From Leptolyngbya subtilissima AS-A7 (lineage in GTDB: Bacteria > Cyanobacteriota > Cyanobacteriia > Phormidesmidales > Phormidesmidaceae), in contig NZ_JAMPKY010000002.1 of assembly GCF_039962255.1 (NCBI RefSeq), forward strand, positions 186,001-250,000: a DNA stretch of 64,000 nucleotides, read 5' to 3'. The stretch's first letter is position 1. Each line of letters opens with the position of its first letter. Shown piece after piece: positions 1-64,000 of this stretch. The notes under the pieces are model-generated. The model worked only from the letters and a program-made list of their open reading frames with translations. It was not told the origin of the DNA and did not search any database. The position numbers and the translations under genes are program-made.

Positions 1-759
1 TACGCTGAGCTAGCCGAGGTAGCTCGCCAGGTGAAAGAAAAAACTGGCAAGTACGCCTACTTCACCACCTTTGTGCCCGAAGATTCTGCCGACGTGCTGC
101 AATCCTTTGTGCAGATGGGGGTCGAGCTGGTGGATGACCAGGGCCAGGCCGCCTTCGACACCGACGCGGGCCGCGCCGTCTTTCAGTATTGGACTGACCT
201 CTACCAGCAAGAACTGCTGCCCCAGGAGGTACTGACCCAAGGCCATCGCCGGGCGATCGAACTGTTTCAGGCTGGGGAAGTAGCGCTGCTGTCTACCGGG
301 GCAGAGTTTTTCCCCACCATTGAGGCCAACGCCCCCGACATTGCCACCGTCACCGGCAGCGGACCCCAGATTACCGGCGACACCGGCAAGACCAACGTCG
401 CGGTGATGAATGTGGTGATTCCGGCGGGTACCGACGTGCCCGATGCAGCGCTGGATTTTGCGCTGTACGTCACCAACGACGCTAACCAACTCAGCTTTGC
501 CAAAGCCGCCAACGTCCTGCCTTCCACCACTGGAGCGCTTGAGGATGGCTACTTTGCTGCCGAGGGCACCAAGGGTGTAGAGAAGGCGCGATCGGTCAGC
601 GCCGAGCAGATGAACCAGGCCGAGGTGCTAATTCCCGCTATGGATGGGGTTAAAGAGCTGCAAGCAATCATCTACGACAACCTGCAAGCGGCGATGCTGG
701 GCCAAAAACCAGTAGACCAGGCGGTCAGTGATGCAGCCGCAGCGTGGAACGCTCGGTAG
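1..759 (+). CDS. ABC sugar transporter substrate-binding protein, 3' part
   Basis: The frame is open from the window's first base, so the gene starts upstream; about 252 C-terminal residues are present. The sequence resembles family 1 extracellular solute-binding proteins of sugar ABC transporters: a mixed alpha/beta lobe with the features DTDAGRAVFQYWTDLY and ALSTGAEFFPTIEANAP, then the usual C-terminal helical tail ending in AAAAWNAR. By family, it would bind a sugar in the periplasm and deliver it to a membrane permease. The permease genes do not follow; the next gene is convergent, so partners must lie upstream or elsewhere. An in-frame GTG at 31 is a possible but unlikely start because the reading continues upstream. 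Substrate unknown. Confidence 0.8.
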   Translation, partial: YAELAEVARQVKEKTGKYAYFTTFVPEDSADVLQSFVQMGVELVDDQGQAAFDTDAGRAVFQYWTDLYQQELLPQEVLTQGHRRAIELFQAGEVALLSTGAEFFPTIEANAPDIATVTGSGPQITGDTGKTNVAVMNVVIPAGTDVPDAALDFALYVTNDANQLSFAKAANVLPSTTGALEDGYFAAEGTKGVEKARSVSAEQMNQAEVLIPAMDGVKELQAIIYDNLQAAMLGQKPVDQAVSDAAAAWNAR

Positions 760-800
760 TGATGTCTCTGGGCAGCGATGTTCCCTTTGCCAAAGCTCGG

Positions 801-1721
801 CTAGATGCCGCTGTCTCCAGCTTCGGCAATTCGTCGCAGCGTTTTCTCACCGATTGCAGCATATCCCGAGTGATCGACCAGCCCGGTATCCAGCAGCACC
901 ACGCCAAAGAAAATCGCCCATCCCAGGGCTCGCTGTAGGGTGGCCTCAGAAATGGGGCCATAGGCGGCGATCGCCCTTCGTCTAACCATCCCATCCTCAA
1001 ACAGCATCCACACCGCCGCCAGGTCGGTAGCGCGATCGCCCGAGGTGATGTCGCCCCAGTCGATGATGCCGGTCAGCAGGCCGTTTTCGACCAGAATATT
1101 GCGGGGGTGAAGATCGCCGTGGAGCCAGGTTGCCGGGGTGGCGATCGGCGCATCCAAAGCTGACTGCCACAGGGTTTTGAGGGCAGGTGTGATCAAATCG
1201 GTTTTGGTCTTTAGGCGGGTCAGGCGTTCTGCAACTGCCGCCGCCCGGTCCTTCAACGGCACGCCACGAAAGGGATTTTTGGGCGCATCGGCTGGCACGG
1301 GAGTGTGCAGGGCCCGAAGGAATTCCCCGAAGCAGTTTGCCTGGCTGGGATGGGGCGGTTCTAGATCGGCGGGGCGACCGCTTAGCCAGGGCAAGACACT
1401 CCACCGCCAGGGGTAGCCGCAGGCCGGGACGCCCAAGCGGTAGGAGGCAGGAACGGCGATCGACAATTGAGCGGCAAGGCGCGGCAGCCAAGTCTGCTCA
1501 TGCTCGATTAGGGCAGCGGCGATCTGGCGGCGGGGGAGGCGGACCGCGAGGTAGTCGCCCAAGCGAAACATGGCATTATCCCAACCTGAATCAACTAGCA
1601 CAATGTCTAGGCGCGCCAAATCGGGGTGCTGGTCGTGCAGCAACCGTCGAACGAGAACGTCGTCGATGAAGACTTCAACGTCTGGTGTTTTAGCTAAACG
1701 CCCAAAATCTTTTGGCAGCAT
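801..1721 (-). CDS. Aminoglycoside phosphotransferase-family kinase
   Basis: About 306 residues with the protein-kinase-like fold of the APH/ChoK family. The catalytic loop is plain: WLHGDLHPRNILV (HGDxxxxN) about 200 residues in, followed by the metal-binding motif IIDWGD. An N-terminal nucleotide-binding lobe contains GWDNAMFRLGDYLAVRLPRR. By family, it transfers phosphate from ATP to a small hydroxylated substrate; the substrate cannot be told from sequence, and drug resistance should not be assumed. I chose the ATG at 1721 because it matches the usual short N-terminus; a GTG at 1769 in the same frame would add 16 residues. It is convergent with the solute-binding gene. Confidence 0.8.
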   Translation of the reverse strand: MLPKDFGRLAKTPDVEVFIDDVLVRRLLHDQHPDLARLDIVLVDSGWDNAMFRLGDYLAVRLPRRQIAAALIEHEQTWLPRLAAQLSIAVPASYRLGVPACGYPWRWSVLPWLSGRPADLEPPHPSQANCFGEFLRALHTPVPADAPKNPFRGVPLKDRAAAVAERLTRLKTKTDLITPALKTLWQSALDAPIATPATWLHGDLHPRNILVENGLLTGIIDWGDITSGDRATDLAAVWMLFEDGMVRRRAIAAYGPISEATLQRALGWAIFFGVVLLDTGLVDHSGYAAIGEKTLRRIAEAGDSGI

Positions 1722-1805
1722 AGCCAGTTCCCGGGTGCATGACGGTGGAGCATTTGAATAGCTAGCCACCTGACTACAGACCGGCCAAGGACACCCTGCA
1801 AATAA

Positions 1806-2192
1806 TTACGACTTGAGCAGCTGATCCAGAATCGCTCGGGCCGGTTGGGCGCGCTCCAGTGCTCCTTGGTAATCGCTGTAGAGCTTCAACAGCTTAGAAA
1901 GGCCGCTAATGCCGCCGCGCAATTCTTCTAGATCGTCTCCAGATACTAGTTCGCCGTCGAGCAGTCGCACAATTAGAGGCTTGATATCACCCACGTCTTG
2001 CCGGGCTTTTTGCAGCTTTTCGACGGTGCTCAGCAAGGTCTTGAGGTCTTTGAACAGGTCGTCGATCTGGTCATGATCAACCGATTCAACAACGGTGTCT
2101 TTGCCGTCGTCAGCGGCTGGAGCCGCAGTGTCTAAATCTAGAGTGGCGGTGTCTGCCTTTGCAACCGCGCCGTTACCTTTTGCCTGTGCCAT
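1806..2192 (-). CDS. Conserved cyanobacterial hypothetical protein, 128 aa
   Basis: An acidic 128-residue soluble protein with a low-complexity Ala/Asp-rich N-terminus (about residues 1-35) and a helical body of coiled-coil character (DLFKDLKTLLSTVEKLQKA). It ends in short helices around LLKLYSDYQGALERAQPA. No signal peptide or membrane segment is visible. It sits alone between the phosphotransferase (36 bases downstream) and hpsL. I do not recognise a family with a known function. The composition and codon use match the neighbours, so it looks native. Confidence 0.65.
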   Translation of the reverse strand: MAQAKGNGAVAKADTATLDLDTAAPAADDGKDTVVESVDHDQIDDLFKDLKTLLSTVEKLQKARQDVGDIKPLIVRLLDGELVSGDDLEELRGGISGLSKLLKLYSDYQGALERAQPARAILDQLLKS

Positions 2193-2365
2193 TGAGCCGT
2201 CTCCGTAGAAACCGTGGATGGGGAGAGTATAGTCTAGCTTGGTTCAAGCGTACTATAGACTAATTCACTGCTTTCCCTGAGTTTTACCACGCTCACTCCT
2301 GTGAGGCGCGTTAAGTTGCGCGAACCGTCGGCCCCTGAGGGGAGAACCTACCCATTGAGGCACAC

Positions 2366-4054
2366 CTACTCAAACACGATCGTTTCCTGTTTTTGAAGCT
2401 GCTTTTTCTCGCGGGGGGTGAGCTTGCGGCGGCGACTGGCTTCTTCTAGACGCTGCTGCAACCGCTCTTTTTGGTCGATTTCGGGCAGTTTGAGCACAAT
2501 GCCCGCCGCCAGCCAGTAATACACATTTACCGGATCCACATCCAGCGGGTAGTAGTAGGGAAAGATGCTAATAAACAGCACAAATACCCACATGGAAGCG
2601 CCGTAGCCCCGCAGGTTGGGGTCTTTGATGGAGCGATAGGCTTTAAAGGTGGCGACGGTCAGAGTGAGGTACACCGCTAAGGTAGCCAGCAGACCCAGAG
2701 GGCCGATCTCGTACATCAGTTTAGGGTGGTAGGTTTCGACCAGCTCGGTTTTGCCAAAGATGCGGGCGGCGTTGGTGGCGCGACCCACCCCTCGGCCTAA
2801 GATACCTTCCTGCTGTTTCTGCGCCCACTCAAACTGCTGCACAATAAACTCATGGGGCGGCGAGGCGCTCCAGCGGCTTTGAAAACTTGCCCACCGTTCA
2901 TTAACCACCGCCGGGTTTTGGGCCATAAACACACTCAAGATCAGCGCCAGACCGATGCCGATGGGGAGAAAGCGCTTCAGGTTGGCCACCTGACCCGTAA
3001 GAATCAGCAGGCCGACGATGGTTACCGGTACCAGGGCTAGGGCGATGCGTTGACCAGAGACCACCGCCATCACCCCCACCGCTGCTAATGATCCCAGACC
3101 TACGATGCGCCATAGGGGACTGCGATCGCTAAAAGCAGTCCCAAAGGCAAAGAAGCCGCTCGAAATCAAAAACCAGCCCCACTGCCAGGGGGCGTTAAAC
3201 GTGCCGGGCAGCCGAATTTGCCCCTGCGCCGGGGTGTACAACAGCGACCCACCGACGAAACAGCGCGACTCTAGCGATGCCTTGAACAGGTCTTCGCCCT
3301 CGCCGATGGTGCCCTGGCAAATGCCCAAGCGCAGCATCATGTACTGAATGAACCCGAGGCCGCAGCAGACCAAAATCAGCACCACTTGCAGGCGCAAAAG
3401 GAAGTAGACGTCTTCGCGATCGCGAAGCAAATAATAAATGCACGGAATAATCAGCACATAGCCGATTAGCACCTTCAGGCCCAGCACCCCAATCAAAATC
3501 GGCACCTCGCCCCCAGCTGCATCAAGCTGCTGCCCGCCGTTGACCACGAGCATAGTCAAACTGCACAACCCTAGCAGCACCAGCAGCGGCACTTTGATCA
3601 GCGGTGGAATAATCAGCGGCTGCCGAGTACGGCGGCAAAACTGAATTACGCCCAGGAGTGCCGGAATGTAGATGGCATCTTTAGCCAACTGCAAAATGCC
3701 GCTGCCCCCAAGCGCGTAGGTGACGGTGCCGCTAAAGGGCACATAGATGATCAGCCCATAGATTGCCTGGCGAGGATATTTGAAGGAGAGGGCAAGACAG
3801 GCGATCGCCACAACCGCCGCCAGCGCCAGCTTAGGTTCACCCAGCAGCGCCAGCAGCACCCCAATCAGCCCCGCTACAAACAGCGTCGCCGCCAGGTAGT
3901 GAATTAATTCTTTGCGCGCCTTTTGGGCCTGGCGCTTCTTCGCCCGCTCTTCTTTGCGGCTGAGGGGAGGCACTTGATCTGCAGTATCCTCTTTGCCTTT
4001 GCCTCGCCGTCGGGGCCGAGGTGCTTTTGCTTGGGGCTGGGGAGTATCTACCAC
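2366..4054 (-). CDS. hpsL: Hormogonium polysaccharide biosynthesis protein HpsL-like (O-antigen ligase fold)
   Basis: A 562-residue polytopic membrane protein. Residues 1-48 are highly basic and low complexity (PRPRRRGKGK, RKEERAKKRQAQKARKE), followed by about a dozen hydrophobic segments. A long loop of the kind seen in O-antigen ligase/Wzy proteins (VNERWASFQSRWSASPPHEF ... GILGRGVGRATN) lies at about 385-430, and there is a charged, coiled-coil C-terminal tail. The family is associated with exported polysaccharide used by motile hormogonia of filamentous cyanobacteria; by inference it would ligate or polymerise exported glycan. No other hps gene is adjacent. The HpsL assignment rests on overall recall of the family; O-antigen-ligase-like is the safer call. 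Confidence 0.7.
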   Translation of the reverse strand: MVDTPQPQAKAPRPRRRGKGKEDTADQVPPLSRKEERAKKRQAQKARKELIHYLAATLFVAGLIGVLLALLGEPKLALAAVVAIACLALSFKYPRQAIYGLIIYVPFSGTVTYALGGSGILQLAKDAIYIPALLGVIQFCRRTRQPLIIPPLIKVPLLVLLGLCSLTMLVVNGGQQLDAAGGEVPILIGVLGLKVLIGYVLIIPCIYYLLRDREDVYFLLRLQVVLILVCCGLGFIQYMMLRLGICQGTIGEGEDLFKASLESRCFVGGSLLYTPAQGQIRLPGTFNAPWQWGWFLISSGFFAFGTAFSDRSPLWRIVGLGSLAAVGVMAVVSGQRIALALVPVTIVGLLILTGQVANLKRFLPIGIGLALILSVFMAQNPAVVNERWASFQSRWSASPPHEFIVQQFEWAQKQQEGILGRGVGRATNAARIFGKTELVETYHPKLMYEIGPLGLLATLAVYLTLTVATFKAYRSIKDPNLRGYGASMWVFVLFISIFPYYYPLDVDPVNVYYWLAAGIVLKLPEIDQKERLQQRLEEASRRRKLTPREKKQLQKQETIVFE

Positions 4055-4147
4055 GGCACGATCCCATGGGGCTTGTAACGTCAGGGTAGCCTCTAGCTCA
4101 ACACTTTGAGCAGCGCTCGTCCTATCGCTACATATTCCACAACCACA

Positions 4148-4178
4148 AGCGGACCCAAATTCTTCATCTGGGTCCGCT
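4148..4178 (-). terminator. Hairpin downstream of the MBL-fold gene
   Basis: A perfect 10-bp stem (AGCGGACCCA / TGGGTCCGCT) with an 11-base loop lies 50 bases after the stop of the gene at 4229-5302. There is no strong T-run on the minus strand, so it may act as a weak terminator or an mRNA-end stabiliser. Confidence 0.5.
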
Positions 4179-4228
4179 CACTACTTTTCTTGAGGTCTAA
4201 ATATCTGAACGAGTTCCAAACTTAGAAC

Positions 4229-5302
4229 CTACGACTCAAAGCCAAAATCCCACACAATCGGCTCCCAACCGTAGGCATCGCCCTGGGCACGCACGTGGCC
4301 GAGGCCGGGAAAGGGCATGTGGGGTACCAGTAATTTGCGGCGATCGCCCGTAACCGTCTCCAACAATTGTTTCCGCGTGGCTACGCCCTGAGTGGGGTCG
4401 GTGTCAAACGCCACTTCCCAGTCGGGGTTCTCTAGGTTCAGCGGGTCGCTAAAGAACACATCGCCGGTAGCCAGCAGGCTATCGTCGCCGGAGGTAATCA
4501 GGTATGAGGCTTGGCCAGGGGTGTGGCCCACCGAAGGTACTGAGACAATGCCGGGAATAATCTCATCACCTAAGGCAAAGCGGGTGGTGCGATCGGCGAT
4601 CGCCCCTAGCCACTCCTGCGCTACTGCCACCGTATTTGCCTGGGTATCCACATCCACCAGCGAGTTGGGCATTTCCACCGTTGGTGCCGTCCAAAAATTC
4701 CACTCGGTCTCAGAGATGTAGTAGCTGGCGTTGGCAAATACCGGGTTGCCGCTGTCGTCGAGAATGCCGCCGATGTGGTCGGGGTGAGCGTGGGTCAAAA
4801 TGACGGTGTCAATGGTGGCGGGGGCAATGCCTGCGGCTGCCAGGTTGCTGGCCAAATAGCCCACGGTGGGGCCAAAGGTGTTGCCTGCCCCAGTATCGAT
4901 CAGCACCTTATGCTCATCGGTTTCTAGATACAGCACGTTGAGATGGGCTAAGACACTGTCGGTCGGCAAAAAGTTGTCCGTCAGGGCTGCCGCCGCCGCA
5001 TCAGGATCAGCGTTGGGCACAAAGAATCCTACCGGGAACGTCAGCGTACCGTCGCTCACGACCGTTGCGCTATAGTCGCCCACCGTGAAACGGTAGGTCG
5101 TGGCGTTGGTGGGGTTGGCCCGCTCGACAGCGGGTTCGTCTTGGGCCAGGGCAGTCGAGGATGGCAAATGCAGCCCACCCAGCCAGAGAGAAAAGCCAAG
5201 AGTAGCCGTGGCGACGAGAGTCATCAGGCTCAACCGCTTGAGGCTCCACCGTTTTGAACGCTTTGCAGCAGCTAAAAAATTGGACACGAATCGTCTCCTC
5301 AA
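4229..5302 (-). CDS. Exported metallo-beta-lactamase-fold hydrolase
   Basis: 357 residues. The basic N-terminus followed by a hydrophobic segment (LMTLVATATLGFSLWLGGLH) and an ALA|QD-like site suggests export or membrane anchoring. The MBL core follows: LIDTGAG, the metal motif HAHPDHIGG at about residue 173, VGHTPG (third His), GDVFF (bridging Asp) and a late VPHMPFPG His. All metal ligands of the fold are present. By family this is a dinuclear-metal hydrolase of the group that includes lactonases and many uncharacterised periplasmic proteins; the substrate is unknown. Single gene, divergent from the pseudogene and kinase to its right. Confidence 0.85.
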   Translation of the reverse strand: MRRRFVSNFLAAAKRSKRWSLKRLSLMTLVATATLGFSLWLGGLHLPSSTALAQDEPAVERANPTNATTYRFTVGDYSATVVSDGTLTFPVGFFVPNADPDAAAAALTDNFLPTDSVLAHLNVLYLETDEHKVLIDTGAGNTFGPTVGYLASNLAAAGIAPATIDTVILTHAHPDHIGGILDDSGNPVFANASYYISETEWNFWTAPTVEMPNSLVDVDTQANTVAVAQEWLGAIADRTTRFALGDEIIPGIVSVPSVGHTPGQASYLITSGDDSLLATGDVFFSDPLNLENPDWEVAFDTDPTQGVATRKQLLETVTGDRRKLLVPHMPFPGLGHVRAQGDAYGWEPIVWDFGFES

Positions 5303-5448
5303 TACTCAATGACAGGCCCCTCTCAGGGAATTTCCCCACATATCTTCACCATGGTAAAGCAGGAGATTTGCCGTCGTAGGCTGCTGGATTAGGATGAGGT
5401 TAGCGATTGCAATCGATCGCCGCCCATCTCACTCGGGCCAGGTAGCCA

Positions 5449-5651
5449 GTGCAACCGCTCACCACCGATCTGCTCGATCAAATTGTTCATCGCCTAGTAG
5501 CTCCCTTCAACCAGAGCAGGTCATTTTGTTTGGCTCCTACGCCTGCAAAGATATTTTGGTCATGACTCGTGAAGAGGTCGAGCGCAAAAAGAACGTAGTC
5601 ACTTCCCTAGTCTGCCAAGCACTTCGGCAGGGCAAAGTTCTCTATGGTTAA
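5449..5651 (+). pseudogene. Broken MNT-type nucleotidyltransferase (antitoxin-like) gene
   Basis: From a GTG at 5449 the frame reads MQPLTTDLLDQIVHRLVAPF. A one-base shift near 5505 is then needed to continue with PEQVILFGSYA, the GSxA motif of minimal nucleotidyltransferases. Straight after it the text jumps to CKDILVMTREEVERKKNVV, which in intact family members comes after the catalytic DxD segment. So the gene has a frameshift and has lost the stretch that carries the catalytic aspartates. Intact members work with a HEPN partner as toxin-antitoxin pairs; no HEPN gene is next to it. I judge it dead. Confidence 0.7.
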
Positions 5652-5701
5652 TAGAGTTAGCTGCATCAATGCTCAACTTCGTCACTCAAAAATTGTCCTA
5701 G

Positions 5702-7099
5702 ATGTCTATGTTTCAGGCGACTCGGCGGCGGCTTGCGCTTTGGTATACGGCGGTGACGGCGGTGCTGCTGCTGCTGTTTGCCAGCGGCTTTTATCTCTAC
5801 GTGCGCACCACGCTGGTCGAGCGGGTGGATGACACGCTGAACCACGTGGTGGAGATTGTGGAGCGATCGCTGGTCATAGAACCCGACGCTGCCGGGGATC
5901 ATACCTTTGCCACCATCGATACCGATGGTCCGCCGCTGCGGGTCAACGTAGAAGCCAGTTTTCGCGACAACGCCCGCGCCGTCGAAGACGACCATATTGA
6001 CCTAGAGTGGTTTGGCCCCGGTGGGCAACTGCTGTGGTCTACCTTTGCAGACCTCCAGCCCGTGCCCCTTCACGTCAACCCAGCAGGCGAAACGGTGCGG
6101 GTGGGGCAAGAGACTTTCTTTCGGCAGATTACTGAGCGAGTGCAGGCCGACGGCCAAGTGCTGGGTTATCTACGGGTCAGCCACCCCTGGTTTGAGGTAA
6201 CCAAGCCCAGTCGGCGCTTGATTGTGGATTTAGCTCTGGGCACTAGCTTGATGGTGGCAGCGGTGGCGGCGATCGGCTGGCTGCTGTCGGGGATCGCGAT
6301 CGCCCCTGTGCGCGACTCGTACCAGCAGCTCAAGCAGTTCACCGCCGACGCCTCCCACGAGTTGCGCAACCCGATCGCCGTGATCCAGACCAATGCCCAG
6401 GTAGCGCTGTCAGACCCCAACCCTGACGTAGATATTCAGCAAAAGCAGTTTCAGGTGATTGAGCGCCTCACTCGGCGGCTAGGGCGGCTGGTGGATGACC
6501 TGCTGTTTTTGGCCCGTCAGGAGAGTGGGCTGATTGCCTTCGCTCCCGCTTCTGTCAGTTTGGAGGGGCTGCTGGAGGATGTGCTGGAGGAGCAGCAGGT
6601 GATGGCTACCGAACGCCAGATCGCGCTAAAAGTGGCAGTCGCGGAAGACGGTTTTGGTAAAAGTTTTGGCAAACAGCGGTCTAAAAACGCAGCGCTACTG
6701 ACTGCTCCCCCCACCGCTAGCTCCACGATTTTGGGCGATCCCGGCCAGCTCACCCGCCTGTTTACCAACCTGATCAGCAATGCGGTGCAGTACACCCCCA
6801 GTGGCGGCACCGTGACGGTCAAGGTCAAGCCCACCAAGCACCAGGGACAGCTAGGGGTTCAGGTAGTTGTGCAAGATACGGGCATTGGCATGGACAGCGA
6901 AGCGATCGCCCATGCCTTCGATCGCTTTTACCGAGCCGACCCGTCGCGGTTGCGCAGTGGGGAGCAGGGAACGGGTCTGGGGCTGGCGATCGCCAAGGTA
7001 ATTGTTGACACCCACCGCGGCCACATTCACCTCGACAGCCAGCCCCAAGTGGGAACTACAGTTACCGTCGTGCTGCCCCAAGGAGGCGTGGGCGGATAG
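5702..7099 (+). CDS. rppB: RppB-like membrane sensor histidine kinase
   Basis: 465 residues. A first transmembrane helix (AVTAVLLLLFASGFYLYV) and a second (LIVDLALGTSLMVAAVAAIGWLL, about 180-200) enclose a periplasmic sensor region. Next come a HisKA domain with the phosphorylation site FTADASHELRNPIAV (His about 220) and an HATPase domain with NLISNAVQYTP (N box), DTGIGM (G1) and GTGLGLAIAKV (G2). It resembles the RppB/NrsS/ManS kinases of cyanobacteria, which respond to redox state or metals; the symbol is by resemblance. The usual partner response regulator rppA is not beside it: a pseudogene lies upstream and a GH57 gene downstream. An alternative start is the ATG at 5708. Confidence 0.85.
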   Translation: MSMFQATRRRLALWYTAVTAVLLLLFASGFYLYVRTTLVERVDDTLNHVVEIVERSLVIEPDAAGDHTFATIDTDGPPLRVNVEASFRDNARAVEDDHIDLEWFGPGGQLLWSTFADLQPVPLHVNPAGETVRVGQETFFRQITERVQADGQVLGYLRVSHPWFEVTKPSRRLIVDLALGTSLMVAAVAAIGWLLSGIAIAPVRDSYQQLKQFTADASHELRNPIAVIQTNAQVALSDPNPDVDIQQKQFQVIERLTRRLGRLVDDLLFLARQESGLIAFAPASVSLEGLLEDVLEEQQVMATERQIALKVAVAEDGFGKSFGKQRSKNAALLTAPPTASSTILGDPGQLTRLFTNLISNAVQYTPSGGTVTVKVKPTKHQGQLGVQVVVQDTGIGMDSEAIAHAFDRFYRADPSRLRSGEQGTGLGLAIAKVIVDTHRGHIHLDSQPQVGTTVTVVLPQGGVGG

Positions 7100-7510
7100 A
7101 CTCAGCCAGTTCTACAGCCCTGCTTCTCTCCCGCGAGGGATGAGTCAACTGTCCAATTGCCGTAGTTTATACGGTGGGGTTTAGCTCGTTTGCCCAGTTG
7201 ACAAACATCAACGGAGGTTAAGCGCGAGCGGTTAACTTTCATAAAGAGGGTTAAAATCAGCAAATGTTGGGTTAGAAAACACGTCCACAGCGTCTGTCGC
7301 CCTCAGTTCCCCGGTATGCCCAGCTTGGTTCCTGCTGATCCCCAGGTGACCCTACGGCATTGGCAGCCTTTTAGCCTTTCCTCACGCAGCCGCATCGTCC
7401 TCTGGGCTTTGATCCCGGCTTCCCAAGTTTTTTTGAATCCGTTCCCCGGTGGTAGCACAGCCCATGATTAGGCTGGCCACTGTGTCCAACTCCTCACTCA
7501 TTTTTTTCCT
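7100..7510. other. Intergenic region upstream of the GH57 gene
   Basis: About 410 bases without a convincing gene. An imperfect palindrome around 7217-7240 (GGTTAAGCGCGAGCGGTTAAC) is the only notable structure and could be an operator. The GH57 gene start is preceded by a T-rich run and no clear Shine-Dalgarno sequence. Confidence 0.35.
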
Positions 7511-10174
7511 ATGGCTGATTCACTCCAGCATTCGGCATTGCAGGCTAGCTCTGCGGTCCCTACGGCCTATGATGGCCCCCACGATGGCTTGATCCCCGCT
7601 GTTAGCACCGGGGTTTTTGTTTGCGTGCACGGCCACTTTTACCAGCCGCCCCGCGAGAATCCCTACCTCGATGCGATCGAGAAGCAGCCCAGCGCCGCCC
7701 CCTTCCACAACTGGAATGAGCGCATTCACCACGAGTGCTATCGGCCCAACGCCTACGCCCGCATTCTCAACGATCGCGGCGAAGTCGTGCGCATCGTCAA
7801 CACCTTTGAGTACATCAGCTTTAACATTGGCCCCACCCTGCTGAGCTGGATGGAGCGCCACGACCTGGAGACGTACCAGCGCATTATCGACGCCGATCGC
7901 AACAGTTGTGCCCGGCTGAGCGGGCATGGGAATGCGATCGCCCAGGTCTACAACCACATCATTTTGCCCCTAGCCAACCCCCGCGACAAAGTCACCCAGG
8001 TGCACTGGGGCATTGAGGATTTTCGCCGCCGCTTTGGCCGCAACCCCGAGGGCATTTGGCTGGCCGAAACTGCGATCGATTACCCAACGTTGGACGTGCT
8101 CCACGCCGAGGGGATCAAGTTCACAATTCTCGCGCCGTCGCAGGTGCAGCGCTGTCGCCCCATGGTCAGCTACAACGGCGAGCGCGACACCTGGCAAGAG
8201 GTCGGCGGTGGCCAGATTGATCCCAGCCGCCCCTACCGCTGCTTTCTCAAAAATGCTGACGGCAGCCCCGACCCCAGCCGCTACATCGATATCTTTTTCT
8301 ACGACGGCCCCATCTCTCGCGACATGGGCTTTAACGACGTGCTGAGTTCGTCCCAGCATTTCGTCGGGCGCATCGGCCAGGCTATCCACGGGGATCACCG
8401 GCCCTTTCAGCTGATCTCGGTGGCTACCGATGGCGAAACCTTTGGCCACCACCGGGGCGGGGCCGAAAAAGCTCTCGCCTATGCCCTCACCGACGAGTTT
8501 CCCCGCCAAGGCTGGACGGTGACTAACTACGCCCACTACCTGACCACCCACCCACCCACATGGGAAGCTGAGCTTAAGCCCGTCACCGCCTGGAGCTGCT
8601 CCCACGGCGTCGATCGCTGGCAGGATGACTGCGGCTGTGGCGGCGGCGGCGAATGGCACCAGCAGTGGCGACGCCCCCTGCGCGACACCCTCGACTGGCT
8701 GCGCGACCAGCTAGTGGCTGTGTACGAATCGCATAGTGCTGAGCTGCTGCGCGATCCCTGGGCGGCGCGCAATGCCTACGTGGCGGTAATGGGCGATCGC
8801 AGCCCCGACACCCTCGACGCCTTCTTTGCCACCCACCAAACCCACAAACTCTCAGCCATCGAGCGGGTCACCGCCCTGCAACTGCTCGAAATGCAGCGCC
8901 ATGCCCTGTTTATGTACACCAGCTGCGGCTGGTTCTTTGAAGAACTCTCGCGTCCCGAGGGCACCCAAATTCTGCGCTACGCCGCCCGCGCCATGGAGCT
9001 GGCCGGCGAAGTCTCAGGGGTCTCTCTAGAAGCCGAATTTGTGAAGCGCCTTGGTCAAGCCCCCAGCAACATTAGCGAATTCATCCACGGCTCCGGCGTT
9101 TACGAAGCCCTAGTCAAACCCTCCCGCATCACGCTAGAGCAGGTGGTGGCCCACTACGCCATGGGGTCGCTATTTACCGACTACCACCGCGAGCAGACCG
9201 TTTACTGCTATACCGTCGAGCAGCACGACTACCGCCGCCAGCGCATGGGGCCCATCTCCCTAGCGGTGGGGCAGGTCGAAATTACCTCTACCATTACCCG
9301 CGAAAGCCTCAACCTGGCCTTCGCCGTTGTGCATCTGGGCGGCTGGGACTTCCACTGCGGCATCAAAAGCATGCGATCGCGCCTCGACTACACCCAGGCC
9401 AAAGCTGCCGTGTTTGAAAGCCTCAGCCAAGCCAGCGCCGCCCAGGTGATTCTTGCCATCAACAGCGCCTTTGGCCCCCATACCTACGGCCTGCAAGACC
9501 TGTTTGCCGAAGAGCGCCACCGCATGATGGGCCTGCTCTCTCAAGACACCCTACTGCGCCTCGACCAGCTCTACGCCCAGGTCTACCGCGACAACTACGG
9601 CGTGCTGCGGGCTTTCCACCGCGACGGCCTGCCCGTGCCCCGCGAGCTGCAGGTGGCCGCCGATATTGCCCTCAGCCACCGGGCGATGGAAGTACTCCAG
9701 TCGCTCGAACGCGAGACCAGCGACCCCACCGCCAGCCCCCTGCGCCAGGGAGAAGACTATTTGAATGAGCTGGAGGCGATCGCCACCGAAGCTAGCACCT
9801 GCAATGCCTCCCTGTCTCTAGCGGCGGCCAAGCCCATGCTGGAGCGGCTGATCGGGCGATCGGTCTGGCAAATTCTCAACCAGGCACCGACAGAATCCCT
9901 CGCCGCCGATGTGGACTGGCTAGGGCGCCTAGTCAACCTCGGCCAGCAGCTCAACTTGGGCCTTTCGTTAGAGCGCCCCCAAGAGTTGTATTACCAGCAC
10001 CTCAACCGCCAGGTATTTGCCCTGCTCAAGCAGGCAGCGGTGTCGAGAAAACCTCTCGGATCCGACAGCCGTGCTCAGGTCAATGACATCCTTTGCCTCG
10101 GCGAATACTTGTCAATGGATGTGGGCGCAGTGCTGAAAGCGCTAGATCACCTCGATCCCGGTCGACCTGCTTAG
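7511..10174 (+). CDS. Glycoside hydrolase family 57 / DUF3536 protein
   Basis: 887 residues. The N-terminal GH57-type barrel contains VCVHGHFYQPPRENPYLD and WNERIHHECYRPNAYARI (typical opening motifs), GIWLAETAID (the segment carrying the family's nucleophile Glu), and ISVATDGETFGHHRGGAEKAL, where the DGETFGHH Asp/Glu fits the acid-base position. The remaining roughly 500 residues form the DUF3536 extension, including a Cys-rich stretch DDCGCGGGGEWHQQW. By family it acts on alpha-glucans, either hydrolysing or branching them in the cytoplasm; no signal peptide is visible. It stands alone, so glycogen metabolism is an inference from the family. Confidence 0.85.
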   Translation: MADSLQHSALQASSAVPTAYDGPHDGLIPAVSTGVFVCVHGHFYQPPRENPYLDAIEKQPSAAPFHNWNERIHHECYRPNAYARILNDRGEVVRIVNTFEYISFNIGPTLLSWMERHDLETYQRIIDADRNSCARLSGHGNAIAQVYNHIILPLANPRDKVTQVHWGIEDFRRRFGRNPEGIWLAETAIDYPTLDVLHAEGIKFTILAPSQVQRCRPMVSYNGERDTWQEVGGGQIDPSRPYRCFLKNADGSPDPSRYIDIFFYDGPISRDMGFNDVLSSSQHFVGRIGQAIHGDHRPFQLISVATDGETFGHHRGGAEKALAYALTDEFPRQGWTVTNYAHYLTTHPPTWEAELKPVTAWSCSHGVDRWQDDCGCGGGGEWHQQWRRPLRDTLDWLRDQLVAVYESHSAELLRDPWAARNAYVAVMGDRSPDTLDAFFATHQTHKLSAIERVTALQLLEMQRHALFMYTSCGWFFEELSRPEGTQILRYAARAMELAGEVSGVSLEAEFVKRLGQAPSNISEFIHGSGVYEALVKPSRITLEQVVAHYAMGSLFTDYHREQTVYCYTVEQHDYRRQRMGPISLAVGQVEITSTITRESLNLAFAVVHLGGWDFHCGIKSMRSRLDYTQAKAAVFESLSQASAAQVILAINSAFGPHTYGLQDLFAEERHRMMGLLSQDTLLRLDQLYAQVYRDNYGVLRAFHRDGLPVPRELQVAADIALSHRAMEVLQSLERETSDPTASPLRQGEDYLNELEAIATEASTCNASLSLAAAKPMLERLIGRSVWQILNQAPTESLAADVDWLGRLVNLGQQLNLGLSLERPQELYYQHLNRQVFALLKQAAVSRKPLGSDSRAQVNDILCLGEYLSMDVGAVLKALDHLDPGRPA

Positions 10175-10295
10175 GAACCCTTGAGAAGAAATTGGTAGAT
10201 TGTGTCTACTTTGACGTAGCGTTTGGAAAGTGTTCTTATAGAAGGATGGAGGTAGCAGGCACGCTCCGAGACTTGTAGCAGAACACTAGTTTCTC

Positions 10296-11942
10296 CTACC
10301 TAAGATATGAACTTGCCCAACCATAACGACCTGGATTCTTTTCAAGAAGATACTCTGCAATTTCTCGACGCTTGTTTCTGTCTTTTGTCATTCTGACAAT
10401 TCTTTCAATCTCATTGTCAGTATCGTCGGCCCCACGGTCTGCTGCCATCTCAAACCACTGATCACCCTTTTCGTATTCACTCCTGTCGTAGCAAATCGCA
10501 CCCAACAGGGTGTAGGGCTGGTGACTGTCAGGTTGACATTCCATTGCTTGCGATGCACACCGTTCCGACTCATCCAAACGACTAAGATCTCGAAAAGCCG
10601 CACCTCTTGTCACCCATAGAGCTGATTTCAAATCAGATTCTTGGACTTTGTGCCAGTCCAATTTTTCTGTGACTTTCAGTGCATTTTGAGGTTCATCTGC
10701 CTTACGCCAACTACTACTCGCACTCGGCAAGTTCCACATATTTTTAGTTCTTTGATATTCTTTTTCATAAAAAATTGCCTCTAGCTCGTAGTGTGCAGTT
10801 GCTATTTTCCCATGTCGAGAAAGACGACCTTCTTCAATTAGCTGAATCACCTGCTTGGGGTCGAGTCGTTCCCGACGCTCAAGTTTAAGCATGATTTCAT
10901 AAAAGGGATCAATCGTTAATTGCCCTAAGATCTGATACTTCGCTTTCAATAGTTTAAAGTGAAACCCTTTAGCAATCTCTGCTGTTTCAGTAAGTCCTTC
11001 GGATAGCAACCATCGAATATCGTCTTCAGTTGTTTTGGATTCTATATCTCTAAGAAGCGGGAATAATTTGCCAGAGGGATCGGAATCCTTGTATTGATTT
11101 GCTTGATATTTAACTTTAAGTTCTTTGAATAAATTCGTGTCCTTACGATTTCGATCAACCGAGGCCAACTGAGTTAGCGCCTGCTGCTCCAGCCATTCAC
11201 ATTCACTATCCTGAAGTTCTTGTTTTTCCTTTAATTTTTTCAGAATAGAATAGAGCGGACTAGAAATAGATACGTCTAGGAAAGAATCAATATGGTATCT
11301 AGCTTTCAAGTCTAAGAACTCAGCTATAGCTTTTCTTTCATCTTCCTGCTGCCAATAGATTTCTAGTGTTTCGTCAAAATCATGCTTTAAAAGCCAATCA
11401 GCCTCTAGGTCAGATAGTTGCTCTCTCAGGTCAAGTTTCTTCAAAATTGAGTAAAGAGGTTCTTCAGGAAAATGATCTGGATGTTTGCTTGCCCTATAGC
11501 TAACCTTAAATTTTGAGAAATTTATAATATCTTGAATTAAATCAACTGTTACCGAAAGGCCACAACTGGACAGCAGCTCAAGCTCTGAGTTTACAGGAAT
11601 ACTGCCAGCATCCAATTTCCAAATTATTGAATAAACTGGGCTGTCAATTGAAAGAGCTAGTTCCTCAGGAACATAATATTTAGGACGCAGAGACAAAAAT
11701 TCAACTTCTAGTCTTTTTAGATCCTCTGCCTGATATTGCTGCAAGGAAATAATTTCAATAGCTTTAAAGAGGCGATTCTCTACTAACCATTGAAACTCAA
11801 TACTTGTTATCTGAATGTTCAGTTCAGCTTTCCTTAAGATCAGATACAGAAAAGCATCAGACGCAGAACTTTTGTACTGACCCACTTGATATTTCCCTTT
11901 AAGGGCAGCAAAGTGCCTTTTCTGTAGCTCACTGTTATCCAT
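10296..11942 (-). CDS. AT-rich repeat protein with a TPR-like C-terminus
   Basis: 548 residues, no known function recognised. Residues about 11-390 contain six degenerate units of roughly 60 residues (starting near 11, 80, 144, 209, 271 and 331). Each runs LKxKYQ ... SPLYSILKKL ... LxDxExxWLL ... ETLEI. Residues about 400-548 contain helix pairs of tetratricopeptide type (GAAFRDLSRLDESERCASQA, LLGAICYDRSEYEKGDQWFE). No signal peptide or membrane segment is seen, so it is probably a cytosolic alpha-solenoid scaffold. The gene is clearly more AT-rich than both neighbours and I saw no HIP1 octamer in it, which points to horizontal transfer or relaxed selection. Single-gene unit; it is co-oriented with the ribBA gene to its right but separated from it by about 215 bases. 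Confidence 0.75.
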   Translation of the reverse strand: MDNSELQKRHFAALKGKYQVGQYKSSASDAFLYLILRKAELNIQITSIEFQWLVENRLFKAIEIISLQQYQAEDLKRLEVEFLSLRPKYYVPEELALSIDSPVYSIIWKLDAGSIPVNSELELLSSCGLSVTVDLIQDIINFSKFKVSYRASKHPDHFPEEPLYSILKKLDLREQLSDLEADWLLKHDFDETLEIYWQQEDERKAIAEFLDLKARYHIDSFLDVSISSPLYSILKKLKEKQELQDSECEWLEQQALTQLASVDRNRKDTNLFKELKVKYQANQYKDSDPSGKLFPLLRDIESKTTEDDIRWLLSEGLTETAEIAKGFHFKLLKAKYQILGQLTIDPFYEIMLKLERRERLDPKQVIQLIEEGRLSRHGKIATAHYELEAIFYEKEYQRTKNMWNLPSASSSWRKADEPQNALKVTEKLDWHKVQESDLKSALWVTRGAAFRDLSRLDESERCASQAMECQPDSHQPYTLLGAICYDRSEYEKGDQWFEMAADRGADDTDNEIERIVRMTKDRNKRREIAEYLLEKNPGRYGWASSYLR

Positions 11943-12157
11943 CTGTACGTAATATTCAGTTTAGATTCTTGAAACTATATTACCCACTCTGCAATCAAGC
12001 AGCTACAGTCTGCTGCTTGCACCGAGTCAATTAATAACTCACTACACCGACCCTTTTCGTGTGATTTCTTTCAAGGAGAAATTACACAAACATTTTCCTC
12101 ATCTCCGGAATATTATCCAAGAATATTTATACAAATTTAGGATGAGGGTTAGCCTAA

Positions 12158-13924
12158 CTAATCAGCTGGAATATGGCTGGAGAATACGTAGATGCGCTGG
12201 CTTTCCAAGCTACCGCAGAGGTCGGAAGGTTTAACGGTTTCGGGAGTTGGCACCGCGTCGTGGTGAAAGACTTGGCGATCGAGACCCACCTGCAAGCCGC
12301 TGAAGGGGTCGCTGCCGCCAGAGATTAAGAACGCGAGCTGGTCAATTTCGGGCCAAGCGGCGAGTTTGTCGAGTAGGGTGGCGATCGCATTCATCTGCGG
12401 CTGCTCACAGTCGTGGTACCACACCTCAGACCCCTCCACAGGCAAGGTATCTAGCCCTAGATTCACAATCAGATCCGGCTGGCTAAACAGCGCTGCCGCC
12501 ACCGGTCGGGCTTCTTCTTGCAGCAACAGCCCCTGACTGTGGGCTAGTTCGCGCAGGTGCTCTAACTTTTGGTAGCGCTCCTGCACCGGCAAGTCGCCGC
12601 TGCGCCAATGGATAGCCACCGTTGCCAGGTATGTCTGCACCAGTAGATGTCCCAGCTTTTGGGCTTTGGTAGCCAAGTAGCCCGAATTATAGGCAGTAGC
12701 CTCAATAATCAGCGGCACCCGGCTCACCATATCCAAGCCATAGCCCTTGATACCCGCAATTTTGCGAGGGTTGTTGGTAATCAGGCAAAATTTCTGTACG
12801 CCGATGTCATTGAGAATTTGTGCCCCAATGCCGTAGTTGCGCTGGTCTACGGGCAGGCCCAACTTCTCGTTGGCCTCAACCGTATCAAGGCCCATATCTT
12901 GCAGAGAGTAAGCTTTGAGCTTGTTGACCAGGCCAATGCCGCGCCCCTCCTGGCGCAGGTAGACCACTACGCCACGCCCGGCCGCATCGATCATTTTTAG
13001 CGCCGCCTGGAGCTGCATGCGGCAGTCGCAGCGCAGAGAGCCAAAAGCGTCCCCCGTGAGGCACTCAGAGTGGACGCGCACCATGACCGACTGATCGGCA
13101 AAGGTGGCCGGGTCGCCCTTCACCATGGCCACATGCTCAGAGCCATCGAGCAGGTTGCGGTAGGCGTAGATGGCAAAGTCGCCAAACTGGGTGGGCATGC
13201 TGGCCACCGCCTCGCGCTGCACAAAGCGCTCGTGCTGAAGGCGGTAGTGAATTAAATCAGCAATGCTGATCAGCTTGAGGCCAAAGGCTTTGGCATAGTT
13301 GACCAACTCGGGCAATCGCGCCATCGACCCGTCAGGGTTTTGAATTTCGCAGATCACCCCGGCGGGATAGAGCCCCGCCAGCCGAGCCAGATCGACCCCG
13401 GCTTCAGTATGACCGGCTCGCTTCAGCACGCCGCCATCCTTAGCCCGCAAAGGGAAAATATGCCCTGGACGGCGCAGGTCTTGGGGGCGAGCATTGGGGT
13501 TGATGGCGACCTGAATGGTGCGGGCGCGATCGTCGGCAGAAATGCCCGTGGTGACGCCCCAGCTTAGGGCAGCGTCGATGCTGACGGTGAAGGCGGTCTG
13601 CTCGTTTTCGTCTTCGAAGGCGCTGGGGCTGACCATCAGAGGAAGATCCAGCTGGTCGAGCCGTTCGCCGGTCATCGCCAGGCAGATTAGCCCCCGCGCT
13701 TCCACTGCCATGAAGTTAATGATGTCGGGGGTGGCAAACTGGGCGGCGCAGATCACGTCCCCTTCGTTCTCGCGGTTTTCGTCATCCACTACCACAATCG
13801 ACTTGCCGGCCGCTAGGTCGTGGAGCGCCGACTCAATGGAATCGAACTGAAAATCGGAGGGCAGTTCGAGGTCGGAGGGGGACTGACGAAGGGCGGGCGG
13901 CATCTCCGATTCTGGGTTGAGCAC
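12158..13924 (-). CDS. ribBA: Bifunctional DHBP synthase / GTP cyclohydrolase II (riboflavin synthesis)
   Basis: 588 residues. The RibB domain (about 25-225) shows VVDDENRENEGD, GLICLAMTG and HTEAGVDLARLAG. The RibA domain (about 230-430) shows the zinc ligands in SECLTGDAFGSLRCDCRMQ, the loop RQEGRGIGLVNKLKAY and YGIGAQILNDIG. It makes the two precursors of riboflavin from ribulose 5-phosphate and GTP. A C-terminal extension of about 150 residues (about 440-588) follows the catalytic domains; such tails occur in cyanobacterial RibBA and have no assigned role that I know. All active-site motifs are intact. It stands alone and is divergent from argC. Confidence 0.95.
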   Translation of the reverse strand: MLNPESEMPPALRQSPSDLELPSDFQFDSIESALHDLAAGKSIVVVDDENRENEGDVICAAQFATPDIINFMAVEARGLICLAMTGERLDQLDLPLMVSPSAFEDENEQTAFTVSIDAALSWGVTTGISADDRARTIQVAINPNARPQDLRRPGHIFPLRAKDGGVLKRAGHTEAGVDLARLAGLYPAGVICEIQNPDGSMARLPELVNYAKAFGLKLISIADLIHYRLQHERFVQREAVASMPTQFGDFAIYAYRNLLDGSEHVAMVKGDPATFADQSVMVRVHSECLTGDAFGSLRCDCRMQLQAALKMIDAAGRGVVVYLRQEGRGIGLVNKLKAYSLQDMGLDTVEANEKLGLPVDQRNYGIGAQILNDIGVQKFCLITNNPRKIAGIKGYGLDMVSRVPLIIEATAYNSGYLATKAQKLGHLLVQTYLATVAIHWRSGDLPVQERYQKLEHLRELAHSQGLLLQEEARPVAAALFSQPDLIVNLGLDTLPVEGSEVWYHDCEQPQMNAIATLLDKLAAWPEIDQLAFLISGGSDPFSGLQVGLDRQVFHHDAVPTPETVKPSDLCGSLESQRIYVFSSHIPAD

Positions 13925-14209
13925 GGTGGGGCGAACCTGTAGAAAGAACGTTGGCTTCTAAAATTCTAGCTTTATGACCTGCGCTTCATAGAGAGAATAG
14001 CCGCATCCCTAAGATCAGCGGTAAATCTAGCACCATCGACCTTAGCTGACAGACCAGTAACAGCATCCGAAGCCACCATGTTGAATTGGAGATTACTGGT
14101 TTACTATTACAGTGCTGATCTAAGGGGAAGGGGCTAACCAGGTTAGCGATCGCGCCCCAGAGCTGCCCTACTCCCTCTATATATTCCTCAACCAACCAGC
14201 CCCAGAACC

Positions 14210-15274
14210 ATGAGCGAGTCACCCGTCGGAAAAATCAAAGTCGGCATTGTGGGCGCGTCGGGCTACGGCGGGGTGCAGTTGGTGCGGCTGCTTACCCAGC
14301 ATCCAGGGGTAGAGTTGGTCTACTTGGGGGGCGACAGCAGCGCCGGACAGCCCTACACCGATATCTACCCTCATCTAGCAGGTTCCGTCAATTTGACGGT
14401 GGAAGCCGTAGATTTGGGCGAAATTGCCCAGCGTTGCCAGGTTGTGTTTCTGTCGTTACCCAACGGGCTGGCTCACACCATGGCCCCAACGCTGCTGGAG
14501 CGGGGCTGTCGGGTGCTTGACCTCTCCGCCGACTACCGCTTTGAAAATTTGAACACCTACCAGTCGTGGTACGGAGGCGATCGCAGCGACCAGAGCCTTG
14601 CGGGAGAAGCCGTGTATGGGCTGCCTGAGCTATTTCGCGATCGCATTCGTAACGCCCGCCTGGTGGGCTGCCCCGGCTGCTACCCCACCGCCAGCCTGCT
14701 CGGCATTGCTCCGCTGCTCAAGCAGGGGCTTGCCCAGCCCGAAACTCTCATTATTGATGCCAAATCTGGCACCTCTGGCGGTGGTCGAGTGGCCAAAACC
14801 GGCATGTTGTTGGCTGAGGCTAGCAACTCTTTAGGGGCCTACGGCGTTGCCCGCCACCGTCATACACCCGAAATTGAAGCCATATGTACTGGCTTGGCCA
14901 GTCAAGAAGTGATGGTGCAGTTTACACCCCACCTCATTCCGATGGTGCGGGGCATTTTGGCCACCATCTACGCCACCTTGCGAGACCCCGGCCTGGTGCG
15001 CGACGATCTGCTCACCATCTACAGTGCCTTCTACCGCTCTTCTCCTTGGGTGACGGTGCTGCCCAGCGGCACCTACCCTCAAACCAAGTGGGCCTGGGGC
15101 ACCAACCGCTGCTACATCGGCCTTGAAACCGACCCCCGCACCGGCCGCGTGATCGTCATGTCTGCGATCGACAACCTGATGAAAGGCCAGGCATCTCAAG
15201 CGGTACAATGCCTCAACCTGATGATGGGCCTCGAAGAATCTCTTGGTCTACCGACCACTACCTTTTATCCCTAA
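14210..15274 (+). CDS. argC: N-acetyl-gamma-glutamyl-phosphate reductase
   Basis: 354 residues, normal for the family. The NADP-binding Rossmann start is [19 protein letters not shown], the catalytic cysteine lies in [14 protein letters not shown] (about residue 154), and a conserved His lies in [10 protein letters not shown]. The enzyme reduces N-acetylglutamyl phosphate to the semialdehyde in arginine synthesis. The gene is monocistronic here. Oddity: its TAA stop codon (15272-15274) is formed by the first bases of an inverted-repeat element (15271-15401), so that element inserted exactly at, or created, the end of the gene. Confidence 0.96.
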
Positions 15275-15401
15275 TACTAAATCCGAATCATATAACCCCG
15301 ATTTCCAAGAGGCTAAACCGTAGAGGCGTAGGCGTAGCCAAGGAGGCTCTATCGCATTCGCCCTTCTGAATCGGGGGTTAGCCGAAAGGATTTAGTATTA
15401 G
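15271..15401. repeat. MITE-like element with 14-bp terminal inverted repeats
   Basis: 131 bases bounded by perfect 14-bp inverted repeats, CTAATACTAAATCC (15271-15284) and GGATTTAGTATTAG (15388-15401). An imperfect inner pair (AACCCCGATT / AATCGGGGGTT) lets it fold into a long hairpin. It contains GGCGTAGGCGTAGCC, a short-repeat style common in cyanobacterial small interspersed elements. It encodes no protein. It overlaps the argC stop codon and could also serve as its transcript end. No second copy was seen in this window. Confidence 0.7.
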
Positions 15402-15435
15402 TTGTCAAAGACTAGCAAAGAGATCTAATGCATGT

Positions 15436-17139
15436 TTAGAGGGCTGTCAGCTTGCCGACTTTCGCTCTAGCTGCCTTTGCTACGACTTCAATCAACTGAA
15501 CTGGATCAATGGGTTTGGCAAGGAATTGTTGGAAGCCACTTGAGAGTGCTTGATGTCGATCCTCTTGCTTGGCATAGGCCGTTAGGGCGATCGCCGGGAT
15601 TGTCCTCCCCCGCTCTTGCTCAACCATCCGAACTCGTTGCAGTAGTTCATAACCATTTTCGTCGGGCATGGCAATGTCACTTAACAACACATCGGGATGC
15701 GAGTGTTGTAGGTAATCTATCACCTCTTGTCCACTCGCCACCGCTGTGACTTGAGCACCCGCTAGCTCCAGCGCAGTGATTAAATAGTTTCGATTATCAA
15801 CATTGTCATCTACCACTAAAACAGAGATATTTTCTAGGGCTAAATCGCTAGGCAATGACTCCGGGTTTGGCATCTCGGCAGATGGGTCAAGTTGGGTTGG
15901 ATTGTGCAACGGCAGAAAGATGGTGAAGGTCGAGCCTTTGTCCTTGCCCTCACTGGCAGCGTCAATTTTGCCGCCGTGAAGCTCAACGAGTTGGCGGACG
16001 ATCGCCAATCCTAGCCCTAACCCATCATGAGAGCGGGTGGAAGACGAATCTGCTTGGCGAAAGTACTCAAAAATTTGAGGTATAAAATCCGGGTCAATGC
16101 CGATGCCGGTGTCAGCTACAGTGATTTGGGCAAATGCAGTGACTGGTAAAGGGCGTTGGGTCGCTTGTTGTGACTCTTGGTTTCTGCCAATTATCCCTGA
16201 CTCATTGCTTATGATTCGCTTTAACCCCACCTCAACTTGCCCACTTTCTGGCGTGAATTTGATGGCGTTTGAGAGTAAGTTGCGAAGAATTTGCTGTAGG
16301 CGCTGGATGTCACCGCTGACGATGCAGTGATCGGACGTAAACTCACCCGTCAGTTGAATACCTTTTTCGTTGGCCGCAGGACGAATAGACTCCAGTTCGT
16401 CTGAAATCAAATTGAGTAAGTTGACCGGCTGTCGATGAATTTTCACTCTGCCGCTGGTTAGGCGGGCGACATCCAAGATGTCATCGATGAGTTGCGCTTG
16501 AGACAGGGCATTGCGATTAATCGTTTCGAGCGCACGGCTGGTCGCGCTCTCGTCAAGTTTGCCTGCTAACAACAGTTTTGACCAGCCTAAGATCGCGTTG
16601 AGCGGGGTTCGTAATTCATGGGAAACGATCGCCATGAATTCATCTTTCATGCGGTTGGCAGCTTCTGCTTGTTGACGAGCAAGCTGTTCTTGGATAATCT
16701 CGACCTTCTGCATGGCCAATTCCGCTGATTGCCGCTGGATCTCCTGGGTCTTCTTGAACAGTTCAACAAATACAGAGACTTTAGAAATGAGAATTTCGGG
16801 ATTAATTGGTTTAAGTAAATAATCCACTGCACCCAACGCATAACCTCTCATCTGCAACTGATCGTCAGTACCAAAAGCGGTGACAAAGATGATTGGTGTA
16901 TGCTGCGATCGCTCTCGTTGCCGAATCATGGATGCGGTTTCAAACCCATCCATTCCTGGCATTTCCACATCCAATAAAATTGCAGCAAAATCCTGATTCA
17001 GCAAGCAGCGCAGCGCTTCTTTTCCGGACTGGGCGGTCACGAGGTTCTGCCCCAATTTGCACAAAATTTCTTCTAGGGCGATCAAATTTTCTATTCGATC
17101 GTCAATTAGAAGAATGTTGGCTTTGGGTTCAAAGGGCAT
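15436..17139 (-). CDS. Hybrid histidine kinase, REC-HisKA-HATPase-REC
   Basis: About 567 residues, no membrane segment. The N-terminal receiver domain has ILLIDDRIENLIALE and the phospho-acceptor in ILLDVEMPGMDGFE. A short coiled coil is followed by HisKA with [18 protein letters not shown], then HATPase with NLLSNAIKFTPESG, DTGIGI and GLGLGLAIVRQL. A second receiver (about 445-560) has VLVVDDNVDNRNYL and VLLSDIAMPDENGYELL. Input is probably phosphorylation of the first receiver by another kinase. It starts 89 bases after the stop of the giant polyHAMP kinase on the same strand, so the two probably form one operon and one phosphorelay. The ATG at 17139 is chosen; an upstream in-frame start at 17178 adds a non-homologous leader. 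Confidence 0.88.
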   Translation of the reverse strand: MPFEPKANILLIDDRIENLIALEEILCKLGQNLVTAQSGKEALRCLLNQDFAAILLDVEMPGMDGFETASMIRQRERSQHTPIIFVTAFGTDDQLQMRGYALGAVDYLLKPINPEILISKVSVFVELFKKTQEIQRQSAELAMQKVEIIQEQLARQQAEAANRMKDEFMAIVSHELRTPLNAILGWSKLLLAGKLDESATSRALETINRNALSQAQLIDDILDVARLTSGRVKIHRQPVNLLNLISDELESIRPAANEKGIQLTGEFTSDHCIVSGDIQRLQQILRNLLSNAIKFTPESGQVEVGLKRIISNESGIIGRNQESQQATQRPLPVTAFAQITVADTGIGIDPDFIPQIFEYFRQADSSSTRSHDGLGLGLAIVRQLVELHGGKIDAASEGKDKGSTFTIFLPLHNPTQLDPSAEMPNPESLPSDLALENISVLVVDDNVDNRNYLITALELAGAQVTAVASGQEVIDYLQHSHPDVLLSDIAMPDENGYELLQRVRMVEQERGRTIPAIALTAYAKQEDRHQALSSGFQQFLAKPIDPVQLIEVVAKAARAKVGKLTAL

Positions 17140-17228
17140 AGTGTGGAAAATTGGAGGATGGAGAGGATAAACTGCCAAGCAAAGTCTGAATTGAGGGTGA
17201 GAGCAGCCCAGTTCTCACCCTCTAGCAT

Positions 17229-20200
17229 CTAGTCTCTAGACCGGGAGAGCCAAACTCGCAGTAGAGACAGCAGTTGCTCCATTTCGACTGGTTTAGTAAT
17301 GTAATCGTTTGCACCTGCTTCTAGACATTTTTCGCGATCGCCTTTCATGGCTTTGGCCGTGAGGGCAATCATCGGTAGATCGGCAAACTGGCCAATCTGG
17401 CGAATTGCCCCCATGGTTTCGTAACCGTCCATTCCAGGCATCATAATATCCATCAGCACCACATCAATATCAGGATTTGCCTGCAAAGTATTGATGCCAT
17501 CTCTGCCGCTTTCGGCGTAGAGCACCTGCATTTGCTGACGCTCTAGCAGGCTGGTAAGGGCGAAGATATTGCGAACGTCATCATCCACAATCAGCACTTT
17601 TTTGTCTGCCAAAATCGGATCGTTCCGCCGTACTTGTTCTAGCATCAACCGTTGGTGCTCAGGTAAGTTTGCCTGAATCCGATGGAGGAACAAACTGGTT
17701 TCATCGAGCAGACGTTCGGGCGATCGCGCATCCTTGATGATCAAGGTGTCGGACAGGCGATGCAATTCTGTTTCTTCCTGAGCGGTCAGATCTTTGCCCG
17801 TGTAGACAATGATCGGCAGGCGACCTAAGTTCGGCTCGCGCTTGATTTGTTCGAGTAGCTCAAAATCCTTAGCATCGGGCAGCAGCAGATCGAGGACTAC
17901 ACAATCAAACTGTTGGTCGCGAATAGCGGCTAGGGTTTCGGCAGCGGTTGCAACTGCTGTGATGCTAACATCGCTATTTCCAATCAAATCGACGATGCTT
18001 TGGCGTTGCTGGTCGTCGTCTTCTACTACTAACAAGCTCTTGACTAACCGTTCTACAAACTCTTTCATGCTGGCCAGGGCATTGAGCAGAGATTCACTGC
18101 TGACGGGTTTTTGGAGGTAGGCGATCGCGCCCTGCCGCAGGCTGCGATCTTGCCCATCTTCCACGGTCATAATGTGAACTGGAATGTGGCGGGTATCAGG
18201 GTCGTGCTTGAGGTAGTTCAGCACGGTCCAGCCGTCCAAAATGGGTAACCGGATGTCAAGCATGATGGCAGAGGGTTGAAATTCTCGCGCCATCTGTAAT
18301 CCCACATCTCCCCGGGTGGCCACTAAGCCTTTGAAGCCGTGTTCCCGCGACAGATCAAGCAAGATGCGGGCGAAGTTAACGTCATCTTCGATGATCAGCA
18401 AAGAGCGATCATTGGGTTCGATCGAAACGCGATCGTCCTCTAGGGTTGGATCAACTGAAAAGGTACCCACTTGAGTTGCGGTGACCGGAATAGCAGCTCG
18501 GATGCCCTCTGACGGGGCGGGTGACGCGACTTCTGTGGGGCGCAGGGCAGTCGCCGAGCTAGCCGAGTAAGCCGTAGAGCCATTTGGAGTTGGCGCTCTG
18601 CGGGCTTCTACCGAAATAGTTCTTTGCTCCCGACCTTCCCGTCTGCCTGTCTCCCCATTCTCATGGCGATCCACATAGGTCACTGGCAAATATAGGGTGA
18701 ACGTGCTGCCCTGATCCAGTTCACTCGTCAGGCGAATTTCACCTCCCAAAAGTTGGGCGATTTCTCGGCTAATCGACAAGCCCAAGCCGGTGCCTCCATA
18801 GCGGCGGCTCGTTGTCCCATCTTCTTGCTGGAAGGCTTCGAAAATAATCTGCTGTTTCTCTGGAGCAATGCCGATGCCCGTATCGGTCACCGCAAAGGCA
18901 ATCACCTGATCCGCCTGATTTAATCTGGCTTTCTCTAGGCTCCAACCCTGGGTGACGACGCTGACTTCTAACTCTACCTGTCCCCGCTCTGTGAACTTGA
19001 AGGCGTTTGCCAGCAAGTTTTTTAATACCTGTTGCAGCCGCTTGGCATCGGTGTAAAGTGTGCGTGGCAGTTGCTCGCTGAAGTGCATGTGAAAATCAAG
19101 TTTGCGATCGACGGCAACCTGACGGAAGGTGCGCTCTAGATGCACTTGCAGATCGGCAAACAGGATAGGCTCGGCATTCACTGAGATTGTGCCGGATTCA
19201 ATCTTCGCTAGATCGAGGATGTCGTTAATCAGCCCGAGCAAGTCATTTCCGGCAGAGTAAATAGTCTGAGAATATTCCACCTGTTTGTGGGTCAAGTTGC
19301 TCTCACTGTTGTCAGATAGGAGCCGCGCCAAAATCAGCAAGCTGTTCAGCGGAGTTCTGAGTTCGTGGGACATGTTTGCCAGAAACTCAGATTTGTATTT
19401 AGAAGTGAGCGCTAGCTGTTCAGCTTTTTCTTCCAAAGACAATCGTGCCTGCTCGATTTCGCTGTTTTTGCGCTCTACTTCGCTGTTCTGCTTCGCCAAT
19501 AGTTCGGCTTTCTCTTGCAGTTCTTCGTTGGTCCGCTGTAGCTGCTCTTGCTGACTCTTGAGTAAGTCTTCTGACGCTTTCAAGGATTGGGCCTGTTGCT
19601 CCAAACGCCGGTTGGTGTCGGTGAGCTCAGTTTGCTGACCTTGCATTTCTTCCGCCAGAGATTGGGACTGTTTCAGCAGTTCCTCGGTTCGCATGCTGGC
19701 GGCGATCGTGTTGAGGACGATCGCGATACTTTCGGTCAATTGGTCGAAGAAAGTGAGGTGAATTTCATTGAAGTGGTTGAAGGAAGCTAGTTCGACTACG
19801 GCCGTCACCTGTCCTTCAAACAGAACGGGCAACACGACCACATTCATCGGCGAAGCTTCACCCAGTCCAGAGTTGATCCTGATGTAGTCTGAGGGCACCT
19901 CAGTGACCAGAATGCGCTCTTTTTCTAGGGCACATTGTCCGACCAAGCCTTCTCCGAGATAGAAGCGATTGGCTAGACTCTTGCGCTCTCGATAGGCGTA
20001 GGTGCTGAGCAATTTCAGGAACGGGGGATGGATCTCGCTGGTTTCTAGCAGGTAGAAGACGCCGTGTTGGGCGGATACCAGGGGAGCCAGTTCGGACAAG
20101 ATCAGCTTGGAAACCGTTTCCAGATCGCGCTGTCCCTGCAGCATCCGCGTAAATTTTGCCAGGTTGGTTTTGAGCCAGTCTTGCTCGATGTTTTTCTGGG

Positions 20201-23200
20201 TGGTTTCGCGCAGGTTGGCGATCATCTGGTTGACGTTGTCTTTCAAGATGGCAACTTCGCCCTGGGCCTCAACCGCGATCACCCGCGTCAAATCGCCCTT
20301 AGTCACGGCGGTGGCCACTTCGGCAATCGCTCGTACCTGGGTCGTCAAGTTTGCCGCCAGCTCGTTTACGTTGTCGGTCAGATCCCGCCAGGTGCCTGAG
20401 GCCCCCGGCACTTTCGCCTGACCACCCAGTTTTCCTTCGATTCCTACTTCCCGTGCAACGGTTGTCACCTGGTCGGCGAAGGTTGCCAGCGTGTCGATCA
20501 TCTCGTTGATCGTGTCTGCCAGGGTTTCAATTTCCCCCTTGGCATCCAACATCAACTTCTGTTTCAGGTTGCCGTTGGCGACGGCTGTCACGACTTTAGC
20601 GATGCCTCGGACCTGCGCCGTCAGATTGCCGGCCATTGAGTTCACGTTATCGGTCAGGTCTTTCCAGATGCCCGCCACGCCAATCACCTGGGCTTGACCG
20701 CCCAGTTTGCCTTCGGTGCCCACTTCCCGCGCCACCCGAGTTACCTCGGAGGCAAAGGAACTCAGTTGATCCACCATCGTGTTGACGGTATTTTTCAGTT
20801 CAAAAATCTCACCGCGCACATCCACGGTAATTTTCTTAGACAGGTCGCCGTTGGCGATCGCGGTTGAGACCTCGGCAATGTTGCGCACCTGCGCCGTCAG
20901 GTTGCCCGCCATTGAGTTTACCGAGTCGGTCAAATCTTTCCAGGTACCGGCAACCCCAGACACCTGCGCCTGTACACCCAATTTTCCTTCGGTTCCCACT
21001 TCCCGCGCTACTCGCGTTACCTCAGAGGCGAAGGAGTTGAGTTGGTCCACCATGATGTTGATGGTGCTCTTCAGGTCGAGAATTTCACCTTTTACGTCTA
21101 CCGTGATCTTCTTGGAGAGATCGCCGTTTGCCACCGCCGTTGTCACTTCGGCAATGTTCCGCACCTGCGCCGTCAAACTACCCGCCATGAAGTTTACCGA
21201 GTCGGTCAGATCTTTCCAGGTGCCAGCCACACCGGGGACTTGCGCCTGCACGCCCAACTTCCCTTCAGCGCCCACTTCCCGCGCCACCCGCGTTACTTCC
21301 GAGGCAAAGGAATTTAACTGATCCACCATCGTATTGACGGTATTTTTCAGTTCCAAAATTTCGCCCTTGACATCCACCGTGATTTTCTTGGACAAGTCGC
21401 CATTGGCCACGGCCGTCGTCACTGCCGCGATGTTCCGCACCTGCGCCGTCAAACTGCCGGCCATGAAGTTTACTGAATCGGTTAGATCTTTCCAGGTGCC
21501 GGCAACGCCGCGGACATCAGCCTGCACCCCCAGCTTGCCTTCGGCACCCACCTCCCGCGCTACTCGCGTTACCTCTGAGGCAAAGGAGCTGAGCTGATCC
21601 ACCATGATGTTGATGGTGTTTTTCAGTTCTAAGATTTCACCTTTCACCTGCACGGTAATCTTCTTGGACAGGTCGCCGGTGGCGATCGCCGTTGCCACGT
21701 CAGCAATGTTTCGCACCTGCCCGGTCAGGTTGCCGGCCATCGAGTTCACATTGTCGGTCAAGTCTTTCCAGGTGCCGGCAACGCCAGGAACTTCCGCCTG
21801 TACGCCCAGTTTCCCTTCCGTTCCCACTTCCCGTGCTACCCGTGTTACCTCAGAGGCAAAGGAACTGAGTTGATCCACCATCGTATTGATCGTGTTCTTC
21901 AGTTCCAGAATTTCACCTTTAACATCCACCGTGATTTTCTTAGACAAATCGCCGTTGGCCACCGCCGTTGTCACATCGGCAATATTCCGCACCTGCGCTG
22001 TCAGGTTGCCCGCCATCGAGTTCACGGAGTCCGTCAAGTCCTTCCAGGTGCCGGCAACACCGCGCACCTCGGCCTGTACGCCCAGTTTTCCTTCAGTTCC
22101 CACTTCCCGCGCCACCCGCGTTACCTCAGAGGCGAAGGAGTTGAGCTGATCCACCATGATGTTGATGGTGCTTTTCAGGTCGAGAATTTCGCCCTTAACA
22201 TCGACCGTGATCTTTTTAGACAGGTCACCGTTCGCCACCGCCGTTGTCACTTCGGCAATATTCCGCACCTGCGCGGTCAAACTACCCGCCATGAAGTTTA
22301 CTGAGTCGGTCAAATCCTTCCAGGTGCCGGCAACACCACGCACTTGCGCCTGCCCGCCCAGTTTTCCATCGGCACCCACTTCCCGCGCTACCCGCGTTAC
22401 CTCAGAGGCAAAGGAGTTGAGCTGATCCACCATCGTATTGACGGTGTTTTTTAGCTCCAGAATTTCACCTTTGACATCGACCGTAATTTTGCGGGACAGG
22501 TCGCCGTTGGCGATCGCCGTTGCCACCTCAGCAATGTTTCGCACCTGACCGGTCAAATTGCCCGCCATCAGGTTTACGTTGTCGGTCAGGTCTTTCCAGG
22601 TGCCGGCCACCCCTTTTACTTCCGCCTGCACGCCCAGTTTGCCTTCGGTGCCCACCTCCCGCGCCACCCGCGTCACCTCAGAGGCAAAGGAGTTCAGCTG
22701 ATCCACCATGGTGTTGACAGTGTTTTTCAGCTCCAGAATCTCACCTTTGACATCCACCGTGATTTTGCGGGACAGGTCGCCGTTGGCGATCGCCGTTGCT
22801 ACCTCTGCAATGTTTCGCACCTGGCCGGTCAGGTTGCCCGCCATGAAGTTTACTGAGTCGGTCAGGTCTTTCCAGGTGCCAGCCACGCCGCGCACCTCGG
22901 CCTGTCCGCCCAACTTACCCTCAGCTCCCACTTCTCGCGCCACCCGGGTTACTTCCGAAGCAAAGGAGTTGAGTTGATCCACCATGGTGTTGATGGTGCT
23001 CTTCAGGTCGAGAATTTCACCTTTAACATCGACCGTAATTTTCTTGGACAAATCACCGTTGGCCACAGCGGTCGTCACTTCGGCAATGTTCCGCACCTGC
23101 GCCGTCAGGTTCCCTGCCATGGAGTTCACGGAGTCGGTCAAATCCTTCCAGGTGCCAGCCACCCCAGGCACTTGCGCCTGTACACCCAGTTTTCCTTCGG

Positions 23201-23981
23201 TGCCCACCTCCCGCGCTACCCGGGTTACTTCCGAAGCAAAGGAGTTGAGCTGATCCACCATGATGTTGATGGTGCTTTTCAGGTCCAGAATTTCGCCTTT
23301 GACATCGACCGTAATTTTCTTGGATAGGTCGCCGTTTGCCACTGCCGTCGTCACTTCGGCAATGTTCCGCACCTGCGCCGTCAGGTTCCCCGCCATCGAG
23401 TTGACGTTATCGGTCAAATCCTTCCAGGTGCCGGCCACCCCTTTGACTTCGGCCTGCACGCCCAACTTACCTTCAGTTCCCACTTCCCGCGCTACCCGCG
23501 TCACCTCAGAAGCAAAGGACTGCAGCTGGGCCACCATTGTGTTAACGATTTGTGCCGTTTGCAGAAACTCCCCCTGTAGCGATCGCCCTTCGATCTCGGT
23601 TGCGATCGCCTGCGACAGGTCACCATTGGCCACAGATCGAATCACCCGTGTAATCGCCGCCATCGGCTGCACTAAATCCACAATCAGCGTGTTGATTGAC
23701 CCTTCACAGGCTTTCCACGATCCTTTCGCTCCCCCCAACGAAGCCCGTTCATTCGTCTTACCCTCTTTCCCTACCACTCCACTGATCCGCTCTAGCTCTG
23801 TGGTGATCTGCTCGTTCTTGTCAATGATGTCATTGAGCGTATCGGCAACTTTTCCTGCGATACCCGTCTGATCAACCGGCATTCGCACTGAGAAGTTTCC
23901 TTTCTTCACTTCAGTCAAAACTTTAAGCAGTTGCTTCAGGTCGAAGCTATTGGTCTCAGTGAGGGTTTGAGCGGTTGTCAT
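17229..23981 (-). CDS. Giant soluble polyHAMP hybrid histidine kinase (Nik1/Os-1 type)
   Basis: 2250 residues. About 1-152 are divergent HAMP-like units; 153-1256 are twelve units of exactly 92 residues, the first eleven nearly identical ([37 protein letters not shown]). Then follow a GAF domain (about 1275-1420), a long Gln/Glu-rich coiled coil, HisKA with [17 protein letters not shown], HATPase with [13 protein letters not shown] and [12 protein letters not shown], and three receivers: LIIEDD ... MLDIRLP, LVVEDD ... VLDLLLP, and LIVDDD ... [13 protein letters not shown]. There is no transmembrane segment. The 92-residue HAMP pattern is the one known from fungal group III osmosensing kinases, which have about half as many units. 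By inference it senses through the HAMP stack and signals by phosphorelay, likely to the hybrid kinase 89 bases downstream. Confidence 0.92.
20214..23525 (-). repeat. Twelve in-frame tandem 276-bp HAMP repeats
   Basis: A head-to-tail array of twelve 276-bp units inside the giant kinase gene. Units 1-11 differ by only a few residues each; unit 12 (nearest the GAF domain) is diverged ([14 protein letters not shown]). Units 5 and 9 run identically for about 80 residues on into the next unit, which suggests duplication of blocks of several units rather than one at a time. The array is a likely site of copy-number change and of assembly collapse. Confidence 0.9.
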
Positions 23982-24362
23982 AAACTTCTACGACTGCTTT
24001 TGGTAAGGATGGTGGTTAGAGGATGACGGTTGAGACAGCGAGGTAGTAATTTTCTGCGGTGAAAGGTTTTCCCAAGGGGCAAACATACTTCCCCTTATGA
24101 ATCATCTACCTCAAAGGATAGAATCGGCTTCACACCTTGGATAGAAGGCTAAATTTTCATAGATCAGCCCAAAGAGAGATGCCAATACAGCAGTCTTAGC
24201 CCAATTTGGGTAAGTTATCTATTATGCTTGGTATTTAAACGATAGTTGCTTGCAGGCTATACAGCGAGTAGTTGGCAATGGATGTGATTACATATCCGAC
24301 TGTCAGTTAGCTATTGCCTACACCAGCCTTTCTACTATCTCACCTTCTAACACGCAATTCCC
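23982..24362. other. Divergent intergenic region upstream of the polyHAMP kinase
   Basis: About 380 bases between the kinase operon (minus) and a small hypothetical gene (plus). No open frame with support, no clear hairpin and no recognised operator. It should contain promoters for both directions, but I cannot place them convincingly. Confidence 0.4.
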
Positions 24363-24695
24363 TTGGACGATCAACCTTTACCTAACGAATTGAGTCAGTC
24401 GGGAATCAATTTACCCCAACTGGTTGAGGCTGTGGTTCAAGCTGTAACAAAAGTCGGTGAGAGCCGAGACTTAGAGACGGCCTTAGCCATTCGAGATGAA
24501 ATTCGGCGCTTACCGGATGAGCTCGTGACAGAGGTTTTGAATCAACTGATTCTAAGATTAATTTTTATTGACCCGCCGCTGTGTCGTTGGTTTGTGCTAG
24601 ACGTGTTTTTGCATGATTCTGATCCAGATGCAAAAGCCGATGTCGCCGAGCGGATCAACATATTGATGACAGATTTGCAATCGCAGCAAAAATAA
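24363..24695 (+). CDS. Hypothetical protein, 110 aa
   Basis: A 110-residue acidic, helical soluble protein (ALAIRDEIRRLPDELVTEVLNQLILRLI). The only start available is TTG at 24363, because the in-frame codon at 24348-24350 is a stop; no strong Shine-Dalgarno precedes it. The C-terminal half (FVLDVFLHDSDPDAKADVAERINILMTDL) looks like part of a regulatory helical bundle. Not recognised. It is divergent from the kinase operon, so a role in that pathway is possible but unproven. Confidence 0.55.
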   Translation: MDDQPLPNELSQSGINLPQLVEAVVQAVTKVGESRDLETALAIRDEIRRLPDELVTEVLNQLILRLIFIDPPLCRWFVLDVFLHDSDPDAKADVAERINILMTDLQSQQK

Positions 24696-24925
24696 TTTTT
24701 TTGTAGATTAGTCCAAGCTTTTTTTGCTTCTTACAAAGTTGTGAGTTATTAATCAGAGCTGTTTTGAATCAAACAGACTGATTTGTATTCATCCATTGCC
24801 ACCTCTTTGGCTTGGACATTAAGCATCGCAATATGTTCAGGCCAAGGAGGTGGCACTATCGGTGAAGCAAGTAAGACTGCAAGCATTGTATTCAGCGGGA
24901 GCTTGCATTTACCGTCTATGCTCGC

Positions 24926-25312
24926 TTAATCCGTCCAGACCACCTGTCGTTCTGACTTGGTGCGATAGCCCGTTTGCTCTTGAATTACCCGACCGGCTTG
25001 GGTTGGGTCAAAGTAGCGATCAAAATCAGCCCTTAGGCGAGCGTGGGTTACCTCTGCTTGATCAAGCTCATGGCGCACTGTCTCGAGTTGCTGCACCTGA
25101 GTTTGAAGATAGGGCACCAATCGCACCAGCGACACGCCTGCTACCAACCCTAAAAAACAGTTCACTCCTAACCGAGCACTCAGCTCAAAGACTGGAGTAT
25201 GACGAGCTAAGCGCCGCCAGGGTTGTGCTGACCGCCGTCCTCGTCGCCGCTGAGCAGGCATTCGATTTGCAGAAGACGTAGGCAGCGAGCTACGAGATCG
25301 GGACTGGTGCAT
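24926..25312 (-). CDS. Conserved cyanobacterial membrane/coiled-coil protein (DivIC/FtsL-like architecture)
   Basis: 128 residues: a strongly basic, Arg/Ser-rich N-terminus (about 1-40), one membrane helix (LGVNCFLGLVAGVSLVRLVP, about 47-66) and a coiled coil (LQTQVQQLETVRHELDQAEV). The tail is conserved in cyanobacteria and includes ADFDRYFDPTQAGRVIQEQTG. Basic cytosolic end, single helix and extracytoplasmic coiled coil is the layout of the divisome FtsL/DivIC family; homology is not established. An antisense frame at 24850-25281 is its shadow. Confidence 0.75.
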   Translation of the reverse strand: MHQSRSRSSLPTSSANRMPAQRRRGRRSAQPWRRLARHTPVFELSARLGVNCFLGLVAGVSLVRLVPYLQTQVQQLETVRHELDQAEVTHARLRADFDRYFDPTQAGRVIQEQTGYRTKSERQVVWTD

Positions 25313-25530
25313 GGGGTAAGTGCTTTAAGCTGGCCTTTATTATGCCTGAGAACAATGAGAATAAACCTCATCTGCCCTTAGAAGTAAGCGTTTTACCTTT
25401 AAACAATCCTAAATCTCTAACTTCAGTTAGAAACTCTGTGTTGAATTGCCTTTAAACACCTAAGCATTACGAAAAACCAGGAGTTGAGTTGGGGGTTAAG
25501 GCATAATAAAGGTAATGGATTTCCTACCCC

Positions 25531-26292
25531 ATGCCCCGACGCATTTTTATTGGCGACATTCACGGTCACTTTGACGGCCTTCAGCGGCTGTGGGAGGCGA
25601 TCGCCCCAGAACCCGACGATAAAGTCTACTGTGTCGGTGACCTAATCGATCGCGGCCCTAAGAGCGCTGATGTGGTCGACTTTGTGCGCCGTAATGCCGC
25701 TGGCTGCGTGCGGGGCAACCACGAGCAGCTGATTCTCGACACCTTTGTCGACGGCAAAATCAACCCACCCACCCTCCAAGGCTGGATCTTTAGCGGTGGC
25801 CAGGCCACCCTGACCAGCTACCACGGGTCTGCCGCCACCCTTGAAGACCACCTCGACTGGCTGCGCCAGCTGCCCCTTTACATTGACCTAGGCGATCTGT
25901 GGCTAGTTCATGCTGGGGTTAACCCTATGCTGCCTATCGCCGAGCAGAGCAGCTATGAAATGTGCTGGATCCGCGAAACCTTCCACAGCAGCCTGACACC
26001 CTTTTTCTCCGACAAGCTGATCATCACAGGCCACACCATTACCTTTACCTTCCCCGGCGTAGACCCTGGCCAAATTGTCGCTGGGCGCGGCTGGCTCGAT
26101 ATTGACACGGGTGTTTACCACCCCCGCAGCGGCTGGCTTACTGCCCTCGACTGGGATAACCAGATCGTCTACCAGGTGAATGTGTTTGAGCCGATTGAAC
26201 GGGTGCGATCGTGCGCCGAAGCAATCACCTACCTCGACCCCACGATGATCAAAAAACGCCCCCGCGACATGGCCACCCGCGCCGCGTTTTAG
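25531..26292 (+). CDS. PPP-family serine/threonine protein phosphatase
   Basis: 253 residues with the full PPP metallophosphatase signature: FIGDIHGHFDGL (GDxHG), VGDLIDRGPKS (GDxxDRG), VRGNHEQL (GNHE), then VHAGVNP and a GHT motif supplying late metal ligands. It is a dinuclear-metal enzyme that removes phosphate from Ser/Thr (or Tyr) in proteins, cytosolic. Single gene; a strong bidirectional hairpin separates it from the convergent gap gene. Confidence 0.9.
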   Translation: MPRRIFIGDIHGHFDGLQRLWEAIAPEPDDKVYCVGDLIDRGPKSADVVDFVRRNAAGCVRGNHEQLILDTFVDGKINPPTLQGWIFSGGQATLTSYHGSAATLEDHLDWLRQLPLYIDLGDLWLVHAGVNPMLPIAEQSSYEMCWIRETFHSSLTPFFSDKLIITGHTITFTFPGVDPGQIVAGRGWLDIDTGVYHPRSGWLTALDWDNQIVYQVNVFEPIERVRSCAEAITYLDPTMIKKRPRDMATRAAF

Positions 26293-26358
26293 GGAGACAC
26301 TGCGCGACCTCAGCCTAGGCAGGATAGGCAAAGGGCTTTGCCTCAGGTATAACCATCA

Positions 26359-26396
26359 CTTCAAGGGGTGAGGCTAGATGTCCTCACCCCTTGAAG
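26359..26396. terminator. Bidirectional hairpin between phosphatase and gap
   Basis: A perfect 15-bp stem (CTTCAAGGGGTGAGG / CCTCACCCCTTGAAG) with an 8-base loop lies between the ends of two convergent genes. There is no long T-run, but position and strength fit a shared transcript end. Confidence 0.7.
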
Positions 26397-26487
26397 CAAT
26401 AGTAATCTGCCAAGGCGCTGCCCCAGTTTTTGCCAGTAGTCAGGATTTGTATCCTAAGCGCAGGGGCCACTGCTGTATTTTGTTGGT

Positions 26488-27882
<1,395 letters not shown>

Positions 27883-28044
27883 GTGTTTACTGGCCTGGAT
27901 CTAGTTGTGATATTGATGGTGTTTGCCGCATTCTTTTACGCCACGGGCTCTAGCAAAAGCTCAGAGTTCAAGCTGGAGCCACTGACGCTATTGGTGGTAG
28001 CGATTGTGGTGGGGATGGTAGCGGTTTCGCTTTTGAACCGTTGA
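27883..28044 (+). CDS. Small two-helix membrane protein, 53 aa
   Basis: Starts at GTG 27883, preceded at 8 bases by a good Shine-Dalgarno AGGAG; the longer upstream frame lacks one. The 53-residue product has two hydrophobic helices, LDLVVILMVFAAFFYATG and LTLLVVAIVVGMVAVSLL, joined by a short polar loop (SSKSSEFKLEP). Small two-helix proteins are frequent in cyanobacterial thylakoid and plasma membranes; I do not recognise this one. It is convergent with the DUF1400 gene 25 bases away. Confidence 0.6.
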   Translation: MFTGLDLVVILMVFAAFFYATGSSKSSEFKLEPLTLLVVAIVVGMVAVSLLNR

Positions 28045-28069
28045 GCTGCTAGGGGTTCTCAAGCGGCGG

Positions 28070-28597
28070 TTATAGAAAAATTGACAGGGGCCGCAGAAAA
28101 CTGGCCAGACTATTGTAGGCATCCTGAATGCGATCGCCCTCCAGCACTACTTCTTCGGTGGGGTACTGTTGCAGCACCTCTAGCAGGGTGATATGGCTAT
28201 CGTCGCTAGCGGATAGCACCAAGGCCGCTCGCAGCGCCTGGCGATCGGCCTCGCCTTTACTCGTATGTATAGAGTCACCGAGCTGATCGAGGGCCCACTC
28301 TCCAGGGCCGCTGTTGAGGGAGCGATCGAGCACAACTGAGTTAACAGGCAGAGGGCGAGTTAGCAGCGATCGCAGATCCGCTGGGTTCTGCCCTGCCTGG
28401 TTGAGCAGCCCGCCAAGCGAGCCGGAGGAGTCACCGGTTTCAGCTAGGGCAGTCAATAACGCCACAGGCACCGTGCGGCTAAACCCTCGGTAGTTGAGGC
28501 GCACTGACTCAGCCGCCCCCGCTGGAGCAACCAAAGCTCCTAAGCCCAGGCCGGTTAACGCCACTGCCGTTATAACTTGATGGGTTCGATGTTGCAT
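28070..28597 (-). CDS. Exported DUF1400-domain protein
   Basis: 175 residues with a signal peptide (about 1-28, ALTGLGLGALVAPAGAAES). The body has the DUF1400 features ADLRSLLTRPLPVNSVVLDR, GEWALDQLGD and the late LLEVLQQYPTEEVVLEGDRI. In cyanobacteria this domain is often found fused in front of an alpha/beta hydrolase; here it is alone. The start ATG has a strong Shine-Dalgarno (TAGGAGGT). Function unknown; probably periplasmic. Confidence 0.8.
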   Translation of the reverse strand: MQHRTHQVITAVALTGLGLGALVAPAGAAESVRLNYRGFSRTVPVALLTALAETGDSSGSLGGLLNQAGQNPADLRSLLTRPLPVNSVVLDRSLNSGPGEWALDQLGDSIHTSKGEADRQALRAALVLSASDDSHITLLEVLQQYPTEEVVLEGDRIQDAYNSLASFLRPLSIFL

Positions 28598-28746
28598 CGC
28601 GACCTCCTACCGATTTATCTGCTGACGTCAGGGCTTCCCCAAAGGTTGCGGCCTGACCTGTGTGATCAGTATAACGAGGCTGACTGAGTCGCCCAGTTTC
28701 TCTAAGCTAGATCAGAAACTGGGCATACAGCGCTAGTTCACCGGCC

Positions 28747-29463
28747 TTAGCTGCCCGATCGCGTGCTGAGAGAATAGCAAAAGCGATCGGCGCGGGAGAT
28801 GGTAGACCCATGCAGCACCGGCTGCTGGTTACTGCTGTAGGCCGTGTAGCGGTAAACCATGAGAGCGTGGCCCAAGGGCACTTCCAGGTAGCCGCTCAGG
28901 TCGTAGTCGGCGTGGGTGCACTCAATTACGCCGTCTATACGCTCGATGGGAATGCCGTTTTGGGCGAGGGTGGGGAAACTCATCTGCTGTTCGAGCAGGG
29001 GGGCTAACCGCTTGCCCAGATCAGCGATCAGATACGACAGATCCACCGCTCCGGCGACCCCATCCATGCGGAAGAGTTTTTTTTGCTGGTAAACGCGAGA
29101 TTCAGGAGCAATGCCCAGCACCGTCGCCACCTCAGCCGGAGCCGGGGTAGTCTCAAATATCAGGTTTTCAAAGGAAAAGGCGACCCCTTGACGGGCCATA
29201 TCTTGCTCTAAAAATACCAGCGGGCTGGAGAGGGAGTAAGTAACCTTTTTTTGCGGGGTGACAAAGACGCCCTTGCCTCGGTAGGCGATCGCCAACCCCT
29301 GACTCACCAAATTCGCTACCGCCTGGCGGGCCGTAATGCGGCTGACGCTAAAGGTTTCCATCAGCTGGTGCTCACTGGGCAGGCGATCGCCAGACTTGTA
29401 CACCCCCGATTCGATCTGGTGGCGCAGCTTTTCAGAAATGCTGATGTGTAGCGGAGTAGCCAT
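28747..29463 (-). CDS. GntR-family regulator, HutC/UTRA type
   Basis: 238 residues. The N-terminal winged helix shows the GntR pattern SGVYKSGDRLPSEHQLMETF and SRITARQAVANLVSQGL; the C-terminal UTRA ligand domain begins around residue 85 and includes VYQQKKLFRMDGV. By family it represses a nearby operon until a small ligand binds. It is divergent from the desaturase/hydrolase pair at 29701-31649, and a HutC-type palindrome lies between them, so these are the likely targets. Confidence 0.88.
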   Translation of the reverse strand: MATPLHISISEKLRHQIESGVYKSGDRLPSEHQLMETFSVSRITARQAVANLVSQGLAIAYRGKGVFVTPQKKVTYSLSSPLVFLEQDMARQGVAFSFENLIFETTPAPAEVATVLGIAPESRVYQQKKLFRMDGVAGAVDLSYLIADLGKRLAPLLEQQMSFPTLAQNGIPIERIDGVIECTHADYDLSGYLEVPLGHALMVYRYTAYSSNQQPVLHGSTISRADRFCYSLSTRSGS

Positions 29464-29538
29464 GGTCAGGGAACCATCAACAAACGGCAGACATGCTTCA
29501 AAACGGCTTTGCCACCCCGAATAATTGTGCTAAGCTCA

Positions 29539-29552
29539 CTTGTCATAACAAG
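29539..29552. promoter_or_regulatory. Putative GntR/HutC operator
   Basis: A perfect palindrome CTTGT-CATA-ACAAG lies in the divergent region between the GntR gene and the desaturase gene. It matches the general GT-N-TA-N-AC style of HutC-subfamily operators. A direct repeat GGTCGTTGTG occurs twice just downstream (about 29562 and 29592). Confidence 0.55.
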
Positions 29553-29700
29553 CTGAAAGAGGGTCGTTGTGATGGCCGATTTAGTTAGTAGGTCGTTGTG
29601 GGAATAGTGGTTTGAGCAACCGAGCATTTCGCAGACAGGCTGCTTCCCAATTTCTTAATTATCTGACGTTGCCCAGACATTTTCTACCAGAACGTTAACC

Positions 29701-30636
29701 ATGCTTACGAATACTACCCCTGCCGTCGAAGCCAGACTATTGCCTCGCCAGCCACGCCAGATCTTATCGGCAGCGGCCTTGGCCACCCTCAACCAGCGAT
29801 CGAACTGGGCCGGGGCCAGGCAGTTTTTGGGCCACTTAGCAGTGATGTCCATCAGCGGCTACCTCTGGGCCACTGCTCCCTTGGGGCTGGCGCTGCCCGC
29901 CCTGGTTATCTACGGGGCCAGCCTAGCGCTAATGTTTTGTGCCATGCACGAGTGCTGCCACCGGACCGCCTTCGCTAACTCCCGTCTCAATGAAGGAGCA
30001 GCCTGGCTAGCAGGGCTGCTGTCGTTTTATAACAGTACGTTTTACCGGCGCTACCACAAGTGGCACCATCGCTACACCCAGATCCCCGGCAAAGACCCTG
30101 AGCTAGAAGACGACAAGCCTACCAGCTTAAGCAACTACGTCTGGCAGATGAGCGGCATTTCCTGGTGGATTGGCAAGGTGCGCAGCCACAGCAAAGTCGC
30201 CTTTGGGCAACTGGACGGTCTATATTATCTACCCGAAAGCTCCCACGCTGAGGTGGTTCGTTCGGTGCAACTTCAGCTGCTGACCTATGCGGCGGTAGTG
30301 GTAGTCTCTACCCTGCTGGGCCAGCCGTGGTTTTTGTTCACCTACTGGGTGCTACCGCTGGCGGTGGGTCAACCCCTACTGCGGGTTGTGCTACTGGCTG
30401 AGCACACCGGCTGCCCTAACGACGCCAACCCGCTGATCAACACCCGCACCACGCTCACCCTCTGGCCTCTACGTTGGCTGATGTGGAACATGCCCTACCA
30501 CGCTGAGCACCACCTCTACCCATCAATTCCGTTTCAGGCGCTGCCAGCGGCCCACGGACAGCTCAAGCCCTACTTCACCTGCATAGATGCTGGCTATGTG
30601 CGAGCCCATCGCAGCATTGCGACGGATTTCAGCTAA
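29701..30636 (+). CDS. Membrane fatty-acid-desaturase-family protein
   Basis: 311 residues. The three di-iron histidine boxes are present: HECCHR (about residue 83), HKWHHR (about 120) and HAEHH (about 265). Hydrophobic pairs precede and follow them (ALVIYGASLALMFC; LLTYAAVVVVSTLLG). By family it is an oxygen- and electron-dependent desaturase or hydroxylase in the membrane. It differs from the housekeeping Des proteins I know, and carotenoid or unusual lipid substrates are possible. Its TAA stop overlaps the next gene's ATG by one base, so the two are translationally coupled; regulation by the divergent GntR protein is likely. Confidence 0.85.
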   Translation: MLTNTTPAVEARLLPRQPRQILSAAALATLNQRSNWAGARQFLGHLAVMSISGYLWATAPLGLALPALVIYGASLALMFCAMHECCHRTAFANSRLNEGAAWLAGLLSFYNSTFYRRYHKWHHRYTQIPGKDPELEDDKPTSLSNYVWQMSGISWWIGKVRSHSKVAFGQLDGLYYLPESSHAEVVRSVQLQLLTYAAVVVVSTLLGQPWFLFTYWVLPLAVGQPLLRVVLLAEHTGCPNDANPLINTRTTLTLWPLRWLMWNMPYHAEHHLYPSIPFQALPAAHGQLKPYFTCIDAGYVRAHRSIATDFS

Positions 30637-31649
30637 TGAGTATGGTCACACCGGGGCGGTTTACGCTTCAGGAATTTCCTCTCCAGTGCGGTGTTGTACT
30701 GCCCCAAGTGGAAGTGGTGTATCAGGTTTATGGAGAGCTGAACAGTCGTCACAGCAACGCCATCCTCTACCCCACCTCCTACGGAGCTCAGCACACCGAT
30801 GTTAACTGGTTAGTGCGTCCCGGCGGCATTCTCGACCCCAATCGCTGGTGCGTGGTGATGGTCAATATGTTTGGCAACGGCCTTTCGACCTCGCCCAGCA
30901 ACTACCCCGCCGTAGCCCAGCCTGGCGTCTACTTCACCCACTACGACAACGTGCGCGCCCAGCAGGCTCTAGTTACGCAAGAATTGGGCATCGACCAGCT
31001 GGCCCTAGTCTACGGCTGGTCGATGGGGGCGCAGCAGGGCTACCACTGGGGCGCGCTCTACCCCGATCGCGTGCAGCGCATCGCAGCCCTCTGCGGCACC
31101 GCTAAAACCACCGATCACAACAAAATCTTTCTCTATAGCCTGCGGGCCGCCCTCACCAGTGACCCGACCTGGAACGGCGAACGGTTTGAGGGCACTCCCG
31201 ATCGCGGCTTTCACACCTTTGCCCAGATCTACGCTAGCTGGGCAGCCTCCCAGGCCTATTACCGAGCTAAGCCCTACCTAGACTGGGGCTACGACTCCCT
31301 CGAAGACTACATTCTGCGCGGCTGGGAGGCGGGCTACCGCCAGCGCAACCCCCACAATCTGCTGGCCATGATCGACACCTGGCTACGCTGCGATGTGGGC
31401 GATAACCCGGTTTACCAGGGCGACTATGCCAAAGCGATAGGGTCAATCACCGCCAAAACGTTGGTTATGCCTGCCACCACCGATCTGTACTTCACTCCTG
31501 AGGATTGCAAAGCCGAGGCAGCGCTGATTCCCAATACCGAGTATCGGCCTATCCCCTCAATTTGGGGTCATCGGGCGGGTAACCCCTACCAGAATCCTGA
31601 AGACGAGGCGTTTATTCAGAGGGCGATCGCAGCACTTCTAACCCAATAA
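30636..31649 (+). CDS. MetX-like alpha/beta hydrolase (homoserine O-acetyltransferase fold)
   Basis: 337 residues with the alpha/beta-hydrolase triad: nucleophile in YGWSMGAQQGYHWG (Ser about 130), Asp in TTDLYFTPEDCK, His in IWGHRAGNP. The N-terminal GELNSRHSNAILYPTSYG is typical of the MetX family. It is shorter and more divergent than methionine-pathway MetX. The one-base overlap with the desaturase gene suggests it works on that enzyme's product or acyl donor rather than on homoserine; this is inference. Substrate unknown. Confidence 0.85.
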   Translation: MSMVTPGRFTLQEFPLQCGVVLPQVEVVYQVYGELNSRHSNAILYPTSYGAQHTDVNWLVRPGGILDPNRWCVVMVNMFGNGLSTSPSNYPAVAQPGVYFTHYDNVRAQQALVTQELGIDQLALVYGWSMGAQQGYHWGALYPDRVQRIAALCGTAKTTDHNKIFLYSLRAALTSDPTWNGERFEGTPDRGFHTFAQIYASWAASQAYYRAKPYLDWGYDSLEDYILRGWEAGYRQRNPHNLLAMIDTWLRCDVGDNPVYQGDYAKAIGSITAKTLVMPATTDLYFTPEDCKAEAALIPNTEYRPIPSIWGHRAGNPYQNPEDEAFIQRAIAALLTQ

Positions 31650-31682
31650 CCCCTCCCCAAGGTGCAGCCATTGAGAAGTTAC

Positions 31683-32162
31683 CTAGGGCTCAAGCTGCAC
31701 CGACGGTTCGCACTGCACCGGAAAGTTGACCGAATTGGCAATAAAGCACTTTTGATGAGCCTGCCCGTGGAGCTGTGTTGCCAGCTCTGAGTTGCTCTCC
31801 GGCGTAATGGTGACAATGGGCCTGAGCAAAACCTTAGAAAACTGCCCGCCGCCGTCCCCCGATTCCATCATCGTGCCGATCGGATAGTCGACATAGCGGG
31901 TGACAATCACCTTGGCCTCAGCACATAAATGCAGATACCACAGCATGTGGCAGCTCGACAGCGAGGCAACCAGCAGCTCTTCGGGATTGTATTTGGTTTT
32001 GTCGCCGCGAAAGACTGGGTCGGCAGAGGCCGCGATCGCCGGTTTGTCGTCAGCGGTAATGGTATGGGCGCGATCGTAGGTGCCGTAGCTCTGGGTGCCC
32101 GACCCGGTGTTGCCCGTCCATATTACTTCTACCCGATAGAGGTGGGGCTTTGATTTGGTCAT
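31683..32162 (-). CDS. OsmC-family peroxiredoxin-like protein
   Basis: 159 residues. The family's catalytic pair is visible: the first cysteine in LVASLSSCHMLWYLHLCAEA (about residue 71) and the second in HQKCFIANSVNFPVQCEP (about 136). OsmC/Ohr proteins reduce organic hydroperoxides with these thiols. It ends 26 bases from the GNAT gene on the same strand, suggesting cotranscription. Confidence 0.9.
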   Translation of the reverse strand: MTKSKPHLYRVEVIWTGNTGSGTQSYGTYDRAHTITADDKPAIAASADPVFRGDKTKYNPEELLVASLSSCHMLWYLHLCAEAKVIVTRYVDYPIGTMMESGDGGGQFSKVLLRPIVTITPESNSELATQLHGQAHQKCFIANSVNFPVQCEPSVQLEP

Positions 32163-32188
32163 CCTAATCCTCTAGAAATTAAGGCAGG

Positions 32189-32638
32189 CTAAAAATCTAA
32201 GGTAAGAATGACACGATCGCGGCACCAAATGCCGTTTTCATAAATCGGTTCTGGATAGGTGCGCACAAAATAGTCACGATCGATCGACTCTAGCCGAAAG
32301 CCCATCTTTTGGTAAAACGCTAGCTGAGCAATACCAGAGTTGCCGGTGCCCACAACCATGCGCTTGGCACCCTGCTGGAGCGATCGCTCCACGGCTGCCG
32401 CCAACAGTAACTTCCCCAGCTTTTTGCCCTGGTGGTTGGTGGCAACGGCAATGTTCATTACTTCAATCACCTGGCGATCGCGCGGTAGTAGCACGACCAC
32501 TGCAATTACAGCATCCCCCTCCAGCAACCCCATCACCGTCGATTGATGGATGTAGGCATCGACTAGCTCTCGCGACGGATCGGCATCCAGCAGTAGGGGC
32601 CACGGCCATTCTGCTGGGGTGAGGTCTTTTACCTGCAT
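32189..32638 (-). CDS. GNAT-family N-acetyltransferase
   Basis: 149 residues with the GNAT acetyl-CoA motif A, NIAVATNHQGKKLGKLLLAAA (QxxGxG/A type), preceded by VIAVVVLLPRDRQVIEVM and followed by the motif B region AQLAFYQKMGFRLESIDRDYF. It acetylates an unknown small molecule or protein amine in the cytosol. Co-directional with the OsmC gene. Confidence 0.88.
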   Translation of the reverse strand: MQVKDLTPAEWPWPLLLDADPSRELVDAYIHQSTVMGLLEGDAVIAVVVLLPRDRQVIEVMNIAVATNHQGKKLGKLLLAAAVERSLQQGAKRMVVGTGNSGIAQLAFYQKMGFRLESIDRDYFVRTYPEPIYENGIWCRDRVILTLDF

Positions 32639-32713
32639 AGTCTATACAAGCGTTTGTGGGCTAGTAGTGTACACAGCAAATGTGAAGAAAACCTCATTAG
32701 GATATCCCTCAGC

Positions 32714-32746
32714 AAAAAAAGGCATCCCATGGGACGCCCTTTTTCA
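32714..32746 (-). terminator. Rho-independent terminator of petE
   Basis: On the minus strand, GGCGTCCCATGGGATGCC forms a GC-rich hairpin (one mismatch) followed by a run of seven T. It lies about 50 bases after the petE stop codon. Confidence 0.85.
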
Positions 32747-32791
32747 AAACTACTATTGAGCTGAGGCTTTAAGCACCTCAGAGTCAGAAGA

Positions 32792-33208
32792 CTAGTTCTC
32801 TAGAATAACCTTGGCTACCATGCCAGCTCCACGGTGAGGAGCGCAGTAGTAGGTGTAGGTACCAGCAGGCATGTCGCTGGTAAAGGTGGTAGCGTAGTTT
32901 TCGCCGGGGGCAAAGGTCAGCTGGGTGTGGGAAATGCTGTCGGCCAGAGCCTTGTCGCCGGGCACACCAGCAGCATCAAACACGACGTTGTGGGGGGCCA
33001 TTTTGTTGTTGACCCAGGTCACGGTGTCGCCAGGCTTAACGGTGACGGTGCTAGGTTCAAACACCAGCAGACCTGCATCAGAACCCATTTTTACATCGTA
33101 GTTGGTGGCCGCAGCAGGGGCAGAGGCCAGGGTGAGAGTACCCACTACTAACAGAGCAGACAGAATAACCAAGCCCAAACGCTGGGCGGCGCGAAATACA
33201 CGTTGCAT
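32792..33208 (-). CDS. petE: Plastocyanin
   Basis: 138 residues: a signal peptide of about 34 residues ([24 protein letters not shown]) targets the thylakoid lumen, then a mature protein of about 104. The four copper ligands are visible: His in MAPHNVVFD, then Cys, His and Met in [11 protein letters not shown]. It carries electrons from cytochrome b6f to photosystem I. The start has a GAGGT Shine-Dalgarno. The gene has its own terminator and is followed upstream by psbV on the same strand, 221 bases away. Confidence 0.97.
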
Positions 33209-33429
33209 AACTACCTCTAAAGCTCGTATCTCTAGTTCAATCAGTCAGGAGGCTGTTGAACAGCCTTCCTATGGCATATTACCCGCTTTGCGCAGTAACT
33301 TGGGGCCTCAGCCCTGGAGTAATTGCCGTCCCCGGCAACCTACGAAACTCTGTGAGCAGAAATCGCAGGTGCAAACTCCAGGGTTCAATCCATCAAAGAT
33401 GGGGAAGTTCCCAAATAACTTAACCGTCC

Positions 33430-33936
33430 CTAGACTTGAGGAGCAGAGAAGCGGGTTTTACCAGCTCCCCACATGTCGCCAATTACCCTGGGCTGAAGCA
33501 GAATATGGCCTGAAATCGCCACGAGATCTTCCTCGGTCAAACTACGCATTTTGGGGAAGATATCAGCACTTTTTTTGCTGGGGTGTACCTGAGAAATATC
33601 GGTCAGACCGTCGTAGGTCATCGGCTCTTTCAGGTAGGCCACCAGGGATTCAAGGTTATCGCGGGGAGGCAAGGAACCGGCTAGGGAGTCCGGATCAAGG
33701 CCAACGGTGGGGTTGGTTTTGGTGATCCCCCCGACGTGGCAGGTGCCACAGGCGTAGTTAAACTGGCGACGGCCACGGGTCACCTGCTCTAGAGACAACA
33801 CATAAGTGTCTCCGTCGGGATTGAGCTGTACGGTGCGGGTGGCTTCATCTAGCTCAGCCGCGACAGCGTCTCCCATGACCAGATGGCTGACAAAGAAGAG
33901 TGCGACCGCAACTAGCCAAATGCATCTCTTCAACAT
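33430..33936 (-). CDS. psbV: Photosystem II cytochrome c-550
   Basis: 168 residues from the ATG at 33936, which has a GAGGAG Shine-Dalgarno 5 bases upstream; an earlier in-frame ATG adds a 14-residue leader without support. The signal peptide (LKRCIWLVAVALFFVSHLVMG, cut near VAA|ELD) leads to the lumen. Haem c attaches at CGTCH, followed by VGGITKTNPTVGL; HPSKKSADIFPKMR holds the distal axial His region. It is an extrinsic subunit that stabilises the oxygen-evolving complex. The C-terminus (GDMWGAGKTRFSAPQV) is a little longer than the usual GGGKIYY end; PsbV2 is the alternative but fits less well. Confidence 0.92.
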   Translation of the reverse strand: MLKRCIWLVAVALFFVSHLVMGDAVAAELDEATRTVQLNPDGDTYVLSLEQVTRGRRQFNYACGTCHVGGITKTNPTVGLDPDSLAGSLPPRDNLESLVAYLKEPMTYDGLTDISQVHPSKKSADIFPKMRSLTEEDLVAISGHILLQPRVIGDMWGAGKTRFSAPQV

Positions 33937-34135
33937 GGTTCTCCTCGAATGTATAGGGCTTGGGTATGAAATCAACACAGCTATGTTAAGTCCAACTTAG
34001 GTTCTGAAGTTTCCCATCAGGCAAAACTCCACGCCTAGGCTTGGATTTAGATGTAATTCAACGGAGTTTTCTCCATTAAATTATTCACGTAATGTCTATC
34101 ATGCCACCGAAGGGGGCCATTCCCAATGCTCGCCG

Positions 34136-35080
34136 TTATAAATCGACGCCAATATGAGTTGGCTCTGCGGCATTGAGGCCGTTGGTCCAGGGGGTATGGT
34201 TCTCGACAGCAGCGGGGGCAGCAACCGGCTGGTGCAGACGAATCAACTGAGCCAAGGTCTGCTTGAGCTGGGTGCGCGGCACAATCGAGTCGACAAAGCC
34301 GTGTTCGCGCAGGTACTCGGCGGTTTGAAAATTGTCGGGCAGTTTTTCGCGCAGGGTTTGCTCGACGACGCGGCGACCAGCAAAGCCAATGGTGGCCTTA
34401 GGCTCTGCCAAAATGATGTCGCCCAGCATGGCGAAGCTGGCGGTGACGCCTCCGGTAGTGGGGTGGGTGAGCACCGGCATGTAGAGCAGTTTGGCAGCCT
34501 GGTGCTGCTGGAGCGCGCCCGAAATTTTGGCCATTTGCATCAGACTGAGCATGCCCTCCTGCATACGGGCTCCACCGGAGGCACAGACGATGATCACCGG
34601 TCGGTTAGTGGCGGTACCGCGCTCGATCATGCGGGTGAGTTTTTCGCCGACTACCGAGCCCATGCTGCCGCCCATAAAGCGAAAGTCCATGACGCCGAGG
34701 GCGATGGGCAGGCCATCTAGCTCGCCTAGGCCGGTTTGCACAGCGTCGGTGAGTTTGGTTTTGGCTTGGGTATCGCGCAGGCGATCGCCATAACCCTTGC
34801 GATCCTTAAATTTGAGCGGGTCTTGAGGCTGAATGTGGGTGTCGAGAGGCTGCCAGGTGTTGGCGTCGATTAGCTGGCGAATGCGCTCGTCGCTAAAGAT
34901 GCGGTGGTGGTGACCACAGTCGCTACAGACCCACTGGTTGGTGCGCAAATCTTTGGTGTAGGTGAGGACGTCGCAGTGCTCACACTTCGTCCAGAGACCA
35001 TCGGCAATTTCTCGCTCCTGGCGGTCTTCGCTAATGGGACCTGACTTACGGCGATTGGCAAACCAGTCGAACAGAGACAT
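34136..35080 (-). CDS. accD: Acetyl-CoA carboxylase carboxyltransferase subunit beta
   Basis: 314 residues starting [12 protein letters not shown], as in other cyanobacteria; an ATG 12 bases upstream is an alternative. The N-terminal zinc ribbon is CEHC ... CSDC (about 31-53). The carboxyltransferase domain shows [24 protein letters not shown] and [15 protein letters not shown]. It transfers CO2 from biotin to acetyl-CoA in the first step of fatty acid synthesis, together with AccA, B and C, which are not in the window. Confidence 0.97.
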
Positions 35081-35272
35081 GCGTGGGCTCATCGGCGACA
35101 GAACGACCTAAAAGTGTTCGTTTTGAACACAACCCCCATCCTACCGGGTTTGCTCCTTCTTCGATAGATAGGCTCCCATAGATGGGCTGAGTCAGATGCT
35201 GGGTGATGGCCGCTGGTGCACCGATTTGAGCCATGGCAGAACCAGGGCCAAACCGAGTTTGCGGCCTGTTCG

Positions 35273-37840
35273 CTACTTTGTTGTCATGACATAGACCCCG
35301 TCCCAGTCTTCCGGGGGCGGCTGCACTAGGTATTGTCGGGCGCGGCTCAGGTGCACGGTCACGGCTTTGTCCTTGGGGCGCATCTGCTGGGCCTGCTCAA
35401 ATAGGCGCAGCGCTTGCTCAAACTGCATGGCGGTGTAGGCGCTGCGGGCATGGGCGTAGAGGTCGAGAAAGGCTTCGGTATCGGCGGTGAGCGGGGCGTC
35501 GCGCTGGTCGATGAGTTCGTAGATGCCAACAGCGCGCTGTTTGCCCTTAACCTGGGTGCGGTCTAGCTCACGGGCCCAAATTCTGTCAGCACAGAGGGCA
35601 TAGGTGTACTCGCTGATCACAATGTCGCAGCCATACTCTTTGGTCACCCCCTCTAAGCGGGAGCTGAGGTTAACCCCATCACCGATCACGGTGTACTCCA
35701 TTTTGCGCTGGGAGCCGATGTTGCCCGAGACAACTTCGCCGGAGCTGACGCCAATGCCAATGCGAATTTTGGGTTGCCCTAGAGCCCCGCGCTCGTTGTT
35801 AAATTTGGCTAGCCGTCGCCGCATGTCGAGGGCGCTTTGCACAGCGGCCCAGGCGTGGTTAGTCAGGGGCAAAGGCGCACCAAACACCGCCATCAGCGCG
35901 TCGCCAATAAACTTATCGAGGGTGCCCTCGAAATGGAACACCGACTCGACCATGGTTTCGAAGTAGGCGTTAAGCATTTCGACGACCTTGTCGGCTTCCA
36001 AGTCTTCGGTCAGGGTAGTGTAGCCGCGAATATCTGAGAAGAGCACGGTGACATCTTTGCGCTCGCCTTTCATGAGTAGATCGTCGCCCAAGGCCATGAC
36101 CCGCTCGGCGACGCCAGGGGTCATATAGCGGTAGAGGGTGCTCTTCATCCGCTTTTCTTGGCTGATGTCTTCGAGCACGAGCAGACCGCCCAGCACGCCG
36201 CCCTCGGGGTTGGTGAGGGGATTAACGGTGAGATTGATGCTGCGCTCGAAAATCTGCACCACCTCTTGGGGTACCGGGGTCGCGGCCGGATCGCCCCAAG
36301 GTCGGTAGAGGGCAGGATTGTCGCTGTCAGGCAGAGCCAGCGTTGAGATCGGGTCTAGCTCTGTGCCAGGGCCAGGGGCGATCGCCACCCGCAAACTCTG
36401 CTCCGGCACGTAGTGGCGCGCTCCCTTGCCGAGGCTGTCTTCGAGGCGAAACCGCAGGCTCTCAATGGGGATTGCCTCCCACACCGGGCGGTGGAGTAGG
36501 GCAGCGCACCAGCGATCGCGAATCGTGCGGCTGTGATCGGTGTCCTCGGGGCAGCCAATCAGCTGTAGGGCGGCATCGTTGATGGTGATGATTCGCCCTT
36601 CCATATCGGTAGAAATCACCGCATCGGAAAGGCTTTGCAGAATGTCTTTTTGGTACTGCTTTTCGACCAAGACACTCTCAAACAGCTTGGCATTTTCTAG
36701 GGCGACACCGGCCTGAATGTTGAAGGCCCGCATGAAGGCTTCGTCGGAGGTGGTGAAGGTACCCTGGGCCTTATTGATCAGCTGGGTGACGGCGATCAGC
36801 TTGCCGCCTGAGTCAAACACGGGCATGCAGAGGATATTACGGGTGCGGTAGCCGGTGCGCTTGTCGGGTTCGGGGTTGAAGCGGGGATCCTGGTAAGCAT
36901 CGGGAATATTGAGGAGTTCGCCGGTAGTGGCGACATGACCGACAATGCCGCTGTTTTTAGGATTGCGCAACTCCATCATCGATTTGCCATCAGCAGATTT
37001 TACCTTTGACCACAGATCGCCGCTCTCGTCGTCGATCAGCCACAGGGTGCTGCGATCGGCCTGCATCAGCTGACGGGCTTCTCCCATCACCGACTGCAGG
37101 GTCTTCTCTAGATCCAAACTCTGCTCTAGCGACGAGATTGCCTTCAGCAAAGCGGCTACGCCTTTTTGGTTGCGGGCAGCGATGTAGAACGAGTTGCAGC
37201 TTTCGAGAATTACCCCCAGGGACTCGGCAAATTCTTTAAAGTGGCGCTCGTCTTGCTCGTCGAAGGGAGCATGGTTGAGCTTGTTGAGCAGCTGCACCAC
37301 CGCCACAATGTTGTCGGTCTTTTTGCTGAGCACCGGCATGCAGAGAATGCTGCGAGTGCGGTAGCCGGTCTTTTTGTCGTGGGTAGGGTCAAAGCGATCG
37401 TCGGCGTAGGCGTCGGGGATATTCAGCGGCAGCACGTGGGTAGCCACGTGGCCCGAGATGCCCTTACCCATAGGCACACGGATTTCGAGCGATCGCTCCC
37501 CATCCCCCTGGGCAATCTTCGACCACAGCTCCTGCTTTTCCTGATCCACCATGAAAATAGTGGTGCGCTCAGCCTGAAGAATCTGGCCGATCTTGAGGGT
37601 AAACGCCTCCAAAATCTGCTCCAGCATGACCTCCAACGACTCGTTGTTGATCATGTCGATAGCGCGCAGAAAATGCTCAAACTCTGCTGTGATTTGATCA
37701 AGCAGACTGATGAACTGCGGGGTGGGCAGATCGCGCACCCGATTGGTAAGAGAACTGGTTTGGTTAGCCAGAGACAGCGCGGTGATCATGCTGCGTTGGT
37801 TGAAGACCGGCCCGGAAAGGCCATCGATCTGAGGTGCCAT
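35273..37840 (-). CDS. Class III adenylate/guanylate cyclase with two GAF and a PAS domain
   Basis: About 855 residues, no membrane helices. GAF1 (about 60-210) and GAF2 (about 245-400) both carry GYRTRSILCMPV-type sequences, as in cNMP-binding GAF domains. PAS follows (QSLSDAVISTDMEGRIITIN), then the cyclase homology domain (about 605-790): VLFSDIRGYT with the metal Asp, LDKFIGDALMAVFG with the adenine-recognising Lys, and MEYTVIGDGVNLSSRLE. A Thr stands where class IIIa enzymes have Asp, the pattern of class IIIb cyclases such as CyaB1/CyaC. A short TPR-like tail ends it. It makes cAMP in response to ligand or redox input. The ATG at 37840 was preferred over a TTG at 37876. Confidence 0.9.
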   Translation of the reverse strand: MAPQIDGLSGPVFNQRSMITALSLANQTSSLTNRVRDLPTPQFISLLDQITAEFEHFLRAIDMINNESLEVMLEQILEAFTLKIGQILQAERTTIFMVDQEKQELWSKIAQGDGERSLEIRVPMGKGISGHVATHVLPLNIPDAYADDRFDPTHDKKTGYRTRSILCMPVLSKKTDNIVAVVQLLNKLNHAPFDEQDERHFKEFAESLGVILESCNSFYIAARNQKGVAALLKAISSLEQSLDLEKTLQSVMGEARQLMQADRSTLWLIDDESGDLWSKVKSADGKSMMELRNPKNSGIVGHVATTGELLNIPDAYQDPRFNPEPDKRTGYRTRNILCMPVFDSGGKLIAVTQLINKAQGTFTTSDEAFMRAFNIQAGVALENAKLFESVLVEKQYQKDILQSLSDAVISTDMEGRIITINDAALQLIGCPEDTDHSRTIRDRWCAALLHRPVWEAIPIESLRFRLEDSLGKGARHYVPEQSLRVAIAPGPGTELDPISTLALPDSDNPALYRPWGDPAATPVPQEVVQIFERSINLTVNPLTNPEGGVLGGLLVLEDISQEKRMKSTLYRYMTPGVAERVMALGDDLLMKGERKDVTVLFSDIRGYTTLTEDLEADKVVEMLNAYFETMVESVFHFEGTLDKFIGDALMAVFGAPLPLTNHAWAAVQSALDMRRRLAKFNNERGALGQPKIRIGIGVSSGEVVSGNIGSQRKMEYTVIGDGVNLSSRLEGVTKEYGCDIVISEYTYALCADRIWARELDRTQVKGKQRAVGIYELIDQRDAPLTADTEAFLDLYAHARSAYTAMQFEQALRLFEQAQQMRPKDKAVTVHLSRARQYLVQPPPEDWDGVYVMTTK

Positions 37841-38100
37841 GGGAACCCTATTCAAGCGTGGCAGATGGGAAAACAATGGGCGCAGTCAGCCGCCTAGATA
37901 AGTTGAGGGATTGTGCAGGCTCATCTTCTAAAAGCGGCAAATCGAAAGGGAAACCCTTCCCCGCAAAACCCTCTCACCGAGGTATTAGTGAACCTGCTAA
38001 ACACCTATTACTCTAACCGTATACCTTAGGTCGTAGGACAGAAAGTTGCGATTTGCACAGAATGCCCGACCCCTAGCCATGCCCTAACATACCCAGGCCC

Positions 38101-38856
38101 TCAAGAATGTGGCGCAGCGGTGCCAAAACCATGGGCCAAAAAGGTTACCACCTCCGCCCAGGCCGCGTCAGTGGCGGCGGGGTCATAGCGGTAGCCATCG
38201 TCGCGCATGAAGGTGTGGTTGGCGGGGTAGATCAGAGTTTTATGGTCGACACTGGCGGTGGTCAGGGCATTGAGAATCGTATCGCGACCCTCGGCGGGCA
38301 CGTGGGGATCTTGATCCCCAAAGACCAGCAGCAGACGAGCGGTAATTTCGCCCAGGCGCTCTAGGGTGTTGGCCCTATCTCTCCCAAGCTTGCCGCTGTG
38401 AATGCCAGTCGGATAGCAGCACACCGCTGCCTTGACGATAGGGTTTAGCGCCGCGCGACAGGACAAATGGCCACCAATGCAAAAGCCCGCTGTACCCAGC
38501 TGACCGGGGGCGACGGCGTCCGAGGTTTGAAGCCAGTGCAGCGCTGCCGCTGCATCGGCGTCGTATTGAGCCACCTCTGTGCGGCTGGCGGCGTCGTTGC
38601 CCCGCAGGCGACCCAAGTCATTCGGTTCAATCACAGTGCCAATGGGCTCTAGCCGATGAAAGATCTCTGGAGCCACCACCACGTAGCCGTATCCAGCTAG
38701 GCGATCGGCCAAGCGCAAAATTGGCCCTCCCAGTTGGTAAATGTCTGAGTAAAACAAAATGCCAGGATATTGGCCAGAAACGACAGGCTCCACCACATAA
38801 AGCCGCATCAGGCTGTCGTCTACAGTCAACCCCACCTCACGGCGTTTGATTTGCAC
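38101..38856 (-). CDS. Dienelactone hydrolase family protein
   Basis: About 251 residues. The start is GTG 38856, preceded by a GGAGG Shine-Dalgarno; the frame is open further upstream, but only through a 21-bp tandem repeat that gives a meaningless MGTRAEW heptapeptide three times. The triad is Cys in GTAGFCIGGHLS, Asp in VFGDQDPHVP and His in PANHTFMRDD. By family it opens lactones or esters in the cytosol; substrate unknown. It is divergent from the serine hydrolase at 39090. Confidence 0.87.
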   Translation of the reverse strand: MQIKRREVGLTVDDSLMRLYVVEPVVSGQYPGILFYSDIYQLGGPILRLADRLAGYGYVVVAPEIFHRLEPIGTVIEPNDLGRLRGNDAASRTEVAQYDADAAAALHWLQTSDAVAPGQLGTAGFCIGGHLSCRAALNPIVKAAVCCYPTGIHSGKLGRDRANTLERLGEITARLLLVFGDQDPHVPAEGRDTILNALTTASVDHKTLIYPANHTFMRDDGYRYDPAATDAAWAEVVTFLAHGFGTAAPHS

Positions 38857-38947
38857 CACCAACCTCCAACAGAACGATCTATATATTGAGCCAGGACGAA
38901 TTTGAGAAAGGTAAGGAGTAGGGCATAGACGCTCGGCATGCCCACCA

Positions 38948-39010
38948 ATCCACTCCGCCCTCGTACCCATCCACTCCGCCCTCGTACCCATCCACTCCGC
39001 CCTCGTACCC
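38948..39010. repeat. Three perfect tandem copies of a 21-bp unit
   Basis: The 21-base unit (begins ATCCACTCCGCC, ends CTCGTACCC) occurs three times without a mismatch, and a partial fourth copy follows at 39011. It lies between the divergent dienelactone hydrolase and serine hydrolase genes, in the zone where both promoters must be. Either slippage-prone spacer DNA or an iterated protein-binding site. Confidence 0.85.
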
Positions 39011-39089
39011 ATCCACCCCCATACCTATCTACCGCTATGGTGAAGGATGATTTAATCAACAAGAGGTTACCCAGAACACAAGCACTGGC

Positions 39090-40025
39090 ATGACGACATT
39101 TTTTGCACCTGATCCTGACCTGCAAGCGACCTTGGAACAGGTATTAGAGCAGGTGCGGGCCGAGTTTGCGTTGACGCCTACTCAAATTGCCGTGACCTGG
39201 GTGGTCTATGACCCGCCCTACATCGTCAATACTGGCGGGGCTTTGAGTACCGATGATTTTTGGCAACACCGCCCTCGGGGGGCCAGTTATCGGGGGGTTG
39301 AGCAGATTTACCCAGCCAGCGTGGTGAAGCTGTTTTATCTGGTAGCTGCCCATGAATGGGTTGAGCAAGGAATGATCCAACCATCGGCAGAGCTGGACCG
39401 GGCACTCAAGGACATGATTGTGGGCTCTAGCAACGACGCGACTTCCCTAGTTGTCGATCTGCTGAGCGGCACCACCAGTGGCCCGGAGCTGCCCCCTGGC
39501 CCCTTTGAAACCTGGTGTTACCAACGCAACATTATCAACCGCTTCTTTCAGTCGTTGCCGTGGCCTGAGTTGGTGGGGGTAAACATGAATCAAAAGCCTT
39601 GGGGCGATGGACCCTACGGTCGCGAGCGAGCTTTTGTAGGCGAGCACTACGAAAATCGCAATCGGCTTACCACCAACGCCGTAGCCCGGTTAATTCACAG
39701 CATTGCTGGCGGAGTAGCGGTGTCGGCGGCGCGATCGCAAACCATGCTCTCTTTGATGGGGCGCCATCAACCCATTACCCCGCCAGCACCCGGTGAAGAA
39801 GACCAGTTCACTGGGTTTTTGGGGGAAGGCCTACCCCAGAGCACTCGACTCTATTCAAAGGCAGGGTATACCAGCAAGGTGCGCCACGACGCCGCCTACT
39901 TTGAGCTACCCAGCGGCGAACCTGGTTTGCTAGTAGCTTTTATCGAAAGCTCTGGGCACAGCAAAAACAGACAAATTTTACCTCGGTTGGCCAGTCTCAT
40001 AGTTCAGCACATGGTCAGTCCATAG
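39090..40025 (+). CDS. Beta-lactamase-like (class A fold) serine hydrolase
   Basis: 311 residues. The penicillin-binding/serine beta-lactamase motifs are PASVVKLF (SxxK, about residue 75), GSSNDATS (SDN-like) and SKAGYTSK (KxG-like, about 260). No signal peptide is apparent, unlike true secreted beta-lactamases, so an intracellular esterase or peptidase is as likely as an activity on cell-wall precursors. Monocistronic. Confidence 0.8.
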   Translation: MTTFFAPDPDLQATLEQVLEQVRAEFALTPTQIAVTWVVYDPPYIVNTGGALSTDDFWQHRPRGASYRGVEQIYPASVVKLFYLVAAHEWVEQGMIQPSAELDRALKDMIVGSSNDATSLVVDLLSGTTSGPELPPGPFETWCYQRNIINRFFQSLPWPELVGVNMNQKPWGDGPYGRERAFVGEHYENRNRLTTNAVARLIHSIAGGVAVSAARSQTMLSLMGRHQPITPPAPGEEDQFTGFLGEGLPQSTRLYSKAGYTSKVRHDAAYFELPSGEPGLLVAFIESSGHSKNRQILPRLASLIVQHMVSP

Positions 40026-40318
40026 GGTTAGGGCAAATGTTCCAAAATGCTAGTCACCCTTCGATATTGATCTGCCCTAATGTAGAGTCGCGCCTATCCA
40101 AAGTAGGTGCAGAATGTTGTTAACATAGCCTCGTCCCTAGGCTGAAGATGGTACAATTCAGCCAATTTCAGAGGCACATGTGGTGTGTGAATCTGTAGCG
40201 ATAGGAATAGTTTTAACTTTCCTGAATCTCACTACGACATTGCGATTTCAAGAGCGATTAATCGTTGGCATTTAGCCAATGAGACTTGATTGTCAAAAAT
40301 CTGAGGAGTGAACGAATC

Positions 40319-41146
40319 ATGGCGTATCTCAAGCAAGTTTCCCTAGCTCTCAGCCTAGCGGCCGTAGCCGGTATGGCTGCCCCGGCCCTGGCCCACAATC
40401 ACCTGGCCGAGCTAGAGCCAACCCAAAATACCTTAGCTGAAGCAGTCGAAAGCTCTACTGAAGCAACCACTGAACCTGTTGTAGCTGACGAAGCCACCAC
40501 CGCTGAAGTGCCCGCTGCGGCTGAAGTGCCTGTCGTTGAAGCGATCGCCCCGGTGGAGCCAGCGGAGTCTGATGCTAGCCTGCTCGCTTTGCCCGAGGCT
40601 GAGTCGCTTACCGCTGATCAAGGTTCGTTCGACACCACTGGTATTGAGTCGGCTCTGACGGCGGCCACCATTGAGGTTGCTCCCGCCGCCAACGATTCTA
40701 TTGATCTGGCCCAGGGCACCACCCGCCCGGCCTACGAGATCAGCCCCGCTTACCTGGGCGTGGGCGGCAACATCGGCATCGGCAGTCGCAACGACAGCGG
40801 GCTGTCTAGCTTTGGTTTCAACGTCATCAGCAAAATCTCCCTTGGGCCTCGCTTCTCGCTGCGGCCTGGGGCGACCATCACCAACAACCGGTCGAGCTTC
40901 ACCATTCCGGTGACCTACAACTTCAGCACCTTGAGCTACAACGGGTTCCGTGCTCAGCCCTACGTTGGGGCTGGGGTCGATATTCCCACCAGTGGCGATG
41001 TGGGTCTGCTGATCAACGCTGGGGCCGACGTACCCATCTCCCGCGACTTTACCTTTAACGCCGTAGGCAACTTCCGAGTCACCAGCGGCTTTGCTCTCGG
41101 TATCTCCCTGGGCGTGGGCTACAACTTCCCCTTCATCTTTGAATAG
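40319..41146 (+). CDS. Exported beta-barrel-type outer membrane protein
   Basis: About 275 residues from the ATG at 40319 (GAGGAG upstream). A signal peptide ends near PALA|HNHL. Residues about 25-125 are low complexity and rich in Glu, Ala, Thr and Val (EVPAAAEVPVVEAIAP). The C-terminal 140 residues alternate polar and hydrophobic residues in strand pattern (NIGIGSRNDSGLSS, GLLINAGADVPI) and end in Phe-rich GVGYNFPFIFE, typical of an outer-membrane barrel of eight or so strands. Porin-like or adhesin-like role; not recognised more closely. It has its own strong terminator. Confidence 0.75.
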   Translation: MAYLKQVSLALSLAAVAGMAAPALAHNHLAELEPTQNTLAEAVESSTEATTEPVVADEATTAEVPAAAEVPVVEAIAPVEPAESDASLLALPEAESLTADQGSFDTTGIESALTAATIEVAPAANDSIDLAQGTTRPAYEISPAYLGVGGNIGIGSRNDSGLSSFGFNVISKISLGPRFSLRPGATITNNRSSFTIPVTYNFSTLSYNGFRAQPYVGAGVDIPTSGDVGLLINAGADVPISRDFTFNAVGNFRVTSGFALGISLGVGYNFPFIFE

Positions 41147-41204
41147 AACTACGGATAAATCACCCGTTTGCCAATGCCATCTGAGGCAACAGTAGCCACT
41201 TATT

Positions 41205-41240
41205 AGGAAGGGGATCGTGTTTAGGCGCGATCCCCTTCCT
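41205..41240 (+). terminator. Terminator of the outer-membrane protein gene
   Basis: A perfect 13-bp stem (AGGAAGGGGATCG / CGATCCCCTTCCT) with a 10-base loop, 59 bases after the stop codon. Confidence 0.8.
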
Positions 41241-41317
41241 TGTATGCAAGCTGCCAACTGTGGGCTAAATCGCGGGGCTGATTCGGGCATTCTGAAGGCA
41301 CGATTCAGGGTGTGACG

Positions 41318-41485
41318 ATGGCAGAACAGTCCATGGCCTGGGCCAGCGTGCTCCAGGCGTTTCAGCAGATTTGGGGCTATAGCGACTTTCGCCCACCCCA
41401 AGATGCGATCGTTAAGGCTTTGCTCAATCATCAAGATATTTTGGTCGTGCTGCCCACCGGTGAAAACTACAGCCTTCTTTCTTAA
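41318..41485 (+). pseudogene. recQ: recQ, 5' fragment (interrupted by the mobile element)
   Basis: From ATG 41318 the frame reads a RecQ N-terminus: AFQQIWGYSDFRPPQDAIVK (the Q motif FRxxQxxAI) and ILVVLPTG, the beginning of helicase motif I. Right after GGT (41459-41461) the text becomes ENYSLLS and a stop, which is element sequence. The missing continuation, GGKSVCFQLPALL, is found about 9.9 kb away at 51391. So one recQ gene of about 500 codons is split inside the Walker A codons. The fragment makes at most 55 residues and cannot be active alone. Confidence 0.93.
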
Positions 41486-41580
41486 TTCTATAAAGTAAAC
41501 AACAACAAAACAATACGCGTATACTATAATCGTGGAATGCTAACTAATAGCGGTTCGTTATCGTCCACGAAGTAAACAGC

Positions 41581-42723
41581 GTGAAAGTTCAAAAGGTTGT
41601 ACTCCCGGATTCCACTGTCCCTAGTTGGGTGCTGATTGGTGACGACTTTTTGCCAATTGAGCCTGTCCAAGAATTTTTAGACTACCTCCGAAATATTGAC
41701 CGCTCACCAAACACAGTGAGAGCGTACGCTTACCACCTGAAGCTCTACTGGGATTACTTGGAGAGCAAGCACCTTGAATGGACTGGCGTGGGACTACCGG
41801 AGCTGGCCGAGTTCATGATGTGGCTCAGAAGCCCCAACCCTGGAGGTGTGGTCTCCATGCTGGAGCAGGAGGCCGCACGGTCAGAGTCTTCCATCAATGT
41901 GATTCTCTCCTCAGTGTGCATGCTCTACGACTTCCACGAGAAATGTGGCAACGTTCCACACATTCCTCTGTACCGCACACAAGTCATGGCTGGCAGGCGA
42001 TACAAAGGGTTCCTGCACCACATTACGAAGGGTAAGCCTGTCAAGACCCGGCTACTCAAGCTGAAGGTGCCAAAGAAGCACCCAAAAGCCTTGAGTACAG
42101 AGCAGGTTGAAGCTATCGTTGGCGCTTGCACTCGAATTAGAGACCGATTCCTAATTTGCCTGCTCCACGAATCCGGAATGCGCATAGGCCAGGTTCTAGG
42201 GCTTAGACACGAGGACATAGCCTCTATGGACAATCTCATCAAAGTCGTGCCTCGTGACGATAACGCCAACAATGCCCGCGCTAAATCGCGAGATCCTTAT
42301 AGCCTGCATGTCTCGCAAGAGCTGATGGCGCTCTATACCGAATACCTGGAGAAGGAATTCATGGAAATTCTGGAGGGCAATTTCAGCGACTACGTCTTCG
42401 TGAACCTCTGGGACGGGGCCATCGGAGAAGCCATGACCTATAACAACGTGATGGATTTATTCAGGCGGCTCAAGAGGAAAACCGGGATTGCGATTCATCC
42501 CCACATGTTGCGCCATACCCACGCTACAGAGCTAGTCCGGGATGGCATGCAGATGGCTTACGTCCAGAAGCGGCTAGGCCATCAAAGCATCCAGACAACC
42601 ATCGATACTTATGTCCATCTACAAGATGGCGACCTCAAGGAAGCGTACCAGAAATATTTAGAGAGCCGAGACCATGACGCTACAGCCGGAACCCCAGAAG
42701 AAGGGCCGACGATATCCGCGTAG
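41581..42723 (+). CDS. tnpA: Tn554 TnpA-type tyrosine recombinase
   Basis: 380 residues from GTG 41581. The start MKVQKVVLPDS and SPNTVRAYAYHLKLYW (core-binding domain) match my recollection of Tn554 TnpA. All catalytic residues are visible: Arg201 (ESGMRIGQVLGL), His308 and Arg311 (HPHMLRHTHATEL), His334 (LGHQSIQTT) and the nucleophile Tyr344 (IDTYVHL). It cuts and rejoins DNA through a phosphotyrosine link, and with TnpB inserts the element at specific sites. The 3' end overlaps tnpB by 50 bases. A TATAAT-like -10 lies at 41525-41530; no good -35 was seen. Confidence 0.93.
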   Translation: MKVQKVVLPDSTVPSWVLIGDDFLPIEPVQEFLDYLRNIDRSPNTVRAYAYHLKLYWDYLESKHLEWTGVGLPELAEFMMWLRSPNPGGVVSMLEQEAARSESSINVILSSVCMLYDFHEKCGNVPHIPLYRTQVMAGRRYKGFLHHITKGKPVKTRLLKLKVPKKHPKALSTEQVEAIVGACTRIRDRFLICLLHESGMRIGQVLGLRHEDIASMDNLIKVVPRDDNANNARAKSRDPYSLHVSQELMALYTEYLEKEFMEILEGNFSDYVFVNLWDGAIGEAMTYNNVMDLFRRLKRKTGIAIHPHMLRHTHATELVRDGMQMAYVQKRLGHQSIQTTIDTYVHLQDGDLKEAYQKYLESRDHDATAGTPEEGPTISA

Positions 42724-44278
42724 GAAGCAACCTTCAGACGTCATAATCCTTTGCAAGCACTGCAACGGCGGGAACTGCATCAAAAAAGGTGTCACGACCA
42801 GCAAACAGCGACAGTCTTACTGGTGCAAGGATTGTGAGCGGGCTTTTATCGAGCCCATTCCGCCAAACCTGTTTGACATAAATCCTGAAGATGAGTACCA
42901 GAAGGATATTTGGGACTGCCGCCGTCTAGGAATTTCGCCGAGCGTCGGCAAGCAGGCCTACACCATCAAATTCACGAAAATCTCTCAGCCTTGGTTGCGT
43001 CAAGCGGGCAAGGCGTTCATCAAGCTGTCTCTCAGCACCGTAGGCTTTTCCTCAGCCCTAAACAAGGTGGGTGCAGTCAACAAGTTTTCTGTATTCCTTG
43101 CCAAACGGCACCCCTCCATCGAGCCAGCTCAGGTGAGCCGTGAGATTATCATTGACTTTTTGGCTTACTTGGCAGGTCAAAAAATAGCAGCAACAACACG
43201 GGCTCACCTTATAGGGGATTTACGAGACTTTCTAGAACTGTGCTATCACAACGATTGGTTGCCAGTCACAAGGTATTTAATCCGGCGAGAGGACTATCCT
43301 AAGCGCCCTAAAGCAATCCCCCGGTACATCCCGGAAGTTGTGATGCAGCAGCTCAATCGGCACCTGGATGACCTGCCAGATCCGGTTATGCGGATGGTGT
43401 TGGTAATTCAAGAATGTGGGATGCGAATCTCTGAGTTGCTCCACCTGAAGCCGGATTGCTTACTGCAAGACCGTGCTGGTGATTGGTTCCTGCGCTACTA
43501 CCAGTTCAAGCTCAAGAAGGAACTCACCATCCCAGTATCTAAGGAGGTAGTCCGAGTCATTCAGGAGCAGCGTCAGTACATCCAGGAGCACTTGAATGAG
43601 CCTTACGAGTACCTATTCTGCACTACCTATTGTGGCACTGGCTTCCGGCCAAGAGCCAAGCTAATGAGCCGGATAACTTTCGCAAAGTACCTTAACAAGC
43701 TTGCTAAGCAGCACAGCATCTGTGATGAAAGTGGGAAGCTCTGGCACTTCCAGACCCATCAGTTTCGGCACACCGTCGGCACTCGAATGATCAACAATGG
43801 TGTGCCGCAGCACATCATTCAGCGTTATCTCGGGCATGAGTCACCTGAGATGACGGCTACTTACGCACAAATTCACGACCAAACCATGAAGGAGGAAATC
43901 GCCAAATTTCGCGGCAAGGTGGTGAACATATCAGGCCAGGTGGTTGAGCCCAATGACATTGAGGCTGATGACCACGAACTGCAATGGGTCAAGAAGAATA
44001 TTCAGGCTCAGGCACTACCAAATGGCTCGTGTGCTCTGCCAGCTATCTCTAAGGGATGTCCTCACGCAAACGCTTGCTTAACCTGTACACACTTCCGAAC
44101 AACCTCTGAGCACCTACCTACTCATCAACAGGAAAGAGAGGAGACGCTGAAGGTTATCGACAAAGCCAAAGCTAACGGCTGGCAGCGGATAGTTGAGATG
44201 AACGAGAAAAAGCTGATCAGCTTAGACAACATCATCAACGGACTTGAGGGAGGTGCCGAAGATGGCTGTCGAACGTAG
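42674..44278 (+). CDS. tnpB: Tn554 TnpB-type tyrosine recombinase with N-terminal zinc finger
   Basis: 534 residues. The catalytic set is complete: Arg251 (ECGMRISELLHL), His362 and Arg365 (HQFRHTVGTRM), His388 (LGHESPEMT) and Tyr397 (TATYAQIH). Residues 27-54 form a Cys-rich finger (CKHC, NC, WCKDCERAF) much like the zinc ribbon of IS1-family InsA. A second Cys cluster near the C-terminus (CALPAISKGCPHANACLTC) is a TnpB-type feature. It starts inside tnpA and overlaps tnpC by 17 bases, so the three are translationally coupled. Confidence 0.92.
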   Translation: MTLQPEPQKKGRRYPRRKQPSDVIILCKHCNGGNCIKKGVTTSKQRQSYWCKDCERAFIEPIPPNLFDINPEDEYQKDIWDCRRLGISPSVGKQAYTIKFTKISQPWLRQAGKAFIKLSLSTVGFSSALNKVGAVNKFSVFLAKRHPSIEPAQVSREIIIDFLAYLAGQKIAATTRAHLIGDLRDFLELCYHNDWLPVTRYLIRREDYPKRPKAIPRYIPEVVMQQLNRHLDDLPDPVMRMVLVIQECGMRISELLHLKPDCLLQDRAGDWFLRYYQFKLKKELTIPVSKEVVRVIQEQRQYIQEHLNEPYEYLFCTTYCGTGFRPRAKLMSRITFAKYLNKLAKQHSICDESGKLWHFQTHQFRHTVGTRMINNGVPQHIIQRYLGHESPEMTATYAQIHDQTMKEEIAKFRGKVVNISGQVVEPNDIEADDHELQWVKKNIQAQALPNGSCALPAISKGCPHANACLTCTHFRTTSEHLPTHQQEREETLKVIDKAKANGWQRIVEMNEKKLISLDNIINGLEGGAEDGCRT

Positions 44279-45104
44279 TGTTGATGGGTTGCGTCGAAGC
44301 GCCCAGAGAAAGCATCAGGAGGCACTTGAGAAGGTCGAGAAAGGTATCCAGAGCCTCGTTAAGGATAAACGCCCTATAAACTTCAACACCGTTGCTGAGG
44401 CGGCTGGAGTGAGCAAAGCGTGGCTTTACAAAGAAGCTGACGTTAAAGCTCGTATTGAGCAACTCCGGGCGCAGTCTTCTGGCTCCAAAAAACAGCCCCC
44501 AGTCAACCAGCGGGCTTCAGATGCCTCAAAAGATGCCTTGCTTAGAACGATGAAGGAGCGCATCAAACGCTTAGAAGCGGAGAACAAAGATCTGAGGCGA
44601 CAAAACGAGGTGGCCTACAGCCATGTTCTAAAAGCCCGCGATCTGGAAAAGGAGGTGCAGCGGCTCAACGCTCACGTTGAGCGCTTGCAACAAAAAATGC
44701 ACTTGAACAGTGCCGACGCAACGCCTCCTGAGCCAAAGAGTATCCAGCTTGCTCTGGCCGATCTGGGTGTAGAAATGAATTCAACCCTAGTGCGGCTGAT
44801 TACCGAAACGCCTGTGGGTATTTTGGAGACTGCTATTGAGGCACTTAAGGAAGCACTGGCTAAAGGGCCAGTAAGAAGTCCTGGCGGTTTCTTCCATAGC
44901 GCTGTTAGAGACTGCTGGAGGCCGAATGAGGTTTACCAGGAGAAGGCTGATATGGAAGAGTTCAATCAGTGGTGGAAGTGGGCTTATGACAAGGGCTTGG
45001 TTAGAGCAGCCATGCAACAAGACGGAACTCAATTTGTTTTGTCTGCTGATGGAGAGTGGTACTCGTTTGAAGAAATAACGAGGCAATACCCACTAGGCTC
45101 TTAA
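44262..45104 (+). CDS. tnpC: TnpC-like transposition accessory protein (DUF6262 type)
   Basis: 280 residues from ATG 44262, with GAGG 9-12 bases upstream; an upstream TTG at 44244 is less likely. The N-terminus (RSAQRKHQEALEKVEKGI, then TVAEAAGVSKAWLYKEADVK, a helix-turn-helix-like stretch) is the part shared with Tn554 TnpC. A coiled coil (KERIKRLEAENKDLRRQNEV) follows. The last 110 residues (about 170-280) are longer than classical TnpC and contain GGFFHSAVRDCWRPNEVY and QWWKWAYDKGLV. In Tn554, TnpC helps orient insertion; it is not a recombinase. Confidence 0.8.
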   Translation: MAVERSVDGLRRSAQRKHQEALEKVEKGIQSLVKDKRPINFNTVAEAAGVSKAWLYKEADVKARIEQLRAQSSGSKKQPPVNQRASDASKDALLRTMKERIKRLEAENKDLRRQNEVAYSHVLKARDLEKEVQRLNAHVERLQQKMHLNSADATPPEPKSIQLALADLGVEMNSTLVRLITETPVGILETAIEALKEALAKGPVRSPGGFFHSAVRDCWRPNEVYQEKADMEEFNQWWKWAYDKGLVRAAMQQDGTQFVLSADGEWYSFEEITRQYPLGS

Positions 45105-45235
45105 TTCCAGTCCAATTTGATGTATTTGCGTCTTTAATACCCAAAAACCAAGACATTTATACACTTGAAACACTAAGCCATTTAATATGCTGCACTTATA
45201 CATTGGCTCGACATAAATTCCAAAAACTTATACGA

Positions 45236-45299
45236 ATGCTTGCTGAGTAATATTTTTATGCTTGCTGCGCTATGCTTGCTGCATCAATTAGCAAGCAAA
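45236..45299. promoter_or_regulatory. Iterated operator-like repeats upstream of the P63C gene
   Basis: ATGCTTGCTG occurs three times directly repeated (45236, 45258, 45272), and its inverse TAGCAAGCAA follows at 45289, ending just before the ATG at 45304. AATTAGCAAG in the last copy recurs at 46559. This spacing is typical of an iterated binding site for a regulator, possibly the P63C protein itself. Confidence 0.55.
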
Positions 45300-45303
45300 A
45301 GTT

Positions 45304-46353
45304 ATGGCTAGCAAATCAGCATCGGCAGGGCAGTCTTCTGGGCGCTCGAAGGGGGGCAAGGCACGAGCTGAAAAACTTTCCTTGGAACAGCGGAGAGAGA
45401 TAGCAAAGCGGGGTGCTGAAGCTAGGTGGAACAAAGATGTCCCAAAGGCCGTTTATTCGGGGGAGTTAACTATTGGGGATATGACATTTCCGTGCTCTGT
45501 GCTAAGTGACGGGACTCGTATCCTTACTCAATCAGATTTCATGGAAGGCATGAATATGTACTACAGCGGATGGGTCGCAAACAATAGAAGCCCCGAAAAT
45601 GTCGCTGCAGAAGTGCCGCATTTTTTGGCCTTCAAAACTCTCAAACCCTTTGTAGATAGGCACTTGGGCGATCTGCAGTCTATCGCTGTGAAATATAGAA
45701 CTGAGAGGGGCAGCCTAGCCCACGGTATTAAAGCTGAAATTATCCCAAAAATTTGCGATGTGTGGATTGACGCTGATGATGAGATTAGGCTTGGCTCACG
45801 CCAAAAGCAAGTAGCTCAGAAAGCTCGGCTTATGATGAGAGCACTGGCCCACGTAGGCATCGTTGCCTTGGTTGACGAAGCTACTGGGTACCAGAGAGAT
45901 AGAGCCTCAGATGCCCTGTCTCAAATACTAGAAGCTTTTATTGCAAAAGAATTGCAAGCATGGGTCAAGACATTTCCTAATGAGTATTACGAGGAGCTGT
46001 TTAGGCTCAGGGGGCTTTCATATCCTACCGACACCGTAAAACGGCCTCAATATTTCGGAAAGATAACTAATGATATTGTTTACAAGCGCTTAGCTCCTGG
46101 AGTATTAGAGGAACTAAGAGATACAGTTCCCAAAACCAAATCAGGTAATCGCAAGCATCGATTCTTCCAAAAGCTAACGCCTGATATTGGGCATCCCAAA
46201 CTAAGAGAACACTTATCTTCAGTTGTAACTATAATGAAGTTAAGTGATAGCTATACAGACTTTCAACGAAAATTAGACAAGATTCATCCAAAATACAACG
46301 AAACCTTGCCTCTAGACCTAGATTTCAGCGAAGATTCCGGGCGTGGGCTGTAG
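45304..46353 (+). CDS. P63C-domain protein (phage/mobile-element associated)
   Basis: 349 residues. A basic N-terminus (GRSKGGKARAEKLSLEQRREI, RGAEARWNKD) is followed by a body with the Phe/Pro-rich P63C signature FPNEYYEELFRLRGL (about 221-235). The C-terminal part includes NRKHRFFQKLTPDIGHPKLR. The domain is known from phages and mobile elements, and its biochemical role is not established. The gene is preceded by three iterated repeats and followed by its own hairpin terminator, so it is a self-contained unit of cargo. Confidence 0.8.
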   Translation: MASKSASAGQSSGRSKGGKARAEKLSLEQRREIAKRGAEARWNKDVPKAVYSGELTIGDMTFPCSVLSDGTRILTQSDFMEGMNMYYSGWVANNRSPENVAAEVPHFLAFKTLKPFVDRHLGDLQSIAVKYRTERGSLAHGIKAEIIPKICDVWIDADDEIRLGSRQKQVAQKARLMMRALAHVGIVALVDEATGYQRDRASDALSQILEAFIAKELQAWVKTFPNEYYEELFRLRGLSYPTDTVKRPQYFGKITNDIVYKRLAPGVLEELRDTVPKTKSGNRKHRFFQKLTPDIGHPKLREHLSSVVTIMKLSDSYTDFQRKLDKIHPKYNETLPLDLDFSEDSGRGL

Positions 46354-46360
46354 AAAATAG

Positions 46361-46399
46361 AGAAACAACCGAAGGGAATGCTCATTCCCCTCGGTTTCT
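46361..46399 (+). terminator. Terminator of the P63C gene
   Basis: An imperfect stem (AGAAAC-ACCGA-GGGAAT paired with ATTCCC-TCGGT-TTCTT) with a 4-base loop starts 7 bases after the stop codon. Confidence 0.7.
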
Positions 46400-46402
46400 T
46401 AT

Positions 46403-46470
46403 GGGCCGCGTCTGGTACCCTCCTGGCCTCCTAAGCCCCTGGAGGAGGGGTCCGAATCCCCTGCGGTCCA
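46403..46470 (+). pseudogene. tRNA-Arg(CCU)-like sequence without a proper D-arm
   Basis: The ends pair as a tRNA acceptor (GGGCCGC with GCGGTCC, one G-U). A perfect 5-bp T-stem (AGGGG/CCCCT) holds the loop TCCGAAT, one base off consensus. In the middle GGC-CTCCTAA-GCC gives a 7-base anticodon loop with CCU (Arg) on only 3 bp. No D-arm can be drawn and the total is about 68 bases. A competing fold pairs CCCTCC with GGAGG. Most likely a captured, decayed tRNA or an attachment-site remnant; a functional tRNA is less likely. Confidence 0.5.
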
Positions 46471-46558
46471 CATCTATTATAAGCCTTTGACTTCTACGTT
46501 TTGGCTCAAAACATCTGACCCAAAAAAGAGCGGAACAAGACAAAACTAGACCTATGCA

Positions 46559-46595
46559 AATTAGCAAGGAATAAAAGAAGCCCTAATTGCTAATT
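46559..46595. repeat. 9-bp inverted repeat AATTAGCAA / TTGCTAATT
   Basis: Perfect 9-bp arms at 46559-46567 and 46587-46595, separated by 19 bases, in the gap after the tRNA-like sequence and before the end of the convergent Ntn hydrolase operon. The arm shares AATTAGCAAG with the repeats upstream of the P63C gene, so it may be a second binding site for the same regulator. Confidence 0.5.
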
Positions 46596-46663
46596 AGAAG
46601 TGACATTTCTTTTGGAAAAAAGAGTAGGTCGAATATAGTAACAACTACCTCCAATCAGAATCG

Positions 46664-46873
46664 TCATTTCTTCATAGAACTAGGTGAAATATTTTTTGTC
46701 ATGAAGACCTTTTCGACAACTGCATCAGCAATTCTAATTGCCTCTTTAGTGATCTTATCCTCTTCTGAATAAAGGTCTTTCTCAACATTTTTTGAATATG
46801 ACTTCGGGAAATTTTCTTTCAGCCATTCATCTATGCTTACAACTTCCTGATTTTCAACTCTTCTCTGTTTCAT
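46664..46873 (-). CDS. 69-residue partner gene of the Ntn hydrolase
   Basis: 69 residues, charged and mostly helical (SIDEWLKENFPKSYSKNVEK, then DKITKEAIRIADAVVEKVF). Its ATG overlaps the stop codon of the Ntn hydrolase gene in an ATGA arrangement, so its translation is coupled to that gene. Not recognised. The overlap suggests a dedicated partner, for example an inhibitor, adaptor or substrate; the sequence does not decide between these. Confidence 0.7.
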   Translation of the reverse strand: MKQRRVENQEVVSIDEWLKENFPKSYSKNVEKDLYSEEDKITKEAIRIADAVVEKVFMTKNISPSSMKK

Positions 46874-48240
46874 AAGTCTTCGCCTTCCATCCCAGGGTTT
46901 TTGCCTTCATTATACTCTACTATGCTTCTTCTGGCAAAGAAGTCGGAATTAAGTGATGGGTCAAAATAGTGTTTTCGTTTATACCAGATAAATCCGTCGC
47001 CTTTAGAGATAACAGCAACATCGGTTGGGCCGCCGACAGTTTCTTCATCCGTGGAAACTTTCCTTCTCAAAGAGGTTAGGCTAACTAACGCTTCAGCCAT
47101 TTCAGCTAATTCCTCCTTCGGAAGGTTGCTGACGGTTTGCATAACAGGTTCAATAAAATTATCGTGTTGGTATTTTCTTATTTCTTCAACGAACTCGTGT
47201 ACCAGCGCGTTCTTTGTCTCCTTAGACTGATTTTTAACACTCTCCTTTGTGTCTTCAGGCATATTTTCTGGAGAGTTAGCCAGCATAGCGCTCGTAAAGC
47301 TATCGAACCAAGCCGCCAGTATTCTTTCTATAGATTGGACTTGTATGTTTAGAAGGTGGCTTGACAGCCCCGCAACAAAAGTATAGATTACGTCCTCTTG
47401 GGCAAATGGAATAATACTCGAATGCGGTCGGTTTGAGTATTCTTTAGAGCTGTCAAAAGCGTATTTGACTTTACCTTGAAAAACTCCTTGTATTTTATAC
47501 GGCTTAAGATCTGGAACCATTTCATCCCTCCCAAATCCGGCTATTACAATGCCGGAGTAACCGGACGAAAAATCATCTTTGCATACAGAAAGTCCCGCGA
47601 TTTTATGAAGTTTGCTCTTGTTAGACTTATTGATTTTCAAATCCTCAAACACTTGATCCATTAATTCATTAGTGACTGCATCATTTTCAGATATTAAACT
47701 GGTCGCAAAGGTCTTATCAAATCCCGCCGCAAATTTCTTTTTGTCAAGATAATTGAAGCAGTCGTCTATTGCTTCGTCTATTATCGTCTTGATGCGAGTA
47801 GATGTCACTTTCCCATCCTTGCTTTCTTTTTTTATCCCAAGTAGTTCTTTTTCTATGTTTTGCTTGATGTTGAAGAAAGTGCTAAGGATGACCGCCCTAA
47901 AACTTCGCTCTTGGTCTTCGGGCAGAAAATAATGAGTGTTATTTGATAAAAAGTTGAGAAAATCTTCAGCATAAGCGCTAATGGTAGGAAAATAGGTTTT
48001 GCCAAGTTTTGCCCTATAAACCTTTATTAAAGATTCCCAAGGTACTCCTGTAAGACTTGCATCTCCATAAACCATTACCCCTATAGGCTCAAAACGCGAC
48101 AGAGAAAATAGTTTATTTGCAGTATTGAAAATTTTTGTGCCTCCTGCAAGTCTGTTGCCTACCACTAGGCTAATCGTTACCGCACTATCGGCAGCCAAAG
48201 CTATAGCCTGTCTATTTATAATGGCAACTTCAGTAGTCAT
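46870..48240 (-). CDS. Proteasome-beta/HslV-like Ntn hydrolase, element-borne
   Basis: 456 residues. After removal of Met1 the N-terminus is TTEVAII, with AALAADSAVT-type text (IALAADSAVT) placing an Asp at mature position 17 exactly as in proteasome beta subunits (Thr1, Asp17); a lysine in GGTKIFN at 35 can stand for Lys33. NKLFSLSRFEPIGVMVYGDA fits the next strands of the fold, where the proteasome has its GxxAD region. The remaining 250 or so residues (for example IVIAGFGRDEM, IYTFVAGLSSHLL) are unknown to me. By inference an autoprocessed threonine hydrolase or protease. It is the first gene of an operon with the 69-residue gene. No Shine-Dalgarno is seen before the ATG. AT-rich, unlike the chromosome around the element. 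Confidence 0.75.
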   Translation of the reverse strand: MTTEVAIINRQAIALAADSAVTISLVVGNRLAGGTKIFNTANKLFSLSRFEPIGVMVYGDASLTGVPWESLIKVYRAKLGKTYFPTISAYAEDFLNFLSNNTHYFLPEDQERSFRAVILSTFFNIKQNIEKELLGIKKESKDGKVTSTRIKTIIDEAIDDCFNYLDKKKFAAGFDKTFATSLISENDAVTNELMDQVFEDLKINKSNKSKLHKIAGLSVCKDDFSSGYSGIVIAGFGRDEMVPDLKPYKIQGVFQGKVKYAFDSSKEYSNRPHSSIIPFAQEDVIYTFVAGLSSHLLNIQVQSIERILAAWFDSFTSAMLANSPENMPEDTKESVKNQSKETKNALVHEFVEEIRKYQHDNFIEPVMQTVSNLPKEELAEMAEALVSLTSLRRKVSTDEETVGGPTDVAVISKGDGFIWYKRKHYFDPSLNSDFFARRSIVEYNEGKNPGMEGEDL

Positions 48241-48357
48241 TTAATGAAGGAGTAAAGTACTATGTTCGTCACTACAATTCAAGCTGTCAAGATGCTAATG
48301 TTCTCGCTAAGTATATATTTATATTGGTGAAAAATATTAAACTCAAACCGAATCAGC

Positions 48358-48530
48358 TACCATCCACAGTCCCAGTGGACCTTAGACGGCTCTACCTAAA
48401 GTAGCGTCATCTCACATCGGGGACAGCGGCCAGTGAAGAGAGGATGCCAATCAAGCATTACTATGCACTGCTCTGGCGCGTGTTGCTTTGGAGGAGAAGA
48501 GATTTACTCTCTGCCGTAGAACGCATCCGG
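48358..48530 (-). pseudogene. Broken copy of the small zinc-ribbon gene
   Basis: The minus strand reads MLDWHPLFTGRCPRCEMTLL, a stop (TAG), then VEPSKVHWDCGW, matching the intact gene at 48847-49056. Upstream, the copy also has TAA where the intact gene has a Gln codon (GEQIPSP). The CICGW of the intact copy has shrunk to CGW. Two stops and a lost cysteine make it non-functional. Confidence 0.75.
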
Positions 48531-48846
48531 CTCCCTGGGTGGTTCCGGTCGTAGGGTTACCATCTGTGGCATAGCCCCCGTGCCGGTGCCCCTGTGAAGA
48601 GCGTTCCTGTGCGTCTTCTTCCGAAGTAGTCGTTTGAGCTTCTTGAGGGCTTTGGCTTTCTGTGTGGGTGTCATAGGCTTTGAGGGTATCTGTGTAAATT
48701 TTATTCAGTGCCAAGACTTCAGTAACCTTCCTAGCGTAACCTCGTTAGACATAGACGATGCTGCGTTTGCCCTTATGAGCACCGGAACAGCGAAGCAAAT
48801 GCTGAAGACTATCCAGAGATTGTCTACGCTAGCTTATTTATCAGAG

Positions 48847-49056
48847 TCAACATTTAATCTTATTAGTCCATCCACATATACAGTCCCAATGAGCCCTGGG
48901 CGGCTCTGGCTGAAGTAGTGGCATCTCGCAAGCAGGACAGCGACCTGTAAACAGCGGGTGCCAGTCAAGCATGTCTAGCCGCTGCTCTAGTGTGTGACGT
49001 GCCAGAGGAGAAGGGATTTGTTCTCCGTCATAGACTGCCTCTGGGTCGTTGGGCAT
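48847..49056 (-). CDS. Small zinc-ribbon protein, 69 aa
   Basis: From the ATG at 49056 the product is 69 residues. Two Cys pairs, CPAC and CICG, are spaced as in a zinc ribbon (about residues 42-63): GRCPACEMPLL then HWDCICGWTN. The N-terminal half, YDGEQIPSPLARHTLEQRLD, is helical and charged. A degenerate paralogue lies 500 bases downstream on the same strand. Function unknown; small DNA- or protein-binding adaptors of this form are common cargo on mobile elements. Confidence 0.6.
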   Translation of the reverse strand: MPNDPEAVYDGEQIPSPLARHTLEQRLDMLDWHPLFTGRCPACEMPLLQPEPPRAHWDCICGWTNKIKC

Positions 49057-49353
49057 AATAGGCCTCACTCTTCGACTCACCTTCAATATGCCCTTATGCG
49101 CCTAACTCCCGTGCCATTCGGCTGCTCATCATTGGCCTGCTACTGATCGATCTCATGTTCATCGTCTACGCCTGGGAGAGCACCATGTGGCGGAGTAAGG
49201 TCACGAACGTGCTAGTAGACATGATGAAGCAGAGTCTTTAGAAACCTATCCATCAATAGAGGCTCTCCGGTGCAGGAGCGTTAATTTGAGAGTGTATCTG
49301 TTGCCGTATCTCAATGAACATTGGCAAGGCATTCGTGTGGAGATAGGACTCTG

Positions 49354-49390
49354 TCACTCCATGCTTGCCTATGAGTCACGCATGGAGTGA
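49354..49390. terminator. 11-bp hairpin in the non-coding region
   Basis: TCACTCCATGC (49354-49364) and GCATGGAGTGA (49380-49390) are perfectly complementary with a 15-base loop. No T-run follows directly (GAATTTTATG). It could be a terminator or a structural element near the DnaA boxes. Confidence 0.4.
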
Positions 49391-49507
49391 GAATTTTATG
49401 TAAGTTAAGATTTCCTCAAGATTCCTGTCGATTTAGGACTTAAATCTACTTCCAGTTTGTTAAGATTTGATAACAATTTCCGCGAAACCTGTCAAATATG
49501 TTGGAAC

Positions 49508-49549
49508 TTATCCACAGGTTTTCCACAGTTGAGTTGCATGTTTTCCACA
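49508..49549 (+). promoter_or_regulatory. Three helically phased DnaA boxes
   Basis: TTATCCACA at 49508, TTTTCCACA at 49519 and TTTTCCACA at 49541. The first is the general bacterial DnaA box; TTTTCCACA is the form typical of cyanobacterial oriC. Starts are 11 and 22 bases apart, so all face the same side of the helix. A near match (TTTTCACGA) follows at 49552. The surrounding DNA is AT-rich. No dnaA, dnaN or rep gene is nearby, so this is an origin-like or DnaA-responsive site within the element, not the chromosomal origin. Confidence 0.6.
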
Positions 49550-49888
49550 GATTTTCACGAGTTTCCGCCATTAGAGGCGTTTTTGGGGAAAACTTTTATC
49601 AAGACATTAGCAATCGAGTGAGGTGATGATATTTGTATAATAGGAGGCTGAACGTAGTTAGTCGTACCTCGTTTCTAGGTATTGACGACAGGTTTGTCAG
49701 GGTCGAGAATGGGCGAATCTACTTGAATTGATCTTTTGATCACGCAGGGACTAAGAACTTAAGGGTGCATGGGGTCTTGAAAGGGTCCAGTTTGTAGCCT
49801 TATCTCGCTCTCAGTTTCTAGATTAAATAGATCAGTTATTTTTGGTGTGGCATTGGCTCATGAATATTGACAAGTGAGAACTTTACAT

Positions 49889-50167
49889 ATGCTGCGGGAT
49901 AAGGAAGGGTCAAAATACTCTAATAAAGACGAGTCTTCAGATACTTCCCGGAACGAGTTATCTACTAATCAGCGTAGCCATCTTTTAAAAGAGGCTTCAT
50001 CAGATTACCTAAAAGGTAAAGTCACTAAGGCCGAACTCGAAAAGATAGAAGAAGACTTATCAACAGATTATGGTGAAGCTGCCTACCATATATCTACCCT
50101 AGCTTCTATATTATGTAATGCTCTTCAGAAGCTAGTAGATCCAAACGAGAGGAAGCTCTCAAAATGA
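49889..50167 (+). CDS. Hypothetical charged helical protein, about 92 aa
   Basis: From the ATG at 49889 the product is about 92 residues; a GTG at 49874 would add five. It is polar and helical (SHLLKEASSDYLKGKVTKAE, LEKIEEDLSTDYGEAAYHIS), rich in Lys, Glu and Ser, with no Cys and no membrane segment. A very strong hairpin follows 9 bases after its stop. Not recognised. Confidence 0.55.
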   Translation: MLRDKEGSKYSNKDESSDTSRNELSTNQRSHLLKEASSDYLKGKVTKAELEKIEEDLSTDYGEAAYHISTLASILCNALQKLVDPNERKLSK

Positions 50168-50176
50168 TTTAGAAGA

Positions 50177-50234
50177 TTACAAACACCAAAAGACCGCTGA
50201 GTGAAATCATTCAGCGGTCTTTTGGTGTTTGTAA
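50177..50234. terminator. 24-bp perfect hairpin terminator
   Basis: A perfect 24-bp inverted repeat with a 10-base loop (inner arms AAAAGACCGCTGA / TCAGCGGTCTTTT) lies between the 92-residue gene (plus) and the GAF gene (minus), where a bidirectional terminator is expected. The A/T-rich outer stem serves as a T-run in either direction. Confidence 0.85.
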
Positions 50235-50287
50235 AAATGCATAGCTTTAATAGCTTTAACGGACTCATGTATCATCATTACCTAGAA

Positions 50288-51064
50288 TCATGCTTCCATT
50301 AGTACCGAAAATCTATCAGCAATTCCTTGTATTACATCGCGCATCCCTCGACGATCAAAGCTATCTTGGTGGCTACTGTAAAGGCATAGAACGCCAAGGT
50401 TGCCGTTTTCACTGGGGATAGCAGCGCAAATAAGAGAACGATAGCCGATGCGTCCAGCAGGAGATTCTATGTAGCGGTTATCATCTGCATCGCCATTCTT
50501 GTCGAAATGAACTATATGTATTTGGTTATCAAGAAATGTTAAACCTGCAATTCCACGACTCCCAGATGGGCTTCCCTGTAAGCTGTCATCTCCTATAAAG
50601 AAGGTAAGAGCTACATCATCAGTTTCGTTCGGTGTAGAGTATCGCAGCCAAGTTGTTAAATAGTCACTTTGAGCTTTTCGGCAGTACAAAGCTACGCCAC
50701 AAGTATTAAAAGTTTCTAGTTTAACTAGGTCTGTCATCAACTTTTTTACAGACTTCTTTCTTATATCCTCTTTTTCAGAAGCCTCAGAAGCTTTGTATAG
50801 TGAAGGAATAAGTCTGAATAAACTATCATCTAGTCTATGCATGTCTGATACTAATCTCAAAGCCGCTTGATGTCTGATGACCGTGTATGTCAGGGGGCCA
50901 CTAAACAAAACTAAGATACATACAAGCGTACCAACATCAAATGTCAATGACTTCCCAAGAAAAGGTAAGACTTTGTCTACGAAAACATCTGCTTTATTAC
51001 CAATCACTCCAGTGACGGCCGCAGAAGCCGCAAATATAAGGGTTGGCGTTAACTGTCTGCGCAT
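50288..51064 (-). CDS. Membrane-anchored GAF-domain protein
   Basis: 258 residues. Two hydrophobic segments lie at about 5-22 (TLIFAASAAVTGVIG) and 40-62 (VGTLVCILVLFSGPLTYTVI). A helical linker (HRLDDSLFRLIPSLYKASEA) leads to a cytosolic GAF domain of about 150 residues, with GDDSLQGSPSGSRGIAGLTF and ICAAIPSENGNLGVLCLYSS. No output domain follows, so it probably senses or relays a small ligand to a partner. Single gene near the element's right end; partner unknown. Confidence 0.75.
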   Translation of the reverse strand: MRRQLTPTLIFAASAAVTGVIGNKADVFVDKVLPFLGKSLTFDVGTLVCILVLFSGPLTYTVIRHQAALRLVSDMHRLDDSLFRLIPSLYKASEASEKEDIRKKSVKKLMTDLVKLETFNTCGVALYCRKAQSDYLTTWLRYSTPNETDDVALTFFIGDDSLQGSPSGSRGIAGLTFLDNQIHIVHFDKNGDADDNRYIESPAGRIGYRSLICAAIPSENGNLGVLCLYSSHQDSFDRRGMRDVIQGIADRFSVLMEA

Positions 51065-51366
51065 AGCATACAGGTACTTTAAAGCCTATAAATCAATAAA
51101 TCTAAGCAATTATCGCATAAAGAAGCTAAGTTAAGCAGATATTGGCTTGTTCCATTGAGTAGATCCATTTAGGCTATATAAAGTTTGCTAGCGCAAAAAA
51201 ATTGGGCAAAATGCCTAAGACAATTGCCGCCTGTGTTTGTCAATAACTCAGTTTAAGCAAGGATAATGACAAACTCTGGTCAGTAGACAATGGCAATCTC
51301 AGCGTGAATCAAGTTTACTTTGTATATATATCAACGAGCTGAAAGACTCTTGAAATAAGGGTTTCA
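51065..51366. other. Right end of the element, non-coding
   Basis: About 300 AT-rich bases between the GAF gene's start and the recQ 3' fragment. It should contain the GAF gene promoter and the right recombination end. No inverted copy of the left end was seen. Confidence 0.45.
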
Positions 51367-52719
51367 GTGATTTGGCTCAAGATAAGACGGGGCGGAAAAT
51401 CGGTTTGCTTTCAACTACCGGCGCTGCTGCAGTCGGGCCTGACGCTGGTGGTTTCGCCCCTGGTGGCGTTGATGGAAAACCAGGTGCAAGAGCTGCAAGA
51501 CAAAGCCCTGCCCGCTGCCACCCTCCACAGTCAGCTGCCACCACCCGTGCGGCACCGCACCCTCAGGGCACTAGAACGTCAAGAACTGCGGCTGCTCTAC
51601 GTTTCGCCTGAGACCTTGTTTAGTCCGCCCGTCTGGGAACGGCTCTGCCAACCGAAACTCCGGCTCAATGGCCTAATTTTGGATGAAGCCCACTGCCTGG
51701 TGCAGTGGGGTGAAACTTTTCGCCCCGCCTATCGCCGCTTGGGGACGGTGAGAAAAGCGCTGCTGGACTGCCGCCCAGCTGGTAGCACCCTGCCCATTGC
51801 GGCTTTTACCGCCACCGCCGATCCCGAGGCCCAAACCGTCCTGCGCGAAGTGCTACAGCTTCAGTCGCCCCAGGTTGTGCGGCTTAATCCCCACCGTCCT
51901 AACTTAAATCTGCGAGTGAAGGCTGTGGTCAGCGAGGGCCAGCGCAAGGGCGTGTTAAAGCGCTACCTTCAGCAGCACTCCAACCAGGCGGGGTTAGTCT
52001 ATGTGCGCACTCGCAAAGATAGCGAGGCGATCGCCCAGCAGTTGGGCGATCGCTATCGGGTAGCGCCATACCACGCCGGGTTGAGCAGCCGCGATCGCCG
52101 CCAGATTGAGGCTGACTGGATGGCCGACAAACTTCAGTTTGTGGTCTGCACCTCGGCCTTTGGCATGGGCGTTAACAAACAGTCAACTCGCTGGGTGGTC
52201 CACTACCAAGCCCCCTGCACCATTACTGAGTACGTGCAGGAGGTGGGGAGAGCCGGGCGCGATGGTAACACCGCCGAGGCGCTAACTATAGTAAGCGAGC
52301 CGATGGGTTGGCTGGAGCCGGGCGATCGCCAGCGGGCCAAATTCTTTGAGACTCAAACCCAGGCTCTACAGCAAAAAGCCCAGCGCCTAGTCACCCAAAT
52401 TCCGCCTGAGGGAGACGTGCGCGACATTAGCCAGCAGTTTGAGCACGGGGCTATTTCCCTATCGTGGCTGCACAGCGTTGGCCAGCTGGAGTGGATGAGC
52501 CCGTTTCAGTACCAGCTCATCGACCGGTCGGCGCAACCGGTGCGATCGCAGGAGTCAGCCAGCCAGCAGATGCATCAATTCCTCCACAGCCGTCACTGTC
52601 GCTGGCAGGCTCTGCTCGTAGCCTTTGGTTTTCGCAGCGAGGCGCAGCGTCTAGGAGGTTGTGGGCATTGCGACAACTGTCATTCTCCGGCCAAAACTCG
52701 TCGGTCGTCCGCGAACTAA
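51367..52719 (+). pseudogene. recQ: recQ, 3' fragment (about 443 codons of the helicase)
   Basis: recQ text resumes at 51391 with GGKSVCFQLPALL, followed by motif Ia, LILDEAHCLVQWGETF (DEAH box), AFTATADP (motif III), FGMGVNKQSTRWVVHY and EYVQEVGRAGRDG (motif VI), and a zinc-binding GGCGHCDNC near the end. By chance or selection, a GTG at 51367 in element DNA reads in frame into it (WLKIRRGGKS), so a protein lacking the Q motif and the first glycine of motif I could be made. The native gene needs both fragments joined. No other disruption is seen, so precise excision could restore a working RecQ. Confidence 0.9.
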
Positions 52720-52917
52720 TCGCGAGTTCTCCCGTCTTTAAGTGATGCACAAACCGATACCCACATTTGATCACGGTCAGCAAAATTGACAAGTTGAGGA
52801 TCCATACCTTAGGTTTTTCTAAAGTTTTTGTTACCGTTAGGTATCACATTCTCAAGTTTTGCGTTTGATTATTTCAGATAACTCCCGTAGCATGGCGAGG
52901 ATACCCATACGGTCTCT

Positions 52918-54537
52918 ATGAATATTCTTTTGGTTTATCCACGCTTTCCTCAAAGCTTTTGGTCGTTTGACAAAACGCTAGAGCTGGTTGGGCTGAAAGC
53001 GCAGTTGCCCCCCTTAGGGCTAGTGACCGTAGCGGCGATTTTGCCCCAAACCTGGGACTACAAGTTGGTAGACCGCAATGTGCGGGAGGTGCGCGACGAC
53101 GAGTGGCGCTGGGCCGACATTGTCATCATCTCGGCAATGATTGTCCACCGCGTAGACTTTTTAGACGCCGTACAGACCGCTAAGCGCTACGGCAAGTTGG
53201 TAGCGGTGGGCGGCCCTTACCCCACCGCTATTCCCCAAGAATCTGAAGCTGCCGGAGCTGATTTTCTGGTGCTCGATGAAGGGGAAATTACCCTACCCAT
53301 GTTTGTAGAGGCGGTGGAACGAGGCGATCGCAGCGGCACCTTCCGCTCCGGCGGCGAGAAGCCCGATGTCACCAGCACCCCCGTGCCCCGCTATGACCTG
53401 TTGGAAATGGACGCCTACGCCGAGATGTCGGTGCAGTTCTCTCGCGGCTGCCCCTTTCAGTGCGAGTTTTGCGACATCATCGTGCTCTACGGCCGCAAGC
53501 CCCGTACCAAAGACCCCGAGCAGTTGCTGGCCGAGCTGCAATGCCTCTACGACCTGGGCTGGCGGCGCAGCATCTTCATGGTCGACGACAACTTCATCGG
53601 CAACAAGCGCAACGTCAAACTCCTGCTCAAGGCCATGAAACCCTGGATGGAGGAGCACGGCTATCCCTTCTCCTTTGCCACCGAGGCCTCGGTAGACCTG
53701 GCCCAAGATCCAGAACTGATGCAGATGATGGTCGACTGCAACTTCGGCACCGTCTTTTTAGGAATTGAAACCCCTGATGACGAGAGCCTGAACATGACCA
53801 AAAAATTTCAGAACATGCGCGACCCCCTCTCGGAGTCGGTGATCTCCATCGCCCAGGCGGGGCTGCGGGTGATGGCCGGGCTGATCGTCGGCTTTGACGG
53901 CGAAAAGTCTGGGGCCGGTCGGCGCATCTACGAGTTTGTTGAGCAGACCGCTATCCCCACGGCGCTGGTGAGCATGCTGCAAGCCCTGCCCGACACAGCC
54001 CTGTCCCACCGTTTAGAGAAAGAAGGCCGCTTGCTGAGCAAGAGCGCCGACATCAACCAAACCACCCTGATGAACTTTGTGCCCACCCGGCCCATCGAAG
54101 AAATCACCGAAGAATACATTCAGGTGTTTTGGGATCTCTACGACCCGCTGACGGTGCTCAACCGCACGTTCCGCCACTTTTTAATGCTGGGCGAGGCCCA
54201 AAAGCGCAACTACAAAAACCGCACCGCCTCCGCTGGTACTCCTGATATCAACTGGGTCACCATTCGCGCCTTTTTAATTGTCGTGTGGCGGCAGGGCGTG
54301 ATGCGCAAGACCCGGCTACGGTTTTGGATCAACCTGGCCATTATGCTGTGGCGCTACCCAGCGGTGGTAGCTAACTACGTGTCGGTGTGCGCCCAGGCTG
54401 AGCACTTCATCGACTTCCGCCAGATCGTGCGGCAGAACATTGAGGAGCAGCTAGCGGCTTATCTAGAAGCCAAGCAATTCACCGATCAGACAGCGACAGC
54501 TGCCGAAACTGAAGCTATGGCGGTGCCCGTCAGCTAG
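52918..54537 (+). CDS. B12-binding radical SAM protein with DUF4070 tail
   Basis: 539 residues. The N-terminal B12-binding-like Rossmann domain (MNILLVYPRFPQSFWSFD, about 1-130) is followed by radical SAM with the cluster motif RGCPFQCEFC (CxxxCxxC, about residue 180) and GGxE-like features. A C-terminal DUF4070 domain covers about 300-480. By family it transfers or rearranges carbon groups with cobalamin and S-adenosylmethionine. HpnP (hopanoid 2-methylase) has this architecture but the match is generic, so no symbol is given. The next larger gene on the strand is nrdJ, another B12 enzyme. Confidence 0.85.
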   Translation: MNILLVYPRFPQSFWSFDKTLELVGLKAQLPPLGLVTVAAILPQTWDYKLVDRNVREVRDDEWRWADIVIISAMIVHRVDFLDAVQTAKRYGKLVAVGGPYPTAIPQESEAAGADFLVLDEGEITLPMFVEAVERGDRSGTFRSGGEKPDVTSTPVPRYDLLEMDAYAEMSVQFSRGCPFQCEFCDIIVLYGRKPRTKDPEQLLAELQCLYDLGWRRSIFMVDDNFIGNKRNVKLLLKAMKPWMEEHGYPFSFATEASVDLAQDPELMQMMVDCNFGTVFLGIETPDDESLNMTKKFQNMRDPLSESVISIAQAGLRVMAGLIVGFDGEKSGAGRRIYEFVEQTAIPTALVSMLQALPDTALSHRLEKEGRLLSKSADINQTTLMNFVPTRPIEEITEEYIQVFWDLYDPLTVLNRTFRHFLMLGEAQKRNYKNRTASAGTPDINWVTIRAFLIVVWRQGVMRKTRLRFWINLAIMLWRYPAVVANYVSVCAQAEHFIDFRQIVRQNIEEQLAAYLEAKQFTDQTATAAETEAMAVPVS

Positions 54538-54571
54538 ATTTAGCCCTAGCGCTACGTGAGGAAGTCATTGC

Positions 54572-54610
54572 AAAATGGCCGAGGGACTTTAAGCCTCTCG
54601 GCCATTTTTT
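54572..54610 (+). terminator. Rho-independent terminator of the radical SAM gene
   Basis: A 12-bp stem (AAAATGGCCGAG / CTCGGCCATTTT) followed by T residues, 35 bases after the stop codon. Confidence 0.88.
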
Positions 54611-54657
54611 GGCACGGGTTAAGGGGTAGTCGAAACTTCTAAAAATGGAAGAAGACG

Positions 54658-54807
54658 TTACTGATGGCTCGGCCCCAGGGGCGCCGCATCTGTCAGGCAC
54701 GATCGCCGCCACTGTTGATAGGCCCGTTGATAGTCAGCCCAGGCTTTAAGCTGGCCGTCGGGGCCTTCGTAGCGGTGCTTAAACTGCTCCCAGCAAACTT
54801 TTTCCAT
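54658..54807 (-). CDS. Small hypothetical protein, 49 aa
   Basis: From ATG 54807 to TAA 54658, preceded by GAGAGG six bases upstream. The 49-residue product starts MEKVCWEQFKHRYEGPDGQL and continues ADYQRAYQQWRRSCL. The pattern of Trp, Tyr and charged residues looks like a compact helical protein, and the reading is not disturbed by stops. Two Cys (5 and 37) may pair. Not recognised; convergent with the radical SAM gene. Confidence 0.5.
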   Translation of the reverse strand: MEKVCWEQFKHRYEGPDGQLKAWADYQRAYQQWRRSCLTDAAPLGPSHQ

Positions 54808-55141
54808 GGGGCCTCTCACTGTTTAGAAACGGCTTATATAGAAAGTTTTGGATCCTAATTTAATAATGACAAAAACCTTGGGATCAGGGTTGACCTTGCA
54901 ACACAACTTGAGATCCTGATGAATTGAACTCCATGCAGCCAGGAGCTTCTAGATTTAGCGCTATATCTGGAGGAAATTGAGTTGTTAAACGCTACATCTA
55001 AAAATAATCGGGTATGATGATCGACCATTGGGGCGCTTTACTCGGCTCAGGCGAGAATCTACCGATGCATGTGGGTTTCTACCGCTGGGTGTGGGCGATG
55101 CGCCGATCTACGTACTCTCTTGCTAGCAAAAGGCTGATCCC
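54808..55141. other. Intergenic region upstream of nrdJ
   Basis: About 330 bases, AT-rich near 54840-55010. I looked for a cobalamin riboswitch, since nrdJ is B12-dependent, and did not find its conserved boxes. A GGAGG-like stretch at 54970 belongs to no supported gene. Confidence 0.45.
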
Positions 55142-57325
55142 ATGGTTCAAGAACTTCCCCGTACCCGGTTACAGGGGCCATTCCCTGAGGCAGCTCCGGC
55201 GGCGTTTCCCGTGTTTTATCGCACCTACAGCCGTCGGGGCGAGGTGGTAGAGGGGCAGCGCGAAACCTGGGATCAGGTATGCGATCGCACCCTAGCCGGT
55301 CTGGTCGAACTCGGTAACCTCACCGCCGAAGAGACAGCATTACTCAACCGCATGCAGCGCCAGGCTAAGGCGCTACCCTCTGGTCGCTGGCTGTGGGTGG
55401 GCGGCACCGACTGGAGCAAGCAGCCCGAAAACTTTTCCGGGGCCTATAACTGCACCAGCACCGACGTGGTTGACTGGCGCGCCTTCGGCCTGATGATGGA
55501 TCTGGCCATGATGGGCTGCGGCACCGGGGCAATTCTCGAACCCAAGTACATCAACCAAATTCCCGTCATTCGCAACCGGCTGATCGTCACCATGGCCGGC
55601 GACATTGGCGAAACCCCGGTAAGTGAGCGCCGCGAAGTCACCGAAGTCACCATTGAGGGCAACCAGGTAGCCATTCGCGTCGGCGACAGCCGTCAGGGCT
55701 GGGTGAAATCCTACGAAACCCTGCTGGAGCTGTCCACCGACGATCGCTTCACGGGAGATGTCAGCGTCACTATCGACCTGCGCGACGTGCGCCCCGCTGG
55801 CGAAAAGCTCAAGGGCTTTGGCGGTGTGGCCAATCCCGTCCGGTTATCGCTGCTCTACGATCGCTGCGCCAACATTCTCAACAAGGCTCTGGGCCGTCAG
55901 CTCAATTCTGTTGAGTGCTGCCTGCTGATCGACGAAGCCGCCGCCTGCGTAGTAGCCGGCAACATCCGCCGCAGCGCGGGTATGCGTCAGTTCGACAGCA
56001 ACGACGAGTTGGCCGCCAGCGCTAAAGACAACCTCTGGCAGCAGGACGCCGAGGGCAACTGGCGCATCGACCCCGAGCGCGACGTGCTGCGCATGGCCAA
56101 CCACACTCGCGTCTTCCACACTAAGCCCAGTCTGCAAGACTGCATCGATTCGGTTCGCAAGCAGTTCTACTCGGGCGAAGGCGCAATCCAGTGGGCTGGG
56201 GAAGCGAAGCGCCGGGCCGGAGCCGACGATCGCTACGGTCTCAACCCCTGCGGTGAGATCCTGGGGGCCAACTTCCACTGCAATCTGGCGGAAGTACACC
56301 TCAACCAGCTCGATCCAAAGAACTTAAAGGATCAGGAAGACGCCTTTACCGCAGCGGCACTGTCTGTAGCGGTGCTGCTCAACCACCAGTTCCAGGAACC
56401 CCGCTACCAAAAGTCGCGCCTGGAAGACCCGATCGTCGGTGTCTCCTTCACCGGCCTATTTGACTTCTTCGTGATTGCCTTTGGGGTCGAGTGGCTGCGC
56501 TGGTGGGAGGCAGGCCGCCCCAACACCATGCAGGGACTTGACTTCAAGGCCAAAGAGAAAGAATTTCTGACTCGGTGGAAGGATATTGTGCACCGAGTGG
56601 TGGGGGAATATTGCGATCGCCATAACCTAGTTCGCCCCAACCGCTGCACCACAGTACAGCCGGCGGGCACCAAATCGCTGCTCACGGGCGCTAGCCCCGG
56701 CTGGCACCCCCCCAAGGCCCAGCGCTTCATTCGCCGCATCACCTTCCGCAAAAATGATCCCGTAGCAATGGCCTGTATCGACTACGGCTACTCCATCGTG
56801 CCCTCCCAGTCAGATAAGGACGAGAACGGCGGGTTGCTCGACGATCCCTTTGATCCCCGCTGCACCGAGTGGCTGGTGGAAATTCCGGTCGAGGTGCCCT
56901 GGGCCAACCTACCGGGGGCAGACGAAATCGCCATTGAGAAATTCTCGGCGGCGGCCCAGTTCGACTTCTACATGCAGGTGCAGAAACACTACACTACCCA
57001 CAACACCTCGGCCACCATCGAGTTTCGCGAACCGGAGCTAGAGTCGCTGGCCGAGCGCATCTACCAAACCATTCAAAACGATGAAGGCTACATTTCCGCC
57101 GCCCTGCTGGCCCGGTTCGACGACCTGCAAACTTTCCCCCGTCTGCCCTTCGAGCCCATCGACAAGGCTACGTTCGAGGCCCTCAAACAGCAGGTAGAAG
57201 CGCGGCGCGGCACCGAAAACTTCCACGCTGCCCTATCGCGCTACGACGCAGGCGAGCTGATCGAAGCTGGCCCCGCTGGCTGCGACTCCGACAAGTGCAT
57301 GATGCCGGAGAAAAAGCCGGATTAG
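55142..57325 (+). CDS. nrdJ: Class II (adenosylcobalamin-dependent) ribonucleotide reductase
   Basis: 727 residues, the length of the monomeric Lactobacillus-type RTPR. The reducible active-site cysteine lies in AYNCTSTD, the radical cysteine and its partner in LNPCGEILGANFHCNLAEV, and the C-terminal reducing pair in CDSDKCMMPE. FLxxGGTDWS-like text near residue 85 and GTGAILEPKY belong to the family. It makes dNTPs from NTPs using AdoCbl, independent of oxygen. No intein is present, although nrd genes often carry one. Monocistronic with a strong terminator; the Co/Ni ECF operon faces it. Confidence 0.94.
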   Translation: MVQELPRTRLQGPFPEAAPAAFPVFYRTYSRRGEVVEGQRETWDQVCDRTLAGLVELGNLTAEETALLNRMQRQAKALPSGRWLWVGGTDWSKQPENFSGAYNCTSTDVVDWRAFGLMMDLAMMGCGTGAILEPKYINQIPVIRNRLIVTMAGDIGETPVSERREVTEVTIEGNQVAIRVGDSRQGWVKSYETLLELSTDDRFTGDVSVTIDLRDVRPAGEKLKGFGGVANPVRLSLLYDRCANILNKALGRQLNSVECCLLIDEAAACVVAGNIRRSAGMRQFDSNDELAASAKDNLWQQDAEGNWRIDPERDVLRMANHTRVFHTKPSLQDCIDSVRKQFYSGEGAIQWAGEAKRRAGADDRYGLNPCGEILGANFHCNLAEVHLNQLDPKNLKDQEDAFTAAALSVAVLLNHQFQEPRYQKSRLEDPIVGVSFTGLFDFFVIAFGVEWLRWWEAGRPNTMQGLDFKAKEKEFLTRWKDIVHRVVGEYCDRHNLVRPNRCTTVQPAGTKSLLTGASPGWHPPKAQRFIRRITFRKNDPVAMACIDYGYSIVPSQSDKDENGGLLDDPFDPRCTEWLVEIPVEVPWANLPGADEIAIEKFSAAAQFDFYMQVQKHYTTHNTSATIEFREPELESLAERIYQTIQNDEGYISAALLARFDDLQTFPRLPFEPIDKATFEALKQQVEARRGTENFHAALSRYDAGELIEAGPAGCDSDKCMMPEKKPD

Positions 57326-57363
57326 ATCCAGCCTGTTAGCCCGTTGAGACTAGAGAGATAGCG

Positions 57364-57398
57364 AAAGGGGTTCCTGCACAGGTCAGGAACCCCTTTTT
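57364..57398 (+). terminator. Rho-independent terminator of nrdJ
   Basis: A perfect 13-bp stem (AAAGGGGTTCCTG / CAGGAACCCCTTT), a 7-base loop and a T-run, 38 bases after the stop codon. Confidence 0.9.
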
Positions 57399-57583
57399 CC
57401 TTAGTTCGGGCATTAGGTGAAGCCTAGGCTAGGACAGCCCAAAAGAACAGGATTTAAGCCCAACCGACACTTTTTTCATTTTTCATTCTTTTGCTAGCTT
57501 TACCCCAAATATGGCTGTATCACATCCAAACGCAGAAAAAACGATTCAAAACCTGCACCCCCTACCTCCTACCCTCCTACTCC

Positions 57584-58396
57584 CTACCCCCCATGGTGGG
57601 GATCAATATGGGGAATCAGCGAGTGGGGCTTCTCCAGTCCGTGGGCTTCCATCAGTGCCCGATCGCCCATAATCCGGCGGGGGCAGCCGTCGGCAATAAT
57701 GCGGCCCTCGTCGATCAGAATGACGCGATCGCACACCTCCAGCACAAACTCCAGATCGTGGGAGGAGATCAGCACGGTCTCGGTAGAGTTTTGCAGAAAG
57801 CGAATCAGGCGGCGACGGGTACGCAGATCGAGGCTAGCGGTGGGTTCGTCGTAGAGAATGATCTGGGGGGTCATGGCCAAAAGACCGGCGATCGCCACCA
57901 TCTGTTTTTCGCCCCCTGACAGGTGGTGGGGCAGGCGATCGAGCAGGTGGGCGATGCCAGCCATATCAGCAGCTTGGGAAACCCGCGCCTCTACCTCTGC
58001 CGGGTCAAGGCCCATATTCTGAGGGCCAAAGGCAATATCATCGCGCACCGAGGCAGAAAACAGCTGGTCGTCCGGGTCTTGGAACAACAGAGCGACTTCA
58101 GGGCGAAACTGACCAGGCTTGAGCGGTTCACCAAACAGGTAAATTTCCCCGGCGGCGGGGGTGAACACGCCGCACAGCAACATAAATAGAGTGGTCTTGC
58201 CGCAGCCGTTGTGGCCAATAATGCCGACGCGATCGCCCTCGCTAATGGTCAGCGAAATATTCCCCAGCACCTCGGGCTGGTCAGGGTAGCCAAAGCTGAG
58301 ATCGCGGGCCGCGAGCGCCTCTCGTTGAGGCTTTTGAGCCATGGCTAAGGGGTCAAACCCAGTCGAAATTGAATTCATCATTGGCGTATCCCTCAC
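57584..58396 (-). CDS. cbiO: ECF transporter ATPase (cobalt/nickel)
   Basis: 270 residues. The ABC motifs are all present: Walker A GHNGCGKTTLF (about 77), Q-loop LFQDPDDQLFSASV, signature HLSGGEKQM (about 160) and Walker B IILYDEPTASLD. The sequence FGYPDQPEVLGNISL is typical of CbiO/NikO ECF ATPases. It hydrolyses ATP to drive uptake of Co2+ or Ni2+. Last gene of a five-gene operon; its ATG overlaps the stop of the T-component gene by four bases. Confidence 0.92.
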   Translation of the reverse strand: MRDTPMMNSISTGFDPLAMAQKPQREALAARDLSFGYPDQPEVLGNISLTISEGDRVGIIGHNGCGKTTLFMLLCGVFTPAAGEIYLFGEPLKPGQFRPEVALLFQDPDDQLFSASVRDDIAFGPQNMGLDPAEVEARVSQAADMAGIAHLLDRLPHHLSGGEKQMVAIAGLLAMTPQIILYDEPTASLDLRTRRRLIRFLQNSTETVLISSHDLEFVLEVCDRVILIDEGRIIADGCPRRIMGDRALMEAHGLEKPHSLIPHIDPHHGG

Positions 58397-59190
58397 AGGC
58401 GCAAAAGTCCTTCAGCGATTACTAGGCTGACCGCTGCCGTCAGCACCACCGCCGCTAGCCCCCAGCTTAGGGTGCTGGGCTGCGCTGCAGCGCTCTGCCC
58501 CACCGCTACCTTGCCTCCATAGCCGTAGCCCCGCAGGCGCATGGCCCGGTAGACTCGATCAGACTGCTCATAGCTGCGAATCAGCAGATTGCCGGCCAGC
58601 ATGGCTAGCTGCTGCATCATCTGACCGTTTATCCGCAGCCAGCGCTGCCGCCGCTGGCCAAAGCCCCGCAGCCGCATGGCCTGCTGCATGGTAGCCAGCA
58701 TGGCGGCAATTTCAAATAGGTAGCGGTACGAGAGCAGCGTCATATCCGCCAAGATGGTAGGCAGACCGAGCGATCGCATCGCGTGTAGCAGCGTCAAAAA
58801 CGGCGTCGTCCCCAGCAAGATAAACCCCAGGGTCAAAATCGACAAAAACCGCCCCACAATTAGCAGCGTCGCCTGCAACCCCTCTTGGCGCAGAGTCAGC
58901 CAGCCCCACTGACCCAGCACCGTATCGCCCACCGTCAGCGGCAGCACCACCACCAGCGACAGAATAAATAGCCCTGGATAGCTCAGCCGCTGACGCAAAA
59001 ACGACACCGGCAGCCCCGAGAGCCCGTAGAGCATGGCTGCCAACCCCAACATCCAGGGCACCAGGGTGAGCTGACGCACCATGGCAAAGGCAAACATCAG
59101 CGCCACTAAGCTAACTAGCTTCAGTCGGGGCGACCAGCGGTGGATCACCGACTCACGGTGTACATAGGTATCGAGACTAGCAGCTCCCAT
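58393..59190 (-). CDS. cbiQ: ECF transporter T component (CbiQ/NikQ)
   Basis: 265 residues with five to six membrane helices (LVALMFAFAMVRQLTLVPWM, PGLFILSLVVVLPLTVG). The two Ala-Arg-Gly-like coupling motifs are seen as AMRLRGFGQ (about 170) and AMRLRGYGYGG (about 220), which contact the ATPase. It passes ATP-driven motion to the metal-binding subunit. ATGA overlap with cbiO; six bases after cbiM. Confidence 0.92.
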   Translation of the reverse strand: MGAASLDTYVHRESVIHRWSPRLKLVSLVALMFAFAMVRQLTLVPWMLGLAAMLYGLSGLPVSFLRQRLSYPGLFILSLVVVLPLTVGDTVLGQWGWLTLRQEGLQATLLIVGRFLSILTLGFILLGTTPFLTLLHAMRSLGLPTILADMTLLSYRYLFEIAAMLATMQQAMRLRGFGQRRQRWLRINGQMMQQLAMLAGNLLIRSYEQSDRVYRAMRLRGYGYGGKVAVGQSAAAQPSTLSWGLAAVVLTAAVSLVIAEGLLRL

Positions 59191-59196
59191 GGTGGC

Positions 59197-59841
59197 CTAA
59201 CCCTCCAGCAACTCGGGCTTTACCCGACGCAAAAACAGCACCAGCATGGTCGTAAATATTCCTTCGATAACGGCCAGGGGCACGTGACCCACCGACAGCG
59301 TCAGCACCGCCGCCCGCTCCGCCCCCGCATTGAGCTCGGCGGGAATGTTGAAAATAATCAGCGCCAGAAAGATCAGGGCCGCGATCCCCAGGCCTAGGGC
59401 ACCGCCCAAAAAAGAAAACACCCCCGTGCGAGTCGGCTCTTTGAGCATCTTGCCCACCGTGTTACGGCCCTGAAAAATGTGGTACGCCAGCAATGCCGGA
59501 ATGCCCATCATCGCCGCATTTACCCCCAGGGTGGTGATGCCCCCATGGCCAATGACCAGTGCTTGAAAAAATAGGCCAATCAGAATGGCCGGAAAAGCAA
59601 AATAGCCCAGCACCACCCCCAGTAGCCCGTTCAAAATCAGGTGGACGCTAGCGGGCGGCACCGGAATATAAATAGAAGAGGCCACAAAAAACGCCGCCGT
59701 CAACAGCGACGCCTTTGGAATTTCGGCAGCGGGGTCGGGCTTCCGGTTAATCTGTCGCAGGGAATACCAGGTTGCTACTCCAGTCATGGCGTACCCAGCC
59801 GCGCAGACCTGGGCTGGTAAGATTCCGTCGGGAATGTGCAC
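59197..59841 (-). CDS. cbiM: ECF transporter metal-binding S component (CbiM/NikM)
   Basis: 214 residues from GTG 59841. The N-terminus MHIPDGILPAQ is the strictly conserved metal-binding start of the CbiM/NikM family (Met1 amino group and His2 chelate the ion), followed by about six membrane helices and the further histidine-rich turn IPPASVHLILNGLLGVVLGY-type region. Whether Co or Ni is carried cannot be told from sequence. TAGTG overlap with the gene upstream. The B12-using neighbours (nrdJ, radical SAM) favour cobalt, by inference. Confidence 0.9.
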   Translation of the reverse strand: MHIPDGILPAQVCAAGYAMTGVATWYSLRQINRKPDPAAEIPKASLLTAAFFVASSIYIPVPPASVHLILNGLLGVVLGYFAFPAILIGLFFQALVIGHGGITTLGVNAAMMGIPALLAYHIFQGRNTVGKMLKEPTRTGVFSFLGGALGLGIAALIFLALIIFNIPAELNAGAERAAVLTLSVGHVPLAVIEGIFTTMLVLFLRRVKPELLEG

Positions 59842-60329
59842 TAGCGCTTGCCTCTGGCAAAAAATAGAGCGGTGCCGATAAAGCCCCAGATTACAGAGCC
59901 AATAGTAATACCCTGCTGCACTGGAGATAGGCCAGTACTACGAGAGATTAAAGAATTGGGCTCGTCTGCCGCCTCTGTCCCAGGGTCAGAAGTAGAGTTC
60001 TCAGGAGAGGAATTCCCTACCGGAATGGTGGTCACTACCCCGTGACCAGCCTGGCGCACCATGACTTCCCAACTGCCAGGCTGGGCTGCGTCTGGGGTAA
60101 AGCTGAACTTTCCTTGGTCGTCGGTGGTGCCCTGTTGCCAGGGTTCGGCGGGCTGGTCTGGAGCATAGACCAGCACCTGGGCGTTGGCCATCGGCTCTCC
60201 AGTCTCAAATTGAGCGTTGATCTCAACGCTGCTGATCTGGCGATGCTCCACCGTGACGCCATGGGCAATCGCCGGCAACGCCCAGCCAGCCAAGCCTACA
60301 GTTAACGCCAACGTCAGGTTTAGTTTCAT
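59841..60329 (-). CDS. Membrane-anchored accessory protein of the Co/Ni transporter (NikN/NikL-like role)
   Basis: 162 residues. A signal peptide (LTLALTVGLAGWALPAIAHG) precedes a single extracytoplasmic beta-sandwich of carboxypeptidase-regulatory type (VEINAQFETGEPMANAQVLV, GTTDDQGKFSFTPD). A Ser/Pro/Glu-rich linker and one C-terminal helix (IGSVIWGFIGTALFFARGKR) follow. This is the layout of extra ECF subunits such as NikN/NikL, which help load the metal. His residues near the start of the mature protein (HGVTVEH) could bind metal. Four-base overlap with the lipoprotein gene. Confidence 0.75.
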   Translation of the reverse strand: MKLNLTLALTVGLAGWALPAIAHGVTVEHRQISSVEINAQFETGEPMANAQVLVYAPDQPAEPWQQGTTDDQGKFSFTPDAAQPGSWEVMVRQAGHGVVTTIPVGNSSPENSTSDPGTEAADEPNSLISRSTGLSPVQQGITIGSVIWGFIGTALFFARGKR

Positions 60330-61207
60330 AGGGTAGCCAGCTTAGTTTCTGCACAGTGGCCTTCGCCCACGTGGCCCAGGCTGGGCAAGATCGAGAGAAA
60401 AGCGGTGTAATCGGCCTCCGATAACTCCGCTTGGAGGGCCGAGCTATCGACATCGACCACGCCATTTTCGGCCAGGGCCGCCAGGGGCCCAAAGCCCAGG
60501 GCACCAGTATTGATGCCGTCGTCAGCGGGGGCACTACCATCGCCAAACAGGTGGTCAAAATGGAAGGTAGCTTCTAGGTCAGCTTCTTCTCCAGCGGTGA
60601 GAATGCCCTTGCGATCGTCGCCCACGAAATCGCCGCAGGTAAAGGCCAGCTCTTCATTCACCTTGACGGTAAACGGAATCTCTTCGCCCTCTTTGGTGGC
60701 TGTACCCTGCATCCAGATGGAGTAGCCCTCTGAAGGGCCGCTCTCGGCAGGCACCATGCGCCAGGCCAGGGCATTAAAGCGCCCCGCCGGAGCCTCTACT
60801 TCACCCACGGCCACGGGCTCAGCCGCTTCATCGCCCTCGGCCAGATCGACCACTTGGGTACCGTCAACCTTGACTTCGGCTTTGGCCTCCAGGGTATCGT
60901 TCACCTCAGGGTCAAAGGGAGGATCGGTTTGGGCAGCGGTGATATCGGCCAAAGACACGTAGAGGTTGTCAAACTCGATTTTCCAGCCGTCTTTAGTAGT
61001 GAACCCCTGGCGCACAAAATCTTCGCCATTGGCGCGAATCACCAACGTGCCGGTTTCGCCCTCGGTGCTGGCGGTTTCGGTAGGTTCGGTGGGTTCGGCC
61101 TCAGGGGCCGTGGCGGTGGGGCTTTCGCCACCGCAGCTAGCCAGCACGCCTAAGGCCAAACAGCCCAACGCACTAACCTTGAGAGCTTTAAAGAAATTGC
61201 GTTGCAT
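60326..61207 (-). CDS. Lipoprotein of the Co/Ni transporter operon
   Basis: 293 residues. The lipobox LGVLASC at about 18-24 marks Cys for acylation, followed by an acidic Thr/Pro/Glu linker. The mature domain has strand-rich text, a likely metal site THFHFDHLFGDGSAP-like (FHFDHLFGDG, about 215) and a His/Cys-bearing end SLGHVGEGHCAETK. I know no experimentally assigned function. As first gene of the operon, overlapping the next by four bases, it is probably an extracytoplasmic metal-binding or sensing component. Resemblance to DUF4382-type proteins is uncertain. Confidence 0.7.
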   Translation of the reverse strand: MQRNFFKALKVSALGCLALGVLASCGGESPTATAPEAEPTEPTETASTEGETGTLVIRANGEDFVRQGFTTKDGWKIEFDNLYVSLADITAAQTDPPFDPEVNDTLEAKAEVKVDGTQVVDLAEGDEAAEPVAVGEVEAPAGRFNALAWRMVPAESGPSEGYSIWMQGTATKEGEEIPFTVKVNEELAFTCGDFVGDDRKGILTAGEEADLEATFHFDHLFGDGSAPADDGINTGALGFGPLAALAENGVVDVDSSALQAELSEADYTAFLSILPSLGHVGEGHCAETKLATL

Positions 61208-61420
61208 AGTACCTAAAAAGTAAATGGCTCAGCGCCAGGGGGCAGTCGTCGAGAGTTAGGCTTTATCTCACTACGTCTCAACCTGTTTACTTAACCCCGA
61301 GCTTCCTAAACGCGCAATGCCCAGGGGGGGCACCTATTTTTAAGGCTGGTTTTCCCAAACCGCTAAAACGGTAGGATGAGGGCAAGCCCCCTGTGCCCCA
61401 TCTACCGTTTTAGGAACCCG

Positions 61421-62539
61421 ATGTACGACGTTATTGTTGTAGGGGCCGGCCCCGCCGGAGCATCTACTGCCTACCACCTGGCCAAGCAGGGGCACTCGGT
61501 GCTGATCGTAGAAAAGGATTCGCTACCCCGCTACAAGCCCTGTAGCGGTGCAGTGTCACCCAGCGTGGCGGAATTTTTTGACTTTGACTTTGCCCCGGCG
61601 ATCGATCGCCCCATGCGCCGAGTGCGCTATACATACAAGCTAGGCGACCCCATTGAGGCCGAACTCGCGACCACCGACCCAATCTGGATGGTGAAGCGCG
61701 AAGTCTTTGACCACTTTTTGGTGCAGCAGGCGCAAAAGCTGGGGGCACAGCTGAAGGATGGTACGGCTGTTACGGCGATCGCCAACCAAGGCGACTATTG
61801 GCAGGTAACCACTACGGCTGGCACGCTAGAAGCGGCCTACCTCGTGGCGGCCGACGGCGCTACCGGTCCCATGGCCAAATGGCTGGGCTTCCCTGAGCTA
61901 ACGCTGCGCACCGCCAGCGTGTTGGAAGTGCCTGCCCCCCTGGGGGATGACTGCGCCATCAACTTTGAATTTGGCCTCGTTAAGCAGGGCTGCGCCTGGA
62001 ACTTCCCCAAAGCAGACGGTTACTCGATTGGGGCGGCGACCTTCTTGGGCCAAGCCCCGGCAGACTACAGAAAAGCCTTGGAAAAATACAGCCAGTCCTT
62101 TGGGACAAGCCTCGATCAGGGTACGGTCTACAGCCACCCGCTGAAGCTGTGGGATGGCAACCATCCTTTGCACACCCATCGGGCAGTGCTAGTGGGCGAA
62201 GCCGCTGCCATTGTCGATCCGCTCAGTGCCGAAGGCATTCGCCCCGGCATGATTAGCGGCGTGCGGGCCGCCGAAGCGATTCATGCAGCCCTGGGCGGCG
62301 ATTCCCAAGCCCTGGCTGACTACACCGCCACCATGCACGCTACCTGGGGCGAAGATATGCCCTGGGCCAAGCGCATTGCGGGGTTATTCTTTCGCGTGCC
62401 GGGAATTGGTTACCGGGTGGGCATTAAGCGACCTACAGCCACCCAGCGGCTGGGGCAGATTTTGGCAGGCGAGGTGCGCTACGCCGATATTGCCGGTCGG
62501 GTGATGAAGCGGCTGAGCGGCGGGTTGTTATCGGGGTAG
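61421..62539 (+). CDS. Geranylgeranyl-reductase-family FAD oxidoreductase (not ChlP)
   Basis: 372 residues from ATG 61421; a longer start at 61376 only adds an unrelated leader. The FAD-binding Rossmann start is YDVIVVGAGPAGASTAYHLA. PRYKPCSGAVSP (the family's Cys motif), VAADGATGPMAKWLG and the second FAD motif VGEAAAIVDPLSAEGIRPGM complete the fold. It belongs to the geranylgeranyl/digeranylgeranyl reductase group, but differs from cyanobacterial ChlP, whose start and Cys region read otherwise. It may reduce an isoprenoid or another lipid. Divergent from the metal operon. Confidence 0.88.
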   Translation: MYDVIVVGAGPAGASTAYHLAKQGHSVLIVEKDSLPRYKPCSGAVSPSVAEFFDFDFAPAIDRPMRRVRYTYKLGDPIEAELATTDPIWMVKREVFDHFLVQQAQKLGAQLKDGTAVTAIANQGDYWQVTTTAGTLEAAYLVAADGATGPMAKWLGFPELTLRTASVLEVPAPLGDDCAINFEFGLVKQGCAWNFPKADGYSIGAATFLGQAPADYRKALEKYSQSFGTSLDQGTVYSHPLKLWDGNHPLHTHRAVLVGEAAAIVDPLSAEGIRPGMISGVRAAEAIHAALGGDSQALADYTATMHATWGEDMPWAKRIAGLFFRVPGIGYRVGIKRPTATQRLGQILAGEVRYADIAGRVMKRLSGGLLSG

Positions 62540-62606
62540 ATGGGTGGGGCTTGCTTAACTAAAACGTATTGACGTTGTCATTACGAACTAGCTACAATTT
62601 CAAGGT

Positions 62607-62903
62607 ATGGACGTTTACTTCGTACTCAATGGAGTCTCCTTTGTCTGGAATGATGAAAAGGCTCAGCTCAACCCTCAAAAGCACGACGGTGTAACGTTTC
62701 AGCAGGCTGCGCAAGTATTCTTTGACCCCTTGCTGGTGGTGGTTGATGCCAGCCGTAACGATGAAGCACGTGATGCCGTCATCGGTTTAGATACGCATTG
62801 GAACCTTCTATACGTTGTCTACATTGAGCGAGAAAGCGACACCATTCGGATTATCTCGGCCCGAAGGGCAACCCGCCAGGAGCGTGAATACTATGAAAGC
62901 TGA
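62607..62903 (+). CDS. brnT: BrnT-family toxin
   Basis: 98 residues with the BrnT pattern FVWNDEKAQLNPQKHDGVTF at the start and the family's end IISARRATRQEREYYES, whose Arg/Tyr residues line the RNase-like active site. By family it is a ribonuclease that inhibits translation until bound by BrnA. It overlaps the antitoxin gene by 11 bases, the usual order for this family. Confidence 0.9.
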   Translation: MDVYFVLNGVSFVWNDEKAQLNPQKHDGVTFQQAAQVFFDPLLVVVDASRNDEARDAVIGLDTHWNLLYVVYIERESDTIRIISARRATRQEREYYES

Positions 62904-63201
62904 TGATTTGAAGAAACGGCTAGACAGAAATCGGCCTATGACAACAATCACCATTCGCATGCCTGAAGACGTGATTGAAGACCTTAAACGGATTGCCCCT
63001 CTACTCGGCTTCTCTGGGTATCAACCTTTAGCTCGGGCCTATATTGGTCAAGGGTTACGGGTCGATTTAGAGCGACTTGAAGGGGATCATGTATCTGAGC
63101 TAGTTGCAAGCTTGAGACGGCATGGTGTCAGTGATGACGTGCTGCAAGCAGCTCTGCAAGAAGTGATTAAACCTGTGGCCAATGGGCTGAGCGATTCCTA
63201 A
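62893..63201 (+). CDS. brnA: BrnA-type antitoxin
   Basis: 102 residues from ATG 62893, inside the last codons of brnT. A ribbon-helix-helix stretch is visible in PMTTITIRMPEDVIEDLKRI (about 15-34), followed by a helical tail (VSELVASLRRHGVSDDVLQA) longer than in many BrnA proteins. It should bind BrnT and repress the pair's promoter. Confidence 0.85.
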   Translation: MKADDLKKRLDRNRPMTTITIRMPEDVIEDLKRIAPLLGFSGYQPLARAYIGQGLRVDLERLEGDHVSELVASLRRHGVSDDVLQAALQEVIKPVANGLSDS

Positions 63202-63218
63202 GACTTAACTTGTGTCGC

Positions 63219-63941
63219 TCAGTGCCTGGGTTTCCCCAAGCGGCGATACCAGCGGGCGAGCTGGTGGGGATCAACGCCGAGTAGGTAGCCAGCAATCATT
63301 GCCTGATTCGCCAGGGTGGTACGGAGAATGCCGAGGGTGCGCCAGCGACGATCGCTCGTCACCACAGCACTAGGTGCGATCGCCACCTTCCCCACTTTGC
63401 GCAGCCGCCGCATCAGCTCAAAGTCTTCCATCATCGGCAGGTCGGGGAAGCCATCCATATTGTGAAAGACCTCGGCTTTGAGAAAGATCGCCTGGTCGCC
63501 GTAGGGCATTTGCAGAAGGCGCGATCGCAAATTCACCCCCCATTCCACCCAGCGCAGGCCTCGGCCAGGGCCGTCGATGGCGAGGCGAAAGGCTCCGGCA
63601 GCCACCCCAGGCTGAGCCAGGGTTTGCCGAATGGTGCGATCGAACCCCTTGGGCAGGCGGGTGTCGGCATGGAGAAACAGCAGCAGGGGGCCGGTGGCGG
63701 CGGCAGCCCCACAGTTGAGCTGGTGCGATCGCCCCGGAACCGACCTGACTACCCTGGCCCCCAGAGCCTCGGCCACTTCGGCAGTACCATCTGCGCTGCC
63801 GCCATCCACCACAATCACCTCCACAGGGCTGAATGGATGGATCGTGTTTAGCACCGCTGGCAACTGTCTCGCCTCATTCAAAGCTGGGATCACGACAGAG
63901 ATTGCGGGCTGCGATGGGGTTTCATCGGTGCTTGAGGCCAC
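63219..63941 (-). CDS. TIGR04283-type family 2 glycosyltransferase
   Basis: At least 240 residues. The GT2 start ISVVIPALNEARQLPAVL, VDGGSADGT and FLHADTRLP (DxD-like) are clear, and the family features MPYGDQAIFL and MMEDFELMRRLRK follow. By family this group often sits near arsenosugar genes, none of which is in view. GTG 63941 is the best start inside the window, but the frame stays open to its end, so the gene may begin further upstream. Catalytic residues are intact. Confidence 0.87.
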   Translation of the reverse strand: MASSTDETPSQPAISVVIPALNEARQLPAVLNTIHPFSPVEVIVVDGGSADGTAEVAEALGARVVRSVPGRSHQLNCGAAAATGPLLLFLHADTRLPKGFDRTIRQTLAQPGVAAGAFRLAIDGPGRGLRWVEWGVNLRSRLLQMPYGDQAIFLKAEVFHNMDGFPDLPMMEDFELMRRLRKVGKVAIAPSAVVTSDRRWRTLGILRTTLANQAMIAGYLLGVDPHQLARWYRRLGKPRH

Positions 63942-64000
63942 GGAGTCGGGATAGTGCTCCGCCAGGCTCGACGATTGGGTTAAGGGGCCGCCGGCTTGAC

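Follow-up and report, generated by a model that had tools for sequence, protein, structure and literature searches.

A census of proteasome homologues by Fuchs, Alva & Lupas (2021; PMC8665760) described 22 new families. The largest of these, PMI-4 (proteasome homologue with multiple insertions 4), comprised 501 sequences at 90% identity and was recorded from bacteria including cyanobacteria, from Euryarchaeota and from phages; HDY66466.1 belongs to the published set. Its insertions are located after H1/H2 and between H3/H4. The function of PMI-4 was not known in 2021, and neither a genomic context nor a co-occurring gene was found. PMI-3 also has both insertions, but it comprises 28 sequences and is unrecorded from phages or cyanobacteria. 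Helical insertions in such homologues were argued to preclude the standard double ring. Connectase, in turn, is a proteasome homologue which acts as a specific ligase (PMC8665760).

We analysed a window of 64,000 nucleotides from Leptolyngbya subtilissima AS-A7 (contig NZ_JAMPKY010000002.1), the relevant features of which are listed in Table 1. A preliminary description had reported two open reading frames of 456 and 69 residues on the same strand, overlapping by ATGA, and a mature product that begins TTEVAII after Met removal, with Asp at position 17; the sequence bears out all of this. Neither protein has a family in Pfam, NCBIfam or PADLOC. The PF00227 model (Anbu/HslV/proteasome) does not match the 456-residue enzyme and there is no relevant NCBIfam match, while phrog_5990 of PHROG (function unknown) includes it (E = 4e-121).

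Table 1. Features of the mobile element and of the gene pair (coordinates of the window).
Feature	Position	Strand	Evidence
Tn554-like element, about 9.93 kb, in Walker A coding region of recQ	41463..51390		Flanks contiguous in congeners; exact empty site
TnpA-like tyrosine recombinase	41581..42723	+	PF00589, E 4e-34
TnpB-like tyrosine recombinase	42674..44278	+	PF00589, E 7e-31
TnpC-like protein	44244..45104	+	DUF6262 (PF19776), E 8e-16
P63C-domain protein, other cargo	45304..46353	+	PF10546, E 2e-34; PHROG 2384, E 4e-121
Partner gene, 69 aa, motif SIDEWLKENFPKSY	46664..46873	-	Profile from other partners, E 2.1e-8 and 1.7e-7; 0/691 control gene ends
ATGA overlap of enzyme and partner genes (start/stop coupling)	46870..46873	-	Sequence
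Proteasome-beta-like Ntn hydrolase, PMI-4 type, 456 aa	46870..48240	-	Fold, residues, relatives; phrog_5990, E 4e-121
Lys43 codon (residue probably equivalent to proteasome Lys33)	48112..48114	-	137/137; aligned with Anbu KLF
Codon of Asp18 (mature Asp17)	48187..48189	-	Kept in 136/137
Codon of Thr2, predicted nucleophile once Met is removed	48235..48237	-	Thr 135/137, Ser 2/137; model residue 2 on proteasome residue 1
GAF-domain protein, other cargo	50288..51064	-	PF01590, E 8e-6

Relatives of the enzyme were confirmed by a scan with a C-terminal motif, which gave 453 in a set of bacterial and archaeal genomes and 165 in a viral set; 80 were kept per set. Together with 13 sequences from annotated phage and plasmid records and the window protein, these make up a non-redundant set of 137. 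The range is very broad and covers bacteria, archaea, phages, plasmids and one transposon. Closest to the window enzyme are L017 from Nostocales (44–45% identity), with which it is grouped in a quick tree (support 99), and L220, whose partner protein has SFEEWQSKTFPKL.

An AlphaFold2 model of the enzyme (pLDDT 92.8, pTM 0.88) has a proteasome-beta fold, so that the proposed Ntn sandwich is present. VIA-align superposes the model on yeast 20S beta5 with a Z-score of 18.1 (188 residues, 4.0 Å), on the Thermoplasma beta subunit with 17.5 and on Anbu with 17.2, and model residue 2 falls on proteasome Thr1. Foldseek gives weak alignments (best E = 7e-4), which probably reflects the doubled length of the chain. 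At the sequence level, a PDB search gave a weak proteasome beta match only, around a GG-x-x-DVAVI motif (E = 0.011). Comparison by hhalign with a profile of 24 Anbu-type sequences from related genomes yielded an N-terminal match (E = 1.8e-5, probability 78%) which aligns MT, D18 and KLF. The enzyme is predicted with very high confidence to be of the proteasome-beta type with an N-terminal threonine. Helices 68–79 and 87–100 (H1/H2) are present in the model. According to its secondary structure, helices 107–220 are inserted after the helical region 68–100, and helices 294–372 between helices 282–290 and 375–395. In the N-terminal region, a beta hairpin (48142–48170) has a few extra residues (at about 25–30) which are missing from nearly all relatives.

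By its architecture and distribution the family is almost certainly PMI-4. The family is accordingly not an unknown one, since it corresponds to one already in the 2021 census.

The two residues on which the assignment had been made to depend, Thr2 and Asp18, are kept almost throughout the family. Directly after the start codon, Thr is found in 135 of the 137 non-redundant relatives and Ser in the other two; all but one (136) retain Asp18, and Lys43 is invariant (137/137). The start codon is ATG, GTG or TTG and always lies immediately 5′ of the Thr/Ser codon, and 107 of the 137 relatives are devoid of any in-frame upstream alternative start. This N-terminal conservation is no selection effect because the search patterns were derived from the C-terminal motif. 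Methionine aminopeptidase takes off a Met preceding Thr, and the predicted nucleophile would therefore be exposed without a propeptide. As to the catalytic lysine, the preliminary description had pointed to mature Lys35 (K36 in Met numbering). This residue is conserved (132/137) but is probably not the catalytic one, for which K43 fits better. K43 (mature 42) is probably the equivalent of proteasome Lys33, since it lies in an NKLF motif, is aligned to the KLF lysine of Anbu by profile–profile comparison, and is invariant.

The coupling to a small partner, noted before at a single locus, is now seen across the family. Among the 134 loci with enough downstream sequence, 129 have an open reading frame of 45–95 residues which starts between 40 nt before and 60 nt after the enzyme stop codon, and the remaining five also have small open reading frames. 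In three of these (L008, L086, L103) the partner overlaps the enzyme gene beyond the searched interval; in two (L003, L155) the downstream frames have 34–35 residues. In L103 (8001–9395 and downstream), the enzyme gene is lengthened and runs, in a different frame, through most of the partner gene. Within the genome set, a small downstream frame is present at 76 of 79 enzyme genes, compared with 186 of 597 (31%) other long open reading frames.

A profile of 36 partners having an aromatic-aromatic-Pro motif matches 54 of the 137 family loci, whereas 691 control gene ends gave no match. It finds the window partner, which was absent from the training set, with E = 1.7e-7; a further comparison with a profile of other partners gave 2.1e-8. 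Phage and Bacillota partners have diverged too far to be reached by this profile; several of them retain similar short motifs (EWQKxFNP, FFNLP) as judged by eye. All partners are likely to share a common ancestor. As a set, the partners gave no convincing match to a Pfam family. For the partner, a weak Pfam match to DUF6926 (E = 0.0016, below the cut-off) was not adopted. Enzyme and partner distances are correlated (rho 0.61, compared with a shuffled maximum of 0.24), a correlation which co-inheritance alone would also produce. A conserved third gene was sought around the family loci and was not found.

Because a small gene occupies this position in every bacterial, archaeal and phage relative examined, enzyme and partner probably act as one working unit. 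That the partner is functionally tied to the enzyme is very likely. It is a newly recognised companion of PMI-4, for which the 2021 census had no co-occurring gene. The largest family of that census had been left without a functional lead, and a partner at essentially every examined member provides one.

In the best-defined group of partners, Pro23 is invariant (52/52) and is preceded by an aromatic or hydrophobic pair. This could mark the site at which the partner, as a dedicated substrate, is cut or fragment-ligated by the enzyme in a connectase-like manner. The pairing of a single enzyme with a single small coupled protein would suit such a reaction, and insertions in the proteasome fold have been tied to specificity and altered assembly (PMC8665760). 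However, the C-terminal helix of the partner is also conserved (Gly, Ala and Leu positions) and looks like a binding surface, and the connectase-type S3–S4 insertion differs from the insertions of the PMI-4-type family. We consider a dedicated substrate unlikely and somewhat favour a partner which acts as a regulator. A fold of enzyme and partner as one chain (L025, stop codon read as Gly, alignment A6) had a mean pLDDT of 71.9 with core residues 1–44 and 364–437 below 50, and therefore docking cannot be read from this model.

The gene pair is carried by a transposon, as had been proposed. Its three transposition genes code for two tyrosine recombinases and a TnpC-like protein, in this order, as is typical of Tn554-like elements; its boundaries are at 41463 and 51390, and a sister genome has the exact empty site (L187). 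This site, CTGCCCACCGGTGGCGGAAAATCGG, belongs to the Walker A region of recQ as identified from the translated sequence, and recQ is split by the exact insertion of the element. In G012 the flanks (window 39500–41462 and 51391–52000) form one contiguous stretch, and they also abut in five further congeners (G004, G010, G019, G021 and G022). In the sister genome G011, related transposition genes (90% identity) occupy the same recQ site with other cargo (L188, 1996–16883): a dGTPase (PADLOC, E = 6e-93), a type II cytosine methyltransferase (E = 1e-157) and nuclease-like genes. The element has a specific target site, as the same recQ position is used in G011 and is empty elsewhere. The defence-type cargo of this transposon thus seems to be exchangeable.

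Two further observations concern the DNA within the element. A near-perfect inverted repeat with 28-nt arms is found at 50177–50234, where a stretch of 58 bp aligns to its reverse complement; it is possibly a terminator. To the right of the gene pair, a short stretch occurs in two diverged copies (48345–48460 and 48880–49000), and this duplicated stretch is related to a region in several congeners (window about 48900–49240).

Mobile carriage, the coupled two-gene layout and the small size of the partner are features expected of toxin–antitoxin style addiction, in which a toxic enzyme is neutralised by a short-lived partner and the element is thereby kept in its host. In archaeal and bacterial genomes, however, the family is also found beside housekeeping genes and not on mobile elements alone, and we regard addiction as rather improbable. 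The very broad range including archaea, together with the proposal that homologues without a known unfoldase clear unfolded proteins (PMC8665760), could point to a general protein-quality or regulatory peptidase whose partner would be an adaptor to a host unfoldase or an assembly factor. PMI-4 is rare and patchy, being present in one of 145 related genomes and in two of 386 genomes of the phylum, whereas a chromosomal PF00227 homologue, of the Anbu type by sequence, occurs in 45 of 59 related genomes including that of the window. A housekeeping role of this kind is quite doubtful.

The settings of the relatives bear on the role of the pair. Immediate neighbours in genomes are mixed with many housekeeping genes, and an enrichment of defence genes among them was weak at best. 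Prophage relatives adjoin genes for Q antiterminator, holin, endolysin and repressor, and streptococcal satellite relatives are placed at the end of the element. A gene of a mobile element can serve the element itself instead of defence. The prophage positions might accordingly mean that the pair aids its carrier, for example by cleaving a phage repressor or a protein of a rival phage; but the same pair occurs in plasmids, in the transposon and on archaeal contigs without such genes, which makes this reading improbable. A defence or anti-element role is supported circumstantially by the cargo of anti-phage type which G011 has at this recQ site and by the prophage and satellite positions, while the lack of a match of enzyme or partner to the anti-phage profiles of PADLOC-DB 2.0.0 counts against it. 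We regard this role as evenly balanced between being right and wrong.

The beta fold, the Thr/Asp/Lys set, the two helical insertions, the family-wide small gene and the Tn554-like carriage are results of computation. Our preferred reading, to which we give about an even chance, is a two-gene mobile cassette of a PMI-4-type enzyme and its translationally coupled partner that works as a partner-regulated threonine peptidase. Because the insertions would hinder a standard double ring, the enzyme may form a small oligomer or an unusual assembly. It would act as a Thr-dependent peptidase or transpeptidase. The partner would bind it via the aromatic-aromatic-Pro motif and the C-terminal helix, and would keep it inactive or aim it. 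Upon infection, the partner might be lost or displaced, or a phage protein might be recognised, and specific cleavage would be released. The cassette would then most likely be anti-phage or anti-element cargo.

At least five family loci, all from Pseudomonadota (L008, L060, L086, L012, L013, L189), adjoin ubiquitin-like operons with multiubiquitin-Prok-E2-ThiF, JAB in part, DUF6527 and a ClpP-like protein. L008, L060 and L086 form one clade (support 100). Near their enzyme genes, these three loci have a conserved protein of 191–198 residues, sigma-factor-like in look. It is conceivable, though doubtful, that PMI-4 and its partner constitute a widespread two-gene immune module of bacteria, archaea and mobile elements in which the small protein regulates the exposed Thr site, and which in some Pseudomonadota has been joined to a ubiquitin-like conjugation operon as a minimal ubiquitin–proteasome-like defence. 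Should the cassette prove to be immune cargo, the known defence effectors would come to include a proteasome-like enzyme, and the proximity to ubiquitin-like operons would inform how tagging and degradation became linked.

In comparison with known systems, HslV is likewise a Thr1 enzyme of the same fold without a propeptide, but it is smaller and acts with HslU, whereas the window enzyme does not match that family and an HslU partner gene is absent at this locus. Connectase is also a non-canonical proteasome homologue bearing helical insertions; it is devoid of H1/H2, which the model of the window enzyme contains, and its insertion is located elsewhere. Anbu resembles the enzyme in fold and shows significant N-terminal profile similarity. 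It differs in that the window enzyme lacks a PF00227 match, is twice as large, has helical insertions and a coupled partner and is mobile; the same genome has a separate PF00227 gene besides. The bacterial ubiquitin-like operons (multiubiquitin, Prok-E2, ThiF/JAB, DUF6527) which adjoin PMI-4 in some Pseudomonadota have no counterpart near the gene in the window. For PMI-4 itself, the literature covered, which lies outside most subscription journals and bioRxiv, reports no function or partner, also after 2021. The window enzyme shares with this family the proteasome-beta core, the equivalents of Thr1, Asp17 and Lys33, the lack of a propeptide and insertions at the same two places. The 2021 paper names no partner, and the small coupled partner is found here.
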